From: an endosymbiont of Escarpia spicata
GTDB lineage: Bacteria > Pseudomonadota > Gammaproteobacteria > Chromatiales > Chromatiaceae
DNA: 64,000 bases
Assembly: GCA_003349915.1 (NCBI GenBank)
Contig: QFXE01000006.1
Coordinates: 1-64,000, forward strand
Direction: 5' to 3'
The position numbers and the translations under genes are program-made. Shown piece by piece: positions 1 to 64,000 of this stretch; the first letter of the stretch is position 1, and each line of letters starts with the position of its first letter. A model generated the notes under the pieces. That model made no database searches, was not told the origin of the DNA, and saw nothing but the letters and a program-made list of their open reading frames with translations.

Positions 1-2
1 CG

Positions 3-266
3 ACAACTATCCTGACACAGGGGGCAGGCCATGAACCTCGCATCAAAGCCGCCGATAGTTTGTCCCAAACTGGAGCAGAAGCATCTGATGTGCAACACTC
101 TACGCGAGGAGCCATACTCAGTAGTGTTGCGTTTAAGGTGACGCTTTACGTTCTTCTCTTACTTGTGCTCGTGTTCATATTCAGGGCGCCGATTGAGATA
201 CTCTATTTTATGGGCGTAGTGCTTCCAGTTGGACTCTTGGCACTATACTTAATTCGGCGAAAGTGA
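3..266 (+). CDS. C-terminal end of a small membrane protein, open at the window edge
   Basis: The frame is open from the left edge of the window to a TGA at 264-266, so the true start may lie outside; inside the window the only candidate starts are TTG at 60 and GTG at 90. The last ~70 residues contain two hydrophobic stretches (roughly residues 21-41 and 45-65 counted from the TTG) separated by a short charged turn, and end in Arg-Arg-Lys. This predicts a small protein with two membrane helices. No family is recognised. Its stop overlaps the GTG that begins the next, broken, frame. Confidence 0.4.
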   Translation, partial: TTILTQGAGHEPRIKAADSLSQTGAEASDVQHSTRGAILSSVAFKVTLYVLLLLVLVFIFRAPIEILYFMGVVLPVGLLALYLIRRK

Positions 267-507
267 AGTTCGTCTACTATTATTGCAACGAATGGATAAA
301 ACGAGGTTTTGATGATGGCGTATTATTAATGGTCGGTAGTCACCGGCCTAGTTCTGTCGGTGGGATTGTGGCGCAAAATACGATTCTGTCAGATATTCAA
401 AGCAGGGTGAATAATGATCTGTTTGTGGTGAACATTATGTGCGTGAAGAAATTATAGAAATCACGCCTGCAAAAACCGATGAACGACTGAAGTTTCTTCT
501 TGGCTGA
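263..507 (+). pseudogene. YciI/YCII-family protein, frameshifted remnant
   Basis: Two frames together spell a YciI-like (muconolactone-isomerase-fold) protein. The first, from GTG 263, gives the typical 'RGFDDGVLLMVGS' stretch and ends at 457. The family's C-terminal signature, 'EIIEITPAKTDERLKFLL', continues in another frame (about 442-504, stop 505-507). The shift lies near 425-440. The usual N-terminal beta strand of the family is also poorly represented, so the gene looks truncated as well as shifted. It cannot be expressed as one protein without frameshifting. It sits immediately upstream of tag with no shared function evident. Confidence 0.6.
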
Positions 508-552
508 GTAAGTGAGAAATCATCTTGCAATTTAAATACAAGGGGTAGATAT

Positions 553-1170
553 ATGGGAGCGACAATAAAAGGCGCTGACGGTAAATTGCGCTGCGAATGG
601 TGCGATTTCGCACCGGAGTTCCTCGGTTATCACGATACAGAATGGGGTTTTCCGGTCAGTGATGATCATCGCTTATTCGAGAAATTGTGTCTGGAGGGTT
701 TTCAATCCGGGCTGAGCTGGCGCACTATCCTTGCCAAGCGCGAGAACTTCCGCTCTGCCTTCCACAATTTCGATTTCGACAAAATAGCGCATTTCACCCA
801 GCGCGACATCAATCGTCTTCTCAAGGACGAAGGCATCGTTCGCCATCGCGGCAAGATAGAGGCGGTCATCAACAACGCAAAACGGGCTAAGGAACTCGTC
901 AAACAGGAAGGGTCGCTGGCAGCCTTTTTCTGGCGTTACGAACCAGACGAGAAACAACTTGCAAAACCGCAGACTGCATCGACATCGGCTGAATCGATTG
1001 CGTTGTCAAAGGACCTGAAAAAATTGGGCTGGAAATTTGTTGGACCCACCACGGCGTATGCTTTTATACAAGCAATGGGGCTGATCAACGATCACGTTGA
1101 GGACTGCGTGATCAGAAGTAAGGTGGAACGTGCGCGCAAAAGATTCAAGCGTCCATGTGGTGACAAGTAG
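553..1170 (+). CDS. tag: DNA-3-methyladenine glycosylase I
   Basis: The 205-residue product matches Tag, the constitutive glycosylase that removes 3-methyladenine (and 3-methylguanine) from alkylated DNA as the first step of base excision repair. Recognisable stretches are 'YHDTEWGFPVSDD' near residue 26, 'CLEGFQSGLSW' with the conserved Glu, 'RHRGKIEA' and 'FVGPTTAYAFIQAMG'. The zinc ligands of E. coli Tag (Cys4, His17, His175, Cys179) correspond to Cys14, His27 and the His/Cys of 'NDHVEDC' near the C-terminus, with the same 13-residue Cys-His spacing. The protein is slightly longer than E. coli Tag at both ends. An attC-like site follows the gene about 50 bp downstream, so tag may have arrived as an integron cassette. 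Confidence 0.95.
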   Translation: MGATIKGADGKLRCEWCDFAPEFLGYHDTEWGFPVSDDHRLFEKLCLEGFQSGLSWRTILAKRENFRSAFHNFDFDKIAHFTQRDINRLLKDEGIVRHRGKIEAVINNAKRAKELVKQEGSLAAFFWRYEPDEKQLAKPQTASTSAESIALSKDLKKLGWKFVGPTTAYAFIQAMGLINDHVEDCVIRSKVERARKRFKRPCGDK

Positions 1171-1220
1171 CGTGTTCATTTTGTATTTGTGGAGAGCTAT
1201 TTTGTGACCAAAAAACATGC

Positions 1221-1287
1221 TCTAAACAAACGCTGCCAGGGACAAACTTACGCTGCGTTACGGTTTGCACCAGAGCGTGGCGTTATG
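1221..1287 (+). other. attC-like integron recombination site
   Basis: This 67-bp imperfect inverted repeat has the layout of an attC site. It starts with TCTAAAC and an ACGCT box and ends with AGCGTGGCGTTATG. The outer AAC and ACGCT boxes pair with AGCGT and GTT, but the spacers between them have unequal length (AA versus GGC), which is the asymmetry typical of attC L and R boxes. The inner part pairs CAAAC with GTTTG around a variable terminal structure. It lies just after tag and before a short cassette-like ORF. No integrase gene is in the window. This is inferred by eye only. Confidence 0.55.
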
Positions 1288-1310
1288 TAATCAATAACAC
1301 AGGAGCAATT

Positions 1311-1421
1311 ATGGGCACCAAGAACATATTTGTTCCATGTATTTTAGTGGCCTCTTTTGTAGTGCAGGCGGAAGAAAAAGAGTCCGCATTGTGGTCAGCT
1401 GAGCTTAGGCGTTATGCTTGA
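1311..1421 (+). CDS. 36-residue secreted peptide fragment, cassette-like
   Basis: An ATG preceded by AGGAG (1302-1306) opens a 36-codon frame starting MGTKNIFVPCILVASFVVQA, which looks like a signal peptide, followed by about 15 residues only. The frame runs into the second attC-like end and stops within it. This is what a gene cassette whose body has been deleted would look like. It could be a short peptide gene or simply a remnant. No family recognised. Confidence 0.35.
   Translation: MGTKNIFVPCILVASFVVQAEEKESALWSAELRRYA
1403..1417 (+). other. attC 3'-end-like sequence (possible cassette junction)
   Basis: GCTTAGGCGTTATGC resembles the right-hand end of an attC site, with GTTATGC in the position where cassettes are joined, and resembles the end of the complete site at 1280-1287. 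The left half of a site is not visible upstream, so it would be a truncated or remodelled junction. The next gene starts 20 bp later, the short distance usual for integron cassettes. Confidence 0.35.
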
Positions 1422-1436
1422 ATATAGGAGAAGAGG

Positions 1437-1964
1437 ATGGCCTTAATGAAATGCCATGATTGTGGTCAGGAAATCTCAGACAAAGCTGCTACCTGCGTAA
1501 ATTGCGGGTGTCCTAATGCTGAGCAAGTGGACTCATCTAGTAGTTCGCAGACTCCTTGGAAAGCTGCAATGCAAGCTAGAACCCCTATTAATGTTTTCGC
1601 CTTGGCCATGATGGCATGTGCAGCGATTCTTGGTGCCAGTGCGACACAGGTTACCGGTTGTGATGCGCGAACAGCCTTTACTTATACCATTCACGCCTTC
1701 CTGGCGGTTACGGTAATGTTCTTTGTCACGCTTTTGTTCTATCGGAAAGGGATCTATCACCCCCTTGATCTTGTTAATGTCAAGGATGGGGTAGTGAAGG
1801 ATGTTGGCAAAGATAGACCGGAAGTCGCCGCAGTTATTATCTGTCTAATGTTAGTTGGCTATGCGGCATACCAGTTTAACCGGCCTGATCCTTGCCCTTC
1901 TCCAACGCAGACAAACACAACATGGACTCCAGCGGACGCTGAGCGGCAGAGCGAAGAAAATTAG
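1437..1964 (+). CDS. zinc-ribbon membrane protein, function unknown
   Basis: The 175-residue product begins with a four-cysteine zinc ribbon (Cys-x2-Cys at residues 6-9 and Cys-x2-Cys at about 20-23, 'CHDCGQEISDKAATCVNC'). About three hydrophobic segments follow, near residues 53-72, 80-101 and 128-146, then a polar tail. Such zinc-ribbon/transmembrane proteins are common in bacteria and have no single known function. The ATG is preceded by AGGAGAAGAGG. A second in-frame ATG lies three codons on. The position directly after an attC-like end suggests a mobile cassette gene. Confidence 0.7.
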   Translation: MALMKCHDCGQEISDKAATCVNCGCPNAEQVDSSSSSQTPWKAAMQARTPINVFALAMMACAAILGASATQVTGCDARTAFTYTIHAFLAVTVMFFVTLLFYRKGIYHPLDLVNVKDGVVKDVGKDRPEVAAVIICLMLVGYAAYQFNRPDPCPSPTQTNTTWTPADAERQSEEN

Positions 1965-2457
1965 ATTCATTCGGCAAGCGGCAAGTCGCTTGGGTCGATC
2001 TGCCCCGGTGGGTGTAAAAGTACCTGTAATCGAGTAAAAAAGGATGTAAGTTCACGATAGGAAAGAGGTGTTGTGTGAAAAACAGGGGATGGTCCACTGA
2101 ACACACGCCTTATCCGAAGGCCATCCACCCAGTGTCGATCAGCCTGAAAATACATACCCGTATAAAGTAGAGTCCTGAGCGGGAGGCGGCTGAGTCCAAC
2201 AGACATTCATCAAGCAGTAACCCAATAAATTACTTTGCTTACTGACAGCCTCTTTGCAAATAGGAAACGTGATGCCATGATTCCTTAGCAGTCGCCATCG
2301 ACGATTATCAAGATCATTGTCATGTTTTCCTGTGCTGCCTCGTCTCTGATTACCTTGTTCGGTATTTCTCGGTAGTTCTGCTGTCGAAAATCCGCCTGTA
2401 CGCCCCCCGTTTTTTCGTCAAAGTTTCGACGAATAACAAACGTCATATTTTAACTCA
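1965..2457. other. non-coding stretch before the flagellar operon
   Basis: No convincing gene is seen; the overlapping short frames on the minus strand show no recognisable family. The right end (2400-2457) is AT-rich and leads into the sigma-54 promoter. A palindrome TCGTC-N8-GACGA at 2415-2432, about 50 bp upstream of that promoter, is a possible activator site, but there is no supporting evidence beyond symmetry. Confidence 0.4.
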
Positions 2458-2481
2458 TTGAATATAAAGAAATTATATTTA

Positions 2482-2497
2482 TGGCACTTATTTTGCA
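2482..2497 (+). promoter_or_regulatory. sigma-54 (RpoN) promoter of the flagellar operon
   Basis: TGGCAC at 2482-2487, a 5-bp spacer (ttatt) and TTGCA at 2493-2497 match the -24/-12 consensus exactly, with GG and GC ten bases apart. The promoter is 34 bp upstream of the fliL ATG. In polar-flagellate gammaproteobacteria class II/III flagellar genes are driven by RpoN with FleQ/FlrA or FleR/FlrC, so this fits the gene block behind it. Confidence 0.85.
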
Positions 2498-2530
2498 GTA
2501 CTGAACACGAAACTGTTTGGGGATTGCAAA

Positions 2531-3045
2531 ATGGCCAAAGAAGAAGCGGACGATCTGGATCTCGGCGACGAGAAATCAGGCAAGAAAAAAATGATCATCA
2601 TCATCGCCATTGTGGTGGTGGTGTTACTTGGCGGCGGCGCCGCAGCCTATTTCCTGTTCTTTAGCGGCGATGAAAGTGAAGAGGCAGTGACGGAAGAAGC
2701 GGCGGCAGAAGAGAAAGCAGCAGCTGAAGATGCTGAAAAAGGGCCTCTCCTCTATCATGATTTGAAGCCGGTATTCGTGGCAAATCTGCCCGGCAAACCC
2801 AAGCTGTTGCAGGTGGGTGTCAATGTTCGTGTGCGTGGCGATGCGATGGTCGAATTCCTTAAACACAACGACCCGATGATCCGTCACCATCTGCTGAATC
2901 TTCGGATGGTAAGTCGCTCAAAGAGCGGTCGGCCAAAGAGTCCCTGCAGAAGGAGATGCTCGATGAATTGAACAGGATTGCAGAGGAACTGGATGGTCCC
3001 GGTGACATTGAAGCCCTCTTTTTTACCAGCTTTGTGATGCAGTAA
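2531..3045 (+). pseudogene. fliL: flagellar basal body protein FliL, frameshifted as sequenced
   Basis: FliL is a single-pass inner-membrane protein that surrounds and stabilises the stator at the basal body. The N-terminus has a charged cytoplasmic tail, one membrane helix (about residues 20-46, rich in Ile/Val/Gly), an acidic linker and a periplasmic domain. The ATG frame departs from the family after 'HHLLNL' and ends at 2971. The natural C-terminal half, with 'SDGKSLKERSAKESLQ' and a terminal 'ALFFTSFVMQ', continues in another frame from about 2902 to the stop at 3043-3045. Adding one base within 2900-2902 restores a normal-length protein. It is the first gene after the sigma-54 promoter, 4 bp before fliM. 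Confidence 0.85.
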
Positions 3046-3049
3046 CGCC

Positions 3050-4078
3050 ATGAGTGCCAACGACTTACTTTCACAAGAAGAGATCGATGCGCTGCTGCAT
3101 GGCGTCGATAGCGGTGATGTCGCCTCCGAAGCAGAAGTAGAGGTCGATGCAAATGGCGTGTCCGGTTACGATTTTGCCAGCCAGGACCGCATTGTCCGTG
3201 GGCGTCTGCCCACCCTGGAGATGATCAACGAGCGTTTCGCCCGTCATTTTCGTACCACCCTGTTTAATATGCTTCGCCGTACCGCCGACATATCAGTCTC
3301 AGGCGTACAGATGCAGAAGTTTTCCGAGTTCGTTCACAGCCTGTTTGTACCGACCAGTTTAAATATGGTGAAGATCAAGCCACTGCGTGGCAAGGGTCTG
3401 TTTGTGATTGATCCCAAGCTGGTCTTCAGTGTCGTGGACAACTATTTTGGCGGCAGTGGCCGCTTTCATACAAAGATCGAGGGTCGGGATTTTACGCCTA
3501 CTGAGAACCGGGTGGTTCAACTGCTGCTGAACCAGGCCTTCACCGATCTTCAGGAGGCCTGGAAGCCGGTCTTCAATGTCTCCTTTGAGTCCTGTGGTTC
3601 TGAAGTAAATCCTCAATTTGCCAATATTGTCAGTCCGTCAGAAGTAGTGGTGGTAACGACCTTTCATGTGGATCTGGAAAACGGTGGCGGTGACTTACAC
3701 ATCTGTATGCCTTATTCGATGTTGGAACCGATCCGCGAACTGCTGGATGCCGGTGTGCAGAGTGACAGCAGTGAGCGTGACGAACGATGGGAACACTCAT
3801 TACGGGAAGAGATCCTTGGTGCTTCAGTAGAGCTTTCCAGCGTTCTGACCGAAGTGGATATGACACTACATCAACTCTCCAGTCTGAAAGTGGGTGACAT
3901 CATCCCTATTGAAATGCCTGAAGAGGTGGAAGTGAAGGCAGCGGAAGTGCCGGTGTTCACTGCCAAACTTGGGGTTTCCGAAGGGAACTATTCAGTCAAG
4001 ATTTCTAATTGGATGCGCAATAGCCGTCAGTCCGCACTGCATGACTATCTGGATATTGAAGAAGCGGGAGTTCAGTAG
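3050..4078 (+). CDS. fliM: flagellar motor switch protein FliM
   Basis: This is the C-ring component that binds phospho-CheY and switches the rotation sense. The N-terminus carries the CheY-binding peptide 'LSQEEIDALLHG' at residues 7-18. The CheC-like middle domain that contacts FliG follows, around residues 45-230, and a C-terminal SpoA domain (about 255-330) pairs with FliN. At 342 residues it is of normal length. It starts 4 bp after the fliL stop and continues into fliN. The same peptide motif recurs in the CheA linker encoded downstream. Confidence 0.97.
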   Translation: MSANDLLSQEEIDALLHGVDSGDVASEAEVEVDANGVSGYDFASQDRIVRGRLPTLEMINERFARHFRTTLFNMLRRTADISVSGVQMQKFSEFVHSLFVPTSLNMVKIKPLRGKGLFVIDPKLVFSVVDNYFGGSGRFHTKIEGRDFTPTENRVVQLLLNQAFTDLQEAWKPVFNVSFESCGSEVNPQFANIVSPSEVVVVTTFHVDLENGGGDLHICMPYSMLEPIRELLDAGVQSDSSERDERWEHSLREEILGASVELSSVLTEVDMTLHQLSSLKVGDIIPIEMPEEVEVKAAEVPVFTAKLGVSEGNYSVKISNWMRNSRQSALHDYLDIEEAGVQ

Positions 4079-4114
4079 AGCGATGAAAAATCAGTTAGCA
4101 ACAGGATCGCAATT

Positions 4115-4522
4115 ATGAGCGAAGAAGAGAAAACGACAGATCCGAATGAAGCTCTGGCAGATGAGTGGTCGGATGCATTGGAAGGCCAGGCCGAAGGTGA
4201 GGCAGACGCTGCAAAGACAGCTGAATTTGAGGTGTTGAAAGAGGACGGATCGAAAGATGACTCCGTCAACCTGGATGCGATTCTCGATGTGCCTGTGGTG
4301 ATATCCATGGAGATTGGCCGTACCAAGATCAATATCCGCAATCTGCTGCAACTCAATCAGGGTTCGGTGGTGGAGCTTGACCGCCTGGCAGGTGAGCCGA
4401 TGGATGTGTTGGTCAACGGCACGCTGATCGCCCAGGGTGAAGTGGTGGTGGTGAATGAAAAATTCGGTCTGCGCCTGACCGACATCATCAGCCCTTCGGA
4501 ACGGGTGAAGAGGCTGAGTTGA
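4115..4522 (+). CDS. fliN: flagellar motor switch protein FliN
   Basis: A 135-residue protein with an acidic, alanine-rich N-terminal extension (about residues 1-55) and a C-terminal SpoA domain ('VVISMEIGRTKINIRNLLQLNQGS', 'DVLVNGTLIAQGEVVVV'). FliN forms the lower rim of the C-ring with FliM and docks FliH for export. The ATG at 4115 is 36 bp after the fliM stop, and the TGA overlaps the fliO start by one base, indicating translational coupling. Confidence 0.97.
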   Translation: MSEEEKTTDPNEALADEWSDALEGQAEGEADAAKTAEFEVLKEDGSKDDSVNLDAILDVPVVISMEIGRTKINIRNLLQLNQGSVVELDRLAGEPMDVLVNGTLIAQGEVVVVNEKFGLRLTDIISPSERVKRLS

Positions 4523-4917
4523 TGCGTATTCTTGCGCTCATTCCCGCCATCTGCTCCGGCTCCCTGCTGGCGGCTGAAACCGCCGTACGGAAGGTCGAAG
4601 TCTCCCCTTTGAGTACGCAGAATCTGCTGAGGACGGCGGGTGGATTGCTGTTCGTAATATTCCTGATCTTTGCCGCAGGCTGGTTGTTCAAACGGTTCGG
4701 GCAGCTGCAAATGTCGGGGAAGGGCATGGTGACCGTGTTGGGCGGCACGTCTGTCGGTCCTCGGGAGCGGGTCGTGGTGGTCAAAGTGGATGATATTCGT
4801 CTGCTGCTCGGGGTTGCGCCTGGACGTGTGCAGACCCTGCACGTGCTGGATCAGAACGAAGATGAAGTTACCTTCGATGAGCAGTTGGCAGAGGCCAAGG
4901 AAGAGTTGCCGTCATGA
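4522..4917 (+). CDS. fliO: flagellar biosynthesis protein FliO
   Basis: FliO is the small membrane protein that helps assemble FliP in the export gate. The product has a hydrophobic, signal-like N-terminus (residues 1-19), a membrane helix at about 40-57 ('[17 protein letters not shown]') and a cytoplasmic C-terminal domain with '[16 protein letters not shown]', typical of the family. I start at ATG 4522, which overlaps the fliN stop; a TTG codon directly before it is possible. The stop overlaps fliP by 4 bp. FliO is the least conserved of these proteins, and position supports the call. Confidence 0.92.
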
Positions 4918-5648
4918 AATTCTGGCTGATCATTGCGGGCATGCTTTTTACCCTGGTGGCCCAGGCAGCCCCTGGAGTGGATGCGCTGACGGTGACCCAG
5001 GACCCCGAAGGTGGGCAGACCTATACCCTGACCATCCAAGTCCTCTTCTTCATGACTGCCCTGACGATGTTGCCGGGTGCCCTGATGATGATGACGTCGT
5101 TTGCTCGCATCATCATCGTGCTGGCGATCCTGCGGCAGGCGCTGGGCACCCAGAACACACCCAACAACCAGATACTGATTGGTCTGGCTCTGTTTTTGAC
5201 CGTCTTCATCATGCTGCCCGTATTCAACGAGGTTAACGAGGTTGCAGTACAGCCCTATATGCAGGATCAGATGTCGACCATGGAAGCGCTGGAAGCGGGT
5301 AGTGGTCCGGTGCGTGAATTCATGCTGGCGCAGACCAGGGAGGATGACTTGGGTCTGTTCGCCCGTATCGGAGATTTCGGCGAACTGGAGAGTCCTGACA
5401 AAGTCCCTTTCTCCCTGCTGCTGCCCGCCTTTGCCACCAGTGAACTGAAGACCGGCTTTCAGATTGGCTTCCTGCTCTTCATCCCCTTTTTGGTGATCGA
5501 CATGGTGGTGGCCAGCGTATTGATGTCGATGGGCATGATGATGCTCTCTCCGATGATCATCTCCCTGCCTTTTAAGATCATGCTGTTTGTACTCATCGAT
5601 GGTTGGGCGTTGGTTTTCGGCACCCTGGCCAGCAGTTTTCAAGTTTAG
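4914..5648 (+). CDS. fliP: flagellar export gate protein FliP
   Basis: FliP, with FliQ and FliR, forms the core of the export gate complex through which flagellin and rod/hook subunits pass. The 244-residue protein has a cleavable signal peptide (about residues 1-19), a polar loop and four further hydrophobic segments. Signatures are '[17 protein letters not shown]', '[14 protein letters not shown]' and '[18 protein letters not shown]', all diagnostic of FliP. It overlaps fliO and is followed 9 bp later by fliQ. Confidence 0.97.
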
Positions 5649-5657
5649 GCACGATAT

Positions 5658-5927
5658 ATGGGACCGGACACAATCATCGCTATCGGGCAGCAGACCCTGG
5701 GGGTTATCGGCGTACTCACCGGCATGGTGCTGTTACCTGCATTGGCGGTTGGCCTGTTGGTGGCAATGTTTCAGGCCGCCACGCAGATCAACGAGATGAC
5801 GCTGACCTTTATCCCCAAGCTGGCGATAGTCGGCTTGATCCTGATGTTTGCCGGTCCCTGGATGCTGCAGCTGCTGATGACTTTTGCGCAGAATCTAATT
5901 GAATCGATTCCGGAGTTGATCCAGTGA
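5658..5927 (+). CDS. fliQ: flagellar export gate protein FliQ
   Basis: An 89-residue, two-helix membrane protein of the export gate. 'TLGVIGVLTGMVLLPALAVG' and 'VAMFQAATQINEMTLTFIPK' match the family, with the conserved 'QAATQI.E.TL.F.PK' core. Normal length. Unusually, it is not directly followed by fliR: 216 bp containing an inverted repeat element separate the two genes. Confidence 0.96.
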   Translation: MGPDTIIAIGQQTLGVIGVLTGMVLLPALAVGLLVAMFQAATQINEMTLTFIPKLAIVGLILMFAGPWMLQLLMTFAQNLIESIPELIQ

Positions 5928-6020
5928 TGGATCGTTCCAAACGAGGTGTGCGTGCGGTCGCGGGTGCGACTGCTGTCCTGCCATGGATGGTGGGATATTT
6001 ATTTGATAAGCCGTTGGATG

Positions 6021-6114
6021 GCCGACATGTCCAAGTGAGGGTGTTGGCGGCAGGGATGCCGCCGTCAAGCCTACATGGATGTATTTACGGCGTCCCTCAG
6101 TTTGGTATGTCGGC
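6021..6114. repeat. nested inverted-repeat element between fliQ and fliR
   Basis: The 94-bp element has an outer perfect repeat GCCGACAT (6021-6028) / ATGTCGGC (6107-6114) and an inner imperfect stem AGGGATGCCGCCGT (6052-6065) / ACGGCGTCCCT (6087-6097). Such palindromic intergenic repeats are widespread and usually dispersed in proteobacterial genomes. It breaks an otherwise tightly packed operon, and its folded RNA could affect expression of fliR and later genes. Confidence 0.7.
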
Positions 6115-6143
6115 TATCTGACGGGGTAGTTCAGGTTGTCCAA

Positions 6144-6926
6144 ATGTCGTTCAGCGAAGCACAACTCGACGCCTTCTTAGGCGCCTATCTCTGGCCGCTG
6201 ATACGCATCGGCGCAATGATGATGGCCTCTCCCGTATTTAATTCACGCCAGTTTCCGGTGCGTATGCGCATGGGGTTGGCACTGTTGATCACCTGGGTGG
6301 CAATGCCATCGCTGCCGACCGGAATGCCTTCCATGGATGTGCTGAGTCACGATGGTTTCATCATCCTGCTGCAGCAGATCGCCATCGGCGTGACGATGGG
6401 TTTTATCCTGCAGATGGTGTTTGGTGCGGTGGTCTTCGGCGGACAGGCGATGGCTTACAGCATGGGATTGGGTTTTGCCAATATGGTGGATCCACAGAAC
6501 GGTGTGCAGGTGCCGGTGGTGGCTCAATTCTATCTGATCCTCACGACCCTGGTATTTCTCTTGCTCAATGGCCATCTGATACTGATTGAATTGGTTGTTG
6601 ATAGTTTTCAGACCATCCCCGTGGCGAAAAGTGGACTCTCCAGTACCAGTATCCACGACATCATTTCCTGGGCCAGTCGTATGTTTGCCGGTGGATTGAT
6701 GATCGCACTGCCGATGATGGGTGCAATGTTGATGATCAACATGGGCATGGGTGTGGTAATGCGGGCCGCACCCCAGCTCAACATATTCTCCATAGGTTTT
6801 CCCATCACCATGCTAATGGGTTTCGTGTTGATCAGCGTAACCCTGCCCAATGTTTTGGATCTCTTCTCTCATCTGTTGAATGAAGGCTTTCAGCTGATGA
6901 TGCAAATTTTTCAGATAACGAGGTGA
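6144..6926 (+). CDS. fliR: flagellar export gate protein FliR
   Basis: FliR completes the FliPQR gate. The product has about six hydrophobic segments; 'ASPVFNSRQFPVRMRMGLA', 'GFILQMVFGAVVFGGQ' and 'PQLNIFSIGFPI' are typical. I choose ATG 6144 (MSFSEAQLDAF), giving 260 residues, the family's usual length. The longer frame reaching back to 6075 would include part of the upstream repeat element and has no homologous look. It ends 3 bp before flhB. Confidence 0.95.
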   Translation: MSFSEAQLDAFLGAYLWPLIRIGAMMMASPVFNSRQFPVRMRMGLALLITWVAMPSLPTGMPSMDVLSHDGFIILLQQIAIGVTMGFILQMVFGAVVFGGQAMAYSMGLGFANMVDPQNGVQVPVVAQFYLILTTLVFLLLNGHLILIELVVDSFQTIPVAKSGLSSTSIHDIISWASRMFAGGLMIALPMMGAMLMINMGMGVVMRAAPQLNIFSIGFPITMLMGFVLISVTLPNVLDLFSHLLNEGFQLMMQIFQITR

Positions 6927-6929
6927 ATC

Positions 6930-8063
6930 ATGGCCGAAAATCAGGACGGCCAGGAAAAATCGGAACAACCGACAGCGAAACGCCTGAATGAGGCGAAGCG
7001 CAAGGGACAGGTTGCCCGTTCGAAAGAGCTCAATACCATGGCGATCACCCTGATCGGCGTGATCTTTCTGGCGACGACAAGCAGCCAACTGGGTGGTGGA
7101 TTACAGGCGTTGATGAAGACGAGCTTTACGCTCAGTCGGGACGAAATTTTCGATATCGGCACTCTCTTCACCCATCTCAGTGCGGCCATGCAGGATGCCT
7201 TCATACTGCTGATCCCATTTTTTGTATTAATGATAGTCGTGGCTATCGCCAGTTCTATCGCATTGGGCGGTTTCTCCATCAGTGCCGAGGCGCTGACACC
7301 TAAATTGAGCAAGCTCAGTCCGGCCAAGGGTTTGAAGCGAATGTTCTCTGCCAAGGCGCTGGTTGAGTTGCTCAAAGCCGTGGCCAAGTTCGTGCTCATC
7401 GGCGGTGCTACCGCAATTCTGCTGTGGAACACGCTGGACAGCTACCTGAACCTGCATGGGATGGAGTTCCAACAGGCGCTGCCCAAGCTGGGTTCCCTCA
7501 TCGGTTGGTCGGTGACGTTGCTCGCATCCACCCTGATCCTTATTGCCGCCATCGATGTGCCGTTCCAGCTCTGGGAACACAAGCGTCAGTTGAAGATGAC
7601 CAAGCAGGAGATACGGGGCGAGATGAAAGAGACCGACGGTCGTCCGGAGGTCAAAAGCCGAATCCGCAGCCTGCAGCGGGAGATGGCCCAGCGGCGCATG
7701 ATGGAAGAGGTGCCCAAGGCCGATGTGATCGTTACCAATCCGACTCACTACGCTGTTGCCCTGCGTTATGACCAGGGGAGTATGAGCGCACCGAAGGTGG
7801 TGGCGAAAGGTGCCGATCTGGTGGCAGCCAATATTCGTCGTATCGGCCTGGAATCGGATGTGCCGATCGTCGAATCTCCTGTATTGGCCCGGGCCATCTA
7901 TTTTCACAGCGAACTGGGCGAGGCGATTCCGGCAGGACTCTTTTTGGCGGTTGCCAAACTGCTGGCCTATGTCTTCCAGCTCAGAGTCTATCGAACCGAT
8001 GGTGGCGACATACCGCAGGTTCCTGATGAGCTGCCGGTGCCGGAGGATCTGCGCCATGACTGA
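6930..8063 (+). CDS. flhB: flagellar export switch protein FlhB
   Basis: FlhB controls the change from rod/hook to filament export. It has an N-terminal basic segment, four membrane helices and a cytoplasmic domain with the self-cleaving Asn-Pro-Thr-His site at about residue 270 ('VTNPTHYAVALRY'). At 377 residues it is of normal length. It follows fliR by 3 bp and precedes flhA by 34 bp. Confidence 0.97.
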   Translation: MAENQDGQEKSEQPTAKRLNEAKRKGQVARSKELNTMAITLIGVIFLATTSSQLGGGLQALMKTSFTLSRDEIFDIGTLFTHLSAAMQDAFILLIPFFVLMIVVAIASSIALGGFSISAEALTPKLSKLSPAKGLKRMFSAKALVELLKAVAKFVLIGGATAILLWNTLDSYLNLHGMEFQQALPKLGSLIGWSVTLLASTLILIAAIDVPFQLWEHKRQLKMTKQEIRGEMKETDGRPEVKSRIRSLQREMAQRRMMEEVPKADVIVTNPTHYAVALRYDQGSMSAPKVVAKGADLVAANIRRIGLESDVPIVESPVLARAIYFHSELGEAIPAGLFLAVAKLLAYVFQLRVYRTDGGDIPQVPDELPVPEDLRHD

Positions 8064-8097
8064 TCGGTTTTCAGCACTCAAACCAGGTACGAACTAA

Positions 8098-10194
8098 ATG
8101 GATGCCACAGCGATTCTCGGTAATGTAAAACGTGTCGGCACTGCGGGACTGGGTGCGCCGCTGGTCCTGGTCATGCTGCTGGTGATGGTGATCATTCCGC
8201 TGCCGCCGATCATGTTGGACATGTTCTTTACTTTCAATATCACCCTCTCTCTGGTGGTGATGCTGGTGGTGGTCTATACCCGCCGGCCACTCGACTTTGC
8301 AGTCTTTCCCAGTCTGCTGTTGATTGCGACCTTGCTGCGGCTTGCCTTGAATGTTGCGTCGACCCGAATCGTATTACTTGAAGGCCATACCGGCGGTGAT
8401 GCTGCGGGTAAGGTGATCGAAGCGTTTGGCTCTTTCGTAATCGGTGGCAACTATGCCGTGGGTCTGGTGGTCTTTCTGATCCTGGTGATCATCAACTTCG
8501 TGGTGGTGACCAAGGGCGCGGGGCGTGTTTCCGAGGTGAGTGCGCGATTCACACTGGATGCCATGCCCGGCAAACAGATGGCGATCGATGCGGATCTCAA
8601 TGCGGGTCTGATCGATCAGGATACGGCGCGAACCCGGCGCGAGGAAGTGGCACAAGAGGCGGATTTTTACGGGGCGATGGATGGCGCCAGCAAGTTTGTG
8701 CGGGGTGATGCAGTCGCCGGTATCCTGATCCTCTTTATCAATATTCTCGGCGGACTCGGCATCGGCATGGTGCAGCATGACCTGGATTTTGCCACTGCGC
8801 TGCAGAACTATGTGCTGTTGACCATCGGCGATGGTCTGGTGGCACAGATTCCCTCCCTGTTGCTCTCCACCTCGGCGGCGATCATCGTGACGCGGGTCGC
8901 CAGTACTCAGGATGTGGGTGGGCAGATTATCAGTCAGCTCTTCTCCACCCCGAAGGCGCTGGGGATTGCGGCAGCGGTGCTGCTCCTTATGGGCGTCATC
9001 CCCGGTATGCCCAACTTCGCCTTCCTTACCCTGGCAGCTGCTGCTGGGGCTGGTGCCTGGATGATCTGGCAACGCCAGCAGCAACCGGTGGAAGAGGATG
9101 TGGCCGCGCCACTGCCAGAAGAGCAGCCGCCTGAGCAGCGTGAGTTGACCTGGGATGATGTGCAGCCGGTTGACCTGATCGGTATGGAGGTGGGTTACCG
9201 CCTGATTCCACTGGTGGATCGCAACCAGGGCGGCCAGCTGATGAATCGGATCAAAGGTGTGCGACGCAAGCTCTCCCAGGAGTTGGGTTTTTTGATCCCA
9301 TCGGTGCATATCCGGGATAACCTGGATCTCTCTCCCAATGCCTATCGCATTACTGTCAATGGCGTCACAGCAGCCGAGGCTGAGATCTTTCCCGACCGCG
9401 ACCTGGCGATCAATCCCGGCCGGGTTTTTGGTGAACTGCAGGGAACACCCACCAAGGATCCCACCTTTGGCCTGGATGCGGTCTGGATCGAACATGAGCA
9501 GCGTGACCATGCACAGACCCTCGGTTTTACCGTGGTGGACGCCAGCACGGTGGTGGCGACCCACCTGAGCGAGATCCTGCACAACCAGTCACATGAGCTG
9601 CTGGGCCACGAAGAGGCGCAGCAACTGCTCGACAGTCTCTCCAGAACGGCCCCCAAACTGGTGGAGGATCTGATACCGAAGGTGATCTCTCTGAGCGTCT
9701 TTCTGAAGATTCTGCAGAACCTGCTAGCGGAGCATATTTCGATCCGCGATATCCGCACGATTGCCGAAACCTTGGCGGATCATGCTGTCAGGAGTCAAGA
9801 CCCTGGCGTTCTGACGGCTGCCGTCAGGGTTGCCCTCTCCCGGGGCATTGTTCAGCAACTCATTGGTTCTACACAGGAAATTCCTGTGGCTGTGTTGGAT
9901 CCGCAATTGGAACAGATATTGCAACAGACCTTGCAAGCCTCGGAAGGGGGGCAGGCTGGGTTCGAGCCCGGACTGGCAGAGAGGTTGCAACAGGCGCTGG
10001 CGGAGACGGCAGCCAATATGGAAACGGCAGGACAGGAGAGTGTACTACTGGTGGCTGCGCCGATCCGACCCTGGATGGCGCGATTCGCGAAACACGCGGC
10101 GCCGGGCATGCACATCCTCTCCTATAACGAGATACCCGACAATCGCCAGATAAAGGTGATTTCAACAATCGGCAACACGAATGCAGAGACTTAA
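8098..10194 (+). CDS. flhA: flagellar export protein FlhA
   Basis: The largest export-gate component (698 residues). An N-terminal half with about eight membrane helices contains the FHIPEP signature region ('FAVFPSLLLIATLLRLALNVASTR' region near residues 65-90, 'GRVSEVSARFTLDAMPGKQM'). A cytoplasmic C-terminal domain (about 360-698) docks chaperone-substrate complexes. The ATG at 8098 is followed by a normal FlhA start. The gene closes the structural part of the block; the next gene begins 70 bp later. Confidence 0.97.
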   Translation: MDATAILGNVKRVGTAGLGAPLVLVMLLVMVIIPLPPIMLDMFFTFNITLSLVVMLVVVYTRRPLDFAVFPSLLLIATLLRLALNVASTRIVLLEGHTGGDAAGKVIEAFGSFVIGGNYAVGLVVFLILVIINFVVVTKGAGRVSEVSARFTLDAMPGKQMAIDADLNAGLIDQDTARTRREEVAQEADFYGAMDGASKFVRGDAVAGILILFINILGGLGIGMVQHDLDFATALQNYVLLTIGDGLVAQIPSLLLSTSAAIIVTRVASTQDVGGQIISQLFSTPKALGIAAAVLLLMGVIPGMPNFAFLTLAAAAGAGAWMIWQRQQQPVEEDVAAPLPEEQPPEQRELTWDDVQPVDLIGMEVGYRLIPLVDRNQGGQLMNRIKGVRRKLSQELGFLIPSVHIRDNLDLSPNAYRITVNGVTAAEAEIFPDRDLAINPGRVFGELQGTPTKDPTFGLDAVWIEHEQRDHAQTLGFTVVDASTVVATHLSEILHNQSHELLGHEEAQQLLDSLSRTAPKLVEDLIPKVISLSVFLKILQNLLAEHISIRDIRTIAETLADHAVRSQDPGVLTAAVRVALSRGIVQQLIGSTQEIPVAVLDPQLEQILQQTLQASEGGQAGFEPGLAERLQQALAETAANMETAGQESVLLVAAPIRPWMARFAKHAAPGMHILSYNEIPDNRQIKVISTIGNTNAET

Positions 10195-10264
10195 TTGGCA
10201 GATTGATTTCGATTACCGGAAGTAATCCGAAAGTTTCTCGGTTTGCTGCGGGGGATTGCCCACA

Positions 10265-11560
10265 ATGAAGATAAAACGTTTCTTTGCGCCTGATATGCGT
10301 CAGGCTTTGAAATCGGTGCGGGATACATTGGGTTCCGATGCAGTCATTCTCTCCAACAAGAGTGTGGAGGGTGGCGTGGAACTGGTGGCGGCCATGGATT
10401 ATGACGTGGCGGCCTTCAATGATGCAGCGACCGACAGGGTAACGGAGATCCCCCGTCAGAATGAGCCTCAACCTCCCGTGGCAGCAGAACCCCAAAAAGC
10501 TGTCAGACCGGCCCGTGAACCCTATATTTCCGCAAAACCGGTAAAACCCGCAGAACCGGTCAGTATCGATCGTGCCCGCCGCCCAACACCCCAAGCACAG
10601 CCCCAGGTGGAGTGGAGCCAGGACCCTGTGTTGCAGGAGATGCGCCAGGAGATGCAGGCGCTGCGGCGCATGATGGAGAACGAACTCTCCGAATTGACCT
10701 GGCGGGATATGGGTCAACGCCGTCCCCAGACCCAGGAATTGATTCGTCGTCTGATGGGAATGGGATTGGGTGCGGACCTGTGCCGTGATCTGGCCAACCG
10801 GGTGGAGGATATGGAATCGGAGGATCAGGCCTGGCGCAAGGCGCTGTTTCACCTGATCAGTGAACTGCCTGTGGTCCAGGAGGATATCCTTGACATGGGT
10901 GGCATAGTGGCTCTGGTCGGCCCGACCGGGGTCGGCAAGACAACCACCATCGCCAAACTGGCAGCCCGTTTCTGCCTGCGTCATGGTAACCGCCAGCTAG
11001 CGTTGATTACCACGGACAGCTATCGCATCGGCGCCCAGGAGCAGTTGCACAACTATGGTCGCATTCTGGATGTGCCGGTTCGCACCGCCTCGACAGCGGA
11101 AGAGCTGGATGCCGCGCTGCGCGCCTTCTCGGAAAAACGCCTGGTACTCATCGATACCGCCGGCATGAGTCAGCAGGATATCCAGCTGAGCCAACGGCTT
11201 TCGATGATTACCTCGGGTAATCATCCAGTACGAACCCTGTTGACGTTATCAGCCGCTACCCAGCGCTCGGCACTCGCTCATGCGATTCGGGCCTTCAGCA
11301 TCGCCCGTCCAGTAGGTTGCATTCTGACCAAGATGGATGAGGCGGCATCGTTGGGTGGTGTCTTCAGTACTTTGATCGACACAAGCCTGCCATTGGCTTT
11401 TGTCACCGATGGACAGCGAGTGCCTGAGGACCTGCACGTTGCCAGAGCCCATAGTTTGGTTAGCAGAGCGATGGAGATGGCACAGGAGGCGGATGAATCC
11501 CCGGATGAGGGATACATGGCGTTCGCGTTTGGAGGCACAGGTGAACATGCTCATGTCTGA
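10265..11560 (+). CDS. flhF: flagellar placement GTPase FlhF
   Basis: FlhF is an SRP-type GTPase that directs the flagellum to the pole. A basic N-terminus 'MKIKRFFAPDMRQALKSVR' and a variable Pro/Ala-rich linker precede the NG domain, with P-loop 'GPTGVGKTTTIAKLA' at about residue 219, 'DTAGM' (G3) and 'TKMDEA' (G4). The start is taken at ATG 10265; a TTG three codons upstream is also possible. It is followed by flhG with overlap, the usual pair in polar flagellates. Confidence 0.96.
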   Translation: MKIKRFFAPDMRQALKSVRDTLGSDAVILSNKSVEGGVELVAAMDYDVAAFNDAATDRVTEIPRQNEPQPPVAAEPQKAVRPAREPYISAKPVKPAEPVSIDRARRPTPQAQPQVEWSQDPVLQEMRQEMQALRRMMENELSELTWRDMGQRRPQTQELIRRLMGMGLGADLCRDLANRVEDMESEDQAWRKALFHLISELPVVQEDILDMGGIVALVGPTGVGKTTTIAKLAARFCLRHGNRQLALITTDSYRIGAQEQLHNYGRILDVPVRTASTAEELDAALRAFSEKRLVLIDTAGMSQQDIQLSQRLSMITSGNHPVRTLLTLSAATQRSALAHAIRAFSIARPVGCILTKMDEAASLGGVFSTLIDTSLPLAFVTDGQRVPEDLHVARAHSLVSRAMEMAQEADESPDEGYMAFAFGGTGEHAHV

Positions 11561-12434
11561 CATTATTGAAGATCAGGCTTCAGGATTAAGGCGCATGGTG
11601 AATCCGGATCCCGTGCGAGTGATCGCCGTTACCGGCGGAAAGGGCGGGGTTGGAAAGACCAATGTCTCGGTGAATCTCGGCGTGGCCATGGCGGCTATGG
11701 GGCGGCGCGTGATGCTGCTGGATGCCGATCTTGGGCTTGCCAATATTGACGTGGTGTTGGGTTTGCACGCCGAGTACAACCTTTCCCATGTCATCAATGG
11801 TGAGCGCACACTGGAAGAGATTCTGGTGGAGGGGCCGAAGGGATTGAAAGTCGTTCCCGGCGCTTCCGGCATGCAGCAGATGGCGGAGCTGAGCCCGGCT
11901 GAACACGCCGGACTGATCCATGCCTTCAGTGAGCTTGCGAATGATGTTGACGTATTGCTGATCGACACCGCGGCTGGAATCTCCGATCTGGTGGTCAGTT
12001 TCAGCCGTGCAGCCCAGGAGGTGGTGGTGGTGGTTTGTGATGAGCCGGCATCGATAACCGATGCCTACGCCATTATCAAACTGCTGAATCGTGAACATAG
12101 CGTCAGCCGTTTCCGCATTCTCGCCAACATGGTTAAGAGTGTGCAGGAGGGGCGCGACCTCTATAACAAGATGTGCCGGGTAACAGACCGGTACCTGGAC
12201 GTAATGCTCAGCTACATGGGCAGCGTCCCCTACGATGAGCAACTACGCAAAGCGGTAAAAGGGCAGAAACCAGTGGTTGAGGCCTATCCCCGCTCTCGGG
12301 TTGCACAGGCATTCAAGAATTTAGCGAAGAAGGCCGATAACTGGCCTGTACCCGCCAATGCGAGCGGCGACCTGCAATTTTTCGTTGAACGTTTGATCCA
12401 GTTTTCAAGTCAATACGGGGAGATGGGACGGTGA
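11547..12434 (+). CDS. flhG: flagellar number regulator FlhG (FleN), MinD-like ATPase
   Basis: A MinD/ParA-family ATPase that limits the number of polar flagella by acting on FlhF and the master regulator FleQ/FlrA. The deviant Walker A motif 'GGKGGVGKTNVSVNLG' lies at about residues 30-45; 'LLDADLGLANIDVVLGL' and 'VLIDTAAG' follow. The start is ambiguous: GGAGG at 11531-11535 suits GTG 11541, ATG 11547 or ATG 11553. I use 11547. The frame overlaps the end of flhF and the start of fliA. Confidence 0.95.
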   Translation: MLMSDIIEDQASGLRRMVNPDPVRVIAVTGGKGGVGKTNVSVNLGVAMAAMGRRVMLLDADLGLANIDVVLGLHAEYNLSHVINGERTLEEILVEGPKGLKVVPGASGMQQMAELSPAEHAGLIHAFSELANDVDVLLIDTAAGISDLVVSFSRAAQEVVVVVCDEPASITDAYAIIKLLNREHSVSRFRILANMVKSVQEGRDLYNKMCRVTDRYLDVMLSYMGSVPYDEQLRKAVKGQKPVVEAYPRSRVAQAFKNLAKKADNWPVPANASGDLQFFVERLIQFSSQYGEMGR

Positions 12435-13174
12435 ACGGTTTGGCTACATATAGCGCCATAGAGGAAAGACAGGGGCATGATGACCTGGTGATCCGGCACG
12501 CCGGGCTGGTCAAGCGTATTGCCTATCACATGATGAATCGCCTGCCCCCCAATGTGCAGGCTGACGATCTGATTCAGGCGGGCATGCTGGGGTTGCTGGA
12601 AGCGAGTCGCAACTACGATCCCACCCAGGGTGCCAGCTTTGAAACCTACGCGGGAATCCGCATCCGCGGTTCCATGCTGGATGAGATCCGGCGTAGTGAC
12701 TGGACGCCACGTTCAGTGCACCGCAAAGCCAGAATGGTGGCTGATGCGATGCGCATCATCGAGAACGAGGAGGGACGGGATGCCCGTGATTCGGAAGTGG
12801 CCGATGCACTGGATATGTCGGTACAGCAGTACCACAAGATCCTCAAGGATGCATCAGGTTGCCGAATCTTTAGTCTGGATGAGTTGAGTGCGGTGGGTGA
12901 AATCGCCCCTGAGAGGAGTCTGGACTCACTGCAGGGGCCATTCGAAGGTTTGCAGAAGGATGCCTTCAAACAGGCGTTGGCGGATGCCATTGCAGGTCTT
13001 CCCGAGCGGGAGAGGCTGGTAGTGGCGATGTACTACGACGATGAGTTGAATCTGCGTGAGATCGGGCAGGTACTGGGTGTCAGTGAGTCACGGATCTGCC
13101 AGATCCACAGTCAGGCGACATTGAGGCTGCGTTCGCGGCTGACGGAATGGCTCAGCCTGGCAGATGAAGAGTAA
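12431..13174 (+). CDS. fliA: RNA polymerase sigma factor FliA (sigma-28)
   Basis: Sigma-28 drives late flagellar and chemotaxis genes. The 247-residue protein contains region 2 ('LIQAGMLGLLEASRNYDPTQG', 'FETYAGIRIRGSMLDEIR'), region 3 and a region 4 helix-turn-helix ('LREIGQVLGVSESRICQIHSQA'). The start is GTG 12431, overlapping the flhG stop by four bases. The protein 'DWTPRSVHRKAR' segment is a FliA hallmark. The usual anti-sigma factor gene flgM is not in this window. Confidence 0.97.
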   Translation: MNGLATYSAIEERQGHDDLVIRHAGLVKRIAYHMMNRLPPNVQADDLIQAGMLGLLEASRNYDPTQGASFETYAGIRIRGSMLDEIRRSDWTPRSVHRKARMVADAMRIIENEEGRDARDSEVADALDMSVQQYHKILKDASGCRIFSLDELSAVGEIAPERSLDSLQGPFEGLQKDAFKQALADAIAGLPERERLVVAMYYDDELNLREIGQVLGVSESRICQIHSQATLRLRSRLTEWLSLADEE

Positions 13175-13232
13175 GTATGGCGACAGATGGAATCGTCAAT
13201 TTAGTACGGCGGCACAGTGATTGGAGGTTGCC

Positions 13233-13619
13233 TTGGACAAAAATATGAAAATTCTCATCGTGGATGATTTTTCCACCATGAGGCGCATCATCAAAAATCT
13301 GCTTCGTGATCTGGGTTTCACCAATACTCAGGAGGCGGACGATGGAACCACTGCATTACCCATGTTGCAGACTGGAAATTTTGACTTTCTGGTCAGTGAT
13401 TGGAATATGCCGGGTATGACGGGTATAGATCTGCTTAGAGAGGTGCGTGCAGATGCAAAACTGGCGGGATTACCGGTGCTGATGGTGACTGCTGAATCCA
13501 AACGCGAGCAGATCATTGAAGCGGCCCAGGCTGGCGTCAACGGTTACGTGGTCAAACCATTCACCGCAGGTACGCTCGAAGAGAAGATAAGCAAGATCTT
13601 TGAACGTGTCGAAGGCTGA
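13233..13619 (+). CDS. cheY: chemotaxis response regulator CheY
   Basis: A single receiver domain (128 residues from TTG 13233). Asp11, Asp12, phospho-acceptor Asp56 ('[13 protein letters not shown]'), the Thr of 'MVTAES' and Lys of 'YVVKPF' are all present, so it should be phosphorylated by CheA and bind FliM. The TTG start is preferred because GGAGG lies 5 bp before it and it gives the length of E. coli CheY; ATG 13245 is an alternative. It stands just before cheZ. Confidence 0.96.
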
Positions 13620-13645
13620 CAGGTTACAGGGGCGGGAGAACCCGA

Positions 13646-14380
13646 ATGCAGGAACAGACAGAGACTGACCAGATTCGCCTCGAAATGGCGCGTACTCTCG
13701 TGGCACATCTGGAAGTCGGTGAAAATAAGGATGCCGACCGTGTCATCGGAGAACTGGCCGAGATAAAAGAGAACGAGCTCTTTACGGAGGTCGGCAGGCT
13801 GACCCGGGAGTTGCATGAAGCGATCAACGGTTTTCTACTCGACTCGCGGGTCTCCGAGATGACCCAAGTGGATATACCCGACGCAAAGGAACGGTTGAAT
13901 TACGTCATCTCCATGACAGAGCAGTCTGCGGATCGTACGCTGACAGCTGTTGAAGAGAGCTTGCCGATGGTTGAAGCGCTGGATAAACAGGCAGGTGAGT
14001 TGTTGGCGGAGTGGGACAAATTTCGTTCCCGCCTGTTGACCAAGGATGACTTCCGGGGTCTCAGTGATGAATTGGCTGCATTTCTGCAGCAGACGCAAAG
14101 CCACTCCAAGAGTCTGCACGACAACCTCTCGAACGTATTGATGGCACAGGATTTTCAAGATCTTACCGGCCAGATCATCCGTAAAGTGATCGACTTGGTT
14201 CATGATGTTGAAGAAAAGCTGGTCAAGCTGGTTCGGATCACTGGCGGTAAGTTGGAAGTTGGTAAAAAAGTTGACGACCCGGCGGTATTGGAAGGGCCGG
14301 TAGTGCCAGGGGTAGAACAGGGCGATGTAGTGACCAATCAGGATGATGTGGATGATCTCTTGTCGAGTTTGGGATTTTAG
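13646..14380 (+). CDS. cheZ: chemotaxis phosphatase CheZ
   Basis: CheZ dephosphorylates CheY-P. The long helical hairpin contains the catalytic region 'VLMAQDFQDLTGQIIRKV' with the conserved Asp/Gln pair. The C-terminus ends in 'QDDVDDLLSSLGF', the typical CheY-binding tail. The length is 244 residues. It lies between cheY and cheA, as in Pseudomonas. Confidence 0.96.
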   Translation: MQEQTETDQIRLEMARTLVAHLEVGENKDADRVIGELAEIKENELFTEVGRLTRELHEAINGFLLDSRVSEMTQVDIPDAKERLNYVISMTEQSADRTLTAVEESLPMVEALDKQAGELLAEWDKFRSRLLTKDDFRGLSDELAAFLQQTQSHSKSLHDNLSNVLMAQDFQDLTGQIIRKVIDLVHDVEEKLVKLVRITGGKLEVGKKVDDPAVLEGPVVPGVEQGDVVTNQDDVDDLLSSLGF

Positions 14381-14459
14381 TTTTTGCGTTCTCTGCCGAA
14401 AACATGAAAGTAATGAATGAATCAGATCTATACCAAAGGATAGAGACAGGGGTAGAAAG

Positions 14460-16634
14460 ATGAGCATAGATCTCAATGACGAGATACTGCAGGATTTTCT
14501 GGTAGAAGCGGGAGAGATCCTCGAACTGCTGGGAGAACAACTCGTGGATCTCGAACAGCAGACTGATGATTACGATCTGCTGAATGCCGTCTTTCGTGGA
14601 TTCCACACCAACAAGGGTGGTGCAGGGTTTCTTGCTGTCGACTCATTGGTAGAGATTTGCCATAAGTCAGAAGATGTATTCAATATACTGCGGCAGGGAC
14701 AACGCAAGATTACACCGGACCTGATGGATGTCGTGCTACAGGTCGTGGATGTGGTTAATGAGATGTTTGATGAGATCCGGGGCGGAGAGATGCCGGATAA
14801 TGCCGATCCCGAACTGATCAACCGGCTGAAATTCTTTACTGTTCCCGAGGGGGAAGAGAAGGAAGAACCCGTAGCCGAGGCACCTCCTGCGCCACAATCA
14901 GAACAAAACTCTGAGTCTCAATCAGATAAAGGTGACTTGAGCGACGATGAGTTTGAAGAGTTGCTCGATGCAATTCAGACCCCCGATACTGCCGAAGCAA
15001 CAGCAGGCAGTGATGAAATTACCGAAGGTGAGTTTGAGTCTTTACTGGATGATATGCACGGTAAGGGGAAATTTTCCAGCAAATCGGGAGAAGAGACGGA
15101 AAAAGCATCCCCTGTCGCTTCAGATGAGATTTCCGAAGACGAATTTGAGACGTTGCTGGATGATTTGCATGGAAAAGGTAAGTTTTCCAGTGAACCCGGC
15201 AAAGAACCTGATCAGAAATCTGCCAGCGTTGAACCTGCTGCTGATGAGATCTCTGAAGATGAGTTTGATGCGCTGTTGGATGACTTGCATGGTAAAGGGA
15301 AATTTTCCGGCGCGACAAAAGCGGTGAAATCAGAGGCGGCTCAACCGGCCGCTGTTGCCAAGCCAAAACCCAAGCCGGAAAAGGCACCAGCTGTGCAGGC
15401 ACCGCAAAAGACAAAACCCAAATCCCCCCCTGCGCCCAAGGGAGCGGTCAAGCCGCAATCGGCAGAGACGACAGTCCGTGTCGATACACAGCGCCTCGAC
15501 GACATCATGAACATGGTGGGTGAGTTGGTGCTGGTGAGAAATCGCCTGGCGACACTCAAGGCGACCATGAATGATGAAGATGTCAGCAACGCGGTGGGCA
15601 ACCTCGACGTGGTGACATCGGATCTGCAGCTGGCGGTGATGAAGACCCGCATGCAGCCGATCAAAAAGATCTTTGGCCGATTCCCCCGGGTTGTGCGTGA
15701 CCTCGCCCGTACCATGAAGAAAGAGATCGACCTGGAGATGGAGGGTGAGGATACAGATTTGGACAAGAATCTGGTGGAGGCGCTTGCCGATCCGCTGGTA
15801 CATCTGGTCAGAAACTCGGTTGACCACGGGATTGAAATGCCGGACGAGCGTGAAAGAGCCGGTAAGCCACGGCGTGGTACCGTGTTGCTCACCGCCGCCC
15901 AGGAAGGGGATCATATCCTGTTGTCAATCAGTGATGACGGCAAAGGTATGGATCCCAATGTGCTGCGGCAGAAAGCTGTCGAGAAGGGCATGATGGATCA
16001 GGAGGCGGCCGCCCGTCTCGACGACAAAGAGTGTTACAACCTGATATTTCAGCCCGGTTTTTCTACCAAAACCGAGATCTCCGACGTCTCTGGCCGCGGT
16101 GTCGGTATGGATGTGGTGAAAACGCGCATCTCGCAGATGAACGGCTCGGTAGAGATCGATTCAGAAAAAGGCCGCGGCAGCACCATCACCATCAAACTGC
16201 CACTTACGTTGGCGATCCTGCCCACACTGATGGTCGTGCTGGGTACGCAGCCATTTGCCCTGCCATTGGCCAGCGTGGTGGAGATCTTCAATCTGGATCT
16301 CAATCGTACCAATGTGGTGGATGGACAATTGACGATCATGGTACGGGAACGCGCGCTGCCGCTTTTTTATCTCAGTCAGTGGCTGGTGCAGAACAACGCC
16401 ATGACGGAAGAGGAAAAGAGTAGTCGACATGTCGTTGTGGTCAATGTCGGCAACATCCAGGTTGGGCTGGTGGTGGATGAACTGATTGGCCAGGAAGAGG
16501 TGGTTATCAAACTCCTCGGCGCCATGTTGCAGGGATTGGAAGGCATGGCCGGTGCAACGATAACCGGCGATGGGAAAATCGCGCTGATCATGGATGTGCC
16601 GGGGCTGATGAGCAAGTACGCCAGAAAATATTGA
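14460..16634 (+). CDS. cheA: chemotaxis histidine kinase CheA with FliM-like linker repeats
   Basis: CheA has an N-terminal Hpt domain with phospho-acceptor His49 ('GFHTNKGGAGFL'), P3 dimerisation (about residues 335-400), HATPase ('LVHLVRNSVDHGIE', 'GRGVGMDVVKT') and a C-terminal CheW-like domain (about 590-720). Between Hpt and P3, instead of a clear P2 domain, residues 160-283 hold four short acidic repeats of the form 'ISEDEFETLLDDLHGKG', followed by a Lys/Pro/Ala-rich linker. The repeats resemble the CheY-binding peptide of FliM (residues 7-18) in this operon. The length is 724 residues. It starts 79 bp after cheZ. Confidence 0.96.
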   Translation: MSIDLNDEILQDFLVEAGEILELLGEQLVDLEQQTDDYDLLNAVFRGFHTNKGGAGFLAVDSLVEICHKSEDVFNILRQGQRKITPDLMDVVLQVVDVVNEMFDEIRGGEMPDNADPELINRLKFFTVPEGEEKEEPVAEAPPAPQSEQNSESQSDKGDLSDDEFEELLDAIQTPDTAEATAGSDEITEGEFESLLDDMHGKGKFSSKSGEETEKASPVASDEISEDEFETLLDDLHGKGKFSSEPGKEPDQKSASVEPAADEISEDEFDALLDDLHGKGKFSGATKAVKSEAAQPAAVAKPKPKPEKAPAVQAPQKTKPKSPPAPKGAVKPQSAETTVRVDTQRLDDIMNMVGELVLVRNRLATLKATMNDEDVSNAVGNLDVVTSDLQLAVMKTRMQPIKKIFGRFPRVVRDLARTMKKEIDLEMEGEDTDLDKNLVEALADPLVHLVRNSVDHGIEMPDERERAGKPRRGTVLLTAAQEGDHILLSISDDGKGMDPNVLRQKAVEKGMMDQEAAARLDDKECYNLIFQPGFSTKTEISDVSGRGVGMDVVKTRISQMNGSVEIDSEKGRGSTITIKLPLTLAILPTLMVVLGTQPFALPLASVVEIFNLDLNRTNVVDGQLTIMVRERALPLFYLSQWLVQNNAMTEEEKSSRHVVVVNVGNIQVGLVVDELIGQEEVVIKLLGAMLQGLEGMAGATITGDGKIALIMDVPGLMSKYARKY

Positions 16635-16695
16635 GCAGACAAGTGATCTGCCGATGGTTCCTGATAAGACTGTATTTCAGAATGGATGGTGAGAA

Positions 16696-17757
16696 ATGCA
16701 GGCCAGGCTGAAAGTCTTAGTCGTCGATGATTCAGCATTTTACCGGCACAGGATTGGTGAGATGCTGGAGGTTGCGCCGGATCTTGAGATAGCCGGTTAC
16801 GCCATGAATGGCGAAGAGGCGGTCAAGCTGGCGCAACAGCTACATCCGGATGTTATCACCATGGACGTGCAGATGCCGGTACTCGATGGCATTACCGCAG
16901 TTCGCCACATCATGGCGAGATCCCCGACCCGTATCCTGATGTTTTCGGCTCTCACCAAGGCTGGGGCGAGGGAAACGCTTGATGCCTTGGAGTCCGGGGC
17001 GATGGATTTTCTCGCAAAAACGCCGGACGGTCTGAAATCGGGTGAATCCGCAGAGATTTTCGGAGAGCAGCTCCGGCAGCGGGTGAGAGCTGTAGGGCAT
17101 GGGCGGCTGCCGCCAAAATCAGCAAAAAATACAAGACTCGGGGCGAGCAGGTTGCCGGCTGGATTCAGGCAGGAGACCGGCCCTGTTGACATGATTGCTA
17201 TCGGTGCATCAACCGGTGGTCCTGTGGCGCTGCAGAATATTTTGACCCGACTGCCACGGAATTTCCCAATTCCGTTGGTGGTTGCGGTACATATGCCCGC
17301 CGCATTCACTTCGGCTTATGCTGACCGTCTCAATACTGTTTGCGCTATTGAAGTGAAGGAGGCGAGGGATCGCGATCCGCTACGTCCCGGCAGGGTACTG
17401 TTGGCGCCAGGCGGCAGGCAGATGATAGTGGAAAAGGGACCCTCGGGTTCAATGGTGAGGGTCAAAGATGCGCGCGGGGGACAGATCTACCATCCCAGCG
17501 TGGACCAGTTGCTTGAGTCGGCGGCCAGAGTTTTTGGTGCGCAGGCACTGGGCGTAGTTCTGACGGGCATGGGCGCGGATGGTTTGGAGGGGGCACGCAA
17601 GTTGAAGTCGACAGGCGCAAAACTCTGGAGCCAGGATGAGGCGAGCTGTGTGGTTTACGGCATGCCCCGGGCGGTTGAAAAAGCGGGTCTTGTGGATCGT
17701 GTTGTCTCACTTGATGAGATCGGGACCATGCTTGAAAATCTGGGTAGAGAACAGTAG
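16696..17757 (+). CDS. cheB: chemotaxis methylesterase/deamidase CheB
   Basis: CheB removes methyl groups from chemoreceptors when phosphorylated. The receiver domain occupies residues 1-125 ('VVDDSAFYR', phospho-acceptor in 'TMDVQMPVLDG'). The CheB catalytic domain carries the Ser of 'AIGASTGGPVALQ', the His of 'AVHMPAAFT' and the Asp of 'LTGMGADG', so it appears active. At 353 residues it is of usual length. The partner methyltransferase CheR is not in the window. The gene is followed by motC. Confidence 0.95.
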   Translation: MQARLKVLVVDDSAFYRHRIGEMLEVAPDLEIAGYAMNGEEAVKLAQQLHPDVITMDVQMPVLDGITAVRHIMARSPTRILMFSALTKAGARETLDALESGAMDFLAKTPDGLKSGESAEIFGEQLRQRVRAVGHGRLPPKSAKNTRLGASRLPAGFRQETGPVDMIAIGASTGGPVALQNILTRLPRNFPIPLVVAVHMPAAFTSAYADRLNTVCAIEVKEARDRDPLRPGRVLLAPGGRQMIVEKGPSGSMVRVKDARGGQIYHPSVDQLLESAARVFGAQALGVVLTGMGADGLEGARKLKSTGAKLWSQDEASCVVYGMPRAVEKAGLVDRVVSLDEIGTMLENLGREQ

Positions 17758-17762
17758 AGAAT

Positions 17763-18509
17763 ATGAGAGTCGACTTCCTCAGCTTTATCGGCATCATCAT
17801 CGCCTTTATGGCGGTGTTGGGCGGAAATTGGCTTGAAGGCGGACACGTCGACTCGCTGGTCAACGGCCCGGCAATGATTATCGTGATTGGCGGTACCGTT
17901 GGTGCGATCCTTCTACAGACGCCTGTACCGGTTTTTTTACACGCGCTGAGACTGTCAGGGCGTGTGTTTCTGCCTGGCAGGATCAACATGTCCCCCACCA
18001 TCAAGAAACTTGTCACCTGGAGCAATATCGCACGCAAAGAGGGTCTGCTCGGGCTGGAAACCATATCCGAGAATGAATCGGATGACTTTCTGCGTAAAGG
18101 CATGCAACTGCTGGTGGACGGCAGCGAACCGGAGGTGATCCGGGATATCCTCGAGATGGAAGTGGATGCCACGGAGCACTACGATCTGCAGGCGGCCAAG
18201 GTTTATGAAGGCATGGGTGGCTACTCGCCCACTATCGGTATCATCGGCGCGGTTATGGGTTTGATCCATGTGATGCAAAACCTGGCAGACCCCGCCAAGC
18301 TGGGCAGCGGTATCGCTACGGCTTTTGTCGCCACCATCTACGGGGTGGGACTGGCAAATCTGTTTCTACTGCCGATAGCGGCAAAATTGAAGACCCAGTC
18401 GTTGGGGATGACGAAATACCATGAAATGGTGGTCGAAGGGGTTGTAGCGATAGCCGAAGGTGAAAATCCACGCAATATTGAGATGAAGCTGAAGGCTTTT
18501 CTCTCATAA
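17763..18509 (+). CDS. motC: flagellar stator protein MotC (MotA family)
   Basis: The ion-channel stator subunit, 248 residues, with about four membrane segments: 'FIGIIIAFMAVLGGNWL', 'AMIIVIGGTVGAILLQ', 'GGYSPTIGIIGAVMGLIHVM' and 'GIATAFVATIYGVGLANLF'. The large cytoplasmic loop with conserved charges lies between the second and third. The place between cheB and motD corresponds to motC of Pseudomonas. Whether the stator uses protons or sodium cannot be read from this sequence alone. Confidence 0.92.
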   Translation: MRVDFLSFIGIIIAFMAVLGGNWLEGGHVDSLVNGPAMIIVIGGTVGAILLQTPVPVFLHALRLSGRVFLPGRINMSPTIKKLVTWSNIARKEGLLGLETISENESDDFLRKGMQLLVDGSEPEVIRDILEMEVDATEHYDLQAAKVYEGMGGYSPTIGIIGAVMGLIHVMQNLADPAKLGSGIATAFVATIYGVGLANLFLLPIAAKLKTQSLGMTKYHEMVVEGVVAIAEGENPRNIEMKLKAFLS

Positions 18510-18519
18510 CGAGGGCAAA

Positions 18520-19350
18520 ATGGCGCGCAGGCGTAAACGGCATGAAGAGCAGGAGAACCACGAAAGGTGGGTTGTCTCCTATGCGGATTTTATCACCCTG
18601 CTGTTTGCGTTTTTTGTCGTGATGTACTCAATATCTTCAGTCAATGAGGGCAAATACCGGGTGTTGTCCCAAACCTTGACCAATGCGTTTCAGGAGCCGT
18701 CCCGCAGCCAGGACCCGATCCAGATCGGCGAGATCAGCCGCTCCAGCGGAGATCCCACGGGTGCAGAAGGCAGCAGCGCGCTGATCCAGACGGAGACACG
18801 TTTTGGTCCTGGTACTTACGATGATGATGGATCACTGGACAGCGCTGCGGATGAGGCGCAGCGCCTGAGCTATCTTGCGGCCACCATTGGTGACATGCTC
18901 GAACCCTACATCGAAAAGGATCTGGTCGATGTATCCCACAGCGATACACGGGTGATTGTGGACATGAAGAACAAGATGCTCTTCCCCAGTGGCAGCGCCA
19001 AACTCTCCCGTGCCGCAGTAAAGGTTCTGCGGGATATCAGCAGCATTCTGCGACCATTGAAAAATCAGCTGCAGATTGAAGGCTATACGGACAACCAGCC
19101 GATCCACACGCCTGAATATCCGTCGAATTGGGAGCTTTCCGCAGCACGCGCGGCCAGTGTCGTGCATCTGATCGCCCGCATGGGTGTGGCCCCTGGACGC
19201 CTGGCAGCCATCGGATATGGTGAACATCGCCCGATTGCCGACAATGGCAGTAAGGCCGGTCGGCAGAAGAACCGCCGGGTGAGCCTGGTTATCCTCGGCA
19301 TGAACGGCGATCCGGATCGGACCATTATCTTGCCTGATGGCAGCCGATGA
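18520..19350 (+). CDS. motD: flagellar stator protein MotD (MotB family)
   Basis: This stator subunit anchors to peptidoglycan. A basic N-terminus precedes one membrane helix with the ion-binding Asp ('SYADFITLLFAFFVVMYS', about residues 22-40). A plug/linker follows, then a C-terminal OmpA-like domain ('EGYTDNQPIHT', 'NWELSAARAASVVHLI', 'KNRRVSLVI'). The length is 276 residues. Its TGA overlaps the start of the ParA gene. Confidence 0.94.
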   Translation: MARRRKRHEEQENHERWVVSYADFITLLFAFFVVMYSISSVNEGKYRVLSQTLTNAFQEPSRSQDPIQIGEISRSSGDPTGAEGSSALIQTETRFGPGTYDDDGSLDSAADEAQRLSYLAATIGDMLEPYIEKDLVDVSHSDTRVIVDMKNKMLFPSGSAKLSRAAVKVLRDISSILRPLKNQLQIEGYTDNQPIHTPEYPSNWELSAARAASVVHLIARMGVAPGRLAAIGYGEHRPIADNGSKAGRQKNRRVSLVILGMNGDPDRTIILPDGSR

Positions 19351-20147
19351 AGATCTGGACCATCGCCAATCAGAAAGGCGGGGTGGGCAAGACCACCACC
19401 ACGGTCGGTCTCGGTGGCCTGCTGTCACAGTGGGGTCTCAGAACCCTGCTGATCGATATTGATCCCCACGGTTCATTGACCAGCTATTTTCGTTATGACC
19501 CTGACTCCATCGAAGAGAGCGTCTACTCGCTCTTCAAGGCGGTAGCGGATAAACAGGATGTTGATCCAGCAACACTACTCTACAAGACCGGTACCGACGG
19601 ATTGGAACTGATGCCCGCCGCCATGGCGCTGGCGACACTCGATCGTCAGGCCGGCAGATTGGACGGCATGGGCCTGGTGATCAAGAACGCCCTTGCCCGG
19701 TTGGAAGATCGTTTCGACTATGTATTGATCGACTGTCCACCTGTCCTCGGTATTCTGATGATCAATGCGTTGGCGGCCTGCGAGCAGCTGATTATCCCCG
19801 TGCAGACAGAGTTCCTTGCCCTCAAGGGGTTGGAGCGGATGTTGCACACCCTGAAGATGGTGCTCAAGGCGCGACAGAATTCGCTGCCCTATACCATCGT
19901 CCCCACCATGTACGATCAGCGTACCCGTGCTTCCGTCGACAGTCTGAAGGTGTTGCGTGAGACCTATCAGGAACATCTCTGGCGAGGCCTGATTCCGGTT
20001 GACACTCTTTTGCGCGAAGCGAGCAGGGCAGGTATTCCTCCCGCAATGTTCGACCCTGGTGGTCGCGGCGTGAGCGCCTATACTGATCTACTCGAAGACC
20101 TGCAACGGGAAGTGGGACAGCCGGTCAGTGCCGGAGTCGGACGTTGA
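19347..20147 (+). CDS. ParA-family ATPase of the chemotaxis cluster (ParC-like)
   Basis: A ParA/Soj-type ATPase with Walker A 'NQKGGVGKTTTTVGLGG' near residue 7, 'DIDPHGSLT' and Walker B-like 'VLIDCPP'. There is no ParB gene beside it. In polar flagellates an orphan ParA encoded between motD and cheW (ParC in Vibrio) places chemotaxis arrays at the pole together with a CheW-like partner, and the next gene encodes such a partner. The ATG overlaps the motD stop. Confidence 0.9.
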   Translation: MKIWTIANQKGGVGKTTTTVGLGGLLSQWGLRTLLIDIDPHGSLTSYFRYDPDSIEESVYSLFKAVADKQDVDPATLLYKTGTDGLELMPAAMALATLDRQAGRLDGMGLVIKNALARLEDRFDYVLIDCPPVLGILMINALAACEQLIIPVQTEFLALKGLERMLHTLKMVLKARQNSLPYTIVPTMYDQRTRASVDSLKVLRETYQEHLWRGLIPVDTLLREASRAGIPPAMFDPGGRGVSAYTDLLEDLQREVGQPVSAGVGR

Positions 20148-20866
20148 ATCGACAACATGAAAAGCCCTCCACCCGTCTTGCGGAGCCGGATGCCGCCCTC
20201 AGCAGCTATCTGGATGTGCTGCTGCAGGAGATCAGTGATATTCCCGTCGAGTCGCCGGTTGCCGAAACTAAAGTTGTCACCAAAATAGCCGATATTACGG
20301 AACAGCCGCTGACGGAGACTGTTTCCGCCACACATGCCAGTGATGAGGTGACCGCCGGGCCGGTGACCGAGGTCGTCAGTCAGACCGTTGAGGTCACACA
20401 GGCAGTCAATGAACCGATCATTCCATCCTGGGCCGAAATGCCTTTTCAGGTGTTGGTGTTCAAGGTGGGGGGGCTGAATTTGGGAATACCTCTGACCGGA
20501 CTGGTGAGTATTCTTGAGTGGCGGGATGAGGCCTCTGTTATGCCGGGCCAGCCCGACTGGCATCTGGGTGTGTTGGTCAGTCGCGGGCAGAAGATAGTGG
20601 TGGTCGACACCGCTCGTCTGGTGATGCCGGAGAGAGTCAGTGACAGGGTGCCAGGTGAACGACAGAGCGGCGGCCATGTATTGGTCGTGGGTGACGGCGG
20701 ATACGGCCTTGCCGTGGACGGTATTGCAGAGACGATCATGCTGAATGCTGGAGGTGTGCGCTGGCGCACTGCCCAGGGAAAGCATCCTTGGCTGGCCGGA
20801 ACGATGGTAGAGCAGTTGTCGGTGCTGCTGGATATCGACGGCATGTTGGGCATGATTAATGCTTAA
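20144..20866 (+). CDS. CheW-domain protein, probable polar-array partner (ParP-like)
   Basis: A 240-residue protein with an unstructured, Val/Thr/Glu-rich N-terminal half (about residues 1-95) and a C-terminal CheW-like domain ('FQVLVFKVGGLNLGIPLTGL', 'GHVLVVGDGGYGLAVDGI'). The gene starts at TTG 20144 overlapping the ParA stop; no in-frame ATG is near. In Vibrio the corresponding protein, ParP, links ParC to CheA and receptors through a CheW-like fold. That role is inferred here from position and domain. Confidence 0.82.
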   Translation: MNRQHEKPSTRLAEPDAALSSYLDVLLQEISDIPVESPVAETKVVTKIADITEQPLTETVSATHASDEVTAGPVTEVVSQTVEVTQAVNEPIIPSWAEMPFQVLVFKVGGLNLGIPLTGLVSILEWRDEASVMPGQPDWHLGVLVSRGQKIVVVDTARLVMPERVSDRVPGERQSGGHVLVVGDGGYGLAVDGIAETIMLNAGGVRWRTAQGKHPWLAGTMVEQLSVLLDIDGMLGMINA

Positions 20867-20938
20867 ATAATTTAGAGAACATAATTCCCGTCCACTTTTT
20901 GACGTGATGGGGTGTAACAGATGGGAAGAGGTGTGTAA

Positions 20939-21421
20939 ATGAACACAAATGCTGCAGAAGTCGATGCGAATGATTCGGTGCTTCAGTTGGTCACCTTTCG
21001 GCTGAAGGATGAGTCATACGGCATCAATGTGATGAAGGTGCAGGAAGTTCTCAGGGTTACTGAGATCGCGCCGGTTCCTGGTGCGCCCCCTTTCGTACTG
21101 GGCATCATCAATCTGCGCGGCAACGTGGTGACCGTCATCGATACCCGCAGCCGTTTTGGTCTGCCTTCAGCCGAACTGGATGACTCAAGCCGTATCGTGA
21201 TCATTGAGTCCGAAAAGCAGGTGGTTGGCATCCTGGTGGATGCGGTGGCGGAAGTGGTGGAACTCAACCAGGACGAGGTCGATGCTGCCCCCAATGTCGG
21301 CAATGATGAGAGTTCGCGTTATATCCAGGGCGTGGCAACCCGTGAGAATGGTCTGCTGATCCTGGTGGATCTGAATAAACTGCTGACAGATGAGGAGTGG
21401 GCTGAGATCAGCATGTTCTGA
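20939..21421 (+). CDS. cheW: chemotaxis adaptor CheW
   Basis: The 160-residue adaptor couples CheA to receptors. It is a CheW domain throughout: 'LQLVTFRLKDESYGINVMKVQEVLR', 'PPFVLGIINLRGNVVTVIDTR', 'VGILVDAVAEVVEL'. It starts 72 bp after the CheW-like gene, so it may have some independent expression. It is the last recognised chemotaxis gene of the block. Confidence 0.96.
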   Translation: MNTNAAEVDANDSVLQLVTFRLKDESYGINVMKVQEVLRVTEIAPVPGAPPFVLGIINLRGNVVTVIDTRSRFGLPSAELDDSSRIVIIESEKQVVGILVDAVAEVVELNQDEVDAAPNVGNDESSRYIQGVATRENGLLILVDLNKLLTDEEWAEISMF

Positions 21422-21480
21422 TGCCGAATGGCAATCCCATGCTACACTCCTTTCAATCAGACCAGGAACTCCAGGGCTTG

Positions 21481-21536
21481 GAGTCAAACCGTACAACGAG
21501 GGATGGGTAATTAAACTTGGGTGGGCGGTTTGACTC
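21481..21536. repeat. inverted repeat downstream of cheW
   Basis: GAGTCAAACCG (21481-21491) is repeated in inverted form, CGGTTTGACTC (21526-21536), around a 34-base loop. It lies between cheW and the small ORF at 21562. There is no T-run after it, so it is not an obvious intrinsic terminator; it may modulate read-through or mRNA ends. Confidence 0.5.
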
Positions 21537-21561
21537 GGTCCCCTAATCCAACGGAGCCGAA

Positions 21562-21738
21562 ATGCCAGAAATCGGTGAGCAGAGTCCGATAAATCCACTC
21601 TACCCCGTGAATCCCAGTCGGCGGCCGGAGCGTCGTGAACGTCCGAAGCCCCAGGAAGAGCGTAACAAACAAGGAAGGAAAAAAGAGCGCGCCCAGGAAA
21701 ATGACAACGGCAAGCCGCACATCGATGAATACGCATGA
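21562..21738 (+). CDS. 58-residue basic/acidic protein between cheW and the DUF2802 gene
   Basis: ATG 21562, preceded by CGGAG (21552-21556), opens a 58-codon frame. The product has a short N-terminal stretch 'MPEIGEQSPINPLYPVNP', then an Arg/Lys/Glu/Gln-rich segment, and ends 'HIDEYA'. The stop overlaps the start of the next gene, which supports a real, co-translated gene. It is predicted disordered and soluble, with no recognised family. Confidence 0.6.
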   Translation: MPEIGEQSPINPLYPVNPSRRPERRERPKPQEERNKQGRKKERAQENDNGKPHIDEYA

Positions 21739-22148
21739 TGGATAGCACCATGCTCAACCTATGGATAATCCTTGCAGTACTGGTGCTCGCTGTTTTGGTG
21801 TTTATCGTACTCTCATATAGACAAACCAATCGCACTCAAGAGCGTCTTGCTGAAGCAATGCGTGAGGTGGAGATCCTCAAACAGACGGTCGGTGCGCTCT
21901 GTTCCAGTTCCGTCGGTGTGGATAAACGGGTCAATCGCATTGAACGCCATGGGCGGGATCTGGAAGAACGGCAGGAGAGCATGGAGTACCAACGGGGCGG
22001 TGAGCCTCCCTACGCTGAGGCGATTCGTCTGGTTCAGGAGGGCGCCAAGGCCGATAGGCTGATGGATGAGTTGAACATCAGTCGGGGTGAGGCGGATCTG
22101 ATCGTCATGTTGCACGGCATGAAGCGAAACAACTCCTCCATCGACTGA
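21735..22148 (+). CDS. DUF2802 membrane-anchored coiled-coil protein
   Basis: A 137-residue protein with one N-terminal membrane helix (about residues 8-27), a helical segment of coiled-coil character (30-90) and a C-terminal 'AIRLVQEGAKADRLMDELNISRGEADLIV' helix-turn-helix-like region typical of DUF2802 proteins. These are found at the end of flagellar/chemotaxis blocks in gammaproteobacteria; their role is not established. The start may be ATG 21735 or 21738. Confidence 0.8.
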   Translation: MMDSTMLNLWIILAVLVLAVLVFIVLSYRQTNRTQERLAEAMREVEILKQTVGALCSSSVGVDKRVNRIERHGRDLEERQESMEYQRGGEPPYAEAIRLVQEGAKADRLMDELNISRGEADLIVMLHGMKRNNSSID

Positions 22149-22190
22149 GACCCCATCCCGGTATCCCCCTATTCCCACGCTGGTAGAAAG

Positions 22191-22724
22191 ATGATTCAGG
22201 CAGCCGTTCCCGTACTGGGCTTTGCCGCATACAGCGGCACCGGAAAAACCACCCTGTTGACCCGATTGATTCCGCTGTTGAAGGGGGAGGGAATCCGGAT
22301 CGGTGTGGTCAAGCATGCCCATCATAAAGTTGATGTCGACAAACCCGGCAAGGACAGCTACGAACTTCGCAAAGCCGGTGCCGGTCAGGTGTTGCTGGCG
22401 ACTGCCCAGCGCTGGGCCTTGATGGTGGAAGAGGAGATCGAGGGCGATCCCGACCTGCAGACCATGCTCGATCGCCTGGACGCCTCCCGACTGGACTTGA
22501 TCCTGGTGGAGGGTTTTCGTCATGTGCGTTTCCCCAAGATCGAACTGCACCGGCCTGTCATGGGGCGTCCTCTGCTCTGTCTGGAGGACCCCTCGATCGT
22601 CGCTGTGGCCAGCGATGAGCCTTTACCTGTGTCGCTGACTCTGCCCCAACTCGACATCAACGATGTTTCGGCGATACGGGATTTCATCCTGTTCAAATAC
22701 CTGCAGCCGATCTTCCACGAGTAG
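22191..22724 (+). CDS. mobB: molybdopterin-guanine dinucleotide biosynthesis adaptor MobB
   Basis: A GTP-binding protein that assists MobA in forming the guanine dinucleotide form of the molybdenum cofactor. The P-loop 'AYSGTGKTTLLTRLIP' is near residue 14; 'GVVKHAHHKVDVDKPGKDS' and 'LILVEGFRH' are family signatures. The length is 177 residues. No other moa/mob genes are adjacent. The formate dehydrogenase FdsA encoded about 7 kb away would need this cofactor. Confidence 0.93.
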   Translation: MIQAAVPVLGFAAYSGTGKTTLLTRLIPLLKGEGIRIGVVKHAHHKVDVDKPGKDSYELRKAGAGQVLLATAQRWALMVEEEIEGDPDLQTMLDRLDASRLDLILVEGFRHVRFPKIELHRPVMGRPLLCLEDPSIVAVASDEPLPVSLTLPQLDINDVSAIRDFILFKYLQPIFHE

Positions 22725-22871
22725 GCGCTGCGCCACGCTGCGATTGGGCTTTGGGTCTCGCGGCGGGACGCCACTCCGACGGATGTTCCTGATCAGGTCA
22801 CCTTTTATTCCTGTCTTGACAAGCTATAGTTAGGTTCATTGCATCCCGTTTTCCGGAGCCAGGAGCGAAAA

Positions 22872-23874
22872 ATGAGAAGATACGGCATATGGAGTCTATT
22901 GCTTTTACTGGTGTTGCTATGGCCTCTGACGACCTTTGCCAGTCGCTTCAGCGACCTCTATGTGTTTGGTGACAGCCTGTCTGATCAGGGCAACGTCGCC
23001 ACAATTACTGGCGGATTGATACCACCACCGGAATACACTGACGGAATCAACGGTGGACGCTTCACCAACGGACTGAACTACGTCGATTATTTTTCTGACC
23101 GACTGGGTCTTCCCACTGGCAGCTCAGTGTTGGGCGGCAACAACTACGCTTATGGCGGTGCGCGCAGCTTTGCCCATCCGCTCGGTGCCTTCGGTGCACT
23201 GAGTCTCAATGAACAGAAGGATCTCTATCTGGGCGGTCTGGGCATGACACCGGCGGATGCCGATGCTCTCTTTATCGTCTGGTCCGGCTCCAATGACATG
23301 AGTGACATCCTGGACCAGGCGTTGGTAAATCCCTTATACGATCCCACTGCCGATATAACCATTGCAGTTGGCGGAATCGCTCAGGTGGTGGGAGAACTCG
23401 CCGCCATCGGGGCAAAGGATTTCCTGATACCCAACGTACCCGACTTGGGTTTGGTGCCACTTGTAACCGGTGGCGGAGCGCCGGTGGCAGGTGCGTCTTT
23501 TCTGACCAATCTCTTCAATAATGCCCTTGATGCCAGCCTTGCTGGCGGCAATAGCCCCCTTTGCTGACGTTGAGCTGATGCGGTTGGATACCTTTGGGCT
23601 GCTCAACCAGGTATATGCCGATCCTGCGTCGTTTGGTTTTACCAATGCCACAGATGCCTGCTACAGCGAGTTTGTTTTAACCGGTGGAACCACCTGTGCC
23701 AACCCGGATGAGTATCTCTCATGGGACGGCTTTCATCCCACGTCGGCCACTCACCAGATACTTGCTGCTGAAATGCACGAAGTGGTGCCTGAACCGGCGG
23801 CACTGGGGCTGATGCTTATTGGACTGCTGGGCGTGGTGATAGGACGCTTCCGCATCGCCTGGGTCCATTCCTGA
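22872..23874 (+). pseudogene. secreted SGNH/GDSL lipase-esterase with PEP-CTERM tail, frameshifted
   Basis: From ATG 22872 (AGGAG upstream) the frame encodes a signal peptide and an SGNH hydrolase: block I 'YVFGDSLSDQGN', block III 'WSGSNDM'. It stops at 23567. The remainder, with block V 'WDGFHPTSATH' (catalytic Asp and His) and a PEP-CTERM sorting tail 'VPEPAALGLMLIGLLG' plus basic end, continues in another frame to 23874. Removing one C from the run of five at 23555-23559 joins the two. All catalytic blocks survive, so this is either a sequencing indel or a very recent inactivation. Confidence 0.8.
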
Positions 23875-23922
23875 CCCCAAAGCTGCTACCGGCTGTGGGG
23901 CCGGGGAAGGCCGGAAGCGGCA

Positions 23923-24762
23923 CTATTTTTCGGCCGTAATATAGGCGATCCACCCAGCGTCGGCTTCGCCCTCTTCAACAGGCTCGAAGATGCCATCTGC
24001 TTCACCCTCTTCATCGAAGCCCTGCCAGTAGAAGGTTACCTTGCTGAAACCTGCCTCATTGAGCAGTTCCCGGATCTCCGGCAGAGTCCAGAGGCGCCAG
24101 TTGTAGCTGAAGGCCTTTTCCAGGCGCGAATCATCCGGAAAATCGAAATGGATGTGGCAGATCAGGGTGCCGCTGATGGGGTCGTATTTTTCCTGTTCCC
24201 AGATATAAGTGAAGCTGCTGTTCCCGTCCTCGATCTCACGCTCTTCAACGATGTCGCGGAAAGAGTCGTAACCTCCATAGGCGTCCATGAAGAGGATGCC
24301 TCCCTCAGCCAGTTGCTTGTGCACCTGGTTAAAGTAACCCTTCAGTTGGTCGCGCTCCTTGAAAAGCCAATAGCTGAAGTTCATCGCCGAGATGATGTCC
24401 GGCGCTTCTGTTTGCACGGTTAACACATTATCCAGAATCAGCTTGATCCGTTTGGCTTTGGAGGCTTTGAGCTGGCCAATCTGGTGCGTTTTACCCCAGT
24501 CCAACACCTCTTTGTCCAGATCGACGCCGATGGCGTGGTTGGTTTTGCGGCGGCGCACCCATTCACTGCAGACGTTTGCGGTACCGCAGAAGTCTTCGCG
24601 CAGCAGTTTTGCCCGGCGTCCGCGGAGTTTCTTATATGCGTCATCGACAAAATCGATCTCGGACTCAGCACACTGGACGGAAAGTTCGTAGAGATGGTGA
24701 CGGTCAGCCAACTCAGCCATTGTCGACCTTTTTTTACTTTTTTTGTTCGGTTTTTTGGCCAT
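23923..24762 (-). CDS. class I SAM-dependent methyltransferase
   Basis: The 279-residue product has a Lys-rich N-terminus and a Rossmann-type methyltransferase fold. Motif I-like 'LREDFCGTANVCSEW' is near residue 55, 'HAIGVDLDKEVLDWG' follows, then 'ISAMNFSYWLFKERDQL' and 'EGGILFMDAYGGY'. The substrate cannot be told. It faces the lipase pseudogene tail to tail and is divergent from the YbaK gene, with about 85 bp between the two starts. Confidence 0.8.
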   Translation of the reverse strand: MAKKPNKKSKKRSTMAELADRHHLYELSVQCAESEIDFVDDAYKKLRGRRAKLLREDFCGTANVCSEWVRRRKTNHAIGVDLDKEVLDWGKTHQIGQLKASKAKRIKLILDNVLTVQTEAPDIISAMNFSYWLFKERDQLKGYFNQVHKQLAEGGILFMDAYGGYDSFRDIVEEREIEDGNSSFTYIWEQEKYDPISGTLICHIHFDFPDDSRLEKAFSYNWRLWTLPEIRELLNEAGFSKVTFYWQGFDEEGEADGIFEPVEEGEADAGWIAYITAEK

Positions 24763-24846
24763 ACTGAGATTTACACTTGATCAGAAGAAAAATCGGATAG
24801 CGAACTATACTTCAAAGTAAAGGTGATGTGTGAGAGGAGAAAGAGA

Positions 24847-25317
24847 GTGGGTATAGCGATTACATTGAGAGAGTTTCTGGAGAGTCACGATACCGATTAC
24901 GAGGTTATTGATCATCAGCGGACTCATTCGACTTTGTGGACATCCGAAGCAGCACACATTCCGGGTGACAAGATGGCAAAGTCGGTACTGCTGGGCGATG
25001 ATGAAAGTTATCTGATGGTGGTCATCCCTGCTTCCCACAGGTTGGAGCTTAGGGAATTGAGTGATATGACTGGCCGGGACCTGGAACTCATCGACGAGCA
25101 GGAGCTGACCGAGGCCTTTGCCGACTGTGAGTCGGGGGCCGTACCACCTGTAGGCAAACCCTACGGTATCGAGACTTTGGTGGAGAAGTGCCTGGTTGAT
25201 CAGACTGACGTCTTTTTTGAGACGGGTGACCATACAAAGGTCATCCATGTCAGCGGCACCCAGTTCCGTTCCCTGATGGATGACGCACAACCCGCCAGGC
25301 TTAGCAATCACCTGTAA
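24847..25317 (+). CDS. YbaK/ProX-type aminoacyl-tRNA deacylase domain protein
   Basis: A single YbaK/EbsC domain ('DHQRTHSTLWTSEAAHIPGDKMAKSVLLGDD', 'PPVGKPYG'), with the conserved Lys of 'MAKSV'. Members hydrolyse mischarged tRNAs such as Cys-tRNA(Pro) or Ala-tRNA(Pro). GTG 24847 is preferred over the upstream codons because GGAG lies a few bases before it and the alignable domain starts there; the earlier start at 24823 would add an unrelated 8 residues. tRNA-Ser follows 65 bp downstream. Confidence 0.82.
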   Translation: MGIAITLREFLESHDTDYEVIDHQRTHSTLWTSEAAHIPGDKMAKSVLLGDDESYLMVVIPASHRLELRELSDMTGRDLELIDEQELTEAFADCESGAVPPVGKPYGIETLVEKCLVDQTDVFFETGDHTKVIHVSGTQFRSLMDDAQPARLSNHL

Positions 25318-25382
25318 GAGATCCGGGTTATTTTGATTTGCGTCTGATGCCGATCTGGTTTAACCTTGCGCCTCCCAAATCG

Positions 25383-25472
<90 letters not shown>

Positions 25473-25491
25473 AATATTCCCTATAATTCAA

Positions 25492-25740
25492 TTAGTTATA
25501 AGTAACGCAATTTGTCAGGCTGGCAAATATTGGGGTTGCTGATGACAGTATTCTGCCAGGTTTTTTGCCCCGCTTCTCCACCACCTTTTTCCCTGCATCT
25601 ACCGCGTCGCCTGGTATCCACTGGGTAATATGTCCGGGCGGGGAACGCTCAATCTTGATGCCCCATCTGCTGCGTTACCCATTGGGGTGATTCACCGGCC
25701 ATCAGTATCATTGATGCGAATACGGTGTATATGGAATGCT
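25492..25740 (-). pseudogene. tyrosine integrase remnant next to tRNA-Ser
   Basis: On the minus strand two frames carry fragments of the C-terminal end of a phage/island integrase. 'FASMILMAGESPQWVTQQMGHQD' corresponds to the box around the catalytic 'R-H-T-F-A..' and 'MGH' (25650-25730). After a frame change 'HITQWIPGDAVDAGKKVVEKR' corresponds to the region following the catalytic Tyr. The tyrosine itself and the upstream two thirds of the gene are missing, and stops interrupt the frames. It lies 20 bp beyond the tRNA 3' end, the standard place for an integrated element. Confidence 0.7.
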
Positions 25741-25771
25741 TTTAATATCCTCTGCCAGATGAATACATCAG

Positions 25772-26167
25772 TCAATCCGGTTTGTTCGTATCCCGATTCA
25801 ATGTCTTGAGATGATGGTAATTGAAGGTGCCTAAAACGGCGGTGAGGAAAAAGTAGAGCAGAATGAGAGAAAACAACAAAAACATAGTGGAGGGAAACGC
25901 CCCCTGTACTGCACGTATTACCAGGGGCAATAAGAAGAGCAGGAAAAGCGATATGGACGCCAAGCGGGATTTATAAAACAGTCCCGCTATGCAAGCGATA
26001 ACGATGATCGCACTGGCGGCCATTTCTGGTCGAGAGACGAGAAAGGAAAGTGTTTGCTCCCCGTGCACCTGGAGCAGAAGCCCAAAATCGAGAATCAGCC
26101 AAGCCACTGCGGCATAGATGCCGTTGACAATCGCCTGTTCAGCTTTCGGTTGATTCATGGTATCCAA
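25772..26167 (-). CDS. hypothetical four-helix membrane protein
   Basis: The 131-residue product has about four hydrophobic segments (residues 17-34, 48-66, 70-90, 96-113) and a polar C-terminus ending 'RDTNKPD'. No family recognised. The start may be ATG 26167 or the second Met three codons in. It stands alone between the integrase remnant and a PEP-CTERM remnant. Confidence 0.6.
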   Translation of the reverse strand: MDTMNQPKAEQAIVNGIYAAVAWLILDFGLLLQVHGEQTLSFLVSRPEMAASAIIVIACIAGLFYKSRLASISLFLLFLLPLVIRAVQGAFPSTMFLLFSLILLYFFLTAVLGTFNYHHLKTLNRDTNKPD

Positions 26168-26339
26168 TCATATTCGAATCAGTTGCATTTCGGGTAATAA
26201 CTTTATCCGATGGCAGTGTTGGGAAACTGATCCGTGCAGTATTGTAACCATCCCTTAAAATCGGCCCATGAATAATTAGAGGTCTTCGTGCATATTATGC
26301 CTTATCGGAGACCGAATAATATGAAAAAGTAGATATAGT

Positions 26340-26538
26340 GAGGGCCAAATAGTCAGAAACTTTTCCGCGTCTGTAGAAACCGAGACCAGCGGGACCTAAT
26401 CCCAAAAGAGTCAGGGTGGTGGGTTCCACGAACTACAGAATAAGCTCTCGCACTCCTACCGGGCCCACCAAGTGCGGATAGGAGAAGGGATTGGAATTTG
26501 TTTTCGCCAAGCGAAGCAGATTTAATCGCGTCGTTCAT
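26340..26538 (-). pseudogene. remnant of a PEP-CTERM protein end
   Basis: In one minus-strand frame, about 26345-26440 reads 'VEPTTLTLLGLGPAGLGFYRRGK', a good PEP-CTERM sorting tail (Glu-Pro, hydrophobic segment, Arg-rich end). The 61-codon ATG frame that starts at 26538, after a good ribosome site, is in a different frame through this stretch. So the start of one reading frame and the tail of a sorted protein are left, with the body gone. Confidence 0.45.
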
Positions 26539-26938
26539 GGTTGACTCCTTATTCCATGCTCAAATAGCCTGGATTTCTATTAACCTACGCAATATTCGCG
26601 CCACCACTATAAATCAATGACTTAAGCAATAGATGATTAGTCAAGTGTAAATAAATCCGACGGCCAAGGGTTGATGAAATAGCATGATCAAAGGTAACCA
26701 TCTGATTTTTTTGTCAAAAAGCTATGAAAACAGTGTAAGGTCAGCCGACACTCAGAATAAGTCGGATTCCTTTCTCTATTCGTAAGTACGAGATGTGCCT
26801 ATCCTGGTGAAAATGCTGGCCATCCGCATAGTGTTGACAGGCCCTAACTCAATGTAATCTTTTCCCATCTATACTTAAAAATAGCCCCGGCGTATGCTTG
26901 CCGGGTTTCCACCTGTCGATTCCACAGGAGACGGAACC
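26539..26938. other. non-coding region upstream of the YopT-like gene
   Basis: About 400 bp, AT-rich, with no gene seen. CCGAC (26748-26752) and GTCGG (26764-26768) form a small inverted repeat around 11 bases. A TTGACA at about 26834 followed by AT-rich sequence could be part of a promoter for the gene at 26939, but no clear -10 at standard spacing is visible. Confidence 0.3.
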
Positions 26939-27598
26939 ATGGCGTGGACGAAGGCCAAGTTCCAGCAGATTCTCGATGATGCCGCAATAAACGGCGAGGT
27001 GATCATGGCCTACCAACAGGGCCAGGATCCTTTAGTGAAGGGGTTTGCCCAAGGAGAGGGGATCTGTGCCGGTATCTGTTACTCGTTTCTGCGGCACGAT
27101 CTGGTGCAGCCTAACGGTATGCAGCGCTCCAAAGGAATCCAGGGTGGGCGTTCCACTGCCTCCGCCCGTTTTGTGCAGGCGCTGCTGGAGGCGAAGATCC
27201 GCGAAGGTTCAGGGGGTAAGAGCTTTGGCGAGGCGATCGCACCGGTGATGAAACGGGATGGGCTCAGTTCACGTGTCGTGGCCAAGGGAAGTGCCGATCT
27301 GTTTGGGCTGGGGGCTGGGGTAGCGATGGCGATTGATGATCTGCTGACCACCTCTGCGCCGCCCCACGGCACCGCTACCCTGGCGGTAATGAGCCGCATC
27401 CGCAAATCCACCGGGGGGCAGCATGCAACCGCATTCACCGCGGTGGTGCCGGATGGCCCGATACTCTTTCTTGATCCCAATCTCGGTAAGGTCCGTTTCA
27501 CCGACGCTATGGATTTCGGCACCTTCTGGGAGGAGAAGATGGAAGCCATCTACGCCAACCGGGGCTACGATCAGTACTTTTTGGAAGTGTTCAGTTGA
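26939..27598 (+). CDS. YopT-type (C58-like) cysteine protease domain protein
   Basis: The 219-residue product from ATG 26939 (GGAG upstream) has the three-part signature of papain-like YopT/AvrPphB peptidases: Cys in 'GEGICAGICYSFLRH' near residue 45, His in 'GGQHATAFTAV' near 160 and Asp in 'ILFLDPNLGKVRF' near 180, in order and with family-like spacing. No signal peptide or membrane segment is visible. YopT-family enzymes include type III effectors cleaving host GTPases, but many non-secreted relatives exist; the target here is unknown. No secretion or chaperone gene is beside it. Confidence 0.7.
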   Translation: MAWTKAKFQQILDDAAINGEVIMAYQQGQDPLVKGFAQGEGICAGICYSFLRHDLVQPNGMQRSKGIQGGRSTASARFVQALLEAKIREGSGGKSFGEAIAPVMKRDGLSSRVVAKGSADLFGLGAGVAMAIDDLLTTSAPPHGTATLAVMSRIRKSTGGQHATAFTAVVPDGPILFLDPNLGKVRFTDAMDFGTFWEEKMEAIYANRGYDQYFLEVFS

Positions 27599-27903
27599 TT
27601 GTCGGGCGGTGTTAACGTTAGTGCATTCACAATAACCAATGATAAATCTTATGTGGCTAGACTATCCTGGACCCACAAGAAACGTAAGACCGGGATGCCC
27701 CAAGGGTCAGTAATCCGAAGCGGGCCAGCTGTTAGACTCAGGTGGAGTGTGCAAGGAGCCATGCGCTATATTATCCTCGATAAAAAGAACTGAATCAGTC
27801 ACAGAAGACTGAATCTGAAATCACATTCTTGCCGACTGCCGTTGCAGTCTATTGATGCCGGAGGCATACCAACTGGCGGAAACAAGGCGCTGAGAGAGAG
27901 GGC
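27599..27903. other. non-coding region upstream of fdsB
   Basis: About 300 bp without a supported gene. Near the right end GACTGCCGTTGCAGTC (27835-27850) and ATGCCGGAGGCAT can form small hairpins just upstream of fdsB. I could not match them to a known riboswitch. Confidence 0.3.
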
Positions 27904-29523
27904 ATGTCAAAAAATATCCGGGCATTAAGCAGTCACCAGGGCCTTGGAAACAATCTATTCGATTTGGTCAGCGCGACGATTCAGTCAGACACAGAGAAGA
28001 CCGATGCTGCAATGACCTTGTTGGCGGAGGAGGCTCGTCTGTCGACTTCTGTCATCAAGGGGACCGCCAGTTTCTATGACTTTCTGAACGAACAGACGAA
28101 GAACAACGAAGTGTTGGTGTGTCACGGCACAGCTTGTCTGGTAAACGGTTCTGCAGCAGAAACCGCGACGCGCCATCCACACGCGGGCAAAGCCATGTGT
28201 TGCGGGTACTGCTATCGCGGCGCGGGTTTGCTGAAACGCGAAGCTGAAGACCGGCTGGATGGATACCATCAGGGGGATGACGGTCTAAGCCAGCCGGAAA
28301 TACCGGTCTATTGCCTCTCCCGGTCAGCCATACTTACCGGCCCGGTCGATTCGTTGGAAGCACTCTATCGGATCGCATTCGACAAGCACGATGAGATACT
28401 CCCTCAACTGGAGCGCTCGAAACTCCGCGGCCGAGGCGGCGCGGGATTTGGCTTTGCCTTTAAATGCCGGGCTACAGCCGAGGCTCAAGGCAGTGAAAAA
28501 TATGTCGTCTGCAATGCGGACGAGGGTGATCCCGGTGCCTTCTCAGACCGTTATCTGCTGGAATAGCAACCACATAAGGTGATGGCGGGCATGTATGCCG
28601 CCGGAATCGCAGCAGGTGCCAATACCGGAGTGCTCTATATCCGTCGCGAATACCCTGCGGCGATTCGCAGGGTGAGAGCGGCCATTGCCGAGTTTGATTC
28701 CTTGCTGGATCAGATTAGGCATAATTTCTCTTTTCAAATCATCGAAGGTGCAGGTTCCTACGTTTGCGGTGAGGAGACAGCACTGCTTAACTCGATTGAG
28801 GGGCAGCGTCCTGAAGTTCGTGTACGTCCCCCGTTTCCCGCCACCCATGGTCTTTGGGGCAAGCCAACGCTACTTTCCAATGTGGAAACGTTCGCCAATA
28901 TTTCATGGATACTGCAGCACGGCGGCGAAGCCTATGCCGCCATCGGCACTGAGGAGAGCAAGGGGACCAAGCTCATCTCGCTCGATAGCCAGTTTGCGAA
29001 ACCGGGACTTTACGAAGTGGATTTCGGCTATCGGTTCAGTGATCTGATCCTCTGCGACGCTGGGGGCTTCAAGACCGAGGTGAAAGCGTTACAGGTGGGC
29101 GGACCGCTTGGATCCATTCTCCCGCTCGCCGCCATCGACTCGCTGACAGTGGACTTCGAGAGTTTCCAGGGAGCCGGTTTTGCCTTGGGGCATGCTGGAA
29201 TCATAGCCATCCCGAAGCACTTTCCCATGATCGATTTCATGCATCATATCTTCGAATACATGGCCGACGAATCCTGTGGGAAATGTACCCCGTGCCGGCT
29301 TGGGACAGCGAAGGGCAGTCACCTGCTGGAGCAGGCATCAGCGGATAACCCGTTGGATAGCGAATTGTTTGATGAGCTGCTGGAACTATTGGAGGCCGGT
29401 TCATTGTGCGCCCTGGGAGGCGGTGTTCCACTACCAATGCGCAATGCCTTGACGCATTTTTATGATGAACTTTCCCCCTATTTCACAGCATTGGGGGCAG
29501 ATAGTGGGCCATGCGGAAAATAA
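27904..29523 (+). pseudogene. fdsB: NAD-dependent formate dehydrogenase beta subunit (NuoEF-like), interrupted by an amber codon
   Basis: FdsB carries electrons from the molybdenum subunit to NAD via FMN. The N-terminal part resembles NuoE ([2Fe-2S] ligands Cys73, Cys78, Cys99/100, Cys103). The rest resembles NuoF, with 'RGRGGAGFGFAFK' for FMN/NAD and 'ESCGKCTPCR' for a [4Fe-4S] cluster near the C-terminus. Codon 221 (28564-28566) is TAG, and the same frame continues for 319 codons with full family similarity. A single C-to-T change from CAG would explain it ('LLE-Q-QPHKV' is expected). As written, only the first 220 residues are made. fdsA follows 141 bp later. Confidence 0.85.
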
Positions 29524-29664
29524 GTTCACAGCTTTCATCCCTTCGCGGCGTCTGCCGTTGTTGCAAGACGCTTGCTGTAGAATGGGTACAGCGGCGGTCT
29601 TGCGCCTTGCCAGGTACCACAAATGAATAAAATCTGTTTCCTTACTTTCCGCATGGCCCACTAG

Positions 29665-32358
29665 ATGAGCCAGCTCACTATCAACGGTACTGCCTATTCA
29701 TTCGAACCGGGAGAAACCCTCTATGAGTGTGTGAGCCGGCACCTTGGGGGTAACGAGATTCCTGTGCTCTGCCATGACCCTGCATTGGAGCCGTTTGGTG
29801 CCTGCCGCATATGTCTGGTTGAAGTGGCGCGCAGTAAGGGGGAAGCCGGTCGCTTAATGGCCTCATGCCATACCCCCGCAGCAGATGGCTTGCATATTTC
29901 GACCCACGGAGAGCGTCTGAGCCGGGTGCGCAAAGGCATACTCGAACTACTGTTGAGTAACTATCCGCAGGATAAACTTGAACCTGCGGCGGACGAGAAT
30001 CTGTCGCTGTTTCAAAAGCGGCTACGCGAGTACGGCATCACTGACAGTCGCTATCCACGGGAGCAGGAACCCGGTAAGCCGGCGCAACCTCATCCCTATC
30101 TGCGATTCGATCCGGCAGAGTGTATTCATTGCTATCGCTGTATCCGTGCCTGCGATGAGGTGCAGGGTCAGTTCGTATTATCCATGGCCAATCGTGGCAT
30201 AAAGAGCCATATCATCCAGGGCTTGGCGGGCGACTTTGGCGAGGCGGGTTGTGTCTCTTGCGGTCGATGCGTACAGACTTGTCCGACCAATGCCCTCAGT
30301 GATCGCTACTGTGCCAAGACTCTGCGGGCAGATAACACGGTCCAGACCGTCTGCACCTACTGCGGCGTTGGCTGTAATCTGGAGGTAAAGGTCAAGCAAG
30401 ATCGTGTGTCCGCTATCAGCGCCATCGAAGATGCAGAGGTCAATCGGGGGCACACTTGTCTTAAAGGGCGCTACGCTTTTGAATACGTACACCATCCGGA
30501 CCGCCTGACGAGTCCGATGATTCGCCGCGATGGCGAGTTGGTCGAAGTCAGTTGGGATGAGGCGCTCGACTATATCGCTCAACGGTTCGATGCTATCAAG
30601 CATGAACATGGTTCGGATGCCATCGCAGCCATTTCGTCGGCCCGCTGTACCAATGAAGAGAACTATCTGATGCAGAAGTTCATGCGTGCAGTGATCGGCA
30701 ATAATAATATTGATGGTTGTGCACGGGTCTGTCACTCCCCAACTGCTTTTGGCATGCAACAGGTCTACGGTACTGGTGCGGCGACCAATTCGATCGGGGA
30801 GATTCCGCTGGCCGACTGCCTGCTCATCTTTGGCGCTAACCCCACTGAGGCTCATCCGGTCACCGGGGCCAGGTTGAAACAAGCGGCAATCCAGGGTACG
30901 GATCTCATCATCGTTGATCCACGCCGCTCCGAACTCTCAAAGTATGCCGCATGTCACTTGCAACCACGCCCAGGCAGCAACGTAGCCCTGCTTAATATGC
31001 TTTGCCGTTACCTGATCGAGCTGGGATATGTCGATCAGGCTTTTGTTGCCGGCCGGACCGAGGGTTTCGAGGAATTCAGTGCGAAGGTAATGGCGCAGGA
31101 TCTCGATCAACTGGAAAAGACAACCGGCGTCTCCCGCGAAGACGCCCGACATGCCGCCGAGATTTATGGCCGTTCCCGGCGGGCCATGGCCTTTCATGGC
31201 CTTGGGATTACCGAACATTACCAGGGTAGCCGGGCGATCATGATGCTCGCTTCGATGATTATGATGACTGGCAATATCGGCCGCCCTGGTACCGGCATGA
31301 ATCCACTACGCGGGCAGAATAATGTCCAGGGAGCCGTCGACATGGGGGTTCAACCGGATTTTGGCGCAGGCTATCTGGACTATAAACAGCCGGAGATCAG
31401 AGCCCAATTCGAGAAGGTCTACGGCACCGAAATCCCGACTCAAACGGGTCTGAAGATTCCGCAGATGTTTGGTGCGGCGAGGGATGGCAAGCTCAAGGCG
31501 TTATGGATCATGGGCGAGGATGTACTGCAGATAGATCCTAACTCCTGCGAAGTGAAGTATTCTCTCAGTTTGCTTGATCTTCTGATCGTACAGGAGCTCT
31601 TTATGACCGAGACATGCAGCATGGCCGACGTCATTCTTCCGGCCTCATCATCTCTTGAAAAGAGCGGAACTTTCACCAACGGTGAGCGGCGAATTCAGAA
31701 ACTCAACGCAGCCATCGAGCCTTTACGAGGTACTCGGCCGGACGGTGAGATCGTCTGCAACGTGATGGAGCGCATGGGATATCCCCAAGGAGACTATGAT
31801 CCCGCCGAACTGCTCAAGGAGATCTCCCAGGTGGTGCCGTTCTTTGCCGGTGTTACCTGGGAAAATCTCGATGGTAACGGCAAGCAATGGCCGGTAGCGG
31901 TAGATGGAGCTGATACTAAAATTCTCCATCAGAAGCAGTTCAAACTGCCTAAGGGCAGGTTCCGTTTCTTCGAGTTTCAGGAGACCCCGGAGCTTCTCGA
32001 TCACTCCGCAGAGTTTCCCTATATTCTAACGACCAGTCGACGGCTGGAGCACTACAATTGCGGTAGCATGACCCGGCGAACACCCAACCTGGAACTGGTC
32101 GATCATGATGTGTTACTGGTCAATTCGGCCGATGCGGCTAGAGAGGGGTTTACGGACGGTTCACGGGTGGAGATTCAGTCGTCCAACGGCGTGACCCATC
32201 TTAATGTGCAGGTCAGTGATGAGGTGAAACCGGGGGTTCTCTTCACGACTTTTCATTTTCCGGAGATTGCCATCAATCATCTTACCAGCGGTATCTTCGA
32301 CCAGGAGAGTATGACGCCCGAGTATAAGGTCGTGGCAGTACGGCTTGCCGCAGGGTGA
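29665..32358 (+). CDS. fdsA: NAD-dependent formate dehydrogenase alpha (molybdenum) subunit
   Basis: The 897-residue catalytic subunit oxidises formate to CO2. A NuoG-like N-terminus has a [2Fe-2S] domain ('VLCHDPALEPFGACRICLVEV'), then two [4Fe-4S] motifs ('CIHCYRCIRACD', 'CVSCGRCVQTCP'). The molybdopterin oxidoreductase part begins with 'CTYCGVGCNLEV'. The molybdenum ligand is Cys in 'ARVCHSPTAFGM', not selenocysteine. A molybdopterin-dinucleotide-binding domain ends the protein ('YILTTSRRLEHYNCGSMTRR'). The ATG at 29665 gives a complete domain. No fdsG, fdsC or fdsD gene is adjacent. Confidence 0.93.
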   Translation: MSQLTINGTAYSFEPGETLYECVSRHLGGNEIPVLCHDPALEPFGACRICLVEVARSKGEAGRLMASCHTPAADGLHISTHGERLSRVRKGILELLLSNYPQDKLEPAADENLSLFQKRLREYGITDSRYPREQEPGKPAQPHPYLRFDPAECIHCYRCIRACDEVQGQFVLSMANRGIKSHIIQGLAGDFGEAGCVSCGRCVQTCPTNALSDRYCAKTLRADNTVQTVCTYCGVGCNLEVKVKQDRVSAISAIEDAEVNRGHTCLKGRYAFEYVHHPDRLTSPMIRRDGELVEVSWDEALDYIAQRFDAIKHEHGSDAIAAISSARCTNEENYLMQKFMRAVIGNNNIDGCARVCHSPTAFGMQQVYGTGAATNSIGEIPLADCLLIFGANPTEAHPVTGARLKQAAIQGTDLIIVDPRRSELSKYAACHLQPRPGSNVALLNMLCRYLIELGYVDQAFVAGRTEGFEEFSAKVMAQDLDQLEKTTGVSREDARHAAEIYGRSRRAMAFHGLGITEHYQGSRAIMMLASMIMMTGNIGRPGTGMNPLRGQNNVQGAVDMGVQPDFGAGYLDYKQPEIRAQFEKVYGTEIPTQTGLKIPQMFGAARDGKLKALWIMGEDVLQIDPNSCEVKYSLSLLDLLIVQELFMTETCSMADVILPASSSLEKSGTFTNGERRIQKLNAAIEPLRGTRPDGEIVCNVMERMGYPQGDYDPAELLKEISQVVPFFAGVTWENLDGNGKQWPVAVDGADTKILHQKQFKLPKGRFRFFEFQETPELLDHSAEFPYILTTSRRLEHYNCGSMTRRTPNLELVDHDVLLVNSADAAREGFTDGSRVEIQSSNGVTHLNVQVSDEVKPGVLFTTFHFPEIAINHLTSGIFDQESMTPEYKVVAVRLAAG

Positions 32359-32611
32359 AAAAACGATAGGACGGGATTTTTCCTCTCACGGCCTGCACGT
32401 CGTCAGGCGCGGCGTGAACATGGCCGATGTACTAAAAAATTAATAAACTGGGAAAGATCAGAAAAATCGCGTCAAAGCAGCCCTTCAATACTATAATTAC
32501 CAGTAGAAGGAATGAGCACCCGGGGTAGCAGGAGGGGGCTCGAGGAATGATAAGTAAACCTCCTCATGCATGGCCATTGAGGTTAGCAGTACGCTGTTAG
32601 AGGAGGTATGT

Positions 32612-33070
32612 ATGAAAAAATTATTCCTGTTAATAATCCTGTCCGTCTTCTTTGTTGGCCCTGTCTTTTCCTATGATCAAGGGTTGGCAAAGAGCTATGA
32701 ACAGTATTTCAGCTCATTTTCAGGCAAAGGCACCGCAAAGGCGTTGCAGATGATTCCGACGAAGGTCTTCGTGGAATCCCTGAAGAAGGGTGAGAAGCTG
32801 TTTATCGTGGATATTCGGACACCAGGAGAAACTGGAGTTTATGGCTTCAATTTAGCCAACAGTACAGTTATCCCGATGAATGAGGTTTTCACGTCAGCCA
32901 ACTTGGCAAAAATCCCTACAAGCGGAAAAGTTGTGATTGTCTGCAAGGCTGGACACAGGGCGATGGCGATTGCCACAGGGTTGCGTCATATAGGGTTTAA
33001 GAACGTATTCGTTCTGAAACACGGAATTTCAGATGTAGCCAATTTTCTCTCGCCGAAAAACGCTTATTAG
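32612..33070 (+). CDS. exported single-domain rhodanese
   Basis: From ATG 32612, preceded by AGAGGAGG, the product has a signal peptide (residues 1-20, 'MKKLFLLIILSVFFVGPVFS') and one rhodanese domain with 'FIVDIRTPGETG' and the active-site Cys in 'IVCKAGHRAMA'. It should act on sulphane sulphur in the periplasm. The longer frame from 32570 lacks a ribosome site and would hide the signal peptide. A 17-codon frame immediately upstream (32548-32601) ends just before this gene and might be a leader. Confidence 0.85.
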   Translation: MKKLFLLIILSVFFVGPVFSYDQGLAKSYEQYFSSFSGKGTAKALQMIPTKVFVESLKKGEKLFIVDIRTPGETGVYGFNLANSTVIPMNEVFTSANLAKIPTSGKVVIVCKAGHRAMAIATGLRHIGFKNVFVLKHGISDVANFLSPKNAY

Positions 33071-33155
33071 CCTGCGTTACTCCCTGCGCCTTTGCGTGGG
33101 GAGTTCTCCAATGTTGCCAGCTCTCTACTCTACCAAATACCCTTTTATTTGCCCG

Positions 33156-33554
33156 TTAATGGGACAGCAGCGTATCAGGATGACAGAGTAGTTGAGCGCT
33201 CAAGATCGAAAAGACCATGAGATGGATGCTATGGCTGTTCGCTTCTTCTCTTGCATTTAATAGATCTTCTTCCACCTCTTCAAACTCATCCTGAAGTTCA
33301 GGATACTGTTTAACGGCTTCGTTGGGTCCTAGCAGACAATAGGCTGCGGCGATTGCAGCGGTATGTGTATGTTCTTCGATGATCTCACTTTCCGGCATCT
33401 GGAATTTCTTGTGAACACTGTGTGAGCGTTCGCGAATGCCCTGAGTGATTTTCCTGTAGGCTGCGGGATCGATATCGCCTTGATCCAGCCCAAAGGTCCT
33501 CAATACCTCAAAAAAATGGTCGTCATAGGTTTTCTTTTTGAAGAAGATTTGCAT
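33156..33554 (-). CDS. hypothetical soluble protein
   Basis: The 132-residue product starts 'MQIFFKKKTYDDHFFEVL', has an acidic central stretch and helical C-terminal half ('HSIHLMVFSILSAQLL'). No membrane segment or known motif is recognised. It has its own start context on the minus strand and stands alone. It might be a metal or regulatory protein, but nothing in the sequence shows this. Confidence 0.6.
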   Translation of the reverse strand: MQIFFKKKTYDDHFFEVLRTFGLDQGDIDPAAYRKITQGIRERSHSVHKKFQMPESEIIEEHTHTAAIAAAYCLLGPNEAVKQYPELQDEFEEVEEDLLNAREEANSHSIHLMVFSILSAQLLCHPDTLLSH

Positions 33555-34318
33555 GGTTTAATCCCTCAAAATCGATGTAAGAATCCATCTTTATTTGTTT
33601 TTAATCTCTCACAATAGATTGATGTTGGCATTGATAATTGTCCAGCATCGTGAAAAGAGGACGCAACGGCTTGGTTTAGGCTGGGTGACCGCTAACCACG
33701 GGTCTGGCATCGAGCCTGACACTGAGAAAGTGCGGTAGCCATGGAGATCCGGATACCGGCGCCTATGGAAAGGCGCACTCGTGGACAGTGATAATAAACG
33801 AGGAAGTCGGAGGCGCCAGGAGTAACGGGCGGCCTATAGACCGGATCTATGGGTGGAAAAGAGTAACCGATAGGTAGCGGGTGTGATAGGAATTTACTTC
33901 TGAAATGATACATTCCTTTTTCTTCTTTTGCTGACAGGCCCCAGTACGATCTTTGTATCGAGCATAAACCATACTCATGCGACGTCCGGACCGGGTTGTA
34001 CTACTAAAGATCCAGGTTTTTCGGACGCTATTAAGAGCAATGCATGCTTGTATCCATCCTGACTGGTGATCCCTATTACGTGTTGTCGCTGATAGACAAT
34101 CTGAATTGTTGTGCGTGAGAAGACATACGGACGCTGTGATGCCCAGGTCAAATCCTCCAATCAATCTGATCCGCGCAGAAGTACAGAGGTGGGAGAATTA
34201 AAGGTGGTCTGGCTCATGAGTACGGACCTGCAAGCCGCCTGATCGTTAATCATCGGGGGCGTATTAAGTGGCTTGTATCCAAAATAATGCAATGTAACTT
34301 AGTAGAGGCTGATCTGCC
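33555..34318. other. gene-free region with a GC-rich, structured-looking core
   Basis: No supported gene. The core at about 33690-33885 is purine-rich on the plus strand and contains several local pairings, e.g. GCGCC-N8-GGCGC at 33769-33786 region, and CCTATAGA/TCTATGGG around 33833-33853. Another stretch, about 34190-34300, has GGTCTGGCTCATGAGTACGGACC-like pairing. The pattern recalls a structured RNA or an eroded intron or mobile element, but no domain V-like hairpin or reverse transcriptase frame is seen. Confidence 0.4.
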
Positions 34319-35341
34319 ATGATTCAAATGAACCGATCTCAATATCGACCAGAGCAACACGAGGATACACGCCATACCCTGCGCAACTCCTTCTCTGTCA
34401 GGCTACTTCTGGTTCTCCTTTTTCTGGGCATGTTGCTGCCCCAAACCGTATTGGCGGAAAAGTGTCTATTTATCTCTTCTTACCATAAAGGATATGCATG
34501 GTCAGATGGTGTGGAAAGGGGTCTTCGATCGGTTCTGGAAGGGAAATGCGACTTTAAGCAGTTCGATATGGATACCAAGCGCAACAAGGATCTTGAGTAC
34601 AAAAAGGCTAAGGGGCTTGAAGCCAAGAATCTGATCGACAATTGGCAGCCGGATGTGGTGATTACTGCCGACGATAATGCAGCCAAGTTTGTCATACAGG
34701 CACATTACAAGGACCACTCGATCCCGTTTGTCTTTTGCGGAGTCAACTGGACTGTCAAGGAGTACGGTTTTCCCTATAGCAATGTGACAGGAATGGTGGA
34801 GATTGCGCCGATTCAGCCGTTGTTGGATAAGGTTATTGCATTGCAGGAAAACCATGAACGGGCAATCTATATCGGAGCCAATACTCTCACTGAAACAAAG
34901 AATCTGGCCCGGTTTAAAAAGGCTACGGAAAGAGTCGGGATTCAGTTGGACTCAAGGCTTGTGAATACAGCTGAAGAGTGGTTGGTTGCTTACCGCGACG
35001 CGCAGAAATATGACTTCATAATCATGGGTAGCAATTCCGGGATCAAGGGGTGGGATAAAGAACAAATTACTACTGACATTCTTCCAAAGACAAGGCGCTT
35101 GAGTGTGACCAGTCATGGCTGGATGATGCCCTACACCATGCTGGGATTTACCAAGGTACCAGAGGAGCAGGGGGAGTGGTCTGGCTTGCTGGCGCTGGAT
35201 ATTCTGGATGGGGCCAAACCATCAGATATTGCGATCGTACCAAATAGAAAGTGGGATATATGGACAAATAGTGAACTATTGGCTGCCAGTGGAATAGTCT
35301 TGCCTAAAAATCTTCTAAGGAAGTCAAAGAAAGCTCATTGA
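34319..35341 (+). CDS. periplasmic ABC-type substrate-binding protein
   Basis: The 340-residue product has a long signal sequence (hydrophobic core residues 29-43, cleavage near 'VLAEK'). Two lobes of the ABC_sub_bind type follow: 'CLFISSYHKGYAWSDGVERGL', 'PDVVITADDNAAKFVIQ', 'IPFVFCGVNW', 'VTGMVEIAP'. No permease or ATPase gene is near. Instead a hybrid histidine kinase with an external CHASE domain follows 109 bp downstream, so the protein may present a ligand to that kinase. The ligand is unknown. Confidence 0.8.
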   Translation: MIQMNRSQYRPEQHEDTRHTLRNSFSVRLLLVLLFLGMLLPQTVLAEKCLFISSYHKGYAWSDGVERGLRSVLEGKCDFKQFDMDTKRNKDLEYKKAKGLEAKNLIDNWQPDVVITADDNAAKFVIQAHYKDHSIPFVFCGVNWTVKEYGFPYSNVTGMVEIAPIQPLLDKVIALQENHERAIYIGANTLTETKNLARFKKATERVGIQLDSRLVNTAEEWLVAYRDAQKYDFIIMGSNSGIKGWDKEQITTDILPKTRRLSVTSHGWMMPYTMLGFTKVPEEQGEWSGLLALDILDGAKPSDIAIVPNRKWDIWTNSELLAASGIVLPKNLLRKSKKAH

Positions 35342-35449
35342 GCATGATTAATATTATCGAAAAAATGGTATTTTGAGATACATGTAAGACGTATTTATGC
35401 GTTATTTACGGGCGCTTGAGGTACAGCCGGTGATGCTGACAAAATTGGT

Positions 35450-38400
35450 ATGACTCACATAGGATATCAGTCGCGGTCAGTCTTCAGTGTTCGGGAGCGG
35501 GTGCTGCTGTGGTTGATAGGTATTACTCTGTGTCTGGCTGCCGGTGTCGTCTCGGTATTTGTGGACTTATCCAAGGCGGAACGTGAATTCACGAAACAAG
35601 CTTCACACATTCAGGAAGTATTGTCGCGGCGTATAGGGTCGCTGGAAGTAGTCCTCACTGCTTTGGTTGGACTGCATCAGGCGAGTGATGAAGTGGCCGA
35701 CGTACAGTTTTCCACCTTTTCAGAAGAACTGCTTGGCCCATATCCGTATATCCGCTCAGTTTTATCGTTGCGTAGGGTAAGCGCTTCGGAACGGCCTCTG
35801 CTTGAGCAGATGAAGCAGGATAGTGGGTATTTCCAGTTCCAAATCAGCGAGCTTGCAGAGCAGGGCAAATTAAGACCGGCGGGTGACCGCCCGGAATATC
35901 TCACTATTGATCAGATCGAGCCACTGACGCCAAAAATCAGCCAGCTATTGGGATATGATGCGCTGTCGAATCCAGAGCTGTCCGCAGCTATTGATGCTGC
36001 AGTCAGGACGGGACAGGTTGCAGCTTCCATGCCGACGCTGCTGTTGCGTGGCAGCAAAGGACTCCTGGTATTTAAGGCCCGCTACCAGGGACGTTATCCT
36101 CCAAATACAGAGGGGGAGAGGCAGGATATGCTGGATGGTGCTATTGCTGTCGTGCTGGATACTGATGTCATTCTGAAAGGCATCATTCCCAGCCCAACTA
36201 GAGCGGATGTCTTTTTGCTCTACCCTGGCAGTGAATCGCTTGATCAGGTTACACGCCACAACATGGATGTGGAGAAAACAGATACCGTCAGCCTGCCCGC
36301 ATATCGCCCCGTTTTCAGCTATCGGCGAGTGCTTGATGTTTATGGACAGCCCGTCGTATTGAAAATCTCGCAACAGGCGGGCATGGAAAATATCACAGCT
36401 GGCTGGCTGCTGATGGCCATGTTGAGCCCTGTAGTCGTGATGCTGGCTATGACATGGGCTTGGCGAAACCAGCGCATTCGGCAGGATCAGGAGCAGGAGC
36501 TTGAAGAGACGATCCGCGATGATGAGCGACGCTTCAAATATGTAGTGGAAACAGCCTTTGATGCCGTAGTGATGACTGATCAGAATAGAAAGATCATCAC
36601 CTGGAATCGGCGGGCTGAACAGATGTTTGGCTGGCATAGTGAGGAAATGATCGGCATGCCGATGCCTCCGGGGTTGCTTCCAACAGAAAACTATTTAGAT
36701 AAGCTGACAGATCGCTCTGAATCCGATGAAGAGATGTTGATCAATGATCACATTGAAACCATAGCGCGGCACCGAGATGGAACGACATTCCCGGTTGAGA
36801 TGGCCATTTCAGTAGCCGCTCATGGAAAGTGTTATCAGCAGAGCGCATTTATTCGCGATATCCGCGTACGCAAGGCACAGGAAGAGAAATTGCAACAGGC
36901 CAAAGAGGCTGCAGAGGCAGGTAGTCGTGCCAAGAGTGAGTTTCTGGCCGTCATGAGTCATGAAATCCGTACCCCGATGAACGGGGTTCTGGGAATGACC
37001 GAACTGCTTCTCGATTCGGGATTGACGGGTTCTCAACGGCGTCATGCCGAGACTGCCCACACATCAGGTCAGATTCTGCTTGATGTCATCAATAATATCC
37101 TGGACTTCTCCAAGATTGAGGCAAATATGCTAAGGATAGCGCAGTCGCCCTTTGATCTGCAGGAGGTAGTTGAAGCCGTGCTGCAGATGGTGGCGGAGCA
37201 GGCCCGTGAAAAGCGTTTGGAGCTGTTTAGTGATATCCCGACTGGAATACACGGTAAAGTGATTGGCGATGGGCCTCGTCTGCGCCAGGTGTTGATCAAT
37301 CTGGTTGGGAATGCGGTTAAGTTTACGGAAAAGGGCGAAATTGTTGTTCGCGTCACTCCGTTGGAGGAAACCGACGACGAGATTCTTATTTTGTTCGAGG
37401 TGCAAGATAGCGGCATCGGTATCAGTGCAGATAAATTGGCTAGTGTATTTGATGTTTTCACCCAAGAGGACGGTTCTGTCACCCGCCAGTTCGGTGGTAC
37501 TGGGCTGGGTTTGACCATTTCAAGAAAGCTAGTCGCCCTGATGGGGGGTGAACTCGGCGTGGAGAGCGAAAAATACTACGGGTCGAGATTTCATTTCACA
37601 CTGCGCTTTGAAAAACAGGCTGGAGGTCGGGAGCCGGTAACCGCGTCGCTTGATCAGTTTGTGGGAACCAAAGTGCTTGTAGTGGATGACAATATGCCTA
37701 TCCGCAGTTTGCTGTTACGAAAGATCAATGAGTGGGATATGCAGGCGACCGGTGCAGATTGTGGCGACCGAGCGCTGCAGCTGTTGCAGGAAGCCGCCAC
37801 CGACGGCAAGCCCTATGCGCTGGCAATTCTTGATCGGATGATGCCGGGTATGGATGGGATCACCCTGGCACGAAAGATCAAGGCGGATCCGAAAACTGCA
37901 GATATTAAGCTCCTGATGTATTCGGCACTTCATGAGGAGGCTGACGGTGCAGCTTGGCGTGAGGCAGGGATCCAGGCATATTTGAGCAAACCCGCACGGC
38001 TTACAGAGTTGCGTGACCGGTTGTTGTCCCTCTTGGCGGATAATTCTTCCAAAAAGGAAGGGGTTGATGTGTTGCCTGCCAAACCAGCTGAAACCGCACA
38101 AAGTGGCTGGCGCATCCTTCTGGTTGAGGACAATCTGGTAAACCAGGAGGTGGCAAAGATCATGCTGGAACAGCTTGGCTGCCGAACAGATGTCGCAGAT
38201 AACGGGAAGGTTGCCCTTGAACGCGTGAAGCAGAAAAATTATGACCTGATTTTGATGGATTGCCATATGCCGGAGATGGATGGCTTTACAGCGACAACAG
38301 CGATTCGGAATCAGGAATCCGATGGTATCCACGTCCCTATCATTGCCTTGACTGCAGATGTACAGAAAGGTGTGCAGGAGCAATGCAGTATCGCCGGCAT

Positions 38401-38497
38401 GAATGATTATCTTAGCAAGCCATTTTCTCAGAACGCTTTACAGGCGGTAATGAAGGTATGGCTGACTGAGAAAGATAAAGAGACCGGCTTCGTATAA
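35450..38497 (+). CDS. hybrid sensor histidine kinase, CHASE-PAS-HisKA-HATPase-REC-REC
   Basis: The 1015-residue product has a membrane helix near residues 18-37, a periplasmic CHASE domain (about 75-240), a second helix (about 318-340) and a PAS domain (360-470). HisKA has phospho-acceptor His504 ('FLAVMSHEIRTPMNG'), HATPase has 'QDSGIGI' and 'FGGTGLGLTI', and two receiver domains follow ('LAILDRMMPGMDG' and 'LILMDCHMPEMDG'). No Hpt domain or DNA-binding regulator is adjacent, so phosphotransfer must go to an unlinked partner. CHASE domains bind small extracellular ligands; the binding protein upstream is a likely partner. Confidence 0.93.
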   Translation: MTHIGYQSRSVFSVRERVLLWLIGITLCLAAGVVSVFVDLSKAEREFTKQASHIQEVLSRRIGSLEVVLTALVGLHQASDEVADVQFSTFSEELLGPYPYIRSVLSLRRVSASERPLLEQMKQDSGYFQFQISELAEQGKLRPAGDRPEYLTIDQIEPLTPKISQLLGYDALSNPELSAAIDAAVRTGQVAASMPTLLLRGSKGLLVFKARYQGRYPPNTEGERQDMLDGAIAVVLDTDVILKGIIPSPTRADVFLLYPGSESLDQVTRHNMDVEKTDTVSLPAYRPVFSYRRVLDVYGQPVVLKISQQAGMENITAGWLLMAMLSPVVVMLAMTWAWRNQRIRQDQEQELEETIRDDERRFKYVVETAFDAVVMTDQNRKIITWNRRAEQMFGWHSEEMIGMPMPPGLLPTENYLDKLTDRSESDEEMLINDHIETIARHRDGTTFPVEMAISVAAHGKCYQQSAFIRDIRVRKAQEEKLQQAKEAAEAGSRAKSEFLAVMSHEIRTPMNGVLGMTELLLDSGLTGSQRRHAETAHTSGQILLDVINNILDFSKIEANMLRIAQSPFDLQEVVEAVLQMVAEQAREKRLELFSDIPTGIHGKVIGDGPRLRQVLINLVGNAVKFTEKGEIVVRVTPLEETDDEILILFEVQDSGIGISADKLASVFDVFTQEDGSVTRQFGGTGLGLTISRKLVALMGGELGVESEKYYGSRFHFTLRFEKQAGGREPVTASLDQFVGTKVLVVDDNMPIRSLLLRKINEWDMQATGADCGDRALQLLQEAATDGKPYALAILDRMMPGMDGITLARKIKADPKTADIKLLMYSALHEEADGAAWREAGIQAYLSKPARLTELRDRLLSLLADNSSKKEGVDVLPAKPAETAQSGWRILLVEDNLVNQEVAKIMLEQLGCRTDVADNGKVALERVKQKNYDLILMDCHMPEMDGFTATTAIRNQESDGIHVPIIALTADVQKGVQEQCSIAGMNDYLSKPFSQNALQAVMKVWLTEKDKETGFV

Positions 38498-38515
38498 CGT
38501 ACAAGGAACGTATAC

Positions 38516-39832
38516 CTACTTTAACCAGAGCTCAACCCGACGATTTTTTGCCTGCCCCAATTCGGACTCATTGGATGCCACTGGAACAGCGTTGCCATAA
38601 CCACGACTGGTCACTACCCAAACCCCCTTTTCCCTCAAGTATTTTCCAACCTGATCAGCTCGCCGGACTGAGCGATTGTAGTTGACCATCGGTATGCCAT
38701 CCGGTTTTTGCTCGGTGAAGCCGAAAAGCAGGATTCCACTCTTCAGTTTGTTTCTCTCATCCAAATAGCGGTAGATACGGTCAGCATCCCGTTTTGCCTT
38801 GTTGTCCAGGAAGACTGTACTTTCAGAAAATCGCATATTGACGGAGAGCCGTTTCGTACCCTGCGCAAGTTTCCTCAACTCTTCCGGATACTGTTTGCCC
38901 AGTTCAAATGTGCTGGCGAACACTTTCTGTGAAACGAAGCCTACCTTTTCTATCACCTCCTGAGCGGCATCGGAACGTGCATATTCGGTGAATTGATGCG
39001 CCAGCGAATTGGCGTCGCCCGAGTTGGGTAGATAGAGGTAGAGTCGGCGAGACAATGCATAGTCTTCAGTTGCGACTGAGAAATTCTTGGGTTCAATGGC
39101 CGGCGCCTTCCCATCGGATATCGCCAGGGCCTTGGATTGTAGAATGTGGGGCAAGCCGACAAAGCCTATTCCCTCTTTGTCCGCCGCAACGCTGTTGGAA
39201 AGGTCGGTATTATCCACAAAGCGTTTTGCTTTTTTTGACAATGGGGTCTTTTTCCCCAAGACCAGGCTACGGAAGACATCAAATGTTCCGGATTGGTCAT
39301 CCCTGGCATACAGATGGATAGCGCCCGGTGCTCTTCCCAGCATTTTCCAGTCGGTTATTTTTCCGGCAAAGATGTCCCGAATCTGGGATTTTTTGAGGGT
39401 CGAGAGGGAATTCTCAGGATGCACGATAACCGCTATGCCATCCAGTGCAATGACATGTTCATTCTCCAGTGCAGTCATATTTCCAAGTGGCGCGAGCGCC
39501 TGGATCTCTTTCTCTTTGATACGCCGCGACGACATGGCCAGATCCGCCTGGCCACCTTTCAGCCCTTTAAAACCGGTACTAGAGCCCTTGGCGATAATCT
39601 CGACCCGTATGCTGTCGCCATTGGCTGCTTCCGCTTGTACGGTGCTTTCCTCTTCCCGTTGTGAAACTTGGATAGACTGATAGCCATTGGTTTTCAACCA
39701 GGCCTTGATCAGTTCGGGGGCGAGTTGGGCACCGACAGTATTTGATCCATGGATACGCAGTGACAGACTTTTGACCTCAGCATTAAACAACGAGAACAAA
39801 AGTATAAGTAGAACTAATAACCGAAAATGCAT
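38516..39832 (-). CDS. PstS-like binding protein fused to an OmpA peptidoglycan-binding domain
   Basis: The 438-residue product has a signal peptide (about residues 1-22) and a PstS-type phosphate-binding-like domain (about 23-290). This has 'LRIHGSNTVGAQLAPELI', 'IIAKGSSTGFKGLKGGQADLAMSSR' and 'RDDQSGTFDVFRSL'. A C-terminal OmpA domain (about 305-438, 'NYNRSVRRADQVGKYL', 'RGYGNAVPVASNESE', 'AKNRRVELWL') follows. The fusion would hold the binding lobe near peptidoglycan, so the protein is more likely a scaffold or sensor than a diffusing transport component. It is convergent with the hybrid kinase gene. Confidence 0.87.
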   Translation of the reverse strand: MHFRLLVLLILLFSLFNAEVKSLSLRIHGSNTVGAQLAPELIKAWLKTNGYQSIQVSQREEESTVQAEAANGDSIRVEIIAKGSSTGFKGLKGGQADLAMSSRRIKEKEIQALAPLGNMTALENEHVIALDGIAVIVHPENSLSTLKKSQIRDIFAGKITDWKMLGRAPGAIHLYARDDQSGTFDVFRSLVLGKKTPLSKKAKRFVDNTDLSNSVAADKEGIGFVGLPHILQSKALAISDGKAPAIEPKNFSVATEDYALSRRLYLYLPNSGDANSLAHQFTEYARSDAAQEVIEKVGFVSQKVFASTFELGKQYPEELRKLAQGTKRLSVNMRFSESTVFLDNKAKRDADRIYRYLDERNKLKSGILLFGFTEQKPDGIPMVNYNRSVRRADQVGKYLREKGVWVVTSRGYGNAVPVASNESELGQAKNRRVELWLK

Positions 39833-40091
39833 AAATTCTCCTTTTAATCAAACTGTTGCGTATTACTAGCGCCCAGCATATTCCAGCAAAATCATTTTGA
39901 CGGAATATAGAACGATACCAGAACATCGATATCCAGACGATTATGTGGCTATCGCAGTCCACGGTTTATGGGGGATAGATCACGGTTTCCTCCCAGTTCC
40001 AGAGGCAAATTGCTGCTGCGCTGGTGTGGCTGGGCAAAACAGTGCCAAGCTACAGGGATGAAGCAATCAGTGCCAGAGCCCAAAAAGAGGA
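39833..40091. other. intergenic region with a dispersed GGGGA..GA.CACGGTTTCC motif
   Basis: No gene. The motif at 39969-39990 (GGGGATAGATCACGGTTTCC core) belongs to the short family also seen at 44535, 44574 and 45265. The rest shows no clear feature. Confidence 0.45.
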
Positions 40092-41486
40092 TCAGTCGGC
40101 AATCTCAATGATTCTACTTGCCTTTGCCATCAGTACGCTGTCAGCTGGAGCGATTCCGAGGCGTGTCACGAATCCGGGGGGATAACGGAGATATCGAAGT
40201 GCCACTTCGGCTTCCAGGCTACCCGATGCGTCAGCCGGCAGGGTGAAGCGAAACATTTCGCGGCGTACTTCGCCGGCCTTCAGCCGATTATCGAAGACCT
40301 TGTCCGCAGCCTCCCAGTTATTGAGTGTCTGCTGACCCTCCGAGTCCACGACAATCGCCCGGTAGAGCCGGCTGCCATCCGCGATCTCTGTGCCAAGCAA
40401 CGCTGCATCGGTGGGGTTCAGCCCGGCTACATCCCAGCGGGTACGCGCATTAGGCTTTGCCTTAAGCTGCCACTCCTGCCCCGAACTCCGCATCCTGAGC
40501 CTGACATCCAACCACGCCAGACGCAATTCGATGGCTCCGGTGGGCATGCTGTGGCCCGCCTCGCTGTTGTCCAGTTCGACGCCGACAAATATCGTTTGGC
40601 TTGGCTTGGCTTTTCCCGGGAAGCTTTGAACTCGTAATTTGACGGCCCCTTCGAGCTGACTTTTTACATTCGCGCCGGGGAACCGGTGGCTAAACACCTG
40701 TTCCCGCACTGGTGGTGAGATGAGCGTACCGGCTGCGACGGTTCCCGTCTCAAAGACGGGACTTCCCGCAATCAAGCGGCCAGCGGCACTCATATGACAA
40801 TCCTGGCACTCGATGCCATTCCTCGACCAGTAGCTAGTCTTCCATTCACTGTAAGTGGTGTGTATTTGCACGCCTTGCCCATTGGTCGCTTCGTGGCAGA
40901 CGGCACAGGCCTCGCTCTTGCGTTGAAACGGTGAGTATTCACGGTGCCAATCTGACGCGAACTTCAGGGGGCCATACTTGATTGGGCCGGGCGATGGGAT
41001 GTAATTGGCATTACCCGGCGCCAAACCCATATGGCCAATAGTGGTATGACAAAAGTCGCAGGTCACTCCGGGCGGACTCTCACCCAGACTGTCGCGGGCA
41101 GGCAAACGCTGCTCCTGAGTCAAAAAGGTGGTGGGCGAATGGCAGGCCAGGCATGAGCCTGCTTTATGTGCGGTATCGGGGTCTCCCGCTACTTGGGGAA
41201 GCAGCACGTTGTAGACCTGATTCTGGAAAACCGGATTCGCGAATGCTCTGGCGTGCATCGATTGCTCGAATTGGTTGTACAAATGTGCATGGCAGTTCGA
41301 ACAGACCTTTGAAGACTCATAGGCTCCTGTTTTAATCAGATTAACCGCACCAGCTTGACCGGCTTTCGCCACCGGGGCCAGAAACACTGCCGCCATGAAG
41401 GTGATGAACGTGGCACGAAGCAGATTAGACGCTATTTCGCGGATTGACCAAGCGCTGTTTCTGTAAAATCGATATCTGGCCACCAT
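40092..41486 (-). CDS. exported pentahaem cytochrome c
   Basis: The 464-residue product has a hydrophobic signal/anchor (about residues 25-42) and five CxxCH haem-binding motifs at residues 62-66, 112-116, 143-147, 194-198 and 227-231, followed by a haem-free C-terminal domain of about 230 residues rich in beta strands. The layout resembles cytochrome c554-type and related multihaem proteins; a specific reaction cannot be assigned. It probably works in periplasmic electron transfer. No quinol dehydrogenase or maturation gene is beside it. Divergent from the Mut7-C gene. Confidence 0.88.
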   Translation of the reverse strand: MVARYRFYRNSAWSIREIASNLLRATFITFMAAVFLAPVAKAGQAGAVNLIKTGAYESSKVCSNCHAHLYNQFEQSMHARAFANPVFQNQVYNVLLPQVAGDPDTAHKAGSCLACHSPTTFLTQEQRLPARDSLGESPPGVTCDFCHTTIGHMGLAPGNANYIPSPGPIKYGPLKFASDWHREYSPFQRKSEACAVCHEATNGQGVQIHTTYSEWKTSYWSRNGIECQDCHMSAAGRLIAGSPVFETGTVAAGTLISPPVREQVFSHRFPGANVKSQLEGAVKLRVQSFPGKAKPSQTIFVGVELDNSEAGHSMPTGAIELRLAWLDVRLRMRSSGQEWQLKAKPNARTRWDVAGLNPTDAALLGTEIADGSRLYRAIVVDSEGQQTLNNWEAADKVFDNRLKAGEVRREMFRFTLPADASGSLEAEVALRYLRYPPGFVTRLGIAPADSVLMAKASRIIEIAD

Positions 41487-41641
41487 TACCTCTACTAGAT
41501 TTTTCCATCGAATCTTTTTATTGTAGTAGTTCGAGGCGGAATAAGGGGACGGATTTATTTGAAGCCTTCTCCAATGAAAAATTAATCCTCTTTTCTCGTC
41601 TCTTTTTCTTGCTTGTTACCTCCCGGGGCTATTGTGAGGGT

Positions 41642-42397
41642 ATGGCCGACAACCACGCTACGTTTCGCTTTTACGAAGAACTCAATGACTTTCTCCCCCA
41701 AGCGAAGAGAAAGAGAGAGATCGGTTACCCATTCCACGATCATCCGGGGATCAAAGATTCCATTGAGGCATTAGGTGTTCCCCATAGTGAAGTGGATCTG
41801 ATTATCGTCAACGGGCAATCGGTAGGGTTTGATTACCCACTACAGGATGGTGATCGCGTAGCCATCTATCCGATGTTTGAGTCCCTTGATATCACCCCTC
41901 TGTTGCGATTGCGTCCGCAACCGTTGAGGGTGGTTCGCTTTGTTGTAGATGTGAATCTGGGCAAATTGGCTCGAATGCTTCGCTGGTTGGGATTTGATAC
42001 CCTCTATCGCAATGACTACCAAGATCGGGAGGTCGTTGATATATCCGTCAATCAGCAGCGTATCATCCTCACGCGCGATCGGCGATTGCTCCGTGCCAAA
42101 GCAGTGACACACGGTTATTGGGTGCGCGAGGTAGATCCGGAGCGTCAGATCAAGGAGATACTCACGCGCTTCGATCTGCGTCGGCAAATCATACCTTATG
42201 CCCGTTGCCAGGAGTGCAATGGCTTGGTCGGCGTCATCGACAAGGCTGTGGTGCTTTCTCAGCTTGAGCCCAAGACCATCCGCTATTACAACAAATTTTA
42301 CCAATGTGCAGATTGCGGAAAGGTGTATTGGAAGGGATCACACTATTCTCATATGCAGGCGAAATTACTGCACCTTCTGGAAGATGCGAAGTTATAA
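41642..42397 (+). CDS. Mut7-C RNase-domain protein with N-terminal ubiquitin-like domain
   Basis: From ATG 41642 the 251-residue product has a ubiquitin/MoaD-like domain (about residues 1-90, 'ATFRFYEELNDFLP', 'GDRVAIYPMFE'). A Mut7-C PIN-like nuclease domain follows ('RFVVDVNLGKLARMLRWLGFDTLYR', 'RIILTRDRRLL') and a C-terminal zinc ribbon ('CQECNGL', 'CADCGKVYW'). The acidic residues of the PIN-like fold (Asp in 'VDVN', 'TRDRRL') are present. The frame upstream to 41444 lacks similarity. The role is unknown; members are presumed RNases. Confidence 0.85.
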   Translation: MADNHATFRFYEELNDFLPQAKRKREIGYPFHDHPGIKDSIEALGVPHSEVDLIIVNGQSVGFDYPLQDGDRVAIYPMFESLDITPLLRLRPQPLRVVRFVVDVNLGKLARMLRWLGFDTLYRNDYQDREVVDISVNQQRIILTRDRRLLRAKAVTHGYWVREVDPERQIKEILTRFDLRRQIIPYARCQECNGLVGVIDKAVVLSQLEPKTIRYYNKFYQCADCGKVYWKGSHYSHMQAKLLHLLEDAKL

Positions 42398-42498
42398 GGA
42401 GGCGCCATCTGCATCGAATGCACTTCAATGATGATGAAAAGGTATACTGTCCCCAGGTAACCAGGTAAAGACCTTCACAGGATATTCAGGTTAATGTG

Positions 42499-42966
42499 AT
42501 GAAAAGATTTGTCGATCTGTTGAACGAGTGCCTTCCTGAAGTGGAGGAGATATACCCTTGGGATCTGGATGATCAGATGAAGGAAGGGCTTGATCTGCTG
42601 GTTGTTGACGTACGTGAACTCTATGAGTTCGACGTGATGCATATCGAGGATTCCATTAATGTTCCTCGGGGAATACTTGAGTCTGCTGCCGAGTGGGATT
42701 ACGAGGAGACAGAACCAGATTTGGTGCAGGCACGTGACCGTTACGTGGTTGTCGCCTGTCGTTCAGGCAATCGAAGTCTGTTGGCAGCCAGAACGCTTTC
42801 CTTTATGGGTTTTAAAAATGTTGTTAACCTGAAGACGGGGCTGCGCGGTTGGAATGACTACGAGTTGCCCCTGGTGGACCAGACCTATCTGCCGGTGACT
42901 ATCGAGGAAGGCGATGCCTACCTGGCCAACAAGGTTCTTCCTGAACAACGGCGGCCGAAAGAGTAG
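42499..42966 (+). CDS. cytoplasmic rhodanese-like sulphurtransferase
   Basis: A 155-residue single rhodanese domain with 'LLVVDVRELYEFDVMHIEDSINVP' and active-site Cys in 'VVACRSGNRSLLAA', then 'LKTGLRGWNDYELPL'. No signal peptide. ATG 42499 is used; GTG 42496 is adjacent. It is the second rhodanese of the window and differs from the exported one. It may be involved in sulphane-sulphur handling. Confidence 0.87.
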   Translation: MKRFVDLLNECLPEVEEIYPWDLDDQMKEGLDLLVVDVRELYEFDVMHIEDSINVPRGILESAAEWDYEETEPDLVQARDRYVVVACRSGNRSLLAARTLSFMGFKNVVNLKTGLRGWNDYELPLVDQTYLPVTIEEGDAYLANKVLPEQRRPKE

Positions 42967-43000
42967 CAGTGTTTTCCAGCCCACTTTGCAAGTGGAGAGT

Positions 43001-43753
43001 TTAATTGCCCAGTGAAATCCACAAACCAACAGGCGTATACGAGGTAGTTCCGAGAGAAGCCCAGTTGTGCAACTTGCCATCCCCAGGATCCATGTACAAC
43101 CCGTTTTCTCCAAGCGCCAGCCAATGGAATCCACCCCCACCATTGTCCACACAGATTGCCTGACAGACACTTGCTGCTGCAGGCGAAAACACGCCTTCCT
43201 TCCCGCCAGCGCCTAACGTCTGGCAGGCCGACTGTTCATTCTTGAAAAGTGCACCGAAGATAGGATGACTAAGAAGAGGGCATCCCTTCATGAAACCGAC
43301 GGTTGGTTTCAGCCCGAACTCCGCTGCCACGTCTTCGTTTAACACCTTGAATACCCACGATGTCGATGCTTCGCCTCTAACACTGTTGACTGACGTTAAC
43401 GCATCGAAGGGACCAGAGCCACTGAAGGGATAGTCATCAGCCTCGGCATCCAGGTTAAATCCATTCGTGCCAGTGGTCGAACCAGACCCATTCGCATCGA
43501 TAACATAATTCTCATTCTCGGAAGGGCTGTAATAAAACTCAGTATAAGAGACAGAGGCACCACTACCCAGCAATGATCCCGTCGCACTGTCTGTGTGGAT
43601 AGCCGTACCGGATGTGGATTCAGTCTCTACGTAATAACTGACATCTAGGCTCTCCGATAATACCTGGATAATGGGGGTTGCCTGGGTTTGTGCTACAAGA
43701 CCAAGCAACAAACTCATTGTAAGGAACATTGATTTGGGGATAAAAGATTTCAT
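43001..43753 (-). CDS. secreted protein with a His...Asp motif, function unknown
   Basis: The 250-residue product starts after GAGGAGG and has a signal peptide (residues 1-26, 'LLLGLVAQTQA'). A Ser/Thr/Gly-rich middle resembles surface proteins. The C-terminal part contains several cysteines and 'GGGFHWLALGENGLYMDPGDGK', a His followed after about a dozen residues by Asp-Pro, as in some papain-like or bacteriocin-type peptidases. A catalytic Cys candidate is not clear. It lacks a PEP-CTERM tail although its two upstream minus-strand neighbours carry one. Confidence 0.65.
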   Translation of the reverse strand: MKSFIPKSMFLTMSLLLGLVAQTQATPIIQVLSESLDVSYYVETESTSGTAIHTDSATGSLLGSGASVSYTEFYYSPSENENYVIDANGSGSTTGTNGFNLDAEADDYPFSGSGPFDALTSVNSVRGEASTSWVFKVLNEDVAAEFGLKPTVGFMKGCPLLSHPIFGALFKNEQSACQTLGAGGKEGVFSPAAASVCQAICVDNGGGGFHWLALGENGLYMDPGDGKLHNWASLGTTSYTPVGLWISLGN

Positions 43754-43798
43754 TTATAAATCCTCCTCGGTTCAGGGGCCAGCGATAAGGGACACCTG

Positions 43799-44494
43799 TT
43801 ATTTATCACTTCCTTCTGAAAAATAAATCTGTCCTTTTGTCCCTTTACGTCGTGCGAAACCCAGACCAGCAAAGCCAATTGCTAGCAAGGCGAGAGATGT
43901 GGGTTCAGGGACGGTCGATGGTCGGTAGAGCGCGCTAGCCATCGTATTACCGTGCGAGTCCCGGGTAACAGAGAGTTGGGAGAGGTCTACGTAATCCTGT
44001 GTAGTGCTGTTTCCACCCGGCACGTCATAGATGAGGGCTGCCCACTGGTGGTCTGGGCTTGGACTATCCAGTGTCATAATGCGGGACCAGCCGTCTCCCA
44101 CTGGACAGCCGTTAGCGCGGCAGTGCAAATCTCCCCAAAATGGCGCGAGGTAATCGAACACACCATTGTTAGCGGCTGACCAACCGGTGTAAGAGCCACT
44201 CCCACCGGCTGAGTCAAAAAGGGTCGCCAAGAGAGAGCGGCTTGCGAAACTAAATCCCTCGAACATGCCACCAGCCCCGAGTTGTACTGACACTTGATTG
44301 TAAGTCATTCCGCTAGTAGCTGTGAGGTCTAACCACTCGAGGCCGCTATCATCAACAGTGATGAGTTCGTCGCCTACGGATTTCCAGTCGGTGCTTAACA
44401 GTGAGGCGTCGGCGGTAGTGGTAGCCAGGGTAAATAAGCCTAAGCAGAGGGTTAGGGCTGATTTTATCATTCGGGCCATTTCGTTAATTCTCAT
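43799..44494 (-). CDS. PEP-CTERM sorted surface protein
   Basis: The 231-residue product has a signal peptide (about residues 10-31), a DUF-like secreted body with 'VDDSGLEWLDLTATSGMTYNQV', and a PEP-CTERM tail 'VPEPTSLALLAIGFAGLGFARRK' near 193-215. The tail is followed by 16 further polar residues, a longer end than usual. Such proteins are cut and sorted by exosortase (EpsH), whose gene is not in this window. Confidence 0.85.
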   Translation of the reverse strand: MRINEMARMIKSALTLCLGLFTLATTTADASLLSTDWKSVGDELITVDDSGLEWLDLTATSGMTYNQVSVQLGAGGMFEGFSFASRSLLATLFDSAGGSGSYTGWSAANNGVFDYLAPFWGDLHCRANGCPVGDGWSRIMTLDSPSPDHQWAALIYDVPGGNSTTQDYVDLSQLSVTRDSHGNTMASALYRPSTVPEPTSLALLAIGFAGLGFARRKGTKGQIYFSEGSDK

Positions 44495-44534
44495 GGAAAA
44501 ATAGTTGCTACTTCTTCACTGCCTGAATCCAATA

Positions 44535-44595
44535 GGGGGACAGACAATGGTTTTTCCAAGGAAACCGGGGAGTGAGGGGACAGAACCATGGTCTG
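44535..44595. repeat. two copies of a dispersed GGGGACAGA..ATGG motif
   Basis: GGGGGACAGACAATGGTTTTTCC at 44535-44557 and GAGGGGACAGAACCATGGTCTG at 44574-44595 share GGGGACAGA and the ATGG/CCATGG core with the sites at 39969 and 45265. They lie between two PEP-CTERM genes. The second contains the palindrome ACCATGGT. Confidence 0.5.
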
Positions 44596-44621
44596 TATCC
44601 TATTGTCCGCTATCAATTTGT

Positions 44622-45167
44622 TTATGCTTGTTTCATCTTGCGGCTGGTAAAGCCAAGCCCAACTAGAGCTAGGCCCATTAGAGCAAGAGTGGAAGGTTCG
44701 GGTACCTCGGCCAAGATTTCAATCTCATTCCAAGCAACCCAGCTAGGGCTGGTTGTGGTAGTGATCCTTACAATTTGGGCGCTGGTTGCAGTGGCATAAG
44801 TATGGTTTAAGATGTCACCATCACTAGTAAACCCAATCCAAGAGAAGTCAGATGCACCATCCAAAGTGACGTCATGTTGGGTTACCCCGGCTGGTGTCTG
44901 TGCAACCGAGGCTCTGATTTCCACAATCTGGAATACGGAACCAAGATCTATTTCAATCCATTGTGTTGGCCATGAGCCTGCATTCCATAGAGTGCTAGTG
45001 TTGCCATCAATTGCAAGATCAGGTGTGTGCGTAAGGTATGTTCCACTCGCAGTTGCTGTTCCCCCTGGTGCGACATTAACGAGTGTCGCGTGTACTGGCC
45101 CGGTTAAGATAAACAAGCAAAATGTACAGGCGAGGATAGAGATGTTTTTATACATAAGGAGTCGCAT
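44622..45167 (-). CDS. PEP-CTERM protein with discoidin (F5/8 type C)-like domain
   Basis: The 181-residue product has a signal peptide (about residues 8-27) and a galactose-binding-like domain of the F5/8 type C kind (about 30-150, 'AIDGNTSTLWNAGSWPTQWIEIDLGS', 'VRITTTTSPSWVAWNEIEIL'). The PEP-CTERM tail 'VPEPSTLALMGLALVGLGF' and a basic end complete it. The fold suggests carbohydrate binding at the cell surface or in exopolysaccharide. It is the first of three minus-strand secreted-protein genes. Confidence 0.87.
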   Translation of the reverse strand: MRLLMYKNISILACTFCLFILTGPVHATLVNVAPGGTATASGTYLTHTPDLAIDGNTSTLWNAGSWPTQWIEIDLGSVFQIVEIRASVAQTPAGVTQHDVTLDGASDFSWIGFTSDGDILNHTYATATSAQIVRITTTTSPSWVAWNEIEILAEVPEPSTLALMGLALVGLGFTSRKMKQA

Positions 45168-45264
45168 GATTAACCCTCATTTTGTCATGTCAAGGCAATA
45201 AATGTGCCCAATTAAAAAGGCTCTGTCTGAGTGAGTCGTTGAAATAATCTAACCCATCCATAAC

Positions 45265-45286
45265 GGGGAACAGACCACGGTTTTCC
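45265..45286. repeat. dispersed GGGGAACAGACCACGGTTTTCC motif
   Basis: This is the best-preserved copy of the short motif seen also at 39969, 44535 and 44574. It lies upstream of the discoidin-domain PEP-CTERM gene. The function is unknown; such motifs can be ends of REP-like mobile repeats. Confidence 0.5.
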
Positions 45287-45406
45287 GACCCCTTTCCAGT
45301 GCAACTTCCAATGAATTGGTTGCGTGATCTATTATTAACAAAAGTTCTGAAATCCACTTTAATATTCAAGCAACATCAATACCAACAAACACTATTTACT
45401 AGCCTG

Positions 45407-45491
45407 CGACATAATAGTTGTCGTAAACCCCCCCAATAATTCATTCATTAACAACGTGTTAACAAATCAAAATCCGACATTATTTATGTCG
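45407..45491. promoter_or_regulatory. pair of CGACA-N7-TGTCG palindromes upstream of PEP-CTERM genes
   Basis: CGACA-taatagt-TGTCG (45407-45423) and CGACA-ttattta-TGTCG (45475-45491) are identical palindromes with the same 7-base spacing, 68 bp apart centre to centre. A half-matching site CGACA-N7-TGTTT lies at 45549-45565 and a half site at 45699-45703. They sit between the CbrB-like regulator gene and the start of the PEP-CTERM gene, so a transcription factor operator is likely; which factor is not shown. Confidence 0.55.
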
Positions 45492-45898
45492 TATTTTGAA
45501 ACAGAGAACTGACGTGCTGATTGCGGGTTTTAGTTTTGTAAAGAATGTCGACAAAACCGGTGTTTTTGACGATCTATGTCAGGTTTTTCTGTGTTGTGTA
45601 ACATTCCCTATAGGAAAGAAATACCCAGGATGGGAACAAAATCACTGGAATCAAAATGTTGGCAGGTTTCTGCTTATATTTGGATGTGTAAATAAAACCG
45701 ACACTATTTTTGGATTTTGTCATGTTTTAGTGGATCCGCTCGATTGATCCCCTCTACATTCCCGACAGAGGTTGGGCAGCAGTTCGTTATTTTGTAATTC
45801 ACGTTTCGGAGCAATCATGGTGCGCGCGGCGCACTCTACGTTTGTCATATTCAGAGAAGCAGCGTCACAACGAACGCCGAAGCTTGAGTTGTAAAAGG
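45492..45898. other. non-coding region downstream of the CbrB-like gene
   Basis: AT-rich, with no supported gene; the 83-codon plus-strand frame at 45496 has no recognisable family, contains no obvious ribosome site and overlaps the candidate operator at 45549. The remaining sequence next to the regulator stop shows no clear terminator. Confidence 0.35.
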
Positions 45899-47233
45899 TC
45901 ATTTCTTCGGTCTGGGTATCTCCAACCGCTGTCTTCTCTCCCACAGTGCCTTGCGGCTGATGCCGAGTTTTTTTGCCAGTTCGGTCTCGGTCATGCTCTC
46001 CTGATGCTGTAGTACGAACTGCCGGAAATAGTCTTCCAGGGAAAGCTCATTGGGTGATGGGGCTACACTCTCTGCAGTTGGACTGATGTCGATGGCAAGC
46101 AGTTCAGGTGTGATGAGATTGTTCTCACACAGGATTACTGCCCGTTCGATGGCGTTCTCCAGTTCCCGAACGTTACCCGGCCAGGCATAACTGGTGATGG
46201 CGTTGAGTGTCTCCTGAGTGAGTTCCATCGTGGTGCGGTTGAGTTGCTTGCAGATCTTTTGCAGCAGGAATACGGAGAGTTTGATGATGTCCCGTCCCCG
46301 TTCACGCAGAGGCGGGAGGTTGAGCTCCATCACACGCAGGCGGAAGTAGAGGTCGCTGCGAAATTCACCTTCCTGCACCCGCTGTTTGAGATCCTGGTGG
46401 GTGGCAGCGATGAGGCGAATATCCACCTGTTTCGACCGCTCGGAACCGACGGGTTTGATCTCGCCATTCTGTAGTACCCGTAGCAGCCGTGCCTGAGCAG
46501 CTGCCGGCAGTTCGCCGATCTCGTCGAGGAAGAGGGTGCCCCCATCGGCGCTTTCGATCAATCCGGTGTGTGCGGTATCGGCGCCGATGAAGGCGCCTTT
46601 TTCGTGACCGAAGAGTTCTGATTCGATCAGCGCTTCCGGGATGGCGGCGCAGTTGACGGTGATGATAGGTGCGTCGTTGCGTCTGCTCTGTTCGTGCAGG
46701 GCGCGGGCGACCAGTTCCTTTCCGGTGCCTGATTCACCCAGAATCAGGGCTGTTGTATCGGTCGGTGCGACTTTGCTGATGCGGCGGCAGATCTCCACCA
46801 TGGCGGGGCACTCTCCCACCATGCCCTTTACCGGATAGTTCTTTTCGAGTTCGGACTTGAGCACCGCCTGTTGCCGCAATTGTTTGGCCTGTTTAAGGAT
46901 GCGTTTCACCAATAGCAGCAACTCTTCATGAATGAAGGGTTTGGCGATGTAGTCCACTGCGCCGCGCTTCATAGCGTCCACAGCTGCCTGTACGCTGGCG
47001 TAGCTGGTCATGATCAGTACCGGTACGGGTGCCGCCGGTTTGATCAGTTCGACGCCGGCCAGACCGGGCAGACGAACATCGGCGATGATCAGATCGTAGT
47101 CACTGAGTCTGTACTCGGTTTCGGCCCGCTCCACCGAATCGACATCATCTATGCGGTAGCCTTTGCGTTCCAGCAGGCGCCGCATCGCATTGCGGATGAC
47201 GCTTTCATCCTCGACGATCAATATCCGGCTCAT
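45899..47233 (-). CDS. cbrB: sigma-54-dependent response regulator, CbrB-like
   Basis: The 444-residue NtrC-family regulator has a receiver (phospho-acceptor in '[14 protein letters not shown]'), an AAA+ domain with Walker A '[15 protein letters not shown]' and Walker B '[13 protein letters not shown]', an arginine-finger region 'PLRERGRDI' and a Fis-type helix-turn-helix. The sigma-54 contact loop is 'GAFIGA' rather than GAFTGA. Its start overlaps the kinase stop, so the pair is coupled. CbrAB controls carbon/nitrogen use in Pseudomonas; the assignment rests on the fused symporter-kinase partner. Confidence 0.83.
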
Positions 47234-50172
47234 TGTTTGTTATCTCCTCTTGGCATTTTCAGTACAACCCGGGTGCCGATACCGGGTTTCGAGTCGATCT
47301 CGATGCTGCCGTTATGGTCGTTGATGATCTTATACGCCAAGGCCAGGCCAAGGCCGGTTCCTTCGCCGGGGGCCTTGGTGGTGAAGAAGGGCTCGAAGAC
47401 GTACTCCTGCTTCTCTGTCGGGATGCCGGCTCCCTGATCCAATACCTCGATCGCGGTCTGTCCGTCTTTCTGCCAGGCAAAGCACTCCACCCGGTCACCG
47501 GGAGAGGATGCCTCAACGGCGTTGGAGAAGAGGTTGACCAGCACTTGGGATATCTTTTGCCGGTCTCCCAACAGCATCAATTCAGATGGGCAGTGGTTGA
47601 TACATTCGATCTGTTTGCCCCGGTGGGTGAGCTGGACCAGCCGGATCGCTTCGTCCGTCAGTTCTCCCAGGGGAAAGCGCTGGAAATCTGTGCCGACCTT
47701 GCCGCTGCGGCTGAAGTTCATCAGGGTCTGGATGATGGTGGTGATACGGTGAGTCTGGTTCATGATCTCGTCCAGACTCTCATCGACGATCTGCTGATTC
47801 TCCTCCTCTCGCAGATTCTGGGTCAGAGAGGCGATGCCGGTGATCGGGTTGCCGATCTCGTGGGCGACGCCTGCGGCCAGTCGTCCGATAGAGGCAAGCC
47901 GGTCGCTGTGGGCCAGTTCTGCCTCCAGTATCTCCAGGTCGGTAAGATCCTCCAGCAGCATGACCTGGCTGGTGCGGGCCTCTACCACTGGATGGTCGGG
48001 GGCTGTGGGACCGGGGATCGCCGCCTTATGCAGATTGAACCAGCGTGGTTTTCCTTCGTGTTCCACCTTCAAATGGTGGATGTGGAAATCGTGTGCGGCG
48101 GCAAAACCGGCCAGCAGCTGGCCCCAGGATTCGGGCAGCCGGTGCAGCGGTACACCCAGCACATCCTTTGCCGCAACCCCGGTCATTACCTCCATCGCCA
48201 GGTTCCAGATCACCACAGTCTGCTCCCGGTCGACGGCACAGACGCCGAGTGGCAGATCAAGCAGGATCTGCCGGTGGTAACGGCGCAGACTGTCGAGGTC
48301 GGCGGAGAGTCCACGCAACCGGGAGCGGGAGTCCTCCAACTGCTCCTCCACAAAACGCATCGAGTCGGCCAGCGCGGTTTTGGCATGGGAGTCGAGCTGC
48401 AGGCGGCGACTGATGATCACGTGGGCGAGTTGTGGGCCGATCAGGCCGGAGAGGTTGCGCTCCAACCGCTCCCGCAGACGCCGCAGTTCGGTGGGGCGGG
48501 TTTCACTGGTCTGCATGCCGAGATCGTCGAGGGCCTGTTGCACCTCTTTTTGTGCCGTCTCCAAACCCAGCACACTGGACATCTCCTTGATGAACTGATT
48601 GGTGGAGGTGGCGCTGACCACGCCGCTAAGGGGAGAGAATGTCTCGCTGCAACAGGCGTAGGCGGCTTCCCGTTCACCTCTTCGTTGTTGGGTCAGCAGT
48701 GTGCCGAGGACAAAAAAGAACGTATTCAAACTCAGCGAGCAGAAGGTGGCGAACTGCCACTTTTCCATGCCTGCGTAGTGGCGCAGGGCTTCGACGTCAA
48801 TTTCGGCGCGCACAAAACCTGAGGCCTCCAGCATGGGCAGCAGCAGGGTGATGCTCCAGACTCCGATACCTGCAAGCAGACCTGCAATAAGGCCGCTGCG
48901 GTTGGCGCGGCGCCAATAGAGCAGGCCGATGATGCCGGGCAGGAACTGGGCCACGGCGACAAACGAGATCAGACCGAGCTGAACCAGCCCCTGATTCTGC
49001 TCCAGCATGACATAGAAACCATAACCCGCCATGACGATGGCGCCGATCAGCAGACGGCGTCCCCAAAGCAGCCAGCGGTAGAGGTTGACCTCCGGTGCCG
49101 GATAGCTGGCTGGCAGAACCAAGTGGTTGAGTGTCATTGATGAGAGCGCGAGAGTGGTGACGATCATCATGGCGCTGGCGGCGGAGAGCCCGCCGATGAA
49201 GGTCAGCATCGGCAGCCATCCTGGTCCCTGGTTCAGTGTGATGCCGAGGGCGTAGTAGTCTGCATCGATTCCCAGTTCCAGCCGTGTACCGGCCCAGAGG
49301 ATTGGAGGAATGGCCAGGTTGATAAGCAGGAGAAATAACGGGAAGGCCCAGCTTGCGGTATTGAGCGCCCGTGGCTCCATGTTCTCTGTAAAGAGCATGT
49401 GGAACTGACGCGGCAGCAGGAAGGCGGCGGCGAAGGCGAGAAACAGCAGAGTGCCCCAGGAGCCTTCACGCACCGGTCGGTAGAGAGACTCTATCGCTTC
49501 AGGATGCTCGATCAGCCACTGATTGAGACCCGAGGGGCCGGAGAAGATGCCGAAGATGGCAAAGAGTCCGACAGCCAACAGCGCGACAAGTTTGACCAGT
49601 GACTCAAAGGCGATCGCCGCTACCAGCCCCTCGTGTTTCTCTCTTGGGGATGTGTGACGGGCGCCGAACAGGATGGCAAACAGAATCAGCGTGATACAGA
49701 AACCCAATGCCAGCACCTGTGGTGTCGCCTCCTGGGTCAGTACCCGCATCGACTCAGTGACGGCGCGTATCTGCAGGGCGATGTAGGGCAGGGTGCCTAC
49801 CAGCATGAAAAGGGTTACCAGGATACCGGCAAATTGGCTGCGGTAGCGGAAGGCGAAGATATCTGCCAGGGAGGTGAGCTGATAGTCACGGGTCAGCCGT
49901 AGAATGGGCTTAAACAGTACCGGGGTCAGGGCAAAGGCGATGGTGACCCCGAGATAGATGGTGAGAAAGAGGTAACCCTGAGTCTGGGCGAATCCCACGC
50001 TGCCGTAGTAGGTCCAGGAGGTGGCGTAGACGCCGAGTGAGAGCACATAGACCGAGGGATGGTGCAGCAGCCGTTCCGGTAAACGTCCGCTGTCTGCCGC
50101 GTAGGCGATCAGAAAGAGCAGGACGAGATAGGCGATTCCGACCGAGAAAAGGAGCGCCAGGTCATGACTCAT
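47230..50172 (-). CDS. cbrA: symporter-type sensor histidine kinase, CbrA-like
   Basis: The 980-residue product starts at ATG 50172 ([15 protein letters not shown]). An N-terminal sodium:solute symporter-like region has about 13 membrane helices (residues 1-520, '[20 protein letters not shown]'), then a linker and a PAS domain (about 620-730). HisKA has His in '[18 protein letters not shown]' and HATPase has 'LDQGAGIP' and '[14 protein letters not shown]'. The frame reaching to 50481 is not supported. Such proteins sense or transport a metabolite (histidine in Pseudomonas CbrA) and phosphorylate CbrB. The small gene at 50162-50359 overlaps its start. Confidence 0.88.
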
Positions 50173-50359
50173 GGTGCTGCCTGATGTGGATGAGTGCACC
50201 AAGCAGGATGGCCACCAGCCAGAGCAGATAGGGCAGATACCAGGGGCTGCCGGGGTTGGTCCACCAGTAGACGACGGGGGAGGCAAAGAGAAAAAGGATA
50301 AACAGGACGAGCAGGATCGTCTTGTCGTATATCGGTCGATTTTCCTGACCCGGCTGCAT
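50162..50359 (-). CDS. small two-helix membrane protein overlapping the kinase start (CbrX-like)
   Basis: The 65-residue product has two hydrophobic segments ('TILLVLFILFLFASPVVYWW' at 14-33 and 'YLPYLLWLVAILLGALIHI' at 41-59). Its stop lies 11 bp inside the kinase gene, so the two are translationally coupled. In Pseudomonas a small hydrophobic frame, cbrX, is coupled in the same way to cbrA. Called by that analogy, not by sequence identity. Confidence 0.72.
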   Translation of the reverse strand: MQPGQENRPIYDKTILLVLFILFLFASPVVYWWTNPGSPWYLPYLLWLVAILLGALIHIRQHHES

Positions 50360-50430
50360 TCAGAGAGCCTAGCAGTTGTTACAGAAGGTAACAACGCGGT
50401 CTTGGCGACACCATGAAACACTGGATAAAT

Positions 50431-50520
50431 GTAGGCCAGTTCAAGCGTAGCGGAACCGGCGATTCCATGGGGGCCTGTCAAATATTGAGTGCCCGATCCG
50501 CTGCGCTTGATCAGGCCTAC
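50431..50520. repeat. REP-like inverted repeat (GTAGGCC..AAGCG..AGCGGA)
   Basis: Left arm 50431-50454 and right arm 50497-50520 are inverted copies of a 24-bp unit with 3 mismatches, around a 42-base loop. The right arm read in reverse contains TGATCAAGCGCAGCGGA; a nearly identical 17-mer occurs at 63967-63983. The element lies between the divergent cbrX-like and mltG genes. Confidence 0.75.
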
Positions 50521-50553
50521 ATGGCCGCTTTGGTTTCGAGTAGAATCCCCGTC

Positions 50554-53190
<2,637 letters not shown>

Positions 53191-53209
53191 GACAACAACA
53201 GGTTAAGTT

Positions 53210-53557
53210 ATGGCTGGTGGACCCAGACAAGGCATCCTCTCTCTGACGATCAAGGACAAAAACGCCCTCTATGCTGCCTACATGCAGTTTGTGAAGAATG
53301 GTGGTTTATTCATTCCCACGACAAAGAAGTACAGGTTGGGTGATGAGGTCTTTATGTTGTTGACGCTGATGGAAGAGGCGGAGCGCATACCCGTGGCAGG
53401 AAAGATCATCTGGGTGACCCCGGTTGGTGCCGAGGGAAACCGGGCTGCCGGTATCGGCGTCCAGTTCAGCGATCAGGATGGGGGTGCCGCCCGCAACAAG
53501 ATAGAGACCTACCTTGCCGGTGCGCTCAAGTCTGATCGCCCCACACATACGCTTTGA
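53210..53557 (+). CDS. pilZ: PilZ domain protein
   Basis: The 115-residue protein matches the type IV pilus biogenesis PilZ that follows holB in gammaproteobacteria: 'GILSLTIKDKNALYAAYMQFVKNGGLFIPTTK', 'VFMLLTLMEE', 'VAGKIIWVTP', 'GIGVQF'. It lacks the Arg-x3-Arg c-di-GMP box of other PilZ domains, as canonical PilZ does. It needs PilF/PilB partners, encoded elsewhere. Start ATG 53210. Confidence 0.92.
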   Translation: MAGGPRQGILSLTIKDKNALYAAYMQFVKNGGLFIPTTKKYRLGDEVFMLLTLMEEAERIPVAGKIIWVTPVGAEGNRAAGIGVQFSDQDGGAARNKIETYLAGALKSDRPTHTL

Positions 53558-53609
53558 TCTCTTTGCGTAGGAGCGGCGCCCCCGCCGCAGTTTTCTAGCG
53601 CCTTTTTTT

Positions 53610-53761
53610 GTAGGTTGGGTTAGATGCGCATTACTCCAAACTTTCGTTTTGCTACCAAGCTTCGGACGCGACGTAACCCAACAGGGGTTTGTCGGGTTAC
53701 GTCGCGCGCCAGGTACAGTGCCGTATTTGGTCTTGTCTGTTGCGCGACTAATCCGACCTAC
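53610..53761. repeat. large REP-like inverted repeat
   Basis: Outer arms GTAGGTTGGGTTAG (53610-53623) and CTAATCCGACCTAC (53748-53761) match 12 of 14; inside, CGCGACGTAACCC (53667-53679) and GGGTTACGTCGCG (53694-53706) form a perfect 13-bp stem. This pattern, GTAGG...CCTAC with GGGTTACG core, is a common dispersed repeat of proteobacteria. It separates pilZ and the TatD gene. Confidence 0.75.
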
Positions 53762-53815
53762 GTTGAATTGTGCTGAATAGCTACAGATTGATTAACATTT
53801 AAGGACACTAATTTC

Positions 53816-54595
53816 ATGCTGGTGGATTCCCACTGTCATCTGGATCGCGTCGATCTGGAGGCCTACGATAACGATTTCAAACGACTGGTGCAGACAACCC
53901 TGGATAGTGGGGTTGAGCATATGCTCTGCGTCTCCATCGATCTGGAATCCTGGCCGGATATGGTCTCTTTGGTCGAACCCTATCCTGAAATCTCCCTCTC
54001 GGTCGGAGTGCATCCGAATGACAAGGACCGGCATGAACCCGCAGAGGATGAGTTGGTGAGACTGGCACAAACTTCCCGGGTAGTAGCCATCGGGGAGACA
54101 GGGCTGGACTACTTTCGAAGTGAAGGGGATCTGACGTGGCAGCAGACCCGTTTTCGTAACCACATCCAGGCTTCCAAGAGCTGTGGCAAGCCGCTCATCA
54201 TCCATACCCGTGCGGCAAAGGCGGATACCATTCGGATCATGCAGGAGGAGGGTGCCGATCAGGCGGGCGGTGTGATGCACTGTTTTACCGAAGACCTGGA
54301 GATGGCCGAACAGGCCCTGGAGATGGGCTTTTATATCTCCTTTTCCGGCATTATCACCTTCAGGAATGCAGCGGATCTTCGGGATGTCGCCTCGAAGGTG
54401 CCACTGGATCGCCTGTTGGTCGAGACCGATTCTCCCTATCTCGCACCTGTGCCTCACCGGGGCAAGTCGAACCAGCCGCTCTATGTTGCCAGGGTCGCGG
54501 AATGCATCGCGGAACTGCGGGGGCTTTCGGTGGACTCCCTGGCAAGGCAGACGACGGAAAATTTCTACCGATGTTTTCCTGAAGCTGTCAGATGA
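53816..54595 (+). CDS. ycfH: TatD-family metal-dependent deoxyribonuclease
   Basis: A 259-residue TIM-barrel hydrolase. Metal-binding residues are His of 'DSHCHLDRVD', Glu of 'AIGETGLDY', His in 'LIIHTRAA', His in 'VMHCFTED' and Asp of 'ETDSPYLAP', so it should be active. It follows pilZ as in many gammaproteobacteria. Likely a 3'-5' DNase in DNA repair/turnover. It is convergent with phoR, 6 bp apart. Confidence 0.92.
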   Translation: MLVDSHCHLDRVDLEAYDNDFKRLVQTTLDSGVEHMLCVSIDLESWPDMVSLVEPYPEISLSVGVHPNDKDRHEPAEDELVRLAQTSRVVAIGETGLDYFRSEGDLTWQQTRFRNHIQASKSCGKPLIIHTRAAKADTIRIMQEEGADQAGGVMHCFTEDLEMAEQALEMGFYISFSGIITFRNAADLRDVASKVPLDRLLVETDSPYLAPVPHRGKSNQPLYVARVAECIAELRGLSVDSLARQTTENFYRCFPEAVR

Positions 54596-54601
54596 CGGGC
54601 G

Positions 54602-55933
54602 TTATTTCTTTTGTTTTACCGGATTGAGCTGATTTGCATCCAAGGTCATGTCATCAGGAAAACAGCAGCTGAAACAGCTGCCGAAACCCTCTTTACTGGT
54701 GATGCTAAGGTTGCCTTCGTGGCGGTTAATACTATGTTTCACGATGGCCAACCCGAGACCGGTTCCCCCTGACTGACGGGAACGCGCTTTGTCCACCCGG
54801 TAGAAACGTTCAGTCAGGCGTGGAATGTGCCGTTGTGGAATGCCGGGGCCTGTGTCTGTAACGGTAAAGCAGGCATTATTATCGGCATCCCGTTTCCAGC
54901 TGATGGTGATTTTGGTTTTCGGTGGTGTATGCACGATGGCATTGAATACGAGGTTTGACAAGGCGCTCTGCAGTTCGTTTTCGGTGCCCACGAGCCAGAG
55001 ATTCTCATCCACTTCGAACTCCAGTTGATACCCCCCTTTCTGATTCGCAAGCGCTTTGGCCTGTTCTACAATCGTGGTTAACAGCTCCGGGACCGGAACA
55101 GGAGACGGATGTGTAATTCTGTTTTCCATTTCGAGTCTGGAGAGTGTCAGCAGATCGTTGATGATGATGTTCATTCGCGCTGCCTGTTGGTTCATCAGCT
55201 CGAAAGGGCGCTCCTGAAACGGCAGTAGTTCATGGTCACTGAGGTTTTCAAGGAAGCCGGTGATTACCGTCAACGGCGTGCGCAATTCATGGGAGACATT
55301 GGAAACGAAATCCCGCCGTATCAGATTGAGATGGAACACCTTGGTGATATCCCGGGCCACGATCAGTCGCTGGCGTTTTTTTCCTCCGAAAGGTGTGAAG
55401 CGCATCGAGAGCACAACCGTCTTGTTGGTGGGAGAGGGAAACTCCAGCGGCTGACTGTAATCCGCGTTTGTGAGGTATTCATCCAGGTCGGGGTAGTGGA
55501 CAAGTTTTGTCAGTGCCACTCCTTCATCTCTTGGCCAGCTGATACCAAGAAGATGTCGGGCTGCGGGATTGGCCCATACAACCTCTTCAGCCGCATTCAA
55601 TAGAACCAGTGCGTCCGGTATGACGGATGAGACCTCTCGAAAGCGTGATGTGAAGCGATGGAGCGTGCGTTTGCGCTTCCGGCTGCGGGTATGCAACCGC
55701 TCCAGTTCATTGTAGATCGGCTCCCAAAAACCTATCGGTGTGAGAGAAGGTGTACGCTTTCGAGTGATGACGTAGTGGAACAGAAACAGCAATTGATAGA
55801 GGTTTCTCAGCAGGTAGAGAGTGACTCCAACGACTAGGGCAGGTGTCAGTACGTTGAAAAAGTAGCCGATGATGCCGCTGAAAAGCAACAACAACCCCAG
55901 CAGACGGATTTCGTAGAGGATTGGTTGAATCAA
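54602..55933 (-). CDS. phoR: phosphate regulon sensor kinase PhoR
   Basis: The 443-residue kinase has two N-terminal membrane helices (about residues 8-47), a PAS domain (about 95-200, 'ALVLLNAAEEVVWANPAA'), HisKA with His in 'FVSNVSHELRTPLTVIT' and HATPase 'DTGPGIP', 'GGTGLGLAIVKH'. It has no large periplasmic domain, as usual for PhoR, which senses through PstSCAB-PhoU. It is the last gene of the minus-strand phosphate block. Confidence 0.95.
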   Translation of the reverse strand: MIQPILYEIRLLGLLLLFSGIIGYFFNVLTPALVVGVTLYLLRNLYQLLFLFHYVITRKRTPSLTPIGFWEPIYNELERLHTRSRKRKRTLHRFTSRFREVSSVIPDALVLLNAAEEVVWANPAARHLLGISWPRDEGVALTKLVHYPDLDEYLTNADYSQPLEFPSPTNKTVVLSMRFTPFGGKKRQRLIVARDITKVFHLNLIRRDFVSNVSHELRTPLTVITGFLENLSDHELLPFQERPFELMNQQAARMNIIINDLLTLSRLEMENRITHPSPVPVPELLTTIVEQAKALANQKGGYQLEFEVDENLWLVGTENELQSALSNLVFNAIVHTPPKTKITISWKRDADNNACFTVTDTGPGIPQRHIPRLTERFYRVDKARSRQSGGTGLGLAIVKHSINRHEGNLSITSKEGFGSCFSCCFPDDMTLDANQLNPVKQKK

Positions 55934-55951
55934 GTGCTTACCGGGGGAGGT

Positions 55952-56001
55952 AGTGCTCTATCAATGTGATATTTACGCGATTATCACGTTGATAGAGCAC
56001 T
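55952..56001 (-). repeat. 19-bp inverted repeat between phoB and phoR
   Basis: AGTGCTCTATCAATGTGAT (55952-55970) and ATCACGTTGATAGAGCACT (55983-56001) are complementary except for one position, with a 12-base loop. The strong hairpin lies in the 72 bp between phoB and phoR. There is no T-run, so it may act as an attenuator or an mRNA stabiliser for phoB rather than a full terminator. Confidence 0.75.
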
Positions 56002-56005
56002 AGGG

Positions 56006-56695
56006 TCAATCGGGCATCGAGGAGAATCGATAACCCACACTCCGCACGGTCTGCAGCATGGCGTCATGGCCTGAAGGGGAAAGCGCCTTTCTGAGGCGGC
56101 GGATATGGACATCCACGGTTCGCTCCTCCACGTAGGTTTGGTCGTCCCAGACATGATCAAGAATCCTGGAGCGGCTATAGGCCCGATCCTGGTGGGACAT
56201 GAAAAACAGCAGCAGTTTATACTCTGCGGGAGAGAGTTCCAGGGGTTTGTTTTGCACGGTAACCTGGTGTTTGGCCGGGTCGATACGCAATCCATTGCTC
56301 TCCAGCGGTTTATCATCACCACCTTTGTTGAAACGGCGCAGTACCGCCTTAATCCTTGCGATCAGTTCACGGGGGGAAAAAGGCTTGGTGACGTAGTCGT
56401 CCGCCCCGGCTTCGAGCCCATCCACCTTGTCCGATTCATCGGCGCGGGCAGTAAGAATGATGAGGGGGATGTCGCGGGTTTCCGGTTTCTGTTTCAGTTC
56501 CCGGGTCAGTTCAAGACCGGAACGTCCGGGCAGCATCCAGTCCATCAATATCAGATCCGGCAGCGAATGGGTGAGCGACTGCCTGGCCTCCTGGGCATGC
56601 CCGGCCTCATCCACCTCGTAATTCGCCACTTCCAGTCCGAAGCGAATCATCTCCCGAATTTCCGCTTCGTCCTCTACGATCAATATTCTGGGCAT
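56006..56695 (-). CDS. phoB: phosphate regulon response regulator PhoB
   Basis: The 229-residue regulator has a receiver domain (phospho-acceptor in 'LILMDWMLPGRSG', Thr of 'ILTARAD', Lys of 'VTKPFSP') and an OmpR-type winged helix ('YKLLLFFMSHQDRAYSRSRILDHVW', 'VDVHIRRLRKAL'). It would bind Pho boxes such as the one before pstS. It lies 14 bp beyond pstB, an unusual close link between transporter and regulator. Confidence 0.96.
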   Translation of the reverse strand: MPRILIVEDEAEIREMIRFGLEVANYEVDEAGHAQEARQSLTHSLPDLILMDWMLPGRSGLELTRELKQKPETRDIPLIILTARADESDKVDGLEAGADDYVTKPFSPRELIARIKAVLRRFNKGGDDKPLESNGLRIDPAKHQVTVQNKPLELSPAEYKLLLFFMSHQDRAYSRSRILDHVWDDQTYVEERTVDVHIRRLRKALSPSGHDAMLQTVRSVGYRFSSMPD

Positions 56696-56709
56696 AGCTT
56701 TTTGTCGTA

Positions 56710-57513
56710 TCAGCCGTAGCGGCCTTCAATATAGTCTGCAGTTTCTTTGTGACTTGGCGTGACGAACAAATCTTCAGTTGCCGTATGTTCGACCACTTTC
56801 CCCATCAACATAAAGATGCACTCTTCACTCGCACGCCGTGCCTGGGCCATGTTGTGAGTGACCATGAGGATAGTGTATTCGCCGCGCAGCTCCCAGATCA
56901 ATTCCTCCACAGCAGCAGTGCCTTTTGGGTCGAGCGCGGAACAGGGCTCATCCATCAGCAAGACGTTGGGCTTTACCGGGAGCAGACGGGCGATGCAGAG
57001 TTTTTGCTGCTCCTCAAGGGAAAGCTCCGTGGCCTTGATATCCAGACGATCCTTTACCTTGTCCCAGAGCAGGACCTGCTTCAGAGCGCCCTCGATGATT
57101 TCATCATGATCGGCACTGGAAGACTTCTGGCCCTTGTTATGGATCTTGTGTCCGAACAGGATGTTTTCCCGAATCGAGATTGGCAGCGGGTTCGGACGCT
57201 GGAAGACCATGCCGATCTGCTTGCGCACCTGGATCAGTTCGACCCCCGGATCATAGATGTTTTGCTCCATCACCTCTATTGTGCCCTCGGTGCGGACGTA
57301 TCCCAAGCGCTCGTTGATCCGGTTGACGCTGCGCAGAAAGGTGGATTTTCCGCAACCGGAAGGGCCGATCATGGAGGTGATCAGGCCCTTGCGGATATTA
57401 AGATTGACGTCGAACAGCGCTTGAAAGGTGCCATACCAGAGATTGAGGTTATCGGTATGGATGGCGTATTCGGCAGATGAGTCGTTCATTACTTCGGCGG
57501 TGGCAGTGTTCAT
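56710..57513 (-). CDS. pstB: PstB-type ATPase with degenerate signature motif (second of two)
   Basis: The 267-residue phosphate ABC ATPase has intact Walker A 'GPSGCGKST' (50-58), Q-loop Gln105 ('VFQRPNPLP'), Walker B 'VLLMDEPCSALDP' (Asp188, Glu189) and switch His220 ('MVTHNMAQA'). The ABC signature expected as LSGGQQQR is instead 'LSLEEQQK' at 164-171. Such a protein can supply one complete Walker site but not an active signature. It complements the adjacent pstB, which has the reverse pattern, suggesting an obligate heterodimer. Confidence 0.9.
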   Translation of the reverse strand: MNTATAEVMNDSSAEYAIHTDNLNLWYGTFQALFDVNLNIRKGLITSMIGPSGCGKSTFLRSVNRINERLGYVRTEGTIEVMEQNIYDPGVELIQVRKQIGMVFQRPNPLPISIRENILFGHKIHNKGQKSSSADHDEIIEGALKQVLLWDKVKDRLDIKATELSLEEQQKLCIARLLPVKPNVLLMDEPCSALDPKGTAAVEELIWELRGEYTILMVTHNMAQARRASEECIFMLMGKVVEHTATEDLFVTPSHKETADYIEGRYG

Positions 57514-57570
57514 AGCTTGTTCTCGAAACTGATCTGGAGTGAGGGGCCCGAAAAAGTCATGTCCGGATAT

Positions 57571-58389
57571 TTACCCAAACTTGCCTTCAATGTAATCCTG
57601 GGTCCTCTGGTCCTTCACCTCTCCGGTGAACAGATCCTCGGTATCACCGATCTCCACGCACTGGCCTTCCAGGAAAAAGGCGGTGCGGTCGGCCAGACGC
57701 CGGGCCTGCTGTACCAGGTTGGTCACCAGGATGATGGTCATCTCTGACTTCAACTCTTTCAATACATCCTCGATGCGCATGGTGGTGACCGGGTCCACGG
57801 CGATGGAGAACTCGTCAAGCATCAACACCTCGGGTTCCTGAGAGAGGGCGCGGGAGATAGTCAGTCGCTGTTGCTGGCCACCAGACAGAAGGCTGCCCAG
57901 GGAGTCCAGGCGGTCTTTGACCTCGTCCCAGAGCGCGGCACGGGTCAGGCAGCGTTCTACGATCACATCCAGCTCCGCCTTATTATTGATACCGCGCAGA
58001 CGGGGTGAGAGCGCCACGTTCTCGTAGATGGTCAAAGGCAGTCCTACGGGTAGCGGAAAGACAACGCCGATACGGCTGCGCAGGGCATAGACGTTTTTCA
58101 GTTTGCTGGTATCCAGGCCATTGAACAGGACGTCGCCCTCGACGCCCATATTCGAGTCGAAGGTGTTCATGCGGTTCAGGACCTTCAGGAACGAGGTCTT
58201 GCCTGCATTGGCGGGGCCGATGATGCCGAAGATCTCGTGTTCCCGCACATCCAGCGAGACGTTGCTCAGGGCCGGTACGTCGCCGTAGCTGATGGTAAGA
58301 TCCCGGACTTCCATCTTGATTGGGGCTTTGGCCGGGTTTTCCACTGTGGAGGCGGATTCGCTCAGGGTTTGCTGGGTTGCGCTTACCAT
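57571..58389 (-). CDS. pstB: PstB-type ATPase lacking Q-loop Gln and switch His (first of two)
   Basis: The 272-residue protein has a 25-residue N-terminal extension, Walker A 'GPANAGKT' (58-65), a canonical signature LSGGQQQR (168-175) and Walker B Asp192/Glu193 ('VLMLDEFSIAVDP', where the usual Pro is Phe). The Q-loop Gln is Pro112 ('VVFPLPVGLP') and the switch His is Asn224 ('LVTNLVQQ'). Its own ATP site should therefore be impaired, while its signature is intact. It overlaps pstA by 7 bp and is followed by the other pstB. Confidence 0.9.
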   Translation of the reverse strand: MVSATQQTLSESASTVENPAKAPIKMEVRDLTISYGDVPALSNVSLDVREHEIFGIIGPANAGKTSFLKVLNRMNTFDSNMGVEGDVLFNGLDTSKLKNVYALRSRIGVVFPLPVGLPLTIYENVALSPRLRGINNKAELDVIVERCLTRAALWDEVKDRLDSLGSLLSGGQQQRLTISRALSQEPEVLMLDEFSIAVDPVTTMRIEDVLKELKSEMTIILVTNLVQQARRLADRTAFFLEGQCVEIGDTEDLFTGEVKDQRTQDYIEGKFG

Positions 58390-59252
58390 TTCTTTTTGCC
58401 TCTCAAATGCATGCGGAAGGCGATTGAAACACTGTTCATAATCAACACCATGGCGATGAGCACCAGGGCCACGCCGTAGGGGAGTTCATCAGGGACGCCG
58501 GGGACCTGGGTGGCGACCACGAACAAGTGCAGGGACATGGCCATGGTCTGATCGAAGACGCTCTGGGGCAGGAAGGGCATGAAGAACACGGCTCCAGTAA
58601 ACATGATCGGCGCCGTCTCCCCCGCAGTGCGTGAGACCTCGAGGATGATACCGGTGAGGACGCCACTTATGGCGTTGGGCAGAACCACCCGGCGGATGGT
58701 CTGCCAGCGGGTGGCGCCCATATTCCAGCAAGCCTCCCGGAAGGCATGGGGGACTGATCGCAGGGATTCCCTGGTGGATACGATTATTATTGGTAGGGTC
58801 ATCACGGCCAGGGTCAGACTGGCGGCCAGGATACTGGTGCCAAAGCCGAAGAAGATCACGAAGGCTCCCACCCCGAACAGGGCATGCACGATAGAGGGTA
58901 CGCCTGCCAGGTTGATGATGGCCAGCTGAATGATACGGGTAAACGCATTATCCGGCGCATATTCATTCAGATAGATGGCTGCCGCCACCCCCAGAGGCAC
59001 GGAGGCAATCAGCGCGACGGCGACGATCCAGATGGTGCCCAGCAGGGCCGGAAAGATACCGCCCTCTGTCATGCCGTTGGTGGGATCCGTGAACAGAAAG
59101 TCAATGGATATAACCCCGCCACCTTTATAGACCAGGGTAGCCAGAATGATGGCCACCGGAACGATCAGGATGATGGTCATCAGCATGAACAGGGTTTTAT
59201 AGAGGCCCTGGACCTTTTTGTTTCTTTTGTTGAGATCGGATTCTGCAAACAT
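58383..59252 (-). CDS. pstA: phosphate ABC transporter permease PstA
   Basis: The 289-residue permease has about six membrane segments and the ABC coupling-helix region 'ESLRSVPHAFREACWNMGATRWQTIRRVVLPNA' near residues 170-205. 'GGIFPALLGTIWIVAVALIASVPLGV' is PstA-like. The start at ATG 59252 is 5 bp from the pstC stop. It couples with the two PstB-type ATPases. Confidence 0.94.
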   Translation of the reverse strand: MFAESDLNKRNKKVQGLYKTLFMLMTIILIVPVAIILATLVYKGGGVISIDFLFTDPTNGMTEGGIFPALLGTIWIVAVALIASVPLGVAAAIYLNEYAPDNAFTRIIQLAIINLAGVPSIVHALFGVGAFVIFFGFGTSILAASLTLAVMTLPIIIVSTRESLRSVPHAFREACWNMGATRWQTIRRVVLPNAISGVLTGIILEVSRTAGETAPIMFTGAVFFMPFLPQSVFDQTMAMSLHLFVVATQVPGVPDELPYGVALVLIAMVLIMNSVSIAFRMHLRGKKKW

Positions 59253-59257
59253 CTTGA

Positions 59258-60190
59258 TTACCCTTTGCGTACGCCGCGGACGACCAAGTCTGCGGTCAGG
59301 TTGATCAGGAAGGTGACGACGAACAGGAAGATACCGATGGTGAATAGCACCTGGTAGTGGGGCGATCCCACGGCAGTCTCTCCCAGTTCGGCGGCGATGG
59401 TAGCGGTCAGGGCGCGCACTGAGTCGAACAGGCTGCCTGGGATGTTCACTGCGTGACCCGTGGCCATGAGTACCGCCATGGTTTCGCCGAAGCCCCGGCC
59501 CACACCCAGCAGCACCGCGCCTAGCAGGCCGTTCTTGGCTGCTGGCAGGACAGTCTTGAAGATCACCTGCCAGCGAGTGGCCCCAAGCGCCTCTGCTGCC
59601 TCGCGGTAACGGTCGGGCACTGCCTTGAGCGCATCCTCTGCGATGGAGGTCATGATGGGCGCTGCCATCAGTCCCAGGATGATTCCTGCGTTGAGCACGT
59701 TGAGTCCTACCGGGACATCGAACACATCAATGATCAAAGGATTCATGATGGAGAGCCCGATGAAACCCCAGACCACGGAAGGAATAGCCGCCAGCAGCTC
59801 GACCAGGATCTTGAGGTACTCCCGGGTCTTGCCGGTGGCGAATTCGCCGATATAGATAGCTGCTCCGAGTGAAAATGGGATGGCCACGAGCATCGCCAGT
59901 CCGGTAACGGAGGCGGTACCTGCGGCCAGTGCCAGAATGCCGTACTCCGGGGCATCCTCATCGCTGGGTTCCCAGAATTCTGAGAAGAAAAACTCGCTGA
60001 AGGTGAAATCCTCCAGCAGAAATCCGAAACCTTCCATGGTGACGAAGGTAAAGATACCCAGAACGAAGATGATGGCGGAGATGCCCGCGATAAAGACCAG
60101 TACCTGAACCAGTTTGTCCAGATACCAATCGAGGTTGCGGCGGTCGAACTCCGCTGCTGTTGTTTGTGATGCAAGGTTGACTGCGGACAT
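59258..60190 (-). CDS. pstC: phosphate ABC transporter permease PstC
   Basis: The 310-residue permease has about six membrane helices, the segment 'YGILALAAGTASVTGLAMLVAIPFSLG' and the coupling loop 'DALKAVPDRYREAAEALGATRWQVIFKTVLPAAKNG'. It abuts the PhoU fusion gene and pstA. The start at ATG 60190 gives an N-terminal cytoplasmic tail before the first helix. Standard PstC features, no oddity seen. Confidence 0.94.
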   Translation of the reverse strand: MSAVNLASQTTAAEFDRRNLDWYLDKLVQVLVFIAGISAIIFVLGIFTFVTMEGFGFLLEDFTFSEFFFSEFWEPSDEDAPEYGILALAAGTASVTGLAMLVAIPFSLGAAIYIGEFATGKTREYLKILVELLAAIPSVVWGFIGLSIMNPLIIDVFDVPVGLNVLNAGIILGLMAAPIMTSIAEDALKAVPDRYREAAEALGATRWQVIFKTVLPAAKNGLLGAVLLGVGRGFGETMAVLMATGHAVNIPGSLFDSVRALTATIAAELGETAVGSPHYQVLFTIGIFLFVVTFLINLTADLVVRGVRKG

Positions 60191-60191
60191 A

Positions 60192-61268
60192 TCAGGAGGC
60201 TCCTTCGCCGCGCAGCAGTTCCATCAGATCCTTGACCTGCAGCGAGATTGCGCGGTAGAGATTTTCGAAACCCTGTTCGTCACCGGCCTCCGGCACCGGA
60301 CCCATATCCCAATCAAGGACGGTGCAGTGGAAGGGGATCTCGGGCAGATAGGATGACACTTCGCCTTCCAGGCTGACGATGACGTATTGGTCCGAGATCG
60401 CGCGCTCTGTCAGGTCTGCCAGCGAGGACGGCTGTACGTTACTCAGGTTCTGTCCCCGGTTTTCCAGGAAGGAGACCAGGTTGGGATTCAGGCTGGCGGC
60501 GGGCTGGCGGCCCGCGCTCAGATATTCACCGCTGTCTGGGTAGTTCCTGCGGGCGATGGCCTCTGCCATCTGGCTCTTGCAGCCGTTGTCCTCGTCGATG
60601 AACAGCACCTTGTAAACCTTGGGCGCCTTCTGTTCCCCGGTGCTGGCGAAAATCGCATCCTCGCACAGATTCTTGGCCTGGTCCGCGACCCTTTTCAACT
60701 GGGTGAAAACCACGAAAACGGCCAGGATATCCTTTACCTTGCCGCGGTCCTGGTTGGACATCATTTCGGTATAGATGCTGTCCAGATTGTTTTCCATCTG
60801 GTCGGCCAACAGCTTGGTGCTTCTGCCCATCTCCGCGTTGAGATCGTTGAAGGCCCGGATGGACTGGCGCAGCATCAGTTGGGTCTCGCTGGCCATCCGT
60901 TCCAGTTCCCTCGCCATGTTGCCCTCGGGCGGCTTGGATAACTGGGCGGCCTCCTGGGCGATAGTCACTGCGTAGTCACCGATGCGTTCCAGTTCCATAT
61001 TGACCCGGATGACCGAGGAGAGCAGGCGCAGATGGCCTCCACTGGGAAGATGGATCGCAATGAACTTATGACAGATCTGGTCTATTTCGCGCATGGTCCT
61101 GTTGATCGGGAGATCGTTCAGGACGGTGGCATAAGCCAATTTTGCATTGCCGGTCTGCAGGGCGTGTACTGCGTTGGTTACCGCGGCCTCGACCAATTCG
61201 GCCTGTTTCTCCACGCGGTTGCGGATTTTATTGAGGTCATTTTCCAAACGTTCTTCAAGATGGGACAT
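60192..61268 (-). CDS. phoU: PhoU fused to an inactive low-molecular-weight phosphatase/ArsC-like domain
   Basis: Residues 1-210 form a PhoU protein: two three-helix repeats with the metal-site motifs 'MELERIGDYA' (91-100) and 'LKRVADQAKNLCEDA' (191-205). PhoU represses the Pho regulon through PhoR and the Pst transporter. Residues about 217-358 resemble LMW phosphotyrosine phosphatase/arsenate reductase: 'KVLFIDEDNGCKSQMAEAIARR', where the expected loop is C-x5-R. Here the nucleophilic Cys is Asp225 and the Arg is Lys231; a neighbouring Cys230 remains. The domain is probably non-catalytic, perhaps a ligand sensor. Located between pstS and pstC, an unusual order. Confidence 0.85.
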   Translation of the reverse strand: MSHLEERLENDLNKIRNRVEKQAELVEAAVTNAVHALQTGNAKLAYATVLNDLPINRTMREIDQICHKFIAIHLPSGGHLRLLSSVIRVNMELERIGDYAVTIAQEAAQLSKPPEGNMARELERMASETQLMLRQSIRAFNDLNAEMGRSTKLLADQMENNLDSIYTEMMSNQDRGKVKDILAVFVVFTQLKRVADQAKNLCEDAIFASTGEQKAPKVYKVLFIDEDNGCKSQMAEAIARRNYPDSGEYLSAGRQPAASLNPNLVSFLENRGQNLSNVQPSSLADLTERAISDQYVIVSLEGEVSSYLPEIPFHCTVLDWDMGPVPEAGDEQGFENLYRAISLQVKDLMELLRGEGAS

Positions 61269-61358
61269 TTACCGGTACTCCGCGCTGGAGGATAAAGAAA
61301 GTCACTACAGTATGAAAACAGATCCTCTGGACAGAATGTTTTCACCCGTGGAGAGGAA

Positions 61359-61381
61359 GAGTGGGGCACAAGGCCCCACTC
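61359..61381 (-). terminator. hairpin after pstS, likely attenuator
   Basis: GAGTGGGGC and GCCCCACTC form a perfect 9-bp GC-rich stem with a 5-base loop in the gap between pstS and the PhoU fusion gene. Only scattered T residues follow on the minus strand. This is probably a partial terminator or mRNA-stabilising hairpin that lets pstS be made in excess over the rest. Confidence 0.6.
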
Positions 61382-61397
61382 CTTCAGGTCAGCCTGC

Positions 61398-62282
61398 TTA
61401 GTTGCAGCTTACGTTGCGGATCGGTGCATAACCCTTCTTCAGGAGAATGCACTGGCCTTTATCACTCTTGACCCAATCGAGATAGGTTCCGATTTCACCT
61501 GTGGGTTCGCCGTTGGTGTACATGAACAGGGGGCGTGCAACCGGGTAACTGCGGTCGCTGGCGGTTGCGACGCTGGGGTTGACACAGTCATCGCCGGCTT
61601 TCTTGGAGATGCAGGCCATCTTTATGTGATCGGTGGCGTAAGCCAGACCGCTGTAGCCGATGGCACAGGGGGTCTTTTCGACCAGATCTACCACGTCCTT
61701 GGAACCGTGCATGTCCAGGGTGCCCTGACGGAACTTACCCTTCTTTCCCAGAACCGCCTTCTTAAAATAGACGTAGGTGCCGGAGTTGTTCTGACGGCTG
61801 ACCACCACGATCTTGTCGCTCTTGCAGCCGGGGACTGTCAGGCCGAGGTCAGACCATTTAGTCGCCTTGCCACCACGGATGTACACGTCCTTCAACTGCT
61901 CGAAGGAGAGGGATTTGGCGGGATTGTCATGATGGATATAGACGGCCAGGGCGTCGTAGCCAACCACGTGCTCCACCGGATGCTGCCCCTTTTTCTCGGC
62001 TGCCTTCACTTCCTTGGATTTCATCTTGCGGCTGGCGTTGGCGATGTCCACGGTGCCGTTGATCATGGCAGCGATGCCGGTGCCGGAACCACCGCCGGAG
62101 ACCGCGAGCGCCACATCGGGTTTGACCTCGCGGTAGTGCTCGGCCCAGGCCTGAGCCACGTTGACCAGGGTGTCAGAACCCTTATTCTGAATCACGGTCC
62201 GATCGGCTGCAGCGGGCAGGCTCGCCAGCAGGGAGGTGGCGGCAAATGCCAGGGTGAACAGGTTTCTCTTTTTCATCATCAA
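61398..62282 (-). CDS. pstS: periplasmic phosphate-binding protein PstS
   Basis: The 294-residue product has a signal peptide (about residues 1-27, 'FAATSLLASLPAAAD') and a PstS fold. Phosphate-contact regions 'NKGSDTLVNVAQAW', 'SGGGSGTGIAAMINGTVDIANASR' and 'SRQNNSGTYVYFKKA' are recognisable. Four or more cysteines in the C-terminal half may form disulphides. First gene of the phosphate block, under the Pho box. Confidence 0.94.
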   Translation of the reverse strand: MMMKKRNLFTLAFAATSLLASLPAAADRTVIQNKGSDTLVNVAQAWAEHYREVKPDVALAVSGGGSGTGIAAMINGTVDIANASRKMKSKEVKAAEKKGQHPVEHVVGYDALAVYIHHDNPAKSLSFEQLKDVYIRGGKATKWSDLGLTVPGCKSDKIVVVSRQNNSGTYVYFKKAVLGKKGKFRQGTLDMHGSKDVVDLVEKTPCAIGYSGLAYATDHIKMACISKKAGDDCVNPSVATASDRSYPVARPLFMYTNGEPTGEIGTYLDWVKSDKGQCILLKKGYAPIRNVSCN

Positions 62283-62375
62283 TCCTCTGGTGTCGATATT
62301 TGAGAAACTTCCAAATGAATCCGGGCCACAAGACTGCCATCCCTTATTCGTTCAGAGGTTCCTTAATGCCCGGAC

Positions 62376-62409
62376 ACTATATGAAATAATTGTTACCGTT
62401 GGATGACAA
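62376..62409 (-). promoter_or_regulatory. Pho box and -10 element of pstS
   Basis: On the minus strand TTGTCAT (62409-62403), four bases and CGGTAAC (62398-62392) match the two 7-bp half sites of a Pho box (CTGTCAT and CTGTCAC) 6/7 and 5/7, in correct 11-bp phase. Ten bases downstream TATAGT (62381-62376) forms a -10, the usual distance when PhoB replaces -35 recognition. It lies 94 bp upstream of the pstS start. Confidence 0.65.
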
Positions 62410-62525
62410 TGGGAAACCGATCTGCGGTTGAATGCGAAAAAAATCTTGAATTGGTTGTTTTTCACGGTCTTAGAACAGATAATTGCCCGAGGGTCCCGTC
62501 TGGGACGGGTATCAATAGGAATTTT

Positions 62526-63773
62526 GTGAACGATTTTCTAATGCTGTCGGCACTTCTGGTGCTTTCAGGCGTATTCTCCGGCTCGGAAACGGCTTTGGTC
62601 TCTCTCTCTATGGCGCGAGCCGAAGCCCTATACAATGAGGGTAGACGTGGTGCCCACGCCCTCTATGTTCTGAAAACAGATCCCAGCAGAATGCTGATCA
62701 CCATTCTGATCGGCAACAACGTAGTCAATATTGCTGCATCCGCCATGGCCACTGTGATTGCCACCGACCTGTTCGGTCATACCGGGCCCGGTATTGCCGT
62801 GGGTGTTTTGACGGTCCTGATTCTGATTTTTGGCGAGATCACGCCGAAAAGCATCGCCACCCGCTACTCAGAGACGATCTCGCTTATTGTCGCCCCGCTG
62901 ATGGTCGGCTTCATGCGGCTGATCTACCCGCTTGTCTGGACCTTCCTCCAGTTGACCAATGTGATTCAAGCCAGCACCAGGGCGAGTGAGGATCCTCTCG
63001 TCACCGAGTCTGAAGTCATCACCATGGTGGGACATGGAGAGGAGGAGGGCGTCATCGAGAAGGATGAACGGGAGATGATCGAGCGGGTCTTCAATTTTAA
63101 TGACCTGAAGGCTGAGGATGTCATGACTCCCAGGCAGCAGGTCTTTCGTCTATATGCCGGGCGTACCCTGGAGGAAGTTCTCCCGGAGATCCTTAAGAAT
63201 ACTTACTCCCGTATCCCGCTTTTTGAGGATGACCCGGATGAGATTGTCGGCCTGGTGATGTTGCGCGAACTTTTTGAGGCGCTGGCAGCGGGCAAACTGG
63301 ACATGACGATCAAGGAAATTGCCCATGAACCCCTGTTTACGCCGGCGAATATTCAACTGGATGAACTGATTCTGACGCTACGAGGCAAGTCCCGTCATCA
63401 GGCCGTAGTGGTTGATGAACACGGCACCATGATCGGTGTTGTGACGCTGGAGGATCTGCTGGAGGAGCTGGTTGGTGAGATTTACGATGAGTCCGACGAG
63501 CAACCTAACGAACTGACGGAAATCAACGACGGGCGGGTACTGGTGGATGGTACTGCCGAGTTGCGCGTGATTGAAGGGTATTTCGGAATTGAACTGCCTG
63601 GAAAGCCGACAGACACGGTCAACCGCTGGCTGCTGGATCATACCGAACGCATTCCCGATGTCGAAGAGCGATTCGAGTTGGATGGTCTGGATGTCGTGGT
63701 GCAGGCTGGTTCGTCACGGCGCATTCACCAGTTGGCTATACAAAAACTGCAAACGGAAAAAGATGCCTCCTAG
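62526..63773 (+). CDS. HlyC/CorC (CNNM/CorB)-type transporter with CBS domains
   Basis: From GTG 62526, with AGGA 5 bases upstream, the 415-residue product has a DUF21/CNNM membrane domain (about residues 1-180, 'LVLSGVFSGSETALVSLS', 'TILIGNNVVNIAAS', 'FGEITPKSIA'). Two CBS domains follow (about 205-325, 'DVMTPRQQV', 'GVVTLEDLLEELVGEI') and a CorC_HlyC domain ends it. Proteins of this family are linked to Mg2+/Co2+ export. The ATG at 62403 would add about 40 residues without family similarity and would overlap the Pho box. Confidence 0.9.
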   Translation: MNDFLMLSALLVLSGVFSGSETALVSLSMARAEALYNEGRRGAHALYVLKTDPSRMLITILIGNNVVNIAASAMATVIATDLFGHTGPGIAVGVLTVLILIFGEITPKSIATRYSETISLIVAPLMVGFMRLIYPLVWTFLQLTNVIQASTRASEDPLVTESEVITMVGHGEEEGVIEKDEREMIERVFNFNDLKAEDVMTPRQQVFRLYAGRTLEEVLPEILKNTYSRIPLFEDDPDEIVGLVMLRELFEALAAGKLDMTIKEIAHEPLFTPANIQLDELILTLRGKSRHQAVVVDEHGTMIGVVTLEDLLEELVGEIYDESDEQPNELTEINDGRVLVDGTAELRVIEGYFGIELPGKPTDTVNRWLLDHTERIPDVEERFELDGLDVVVQAGSSRRIHQLAIQKLQTEKDAS

Positions 63774-63835
63774 TACCTGACAGTTTCGGAGTTCAAGCTA
63801 CCCTGAAAAGATGAGGGCGGCGTTTAATTCATCTG

Positions 63836-63892
63836 GTAGGGTGCGCTGTGCGCACCAGAGTAAGCAATAATGGTGCGCACAGCGCACCCTAC
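63836..63892. repeat. perfect 22-bp inverted repeat (REP-like)
   Basis: GTAGGGTGCGCTGTGCGCACCA (63836-63857) and its exact reverse complement (63871-63892) are separated by 13 bases. The long GC-rich palindrome after the transporter gene is a typical REP/BIME unit (GTAGG...CCTAC). It may also end transcription, although there is no T-run. Confidence 0.85.
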
Positions 63893-63966
63893 ATTCTGCA
63901 AACGAGAAAGACTCCTAATTCACCTGCCAGGCAAGTAAAGCTGATAACAGGTTGGGTTCGCAGGCG

Positions 63967-63983
63967 TGATCAAGCGTAGCGGA
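63967..63983 (+). repeat. TGATCAAGCGTAGCGGA repeat, part of a second REP-like unit
   Basis: This 17-mer is a near copy of the right-arm unit of the repeat at 50497-50520 (one difference, C to T). It shows that the repeat family is dispersed through the region; the rest of the unit continues beyond the window edge. Confidence 0.6.
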
Positions 63984-64000
63984 TCAGGCAACATACTCGG

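Follow-up and report, generated by a model that had tools for sequence, protein, structure and literature searches.

The Pst system is a textbook importer, and the E. coli version runs on two copies of one PstB ATPase. RbsA and NupO have ribose and nucleoside as their substrates, not phosphate. Each entry for the canonical E. coli PstSCAB complex (PDB 9k3x, 9k3y, 9k3s) holds two PstB chains of one sequence. According to the available part of PMC7756269, an ABC ATP site combines Walker A and B, the Q-loop Gln and the switch His from one subunit with the signature from its partner, as an earlier, sequence-only reading of the present locus had assumed. That reading had also named exporters as the transporters that pair a consensus site with a degenerate one. 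Such exporters are known, and TM287/288, TmrAB and ABCB2/B3 are listed in the same part of that paper (PMC7756269). However, importers belong here too, as RbsA and NupO of B. subtilis have one degenerate ATPase site according to the accessible text of PMC11466899. Adjacent pstB genes have been described as well: in the Enterococcus faecalis pst operon, the tandem paralogues pstB1 and pstB2 have non-equivalent roles, and, in the portion of the paper available, both are canonical with no degenerate site (PMC12096839).

The window, the whole 64,000-nucleotide stretch analysed here, carries a pst operon with two adjacent PstB-type ATPase genes, whose products are called PstB-D and PstB-C (D and C). 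We consider it very likely, based on their motifs, that D and C form an obligate heterodimer in which one ATP site is consensus and the other degenerate, and that the operon encodes a variant of the Pst importer. The variant would differ from canonical PstSCAB in having two diverged subunits with complementary losses. It would share with the degenerate-site exporters the combination of one consensus and one degenerate composite site. In the exporters, the common mark is a change of the catalytic Glu, as far as the available text of the source goes, whereas D keeps this Glu in 81/81 sequences and loses the Gln and the His. RbsA and NupO differ in having both nucleotide-binding domains in one chain and a second Walker A without Lys, again according to the accessible part of the source. 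The E. faecalis arrangement does not match: a tandem pair of that Firmicute style was found among the loci examined (L082) and both of its members are canonical, while those of the window are not. Degenerate-site exporters and importers and tandem canonical pstB genes are known; a Pst importer with complementary degenerate subunits would be new. The open-licence PMC literature yielded no paper on a degenerate PstB pair, in keeping with the earlier statement that no described phosphate importer of this design was known, and none combining PstSCAB, cryo-EM and PstB.

All genes of the operon lie on the minus strand. The first is pstS, which encodes a phosphate-binding protein of the PstS_2 type (61398..62282; TIGR02136, 235.8 bits against a cut-off of 206.6) and likely starts at the ATG at 62279. 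It is followed by phoU, the product of which ends in an ArsC/LMW-PTP-like domain that lacks the catalytic Cys (60192..61268; FIDEDNGCKSQMAE), and by the permease genes pstC (59258..60190; TIGR02138, 274.6 bits, cut-off 196.45) and pstA (58383..59252; TIGR00974, 258.7 bits, cut-off 193.45). PstS, PstC and PstA are all above their curated cut-offs in one operon. The gene for D (57571..58389) has its start overlapped by pstA by 7 bases, and the gene for C (56710..57513) comes next. A response regulator gene (56006..56695) adjoins the operon, and a sensor histidine kinase gene lies at 54602..55933; both were recognised from their translations, and from sequence and place we take them to be phoB and phoR, respectively. 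In relatives, the order is pstS-pstC-pstA-D-C where the contigs are uncut, and phoU is found between pstS and pstC or before pstS.

D (272 aa) has an intact signature, LSGGQQQR (residues 168-175), and keeps Lys64 and Glu193, but has Pro112 at the Q-loop position (codon CCG, 58054..58056, minus strand) and Asn224 at the switch His position (codon AAC, 57718..57720, minus strand). C (267 aa) shows the reverse: Walker A (GPSGCGKST), Gln105, Walker B (DEPCSALDP) and His220 are canonical, and the signature at residues 164-171 reads LSLEEQQK in place of the usual LSGGQQQR (codons 57001..57024, minus strand). Both frames, with their coordinates and the residues that the sequence-only reading had assigned to D and C, were confirmed on translation of the minus strand. 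The corresponding stretches in the window proteins are GPANAGKTS, VVFPLPVGLP, LSGGQQQR, LDEFSIAVDP and VTNLVQQARR in D and GPSGCGKST, MVFQRPNPLP, LSLEEQQK, MDEPCSALDP and VTHNMAQARR in C. Two of the changes in D, GPANAGKTS in Walker A and DEFSIAVDP after Walker B, had gone unmentioned before. The set of Gln, LSGGQ and His expected in every canonical PstB subunit is therefore incomplete in both proteins, as D lacks Gln and His and C lacks the two glycines. TIGR00972, the PstB equivalog family, is the best family for both, with scores of 319.3 bits for C and 280.8 bits for D. Since both scores are under the curated cut-off of 343.2, D and C are called PstB-type here and not PstB in NCBI's sense.

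The substitutions were found to be fixed across relatives. D sequences were selected by overall similarity, not by motif, and all 81 deduplicated full-length ones have Pro at the Q-loop position, Asn at the switch position, LSGGQQQR, the Walker A Lys and the catalytic Glu. All 77 deduplicated C sequences retain Lys in Walker A, Gln in the Q-loop and Glu in Walker B and have lost both signature glycines, and the switch His is kept in 76. The sole exception is the C of L183 (G733), which has Tyr there (VTYNMAQARR). Both genes are full in 74 deduplicated paired loci, and every one of these pairs is complementary, with Pro, both glycines and Asn in D and no signature glycines in C. Sequences counted as D or C were those above a limit of overall identity with the window proteins, so that degenerate relatives below it do not enter the counts. 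Within the 74 pairs, C keeps the Gln in 74 and the His in 73; the signature position carries LE together with His in 71, and LD, LA and LE with Tyr occur once each. Eight sequences with fewer than 225 matched residues (four C, three D, one other) were excluded from these counts. By comparison, Gln, both glycines and His are present in 78/78 canonical PstB sequences, a set obtained from 83 other PstB-like sequences by removing five, namely the degenerate PstB-type proteins of L024, L026 and L177 and the distant ABC proteins of L046 and L059.

A motif-blind comparison used the 80 columns that are at least 95% conserved among the 78 canonical sequences. Fewer than 10% of D sequences have the canonical residue in Walker A at Ser, Gly and Cys, in the Q-loop at Gln, Asn, Pro and Phe, at several positions near or beyond Walker B, and at the switch His and a Met close to it. 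For C, the same was seen at both signature glycines, at the Arg behind them and at five further positions. Chance does not account for this pattern: D is changed at Walker A, Q-loop and switch while its LSGGQQQR stands in 81/81 sequences, and C has lost the glycines while its Lys, Gln and Glu stand in 77/77. The motif losses fall mainly in one composite site, made of D's Walker A and C's signature: cis motifs are lost in one subunit and the signature in the other at all 74 paired loci, and the paired substitutions that the earlier reading proposed to look for in relatives are present. The D-loop stretch of D itself departs from this one-site pattern, with CSALD replaced by SIAVD in the window; it is altered in 81/81 sequences, from DEPCSALDP to DEFSIAVDP or DEFSIAIDP.

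The pair is widespread. When named genome contigs were searched with D, the best 80 of at least 588 loci showed a sharp break in identity between 26 loci of the variant (L009-L034, at least 54%) and 54 others (L035-L088, at most 50%), which are led by canonical PstB. The labels of the 26 span nine phyla, with one bacterium unassigned. Within Pseudomonadota, they include Accumulibacter, Chromatiaceae, Magnetococcales and Gammaproteobacteria; the other labels are Planctomycetota, Nitrospirales, Rhodothermales, Holophagales and other Acidobacteriota, Verrucomicrobiota, Poribacteria, Bacteriovoracaceae (Bdellovibrionota) and a Deltaproteobacterium (Myxococcota in the tree listing). C, full or cut by the contig end, follows D in 24 of the 26 loci, and the contigs of the remaining two (L025 and L034) stop at D or within it. 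The window's class was sampled evenly with 369 genomes. Eight of these were matched by a D profile at 446 bits or more, with the next match at 300, and a C profile (E 1e-105) matched exactly the same eight, the pair being adjacent every time. D was also found in 22/294 genomes from the phylum to which G378 belongs (source of L013, titled Planctomycetota) and in 28/247 from that of G394 (L029, titled Acidobacteria). This patchy distribution fits gene transfer or repeated loss. In a tree of 124 sequences, a part of those available, D (32 sequences) and C (28) each formed one clade on a branch supported at 100/100, the bootstrap values being rough; this is compatible with a single origin of D and a single origin of C. 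A mobile or phage origin was not supported, as the 80 listed of 112 viral-contig matches were all at most 50% identical, nor was a plasmid origin, with identities all below 60% among the 5,000 best plasmid records.

It could be argued that the pair is a pseudogenised duplicate beside another working Pst system, or that its odd residues are reading errors. Some relatives do have a further canonical PstB, the window genome carries Pit genes, and one of six genus genomes searched has a broken D. However, D is full-length at 94-100% identity in the other five (window genome included), and D is under purifying selection: dN/dS values against the window in five relatives were 0.017-0.102 for D and 0.055-0.110 for C, with L195 saturated at synonymous sites. 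Reading error was rejected because genus mates share D at this identity and the same residues occur in 81/81 D sequences; the codons for Pro112, Asn224 and LSLEEQQK, at which resequencing errors had been named as a possible refutation, are common to genus mates and distant phyla. Identical residues fixed across phyla also argue against decay, as does the lack of another PstB. In the window genome, a PstB-type profile scored 202 bits for D and 254 for C, and no further match exceeded 117. Likewise, 11 of the 26 genomes behind the variant loci (G378, G380, G381, G382, G385-G388, G392, G393 and G397) have D and C and no other PstB match at E 1e-50, and in eight of these 11 (all but G388, G392 and G397) no Pit homologue was found, although such absences are soft evidence as all 26 are titled MAG. 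Most of the other 15 genomes have a further PstB-type gene. Taken together, decay or error is hardly credible as an explanation of the pair. The Pit (PHO4) matches of the window genome are an unbroken one at C2:600255-601406 and one in two pieces in different frames (G000:C1:101453-102788), which may be frameshifted.

The genome with the broken D (G003) has it in four pieces at L189:4834-6246, with C and the two-component genes intact, and only a fragment of pstA (residues 12-89) elsewhere on the chromosome, beside a pstC-like match. We take this to mean that the whole system was lost or that the assembly is faulty, and not that C functions by itself. Contig-cut loci aside, no examined locus has one of the two genes intact beside intact permeases, so that the lone functional partner by which the earlier reading could have been refuted was not encountered.

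From the pair, the losses, their fixation, their linkage and the selection on them, which are seen in the sequences themselves, we infer how the subunits would dimerise and dock, which site would turn over and with what stoichiometry. A D/C heterodimer is favoured because it has one complete site, while D2 or C2 would have none. Site 1 would consist of C's Walker A and B, Q-loop Gln and switch His with D's LSGGQ, all of them consensus motifs. Site 2 would consist of D's altered Walker A, Pro and Asn with C's SLEEQ and should not hydrolyse ATP. The earlier prediction of one fully consensus and one doubly degenerate site is supported by the complementary losses in 74/74 pairs. With the Walker A Lys and the Walker B Glu of D both invariant, site 2 probably still binds nucleotide and acts as a clamp that does not turn over. 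Uptake would then be driven by hydrolysis at site 1 alone, perhaps, as we speculate, with one ATP per phosphate instead of two. The D-loop of ABC ATPases normally lies at the dimer centre. Because the altered D-loop of D would sit there, site 1 may not be entirely ordinary. Points against the heterodimer are the Tyr for the switch His in the C of L183, the intact C beside a D in pieces in G003, and the scores of both proteins under the PstB equivalog cut-off.

The permeases have diverged as well. The coupling helix of the variant PstA reads ACWNMGA, as in the window, in 43/73 deduplicated proteins, and its Trp is kept in at least 72/73. That of canonical PstA reads GSLALGA in 20/63, and none of its ten commonest types has a Trp at this place. 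The variant PstC has AAEAMGA or AAEALGA in 53/71. The Q-loop meets the coupling helix, and since the altered Q-loop is D's and the coupling helix of PstA is specifically changed, D probably docks on PstA and C on PstC.

D and C might instead form two separate homodimers with half-broken sites and different or interchangeable roles, as the single PstB sequence of the solved E. coli complex could suggest. This is improbable. Each operon has a single pstA and a single pstC gene, D and C occur together in all eight positive genomes of the class sample, and a complete site arises in the heterodimer only, with C lacking both signature glycines in 77/77 sequences. Another reading, which is compatible with the D/C heterodimer, makes D a regulatory pseudo-ATPase. 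Site 2 would then sense ATP (energy) or phosphate and signal to PhoR via the PhoU fusion, and signalling, more than transport, would be what the asymmetry serves. The phoU gene of the window and 46 of 61 relative loci encode the extra ArsC-like domain, the catalytic Cys is replaced by Asp in 44/47 of these fusions, a consistent change rather than random decay, and phoB- and phoR-like genes follow directly. However, no PhoU was seen near the D/C pair in 13/61 loci (L025, L033 and L287 are contig-cut), plain PhoU alone is present in two (L024 and L026), and the E. coli-type Pho box pattern had three matches in the window against 6.46 expected by chance, with none near pstS. A mainly regulatory role for D is therefore possible but not our expectation. 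Somewhat more doubtful still is the combined idea that the dead ATP site and the dead ArsC-like domain make up a joint sensing module. There, a single hydrolytic site would use about one ATP per phosphate, the dead site would report its nucleotide state via PhoU to PhoR, and the whole would be a widespread, long-lived class.

A structural model of the fused window protein (mean pLDDT 90) resembles PhoU (1t72) and also, with a TM-score of 0.87 by target length, arsenate reductase (1jf8); PF01451 is above its cut-off. The domain is thus predicted to have the ArsC/LMW-PTP fold. Its catalytic CX5R loop is not preserved and reads IDEDNGCKS in the window, with Asp for Cys and Lys for Arg. Including the window, 47/49 PhoU sequences are fused, and these have Asp (44), Gly (2) or Cys (1, L023) at the catalytic position. 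The Arg is kept in 6/47, and only in L023 does the CX5R loop look intact. No ArsC-like domain was found in 34 canonical loci with a PhoU. The PhoU fusion and the D/C pair are associated but separable, and the ATPase asymmetry is independent of the fusion because some loci have plain PhoU or none. No paper on PhoU-ArsC fusions that looked relevant was found in the open-licence PMC literature; such a gene could easily be annotated as plain PhoU.

If the D/C heterodimer is correct, a second Pst design, in which one ATP site appears permanently off, is spread across phyla, including Accumulibacter, Planctomycetota, Acidobacteriota, Verrucomicrobiota and others. Accumulibacter is a polyphosphate accumulator. 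Because the partner proteins share families with those of E. coli, whose complex is solved, the variant would make it possible to test directly if an importer needs to hydrolyse ATP twice per cycle and what a non-hydrolysing site does.

Further degenerate PstB-type genes were seen next to the pair in a few loci. In L024 (8621-10935), the D/C pair is followed by another permease-like gene, the plain phoU and a degenerate PstB-type ATPase, the third at this locus, which has GPTNSGKST, Arg in place of the Q-loop Gln, LSIGQQQ and Asn in place of the switch His; these extra genes are possibly another degenerate Pst-derived system. In L026 (7612-8496), and also in L177, a third PstB-type ATPase directly follows C. 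Its motifs are eroded, with Thr for the Gln, LTTSMILQ as the signature and Asn for the His.
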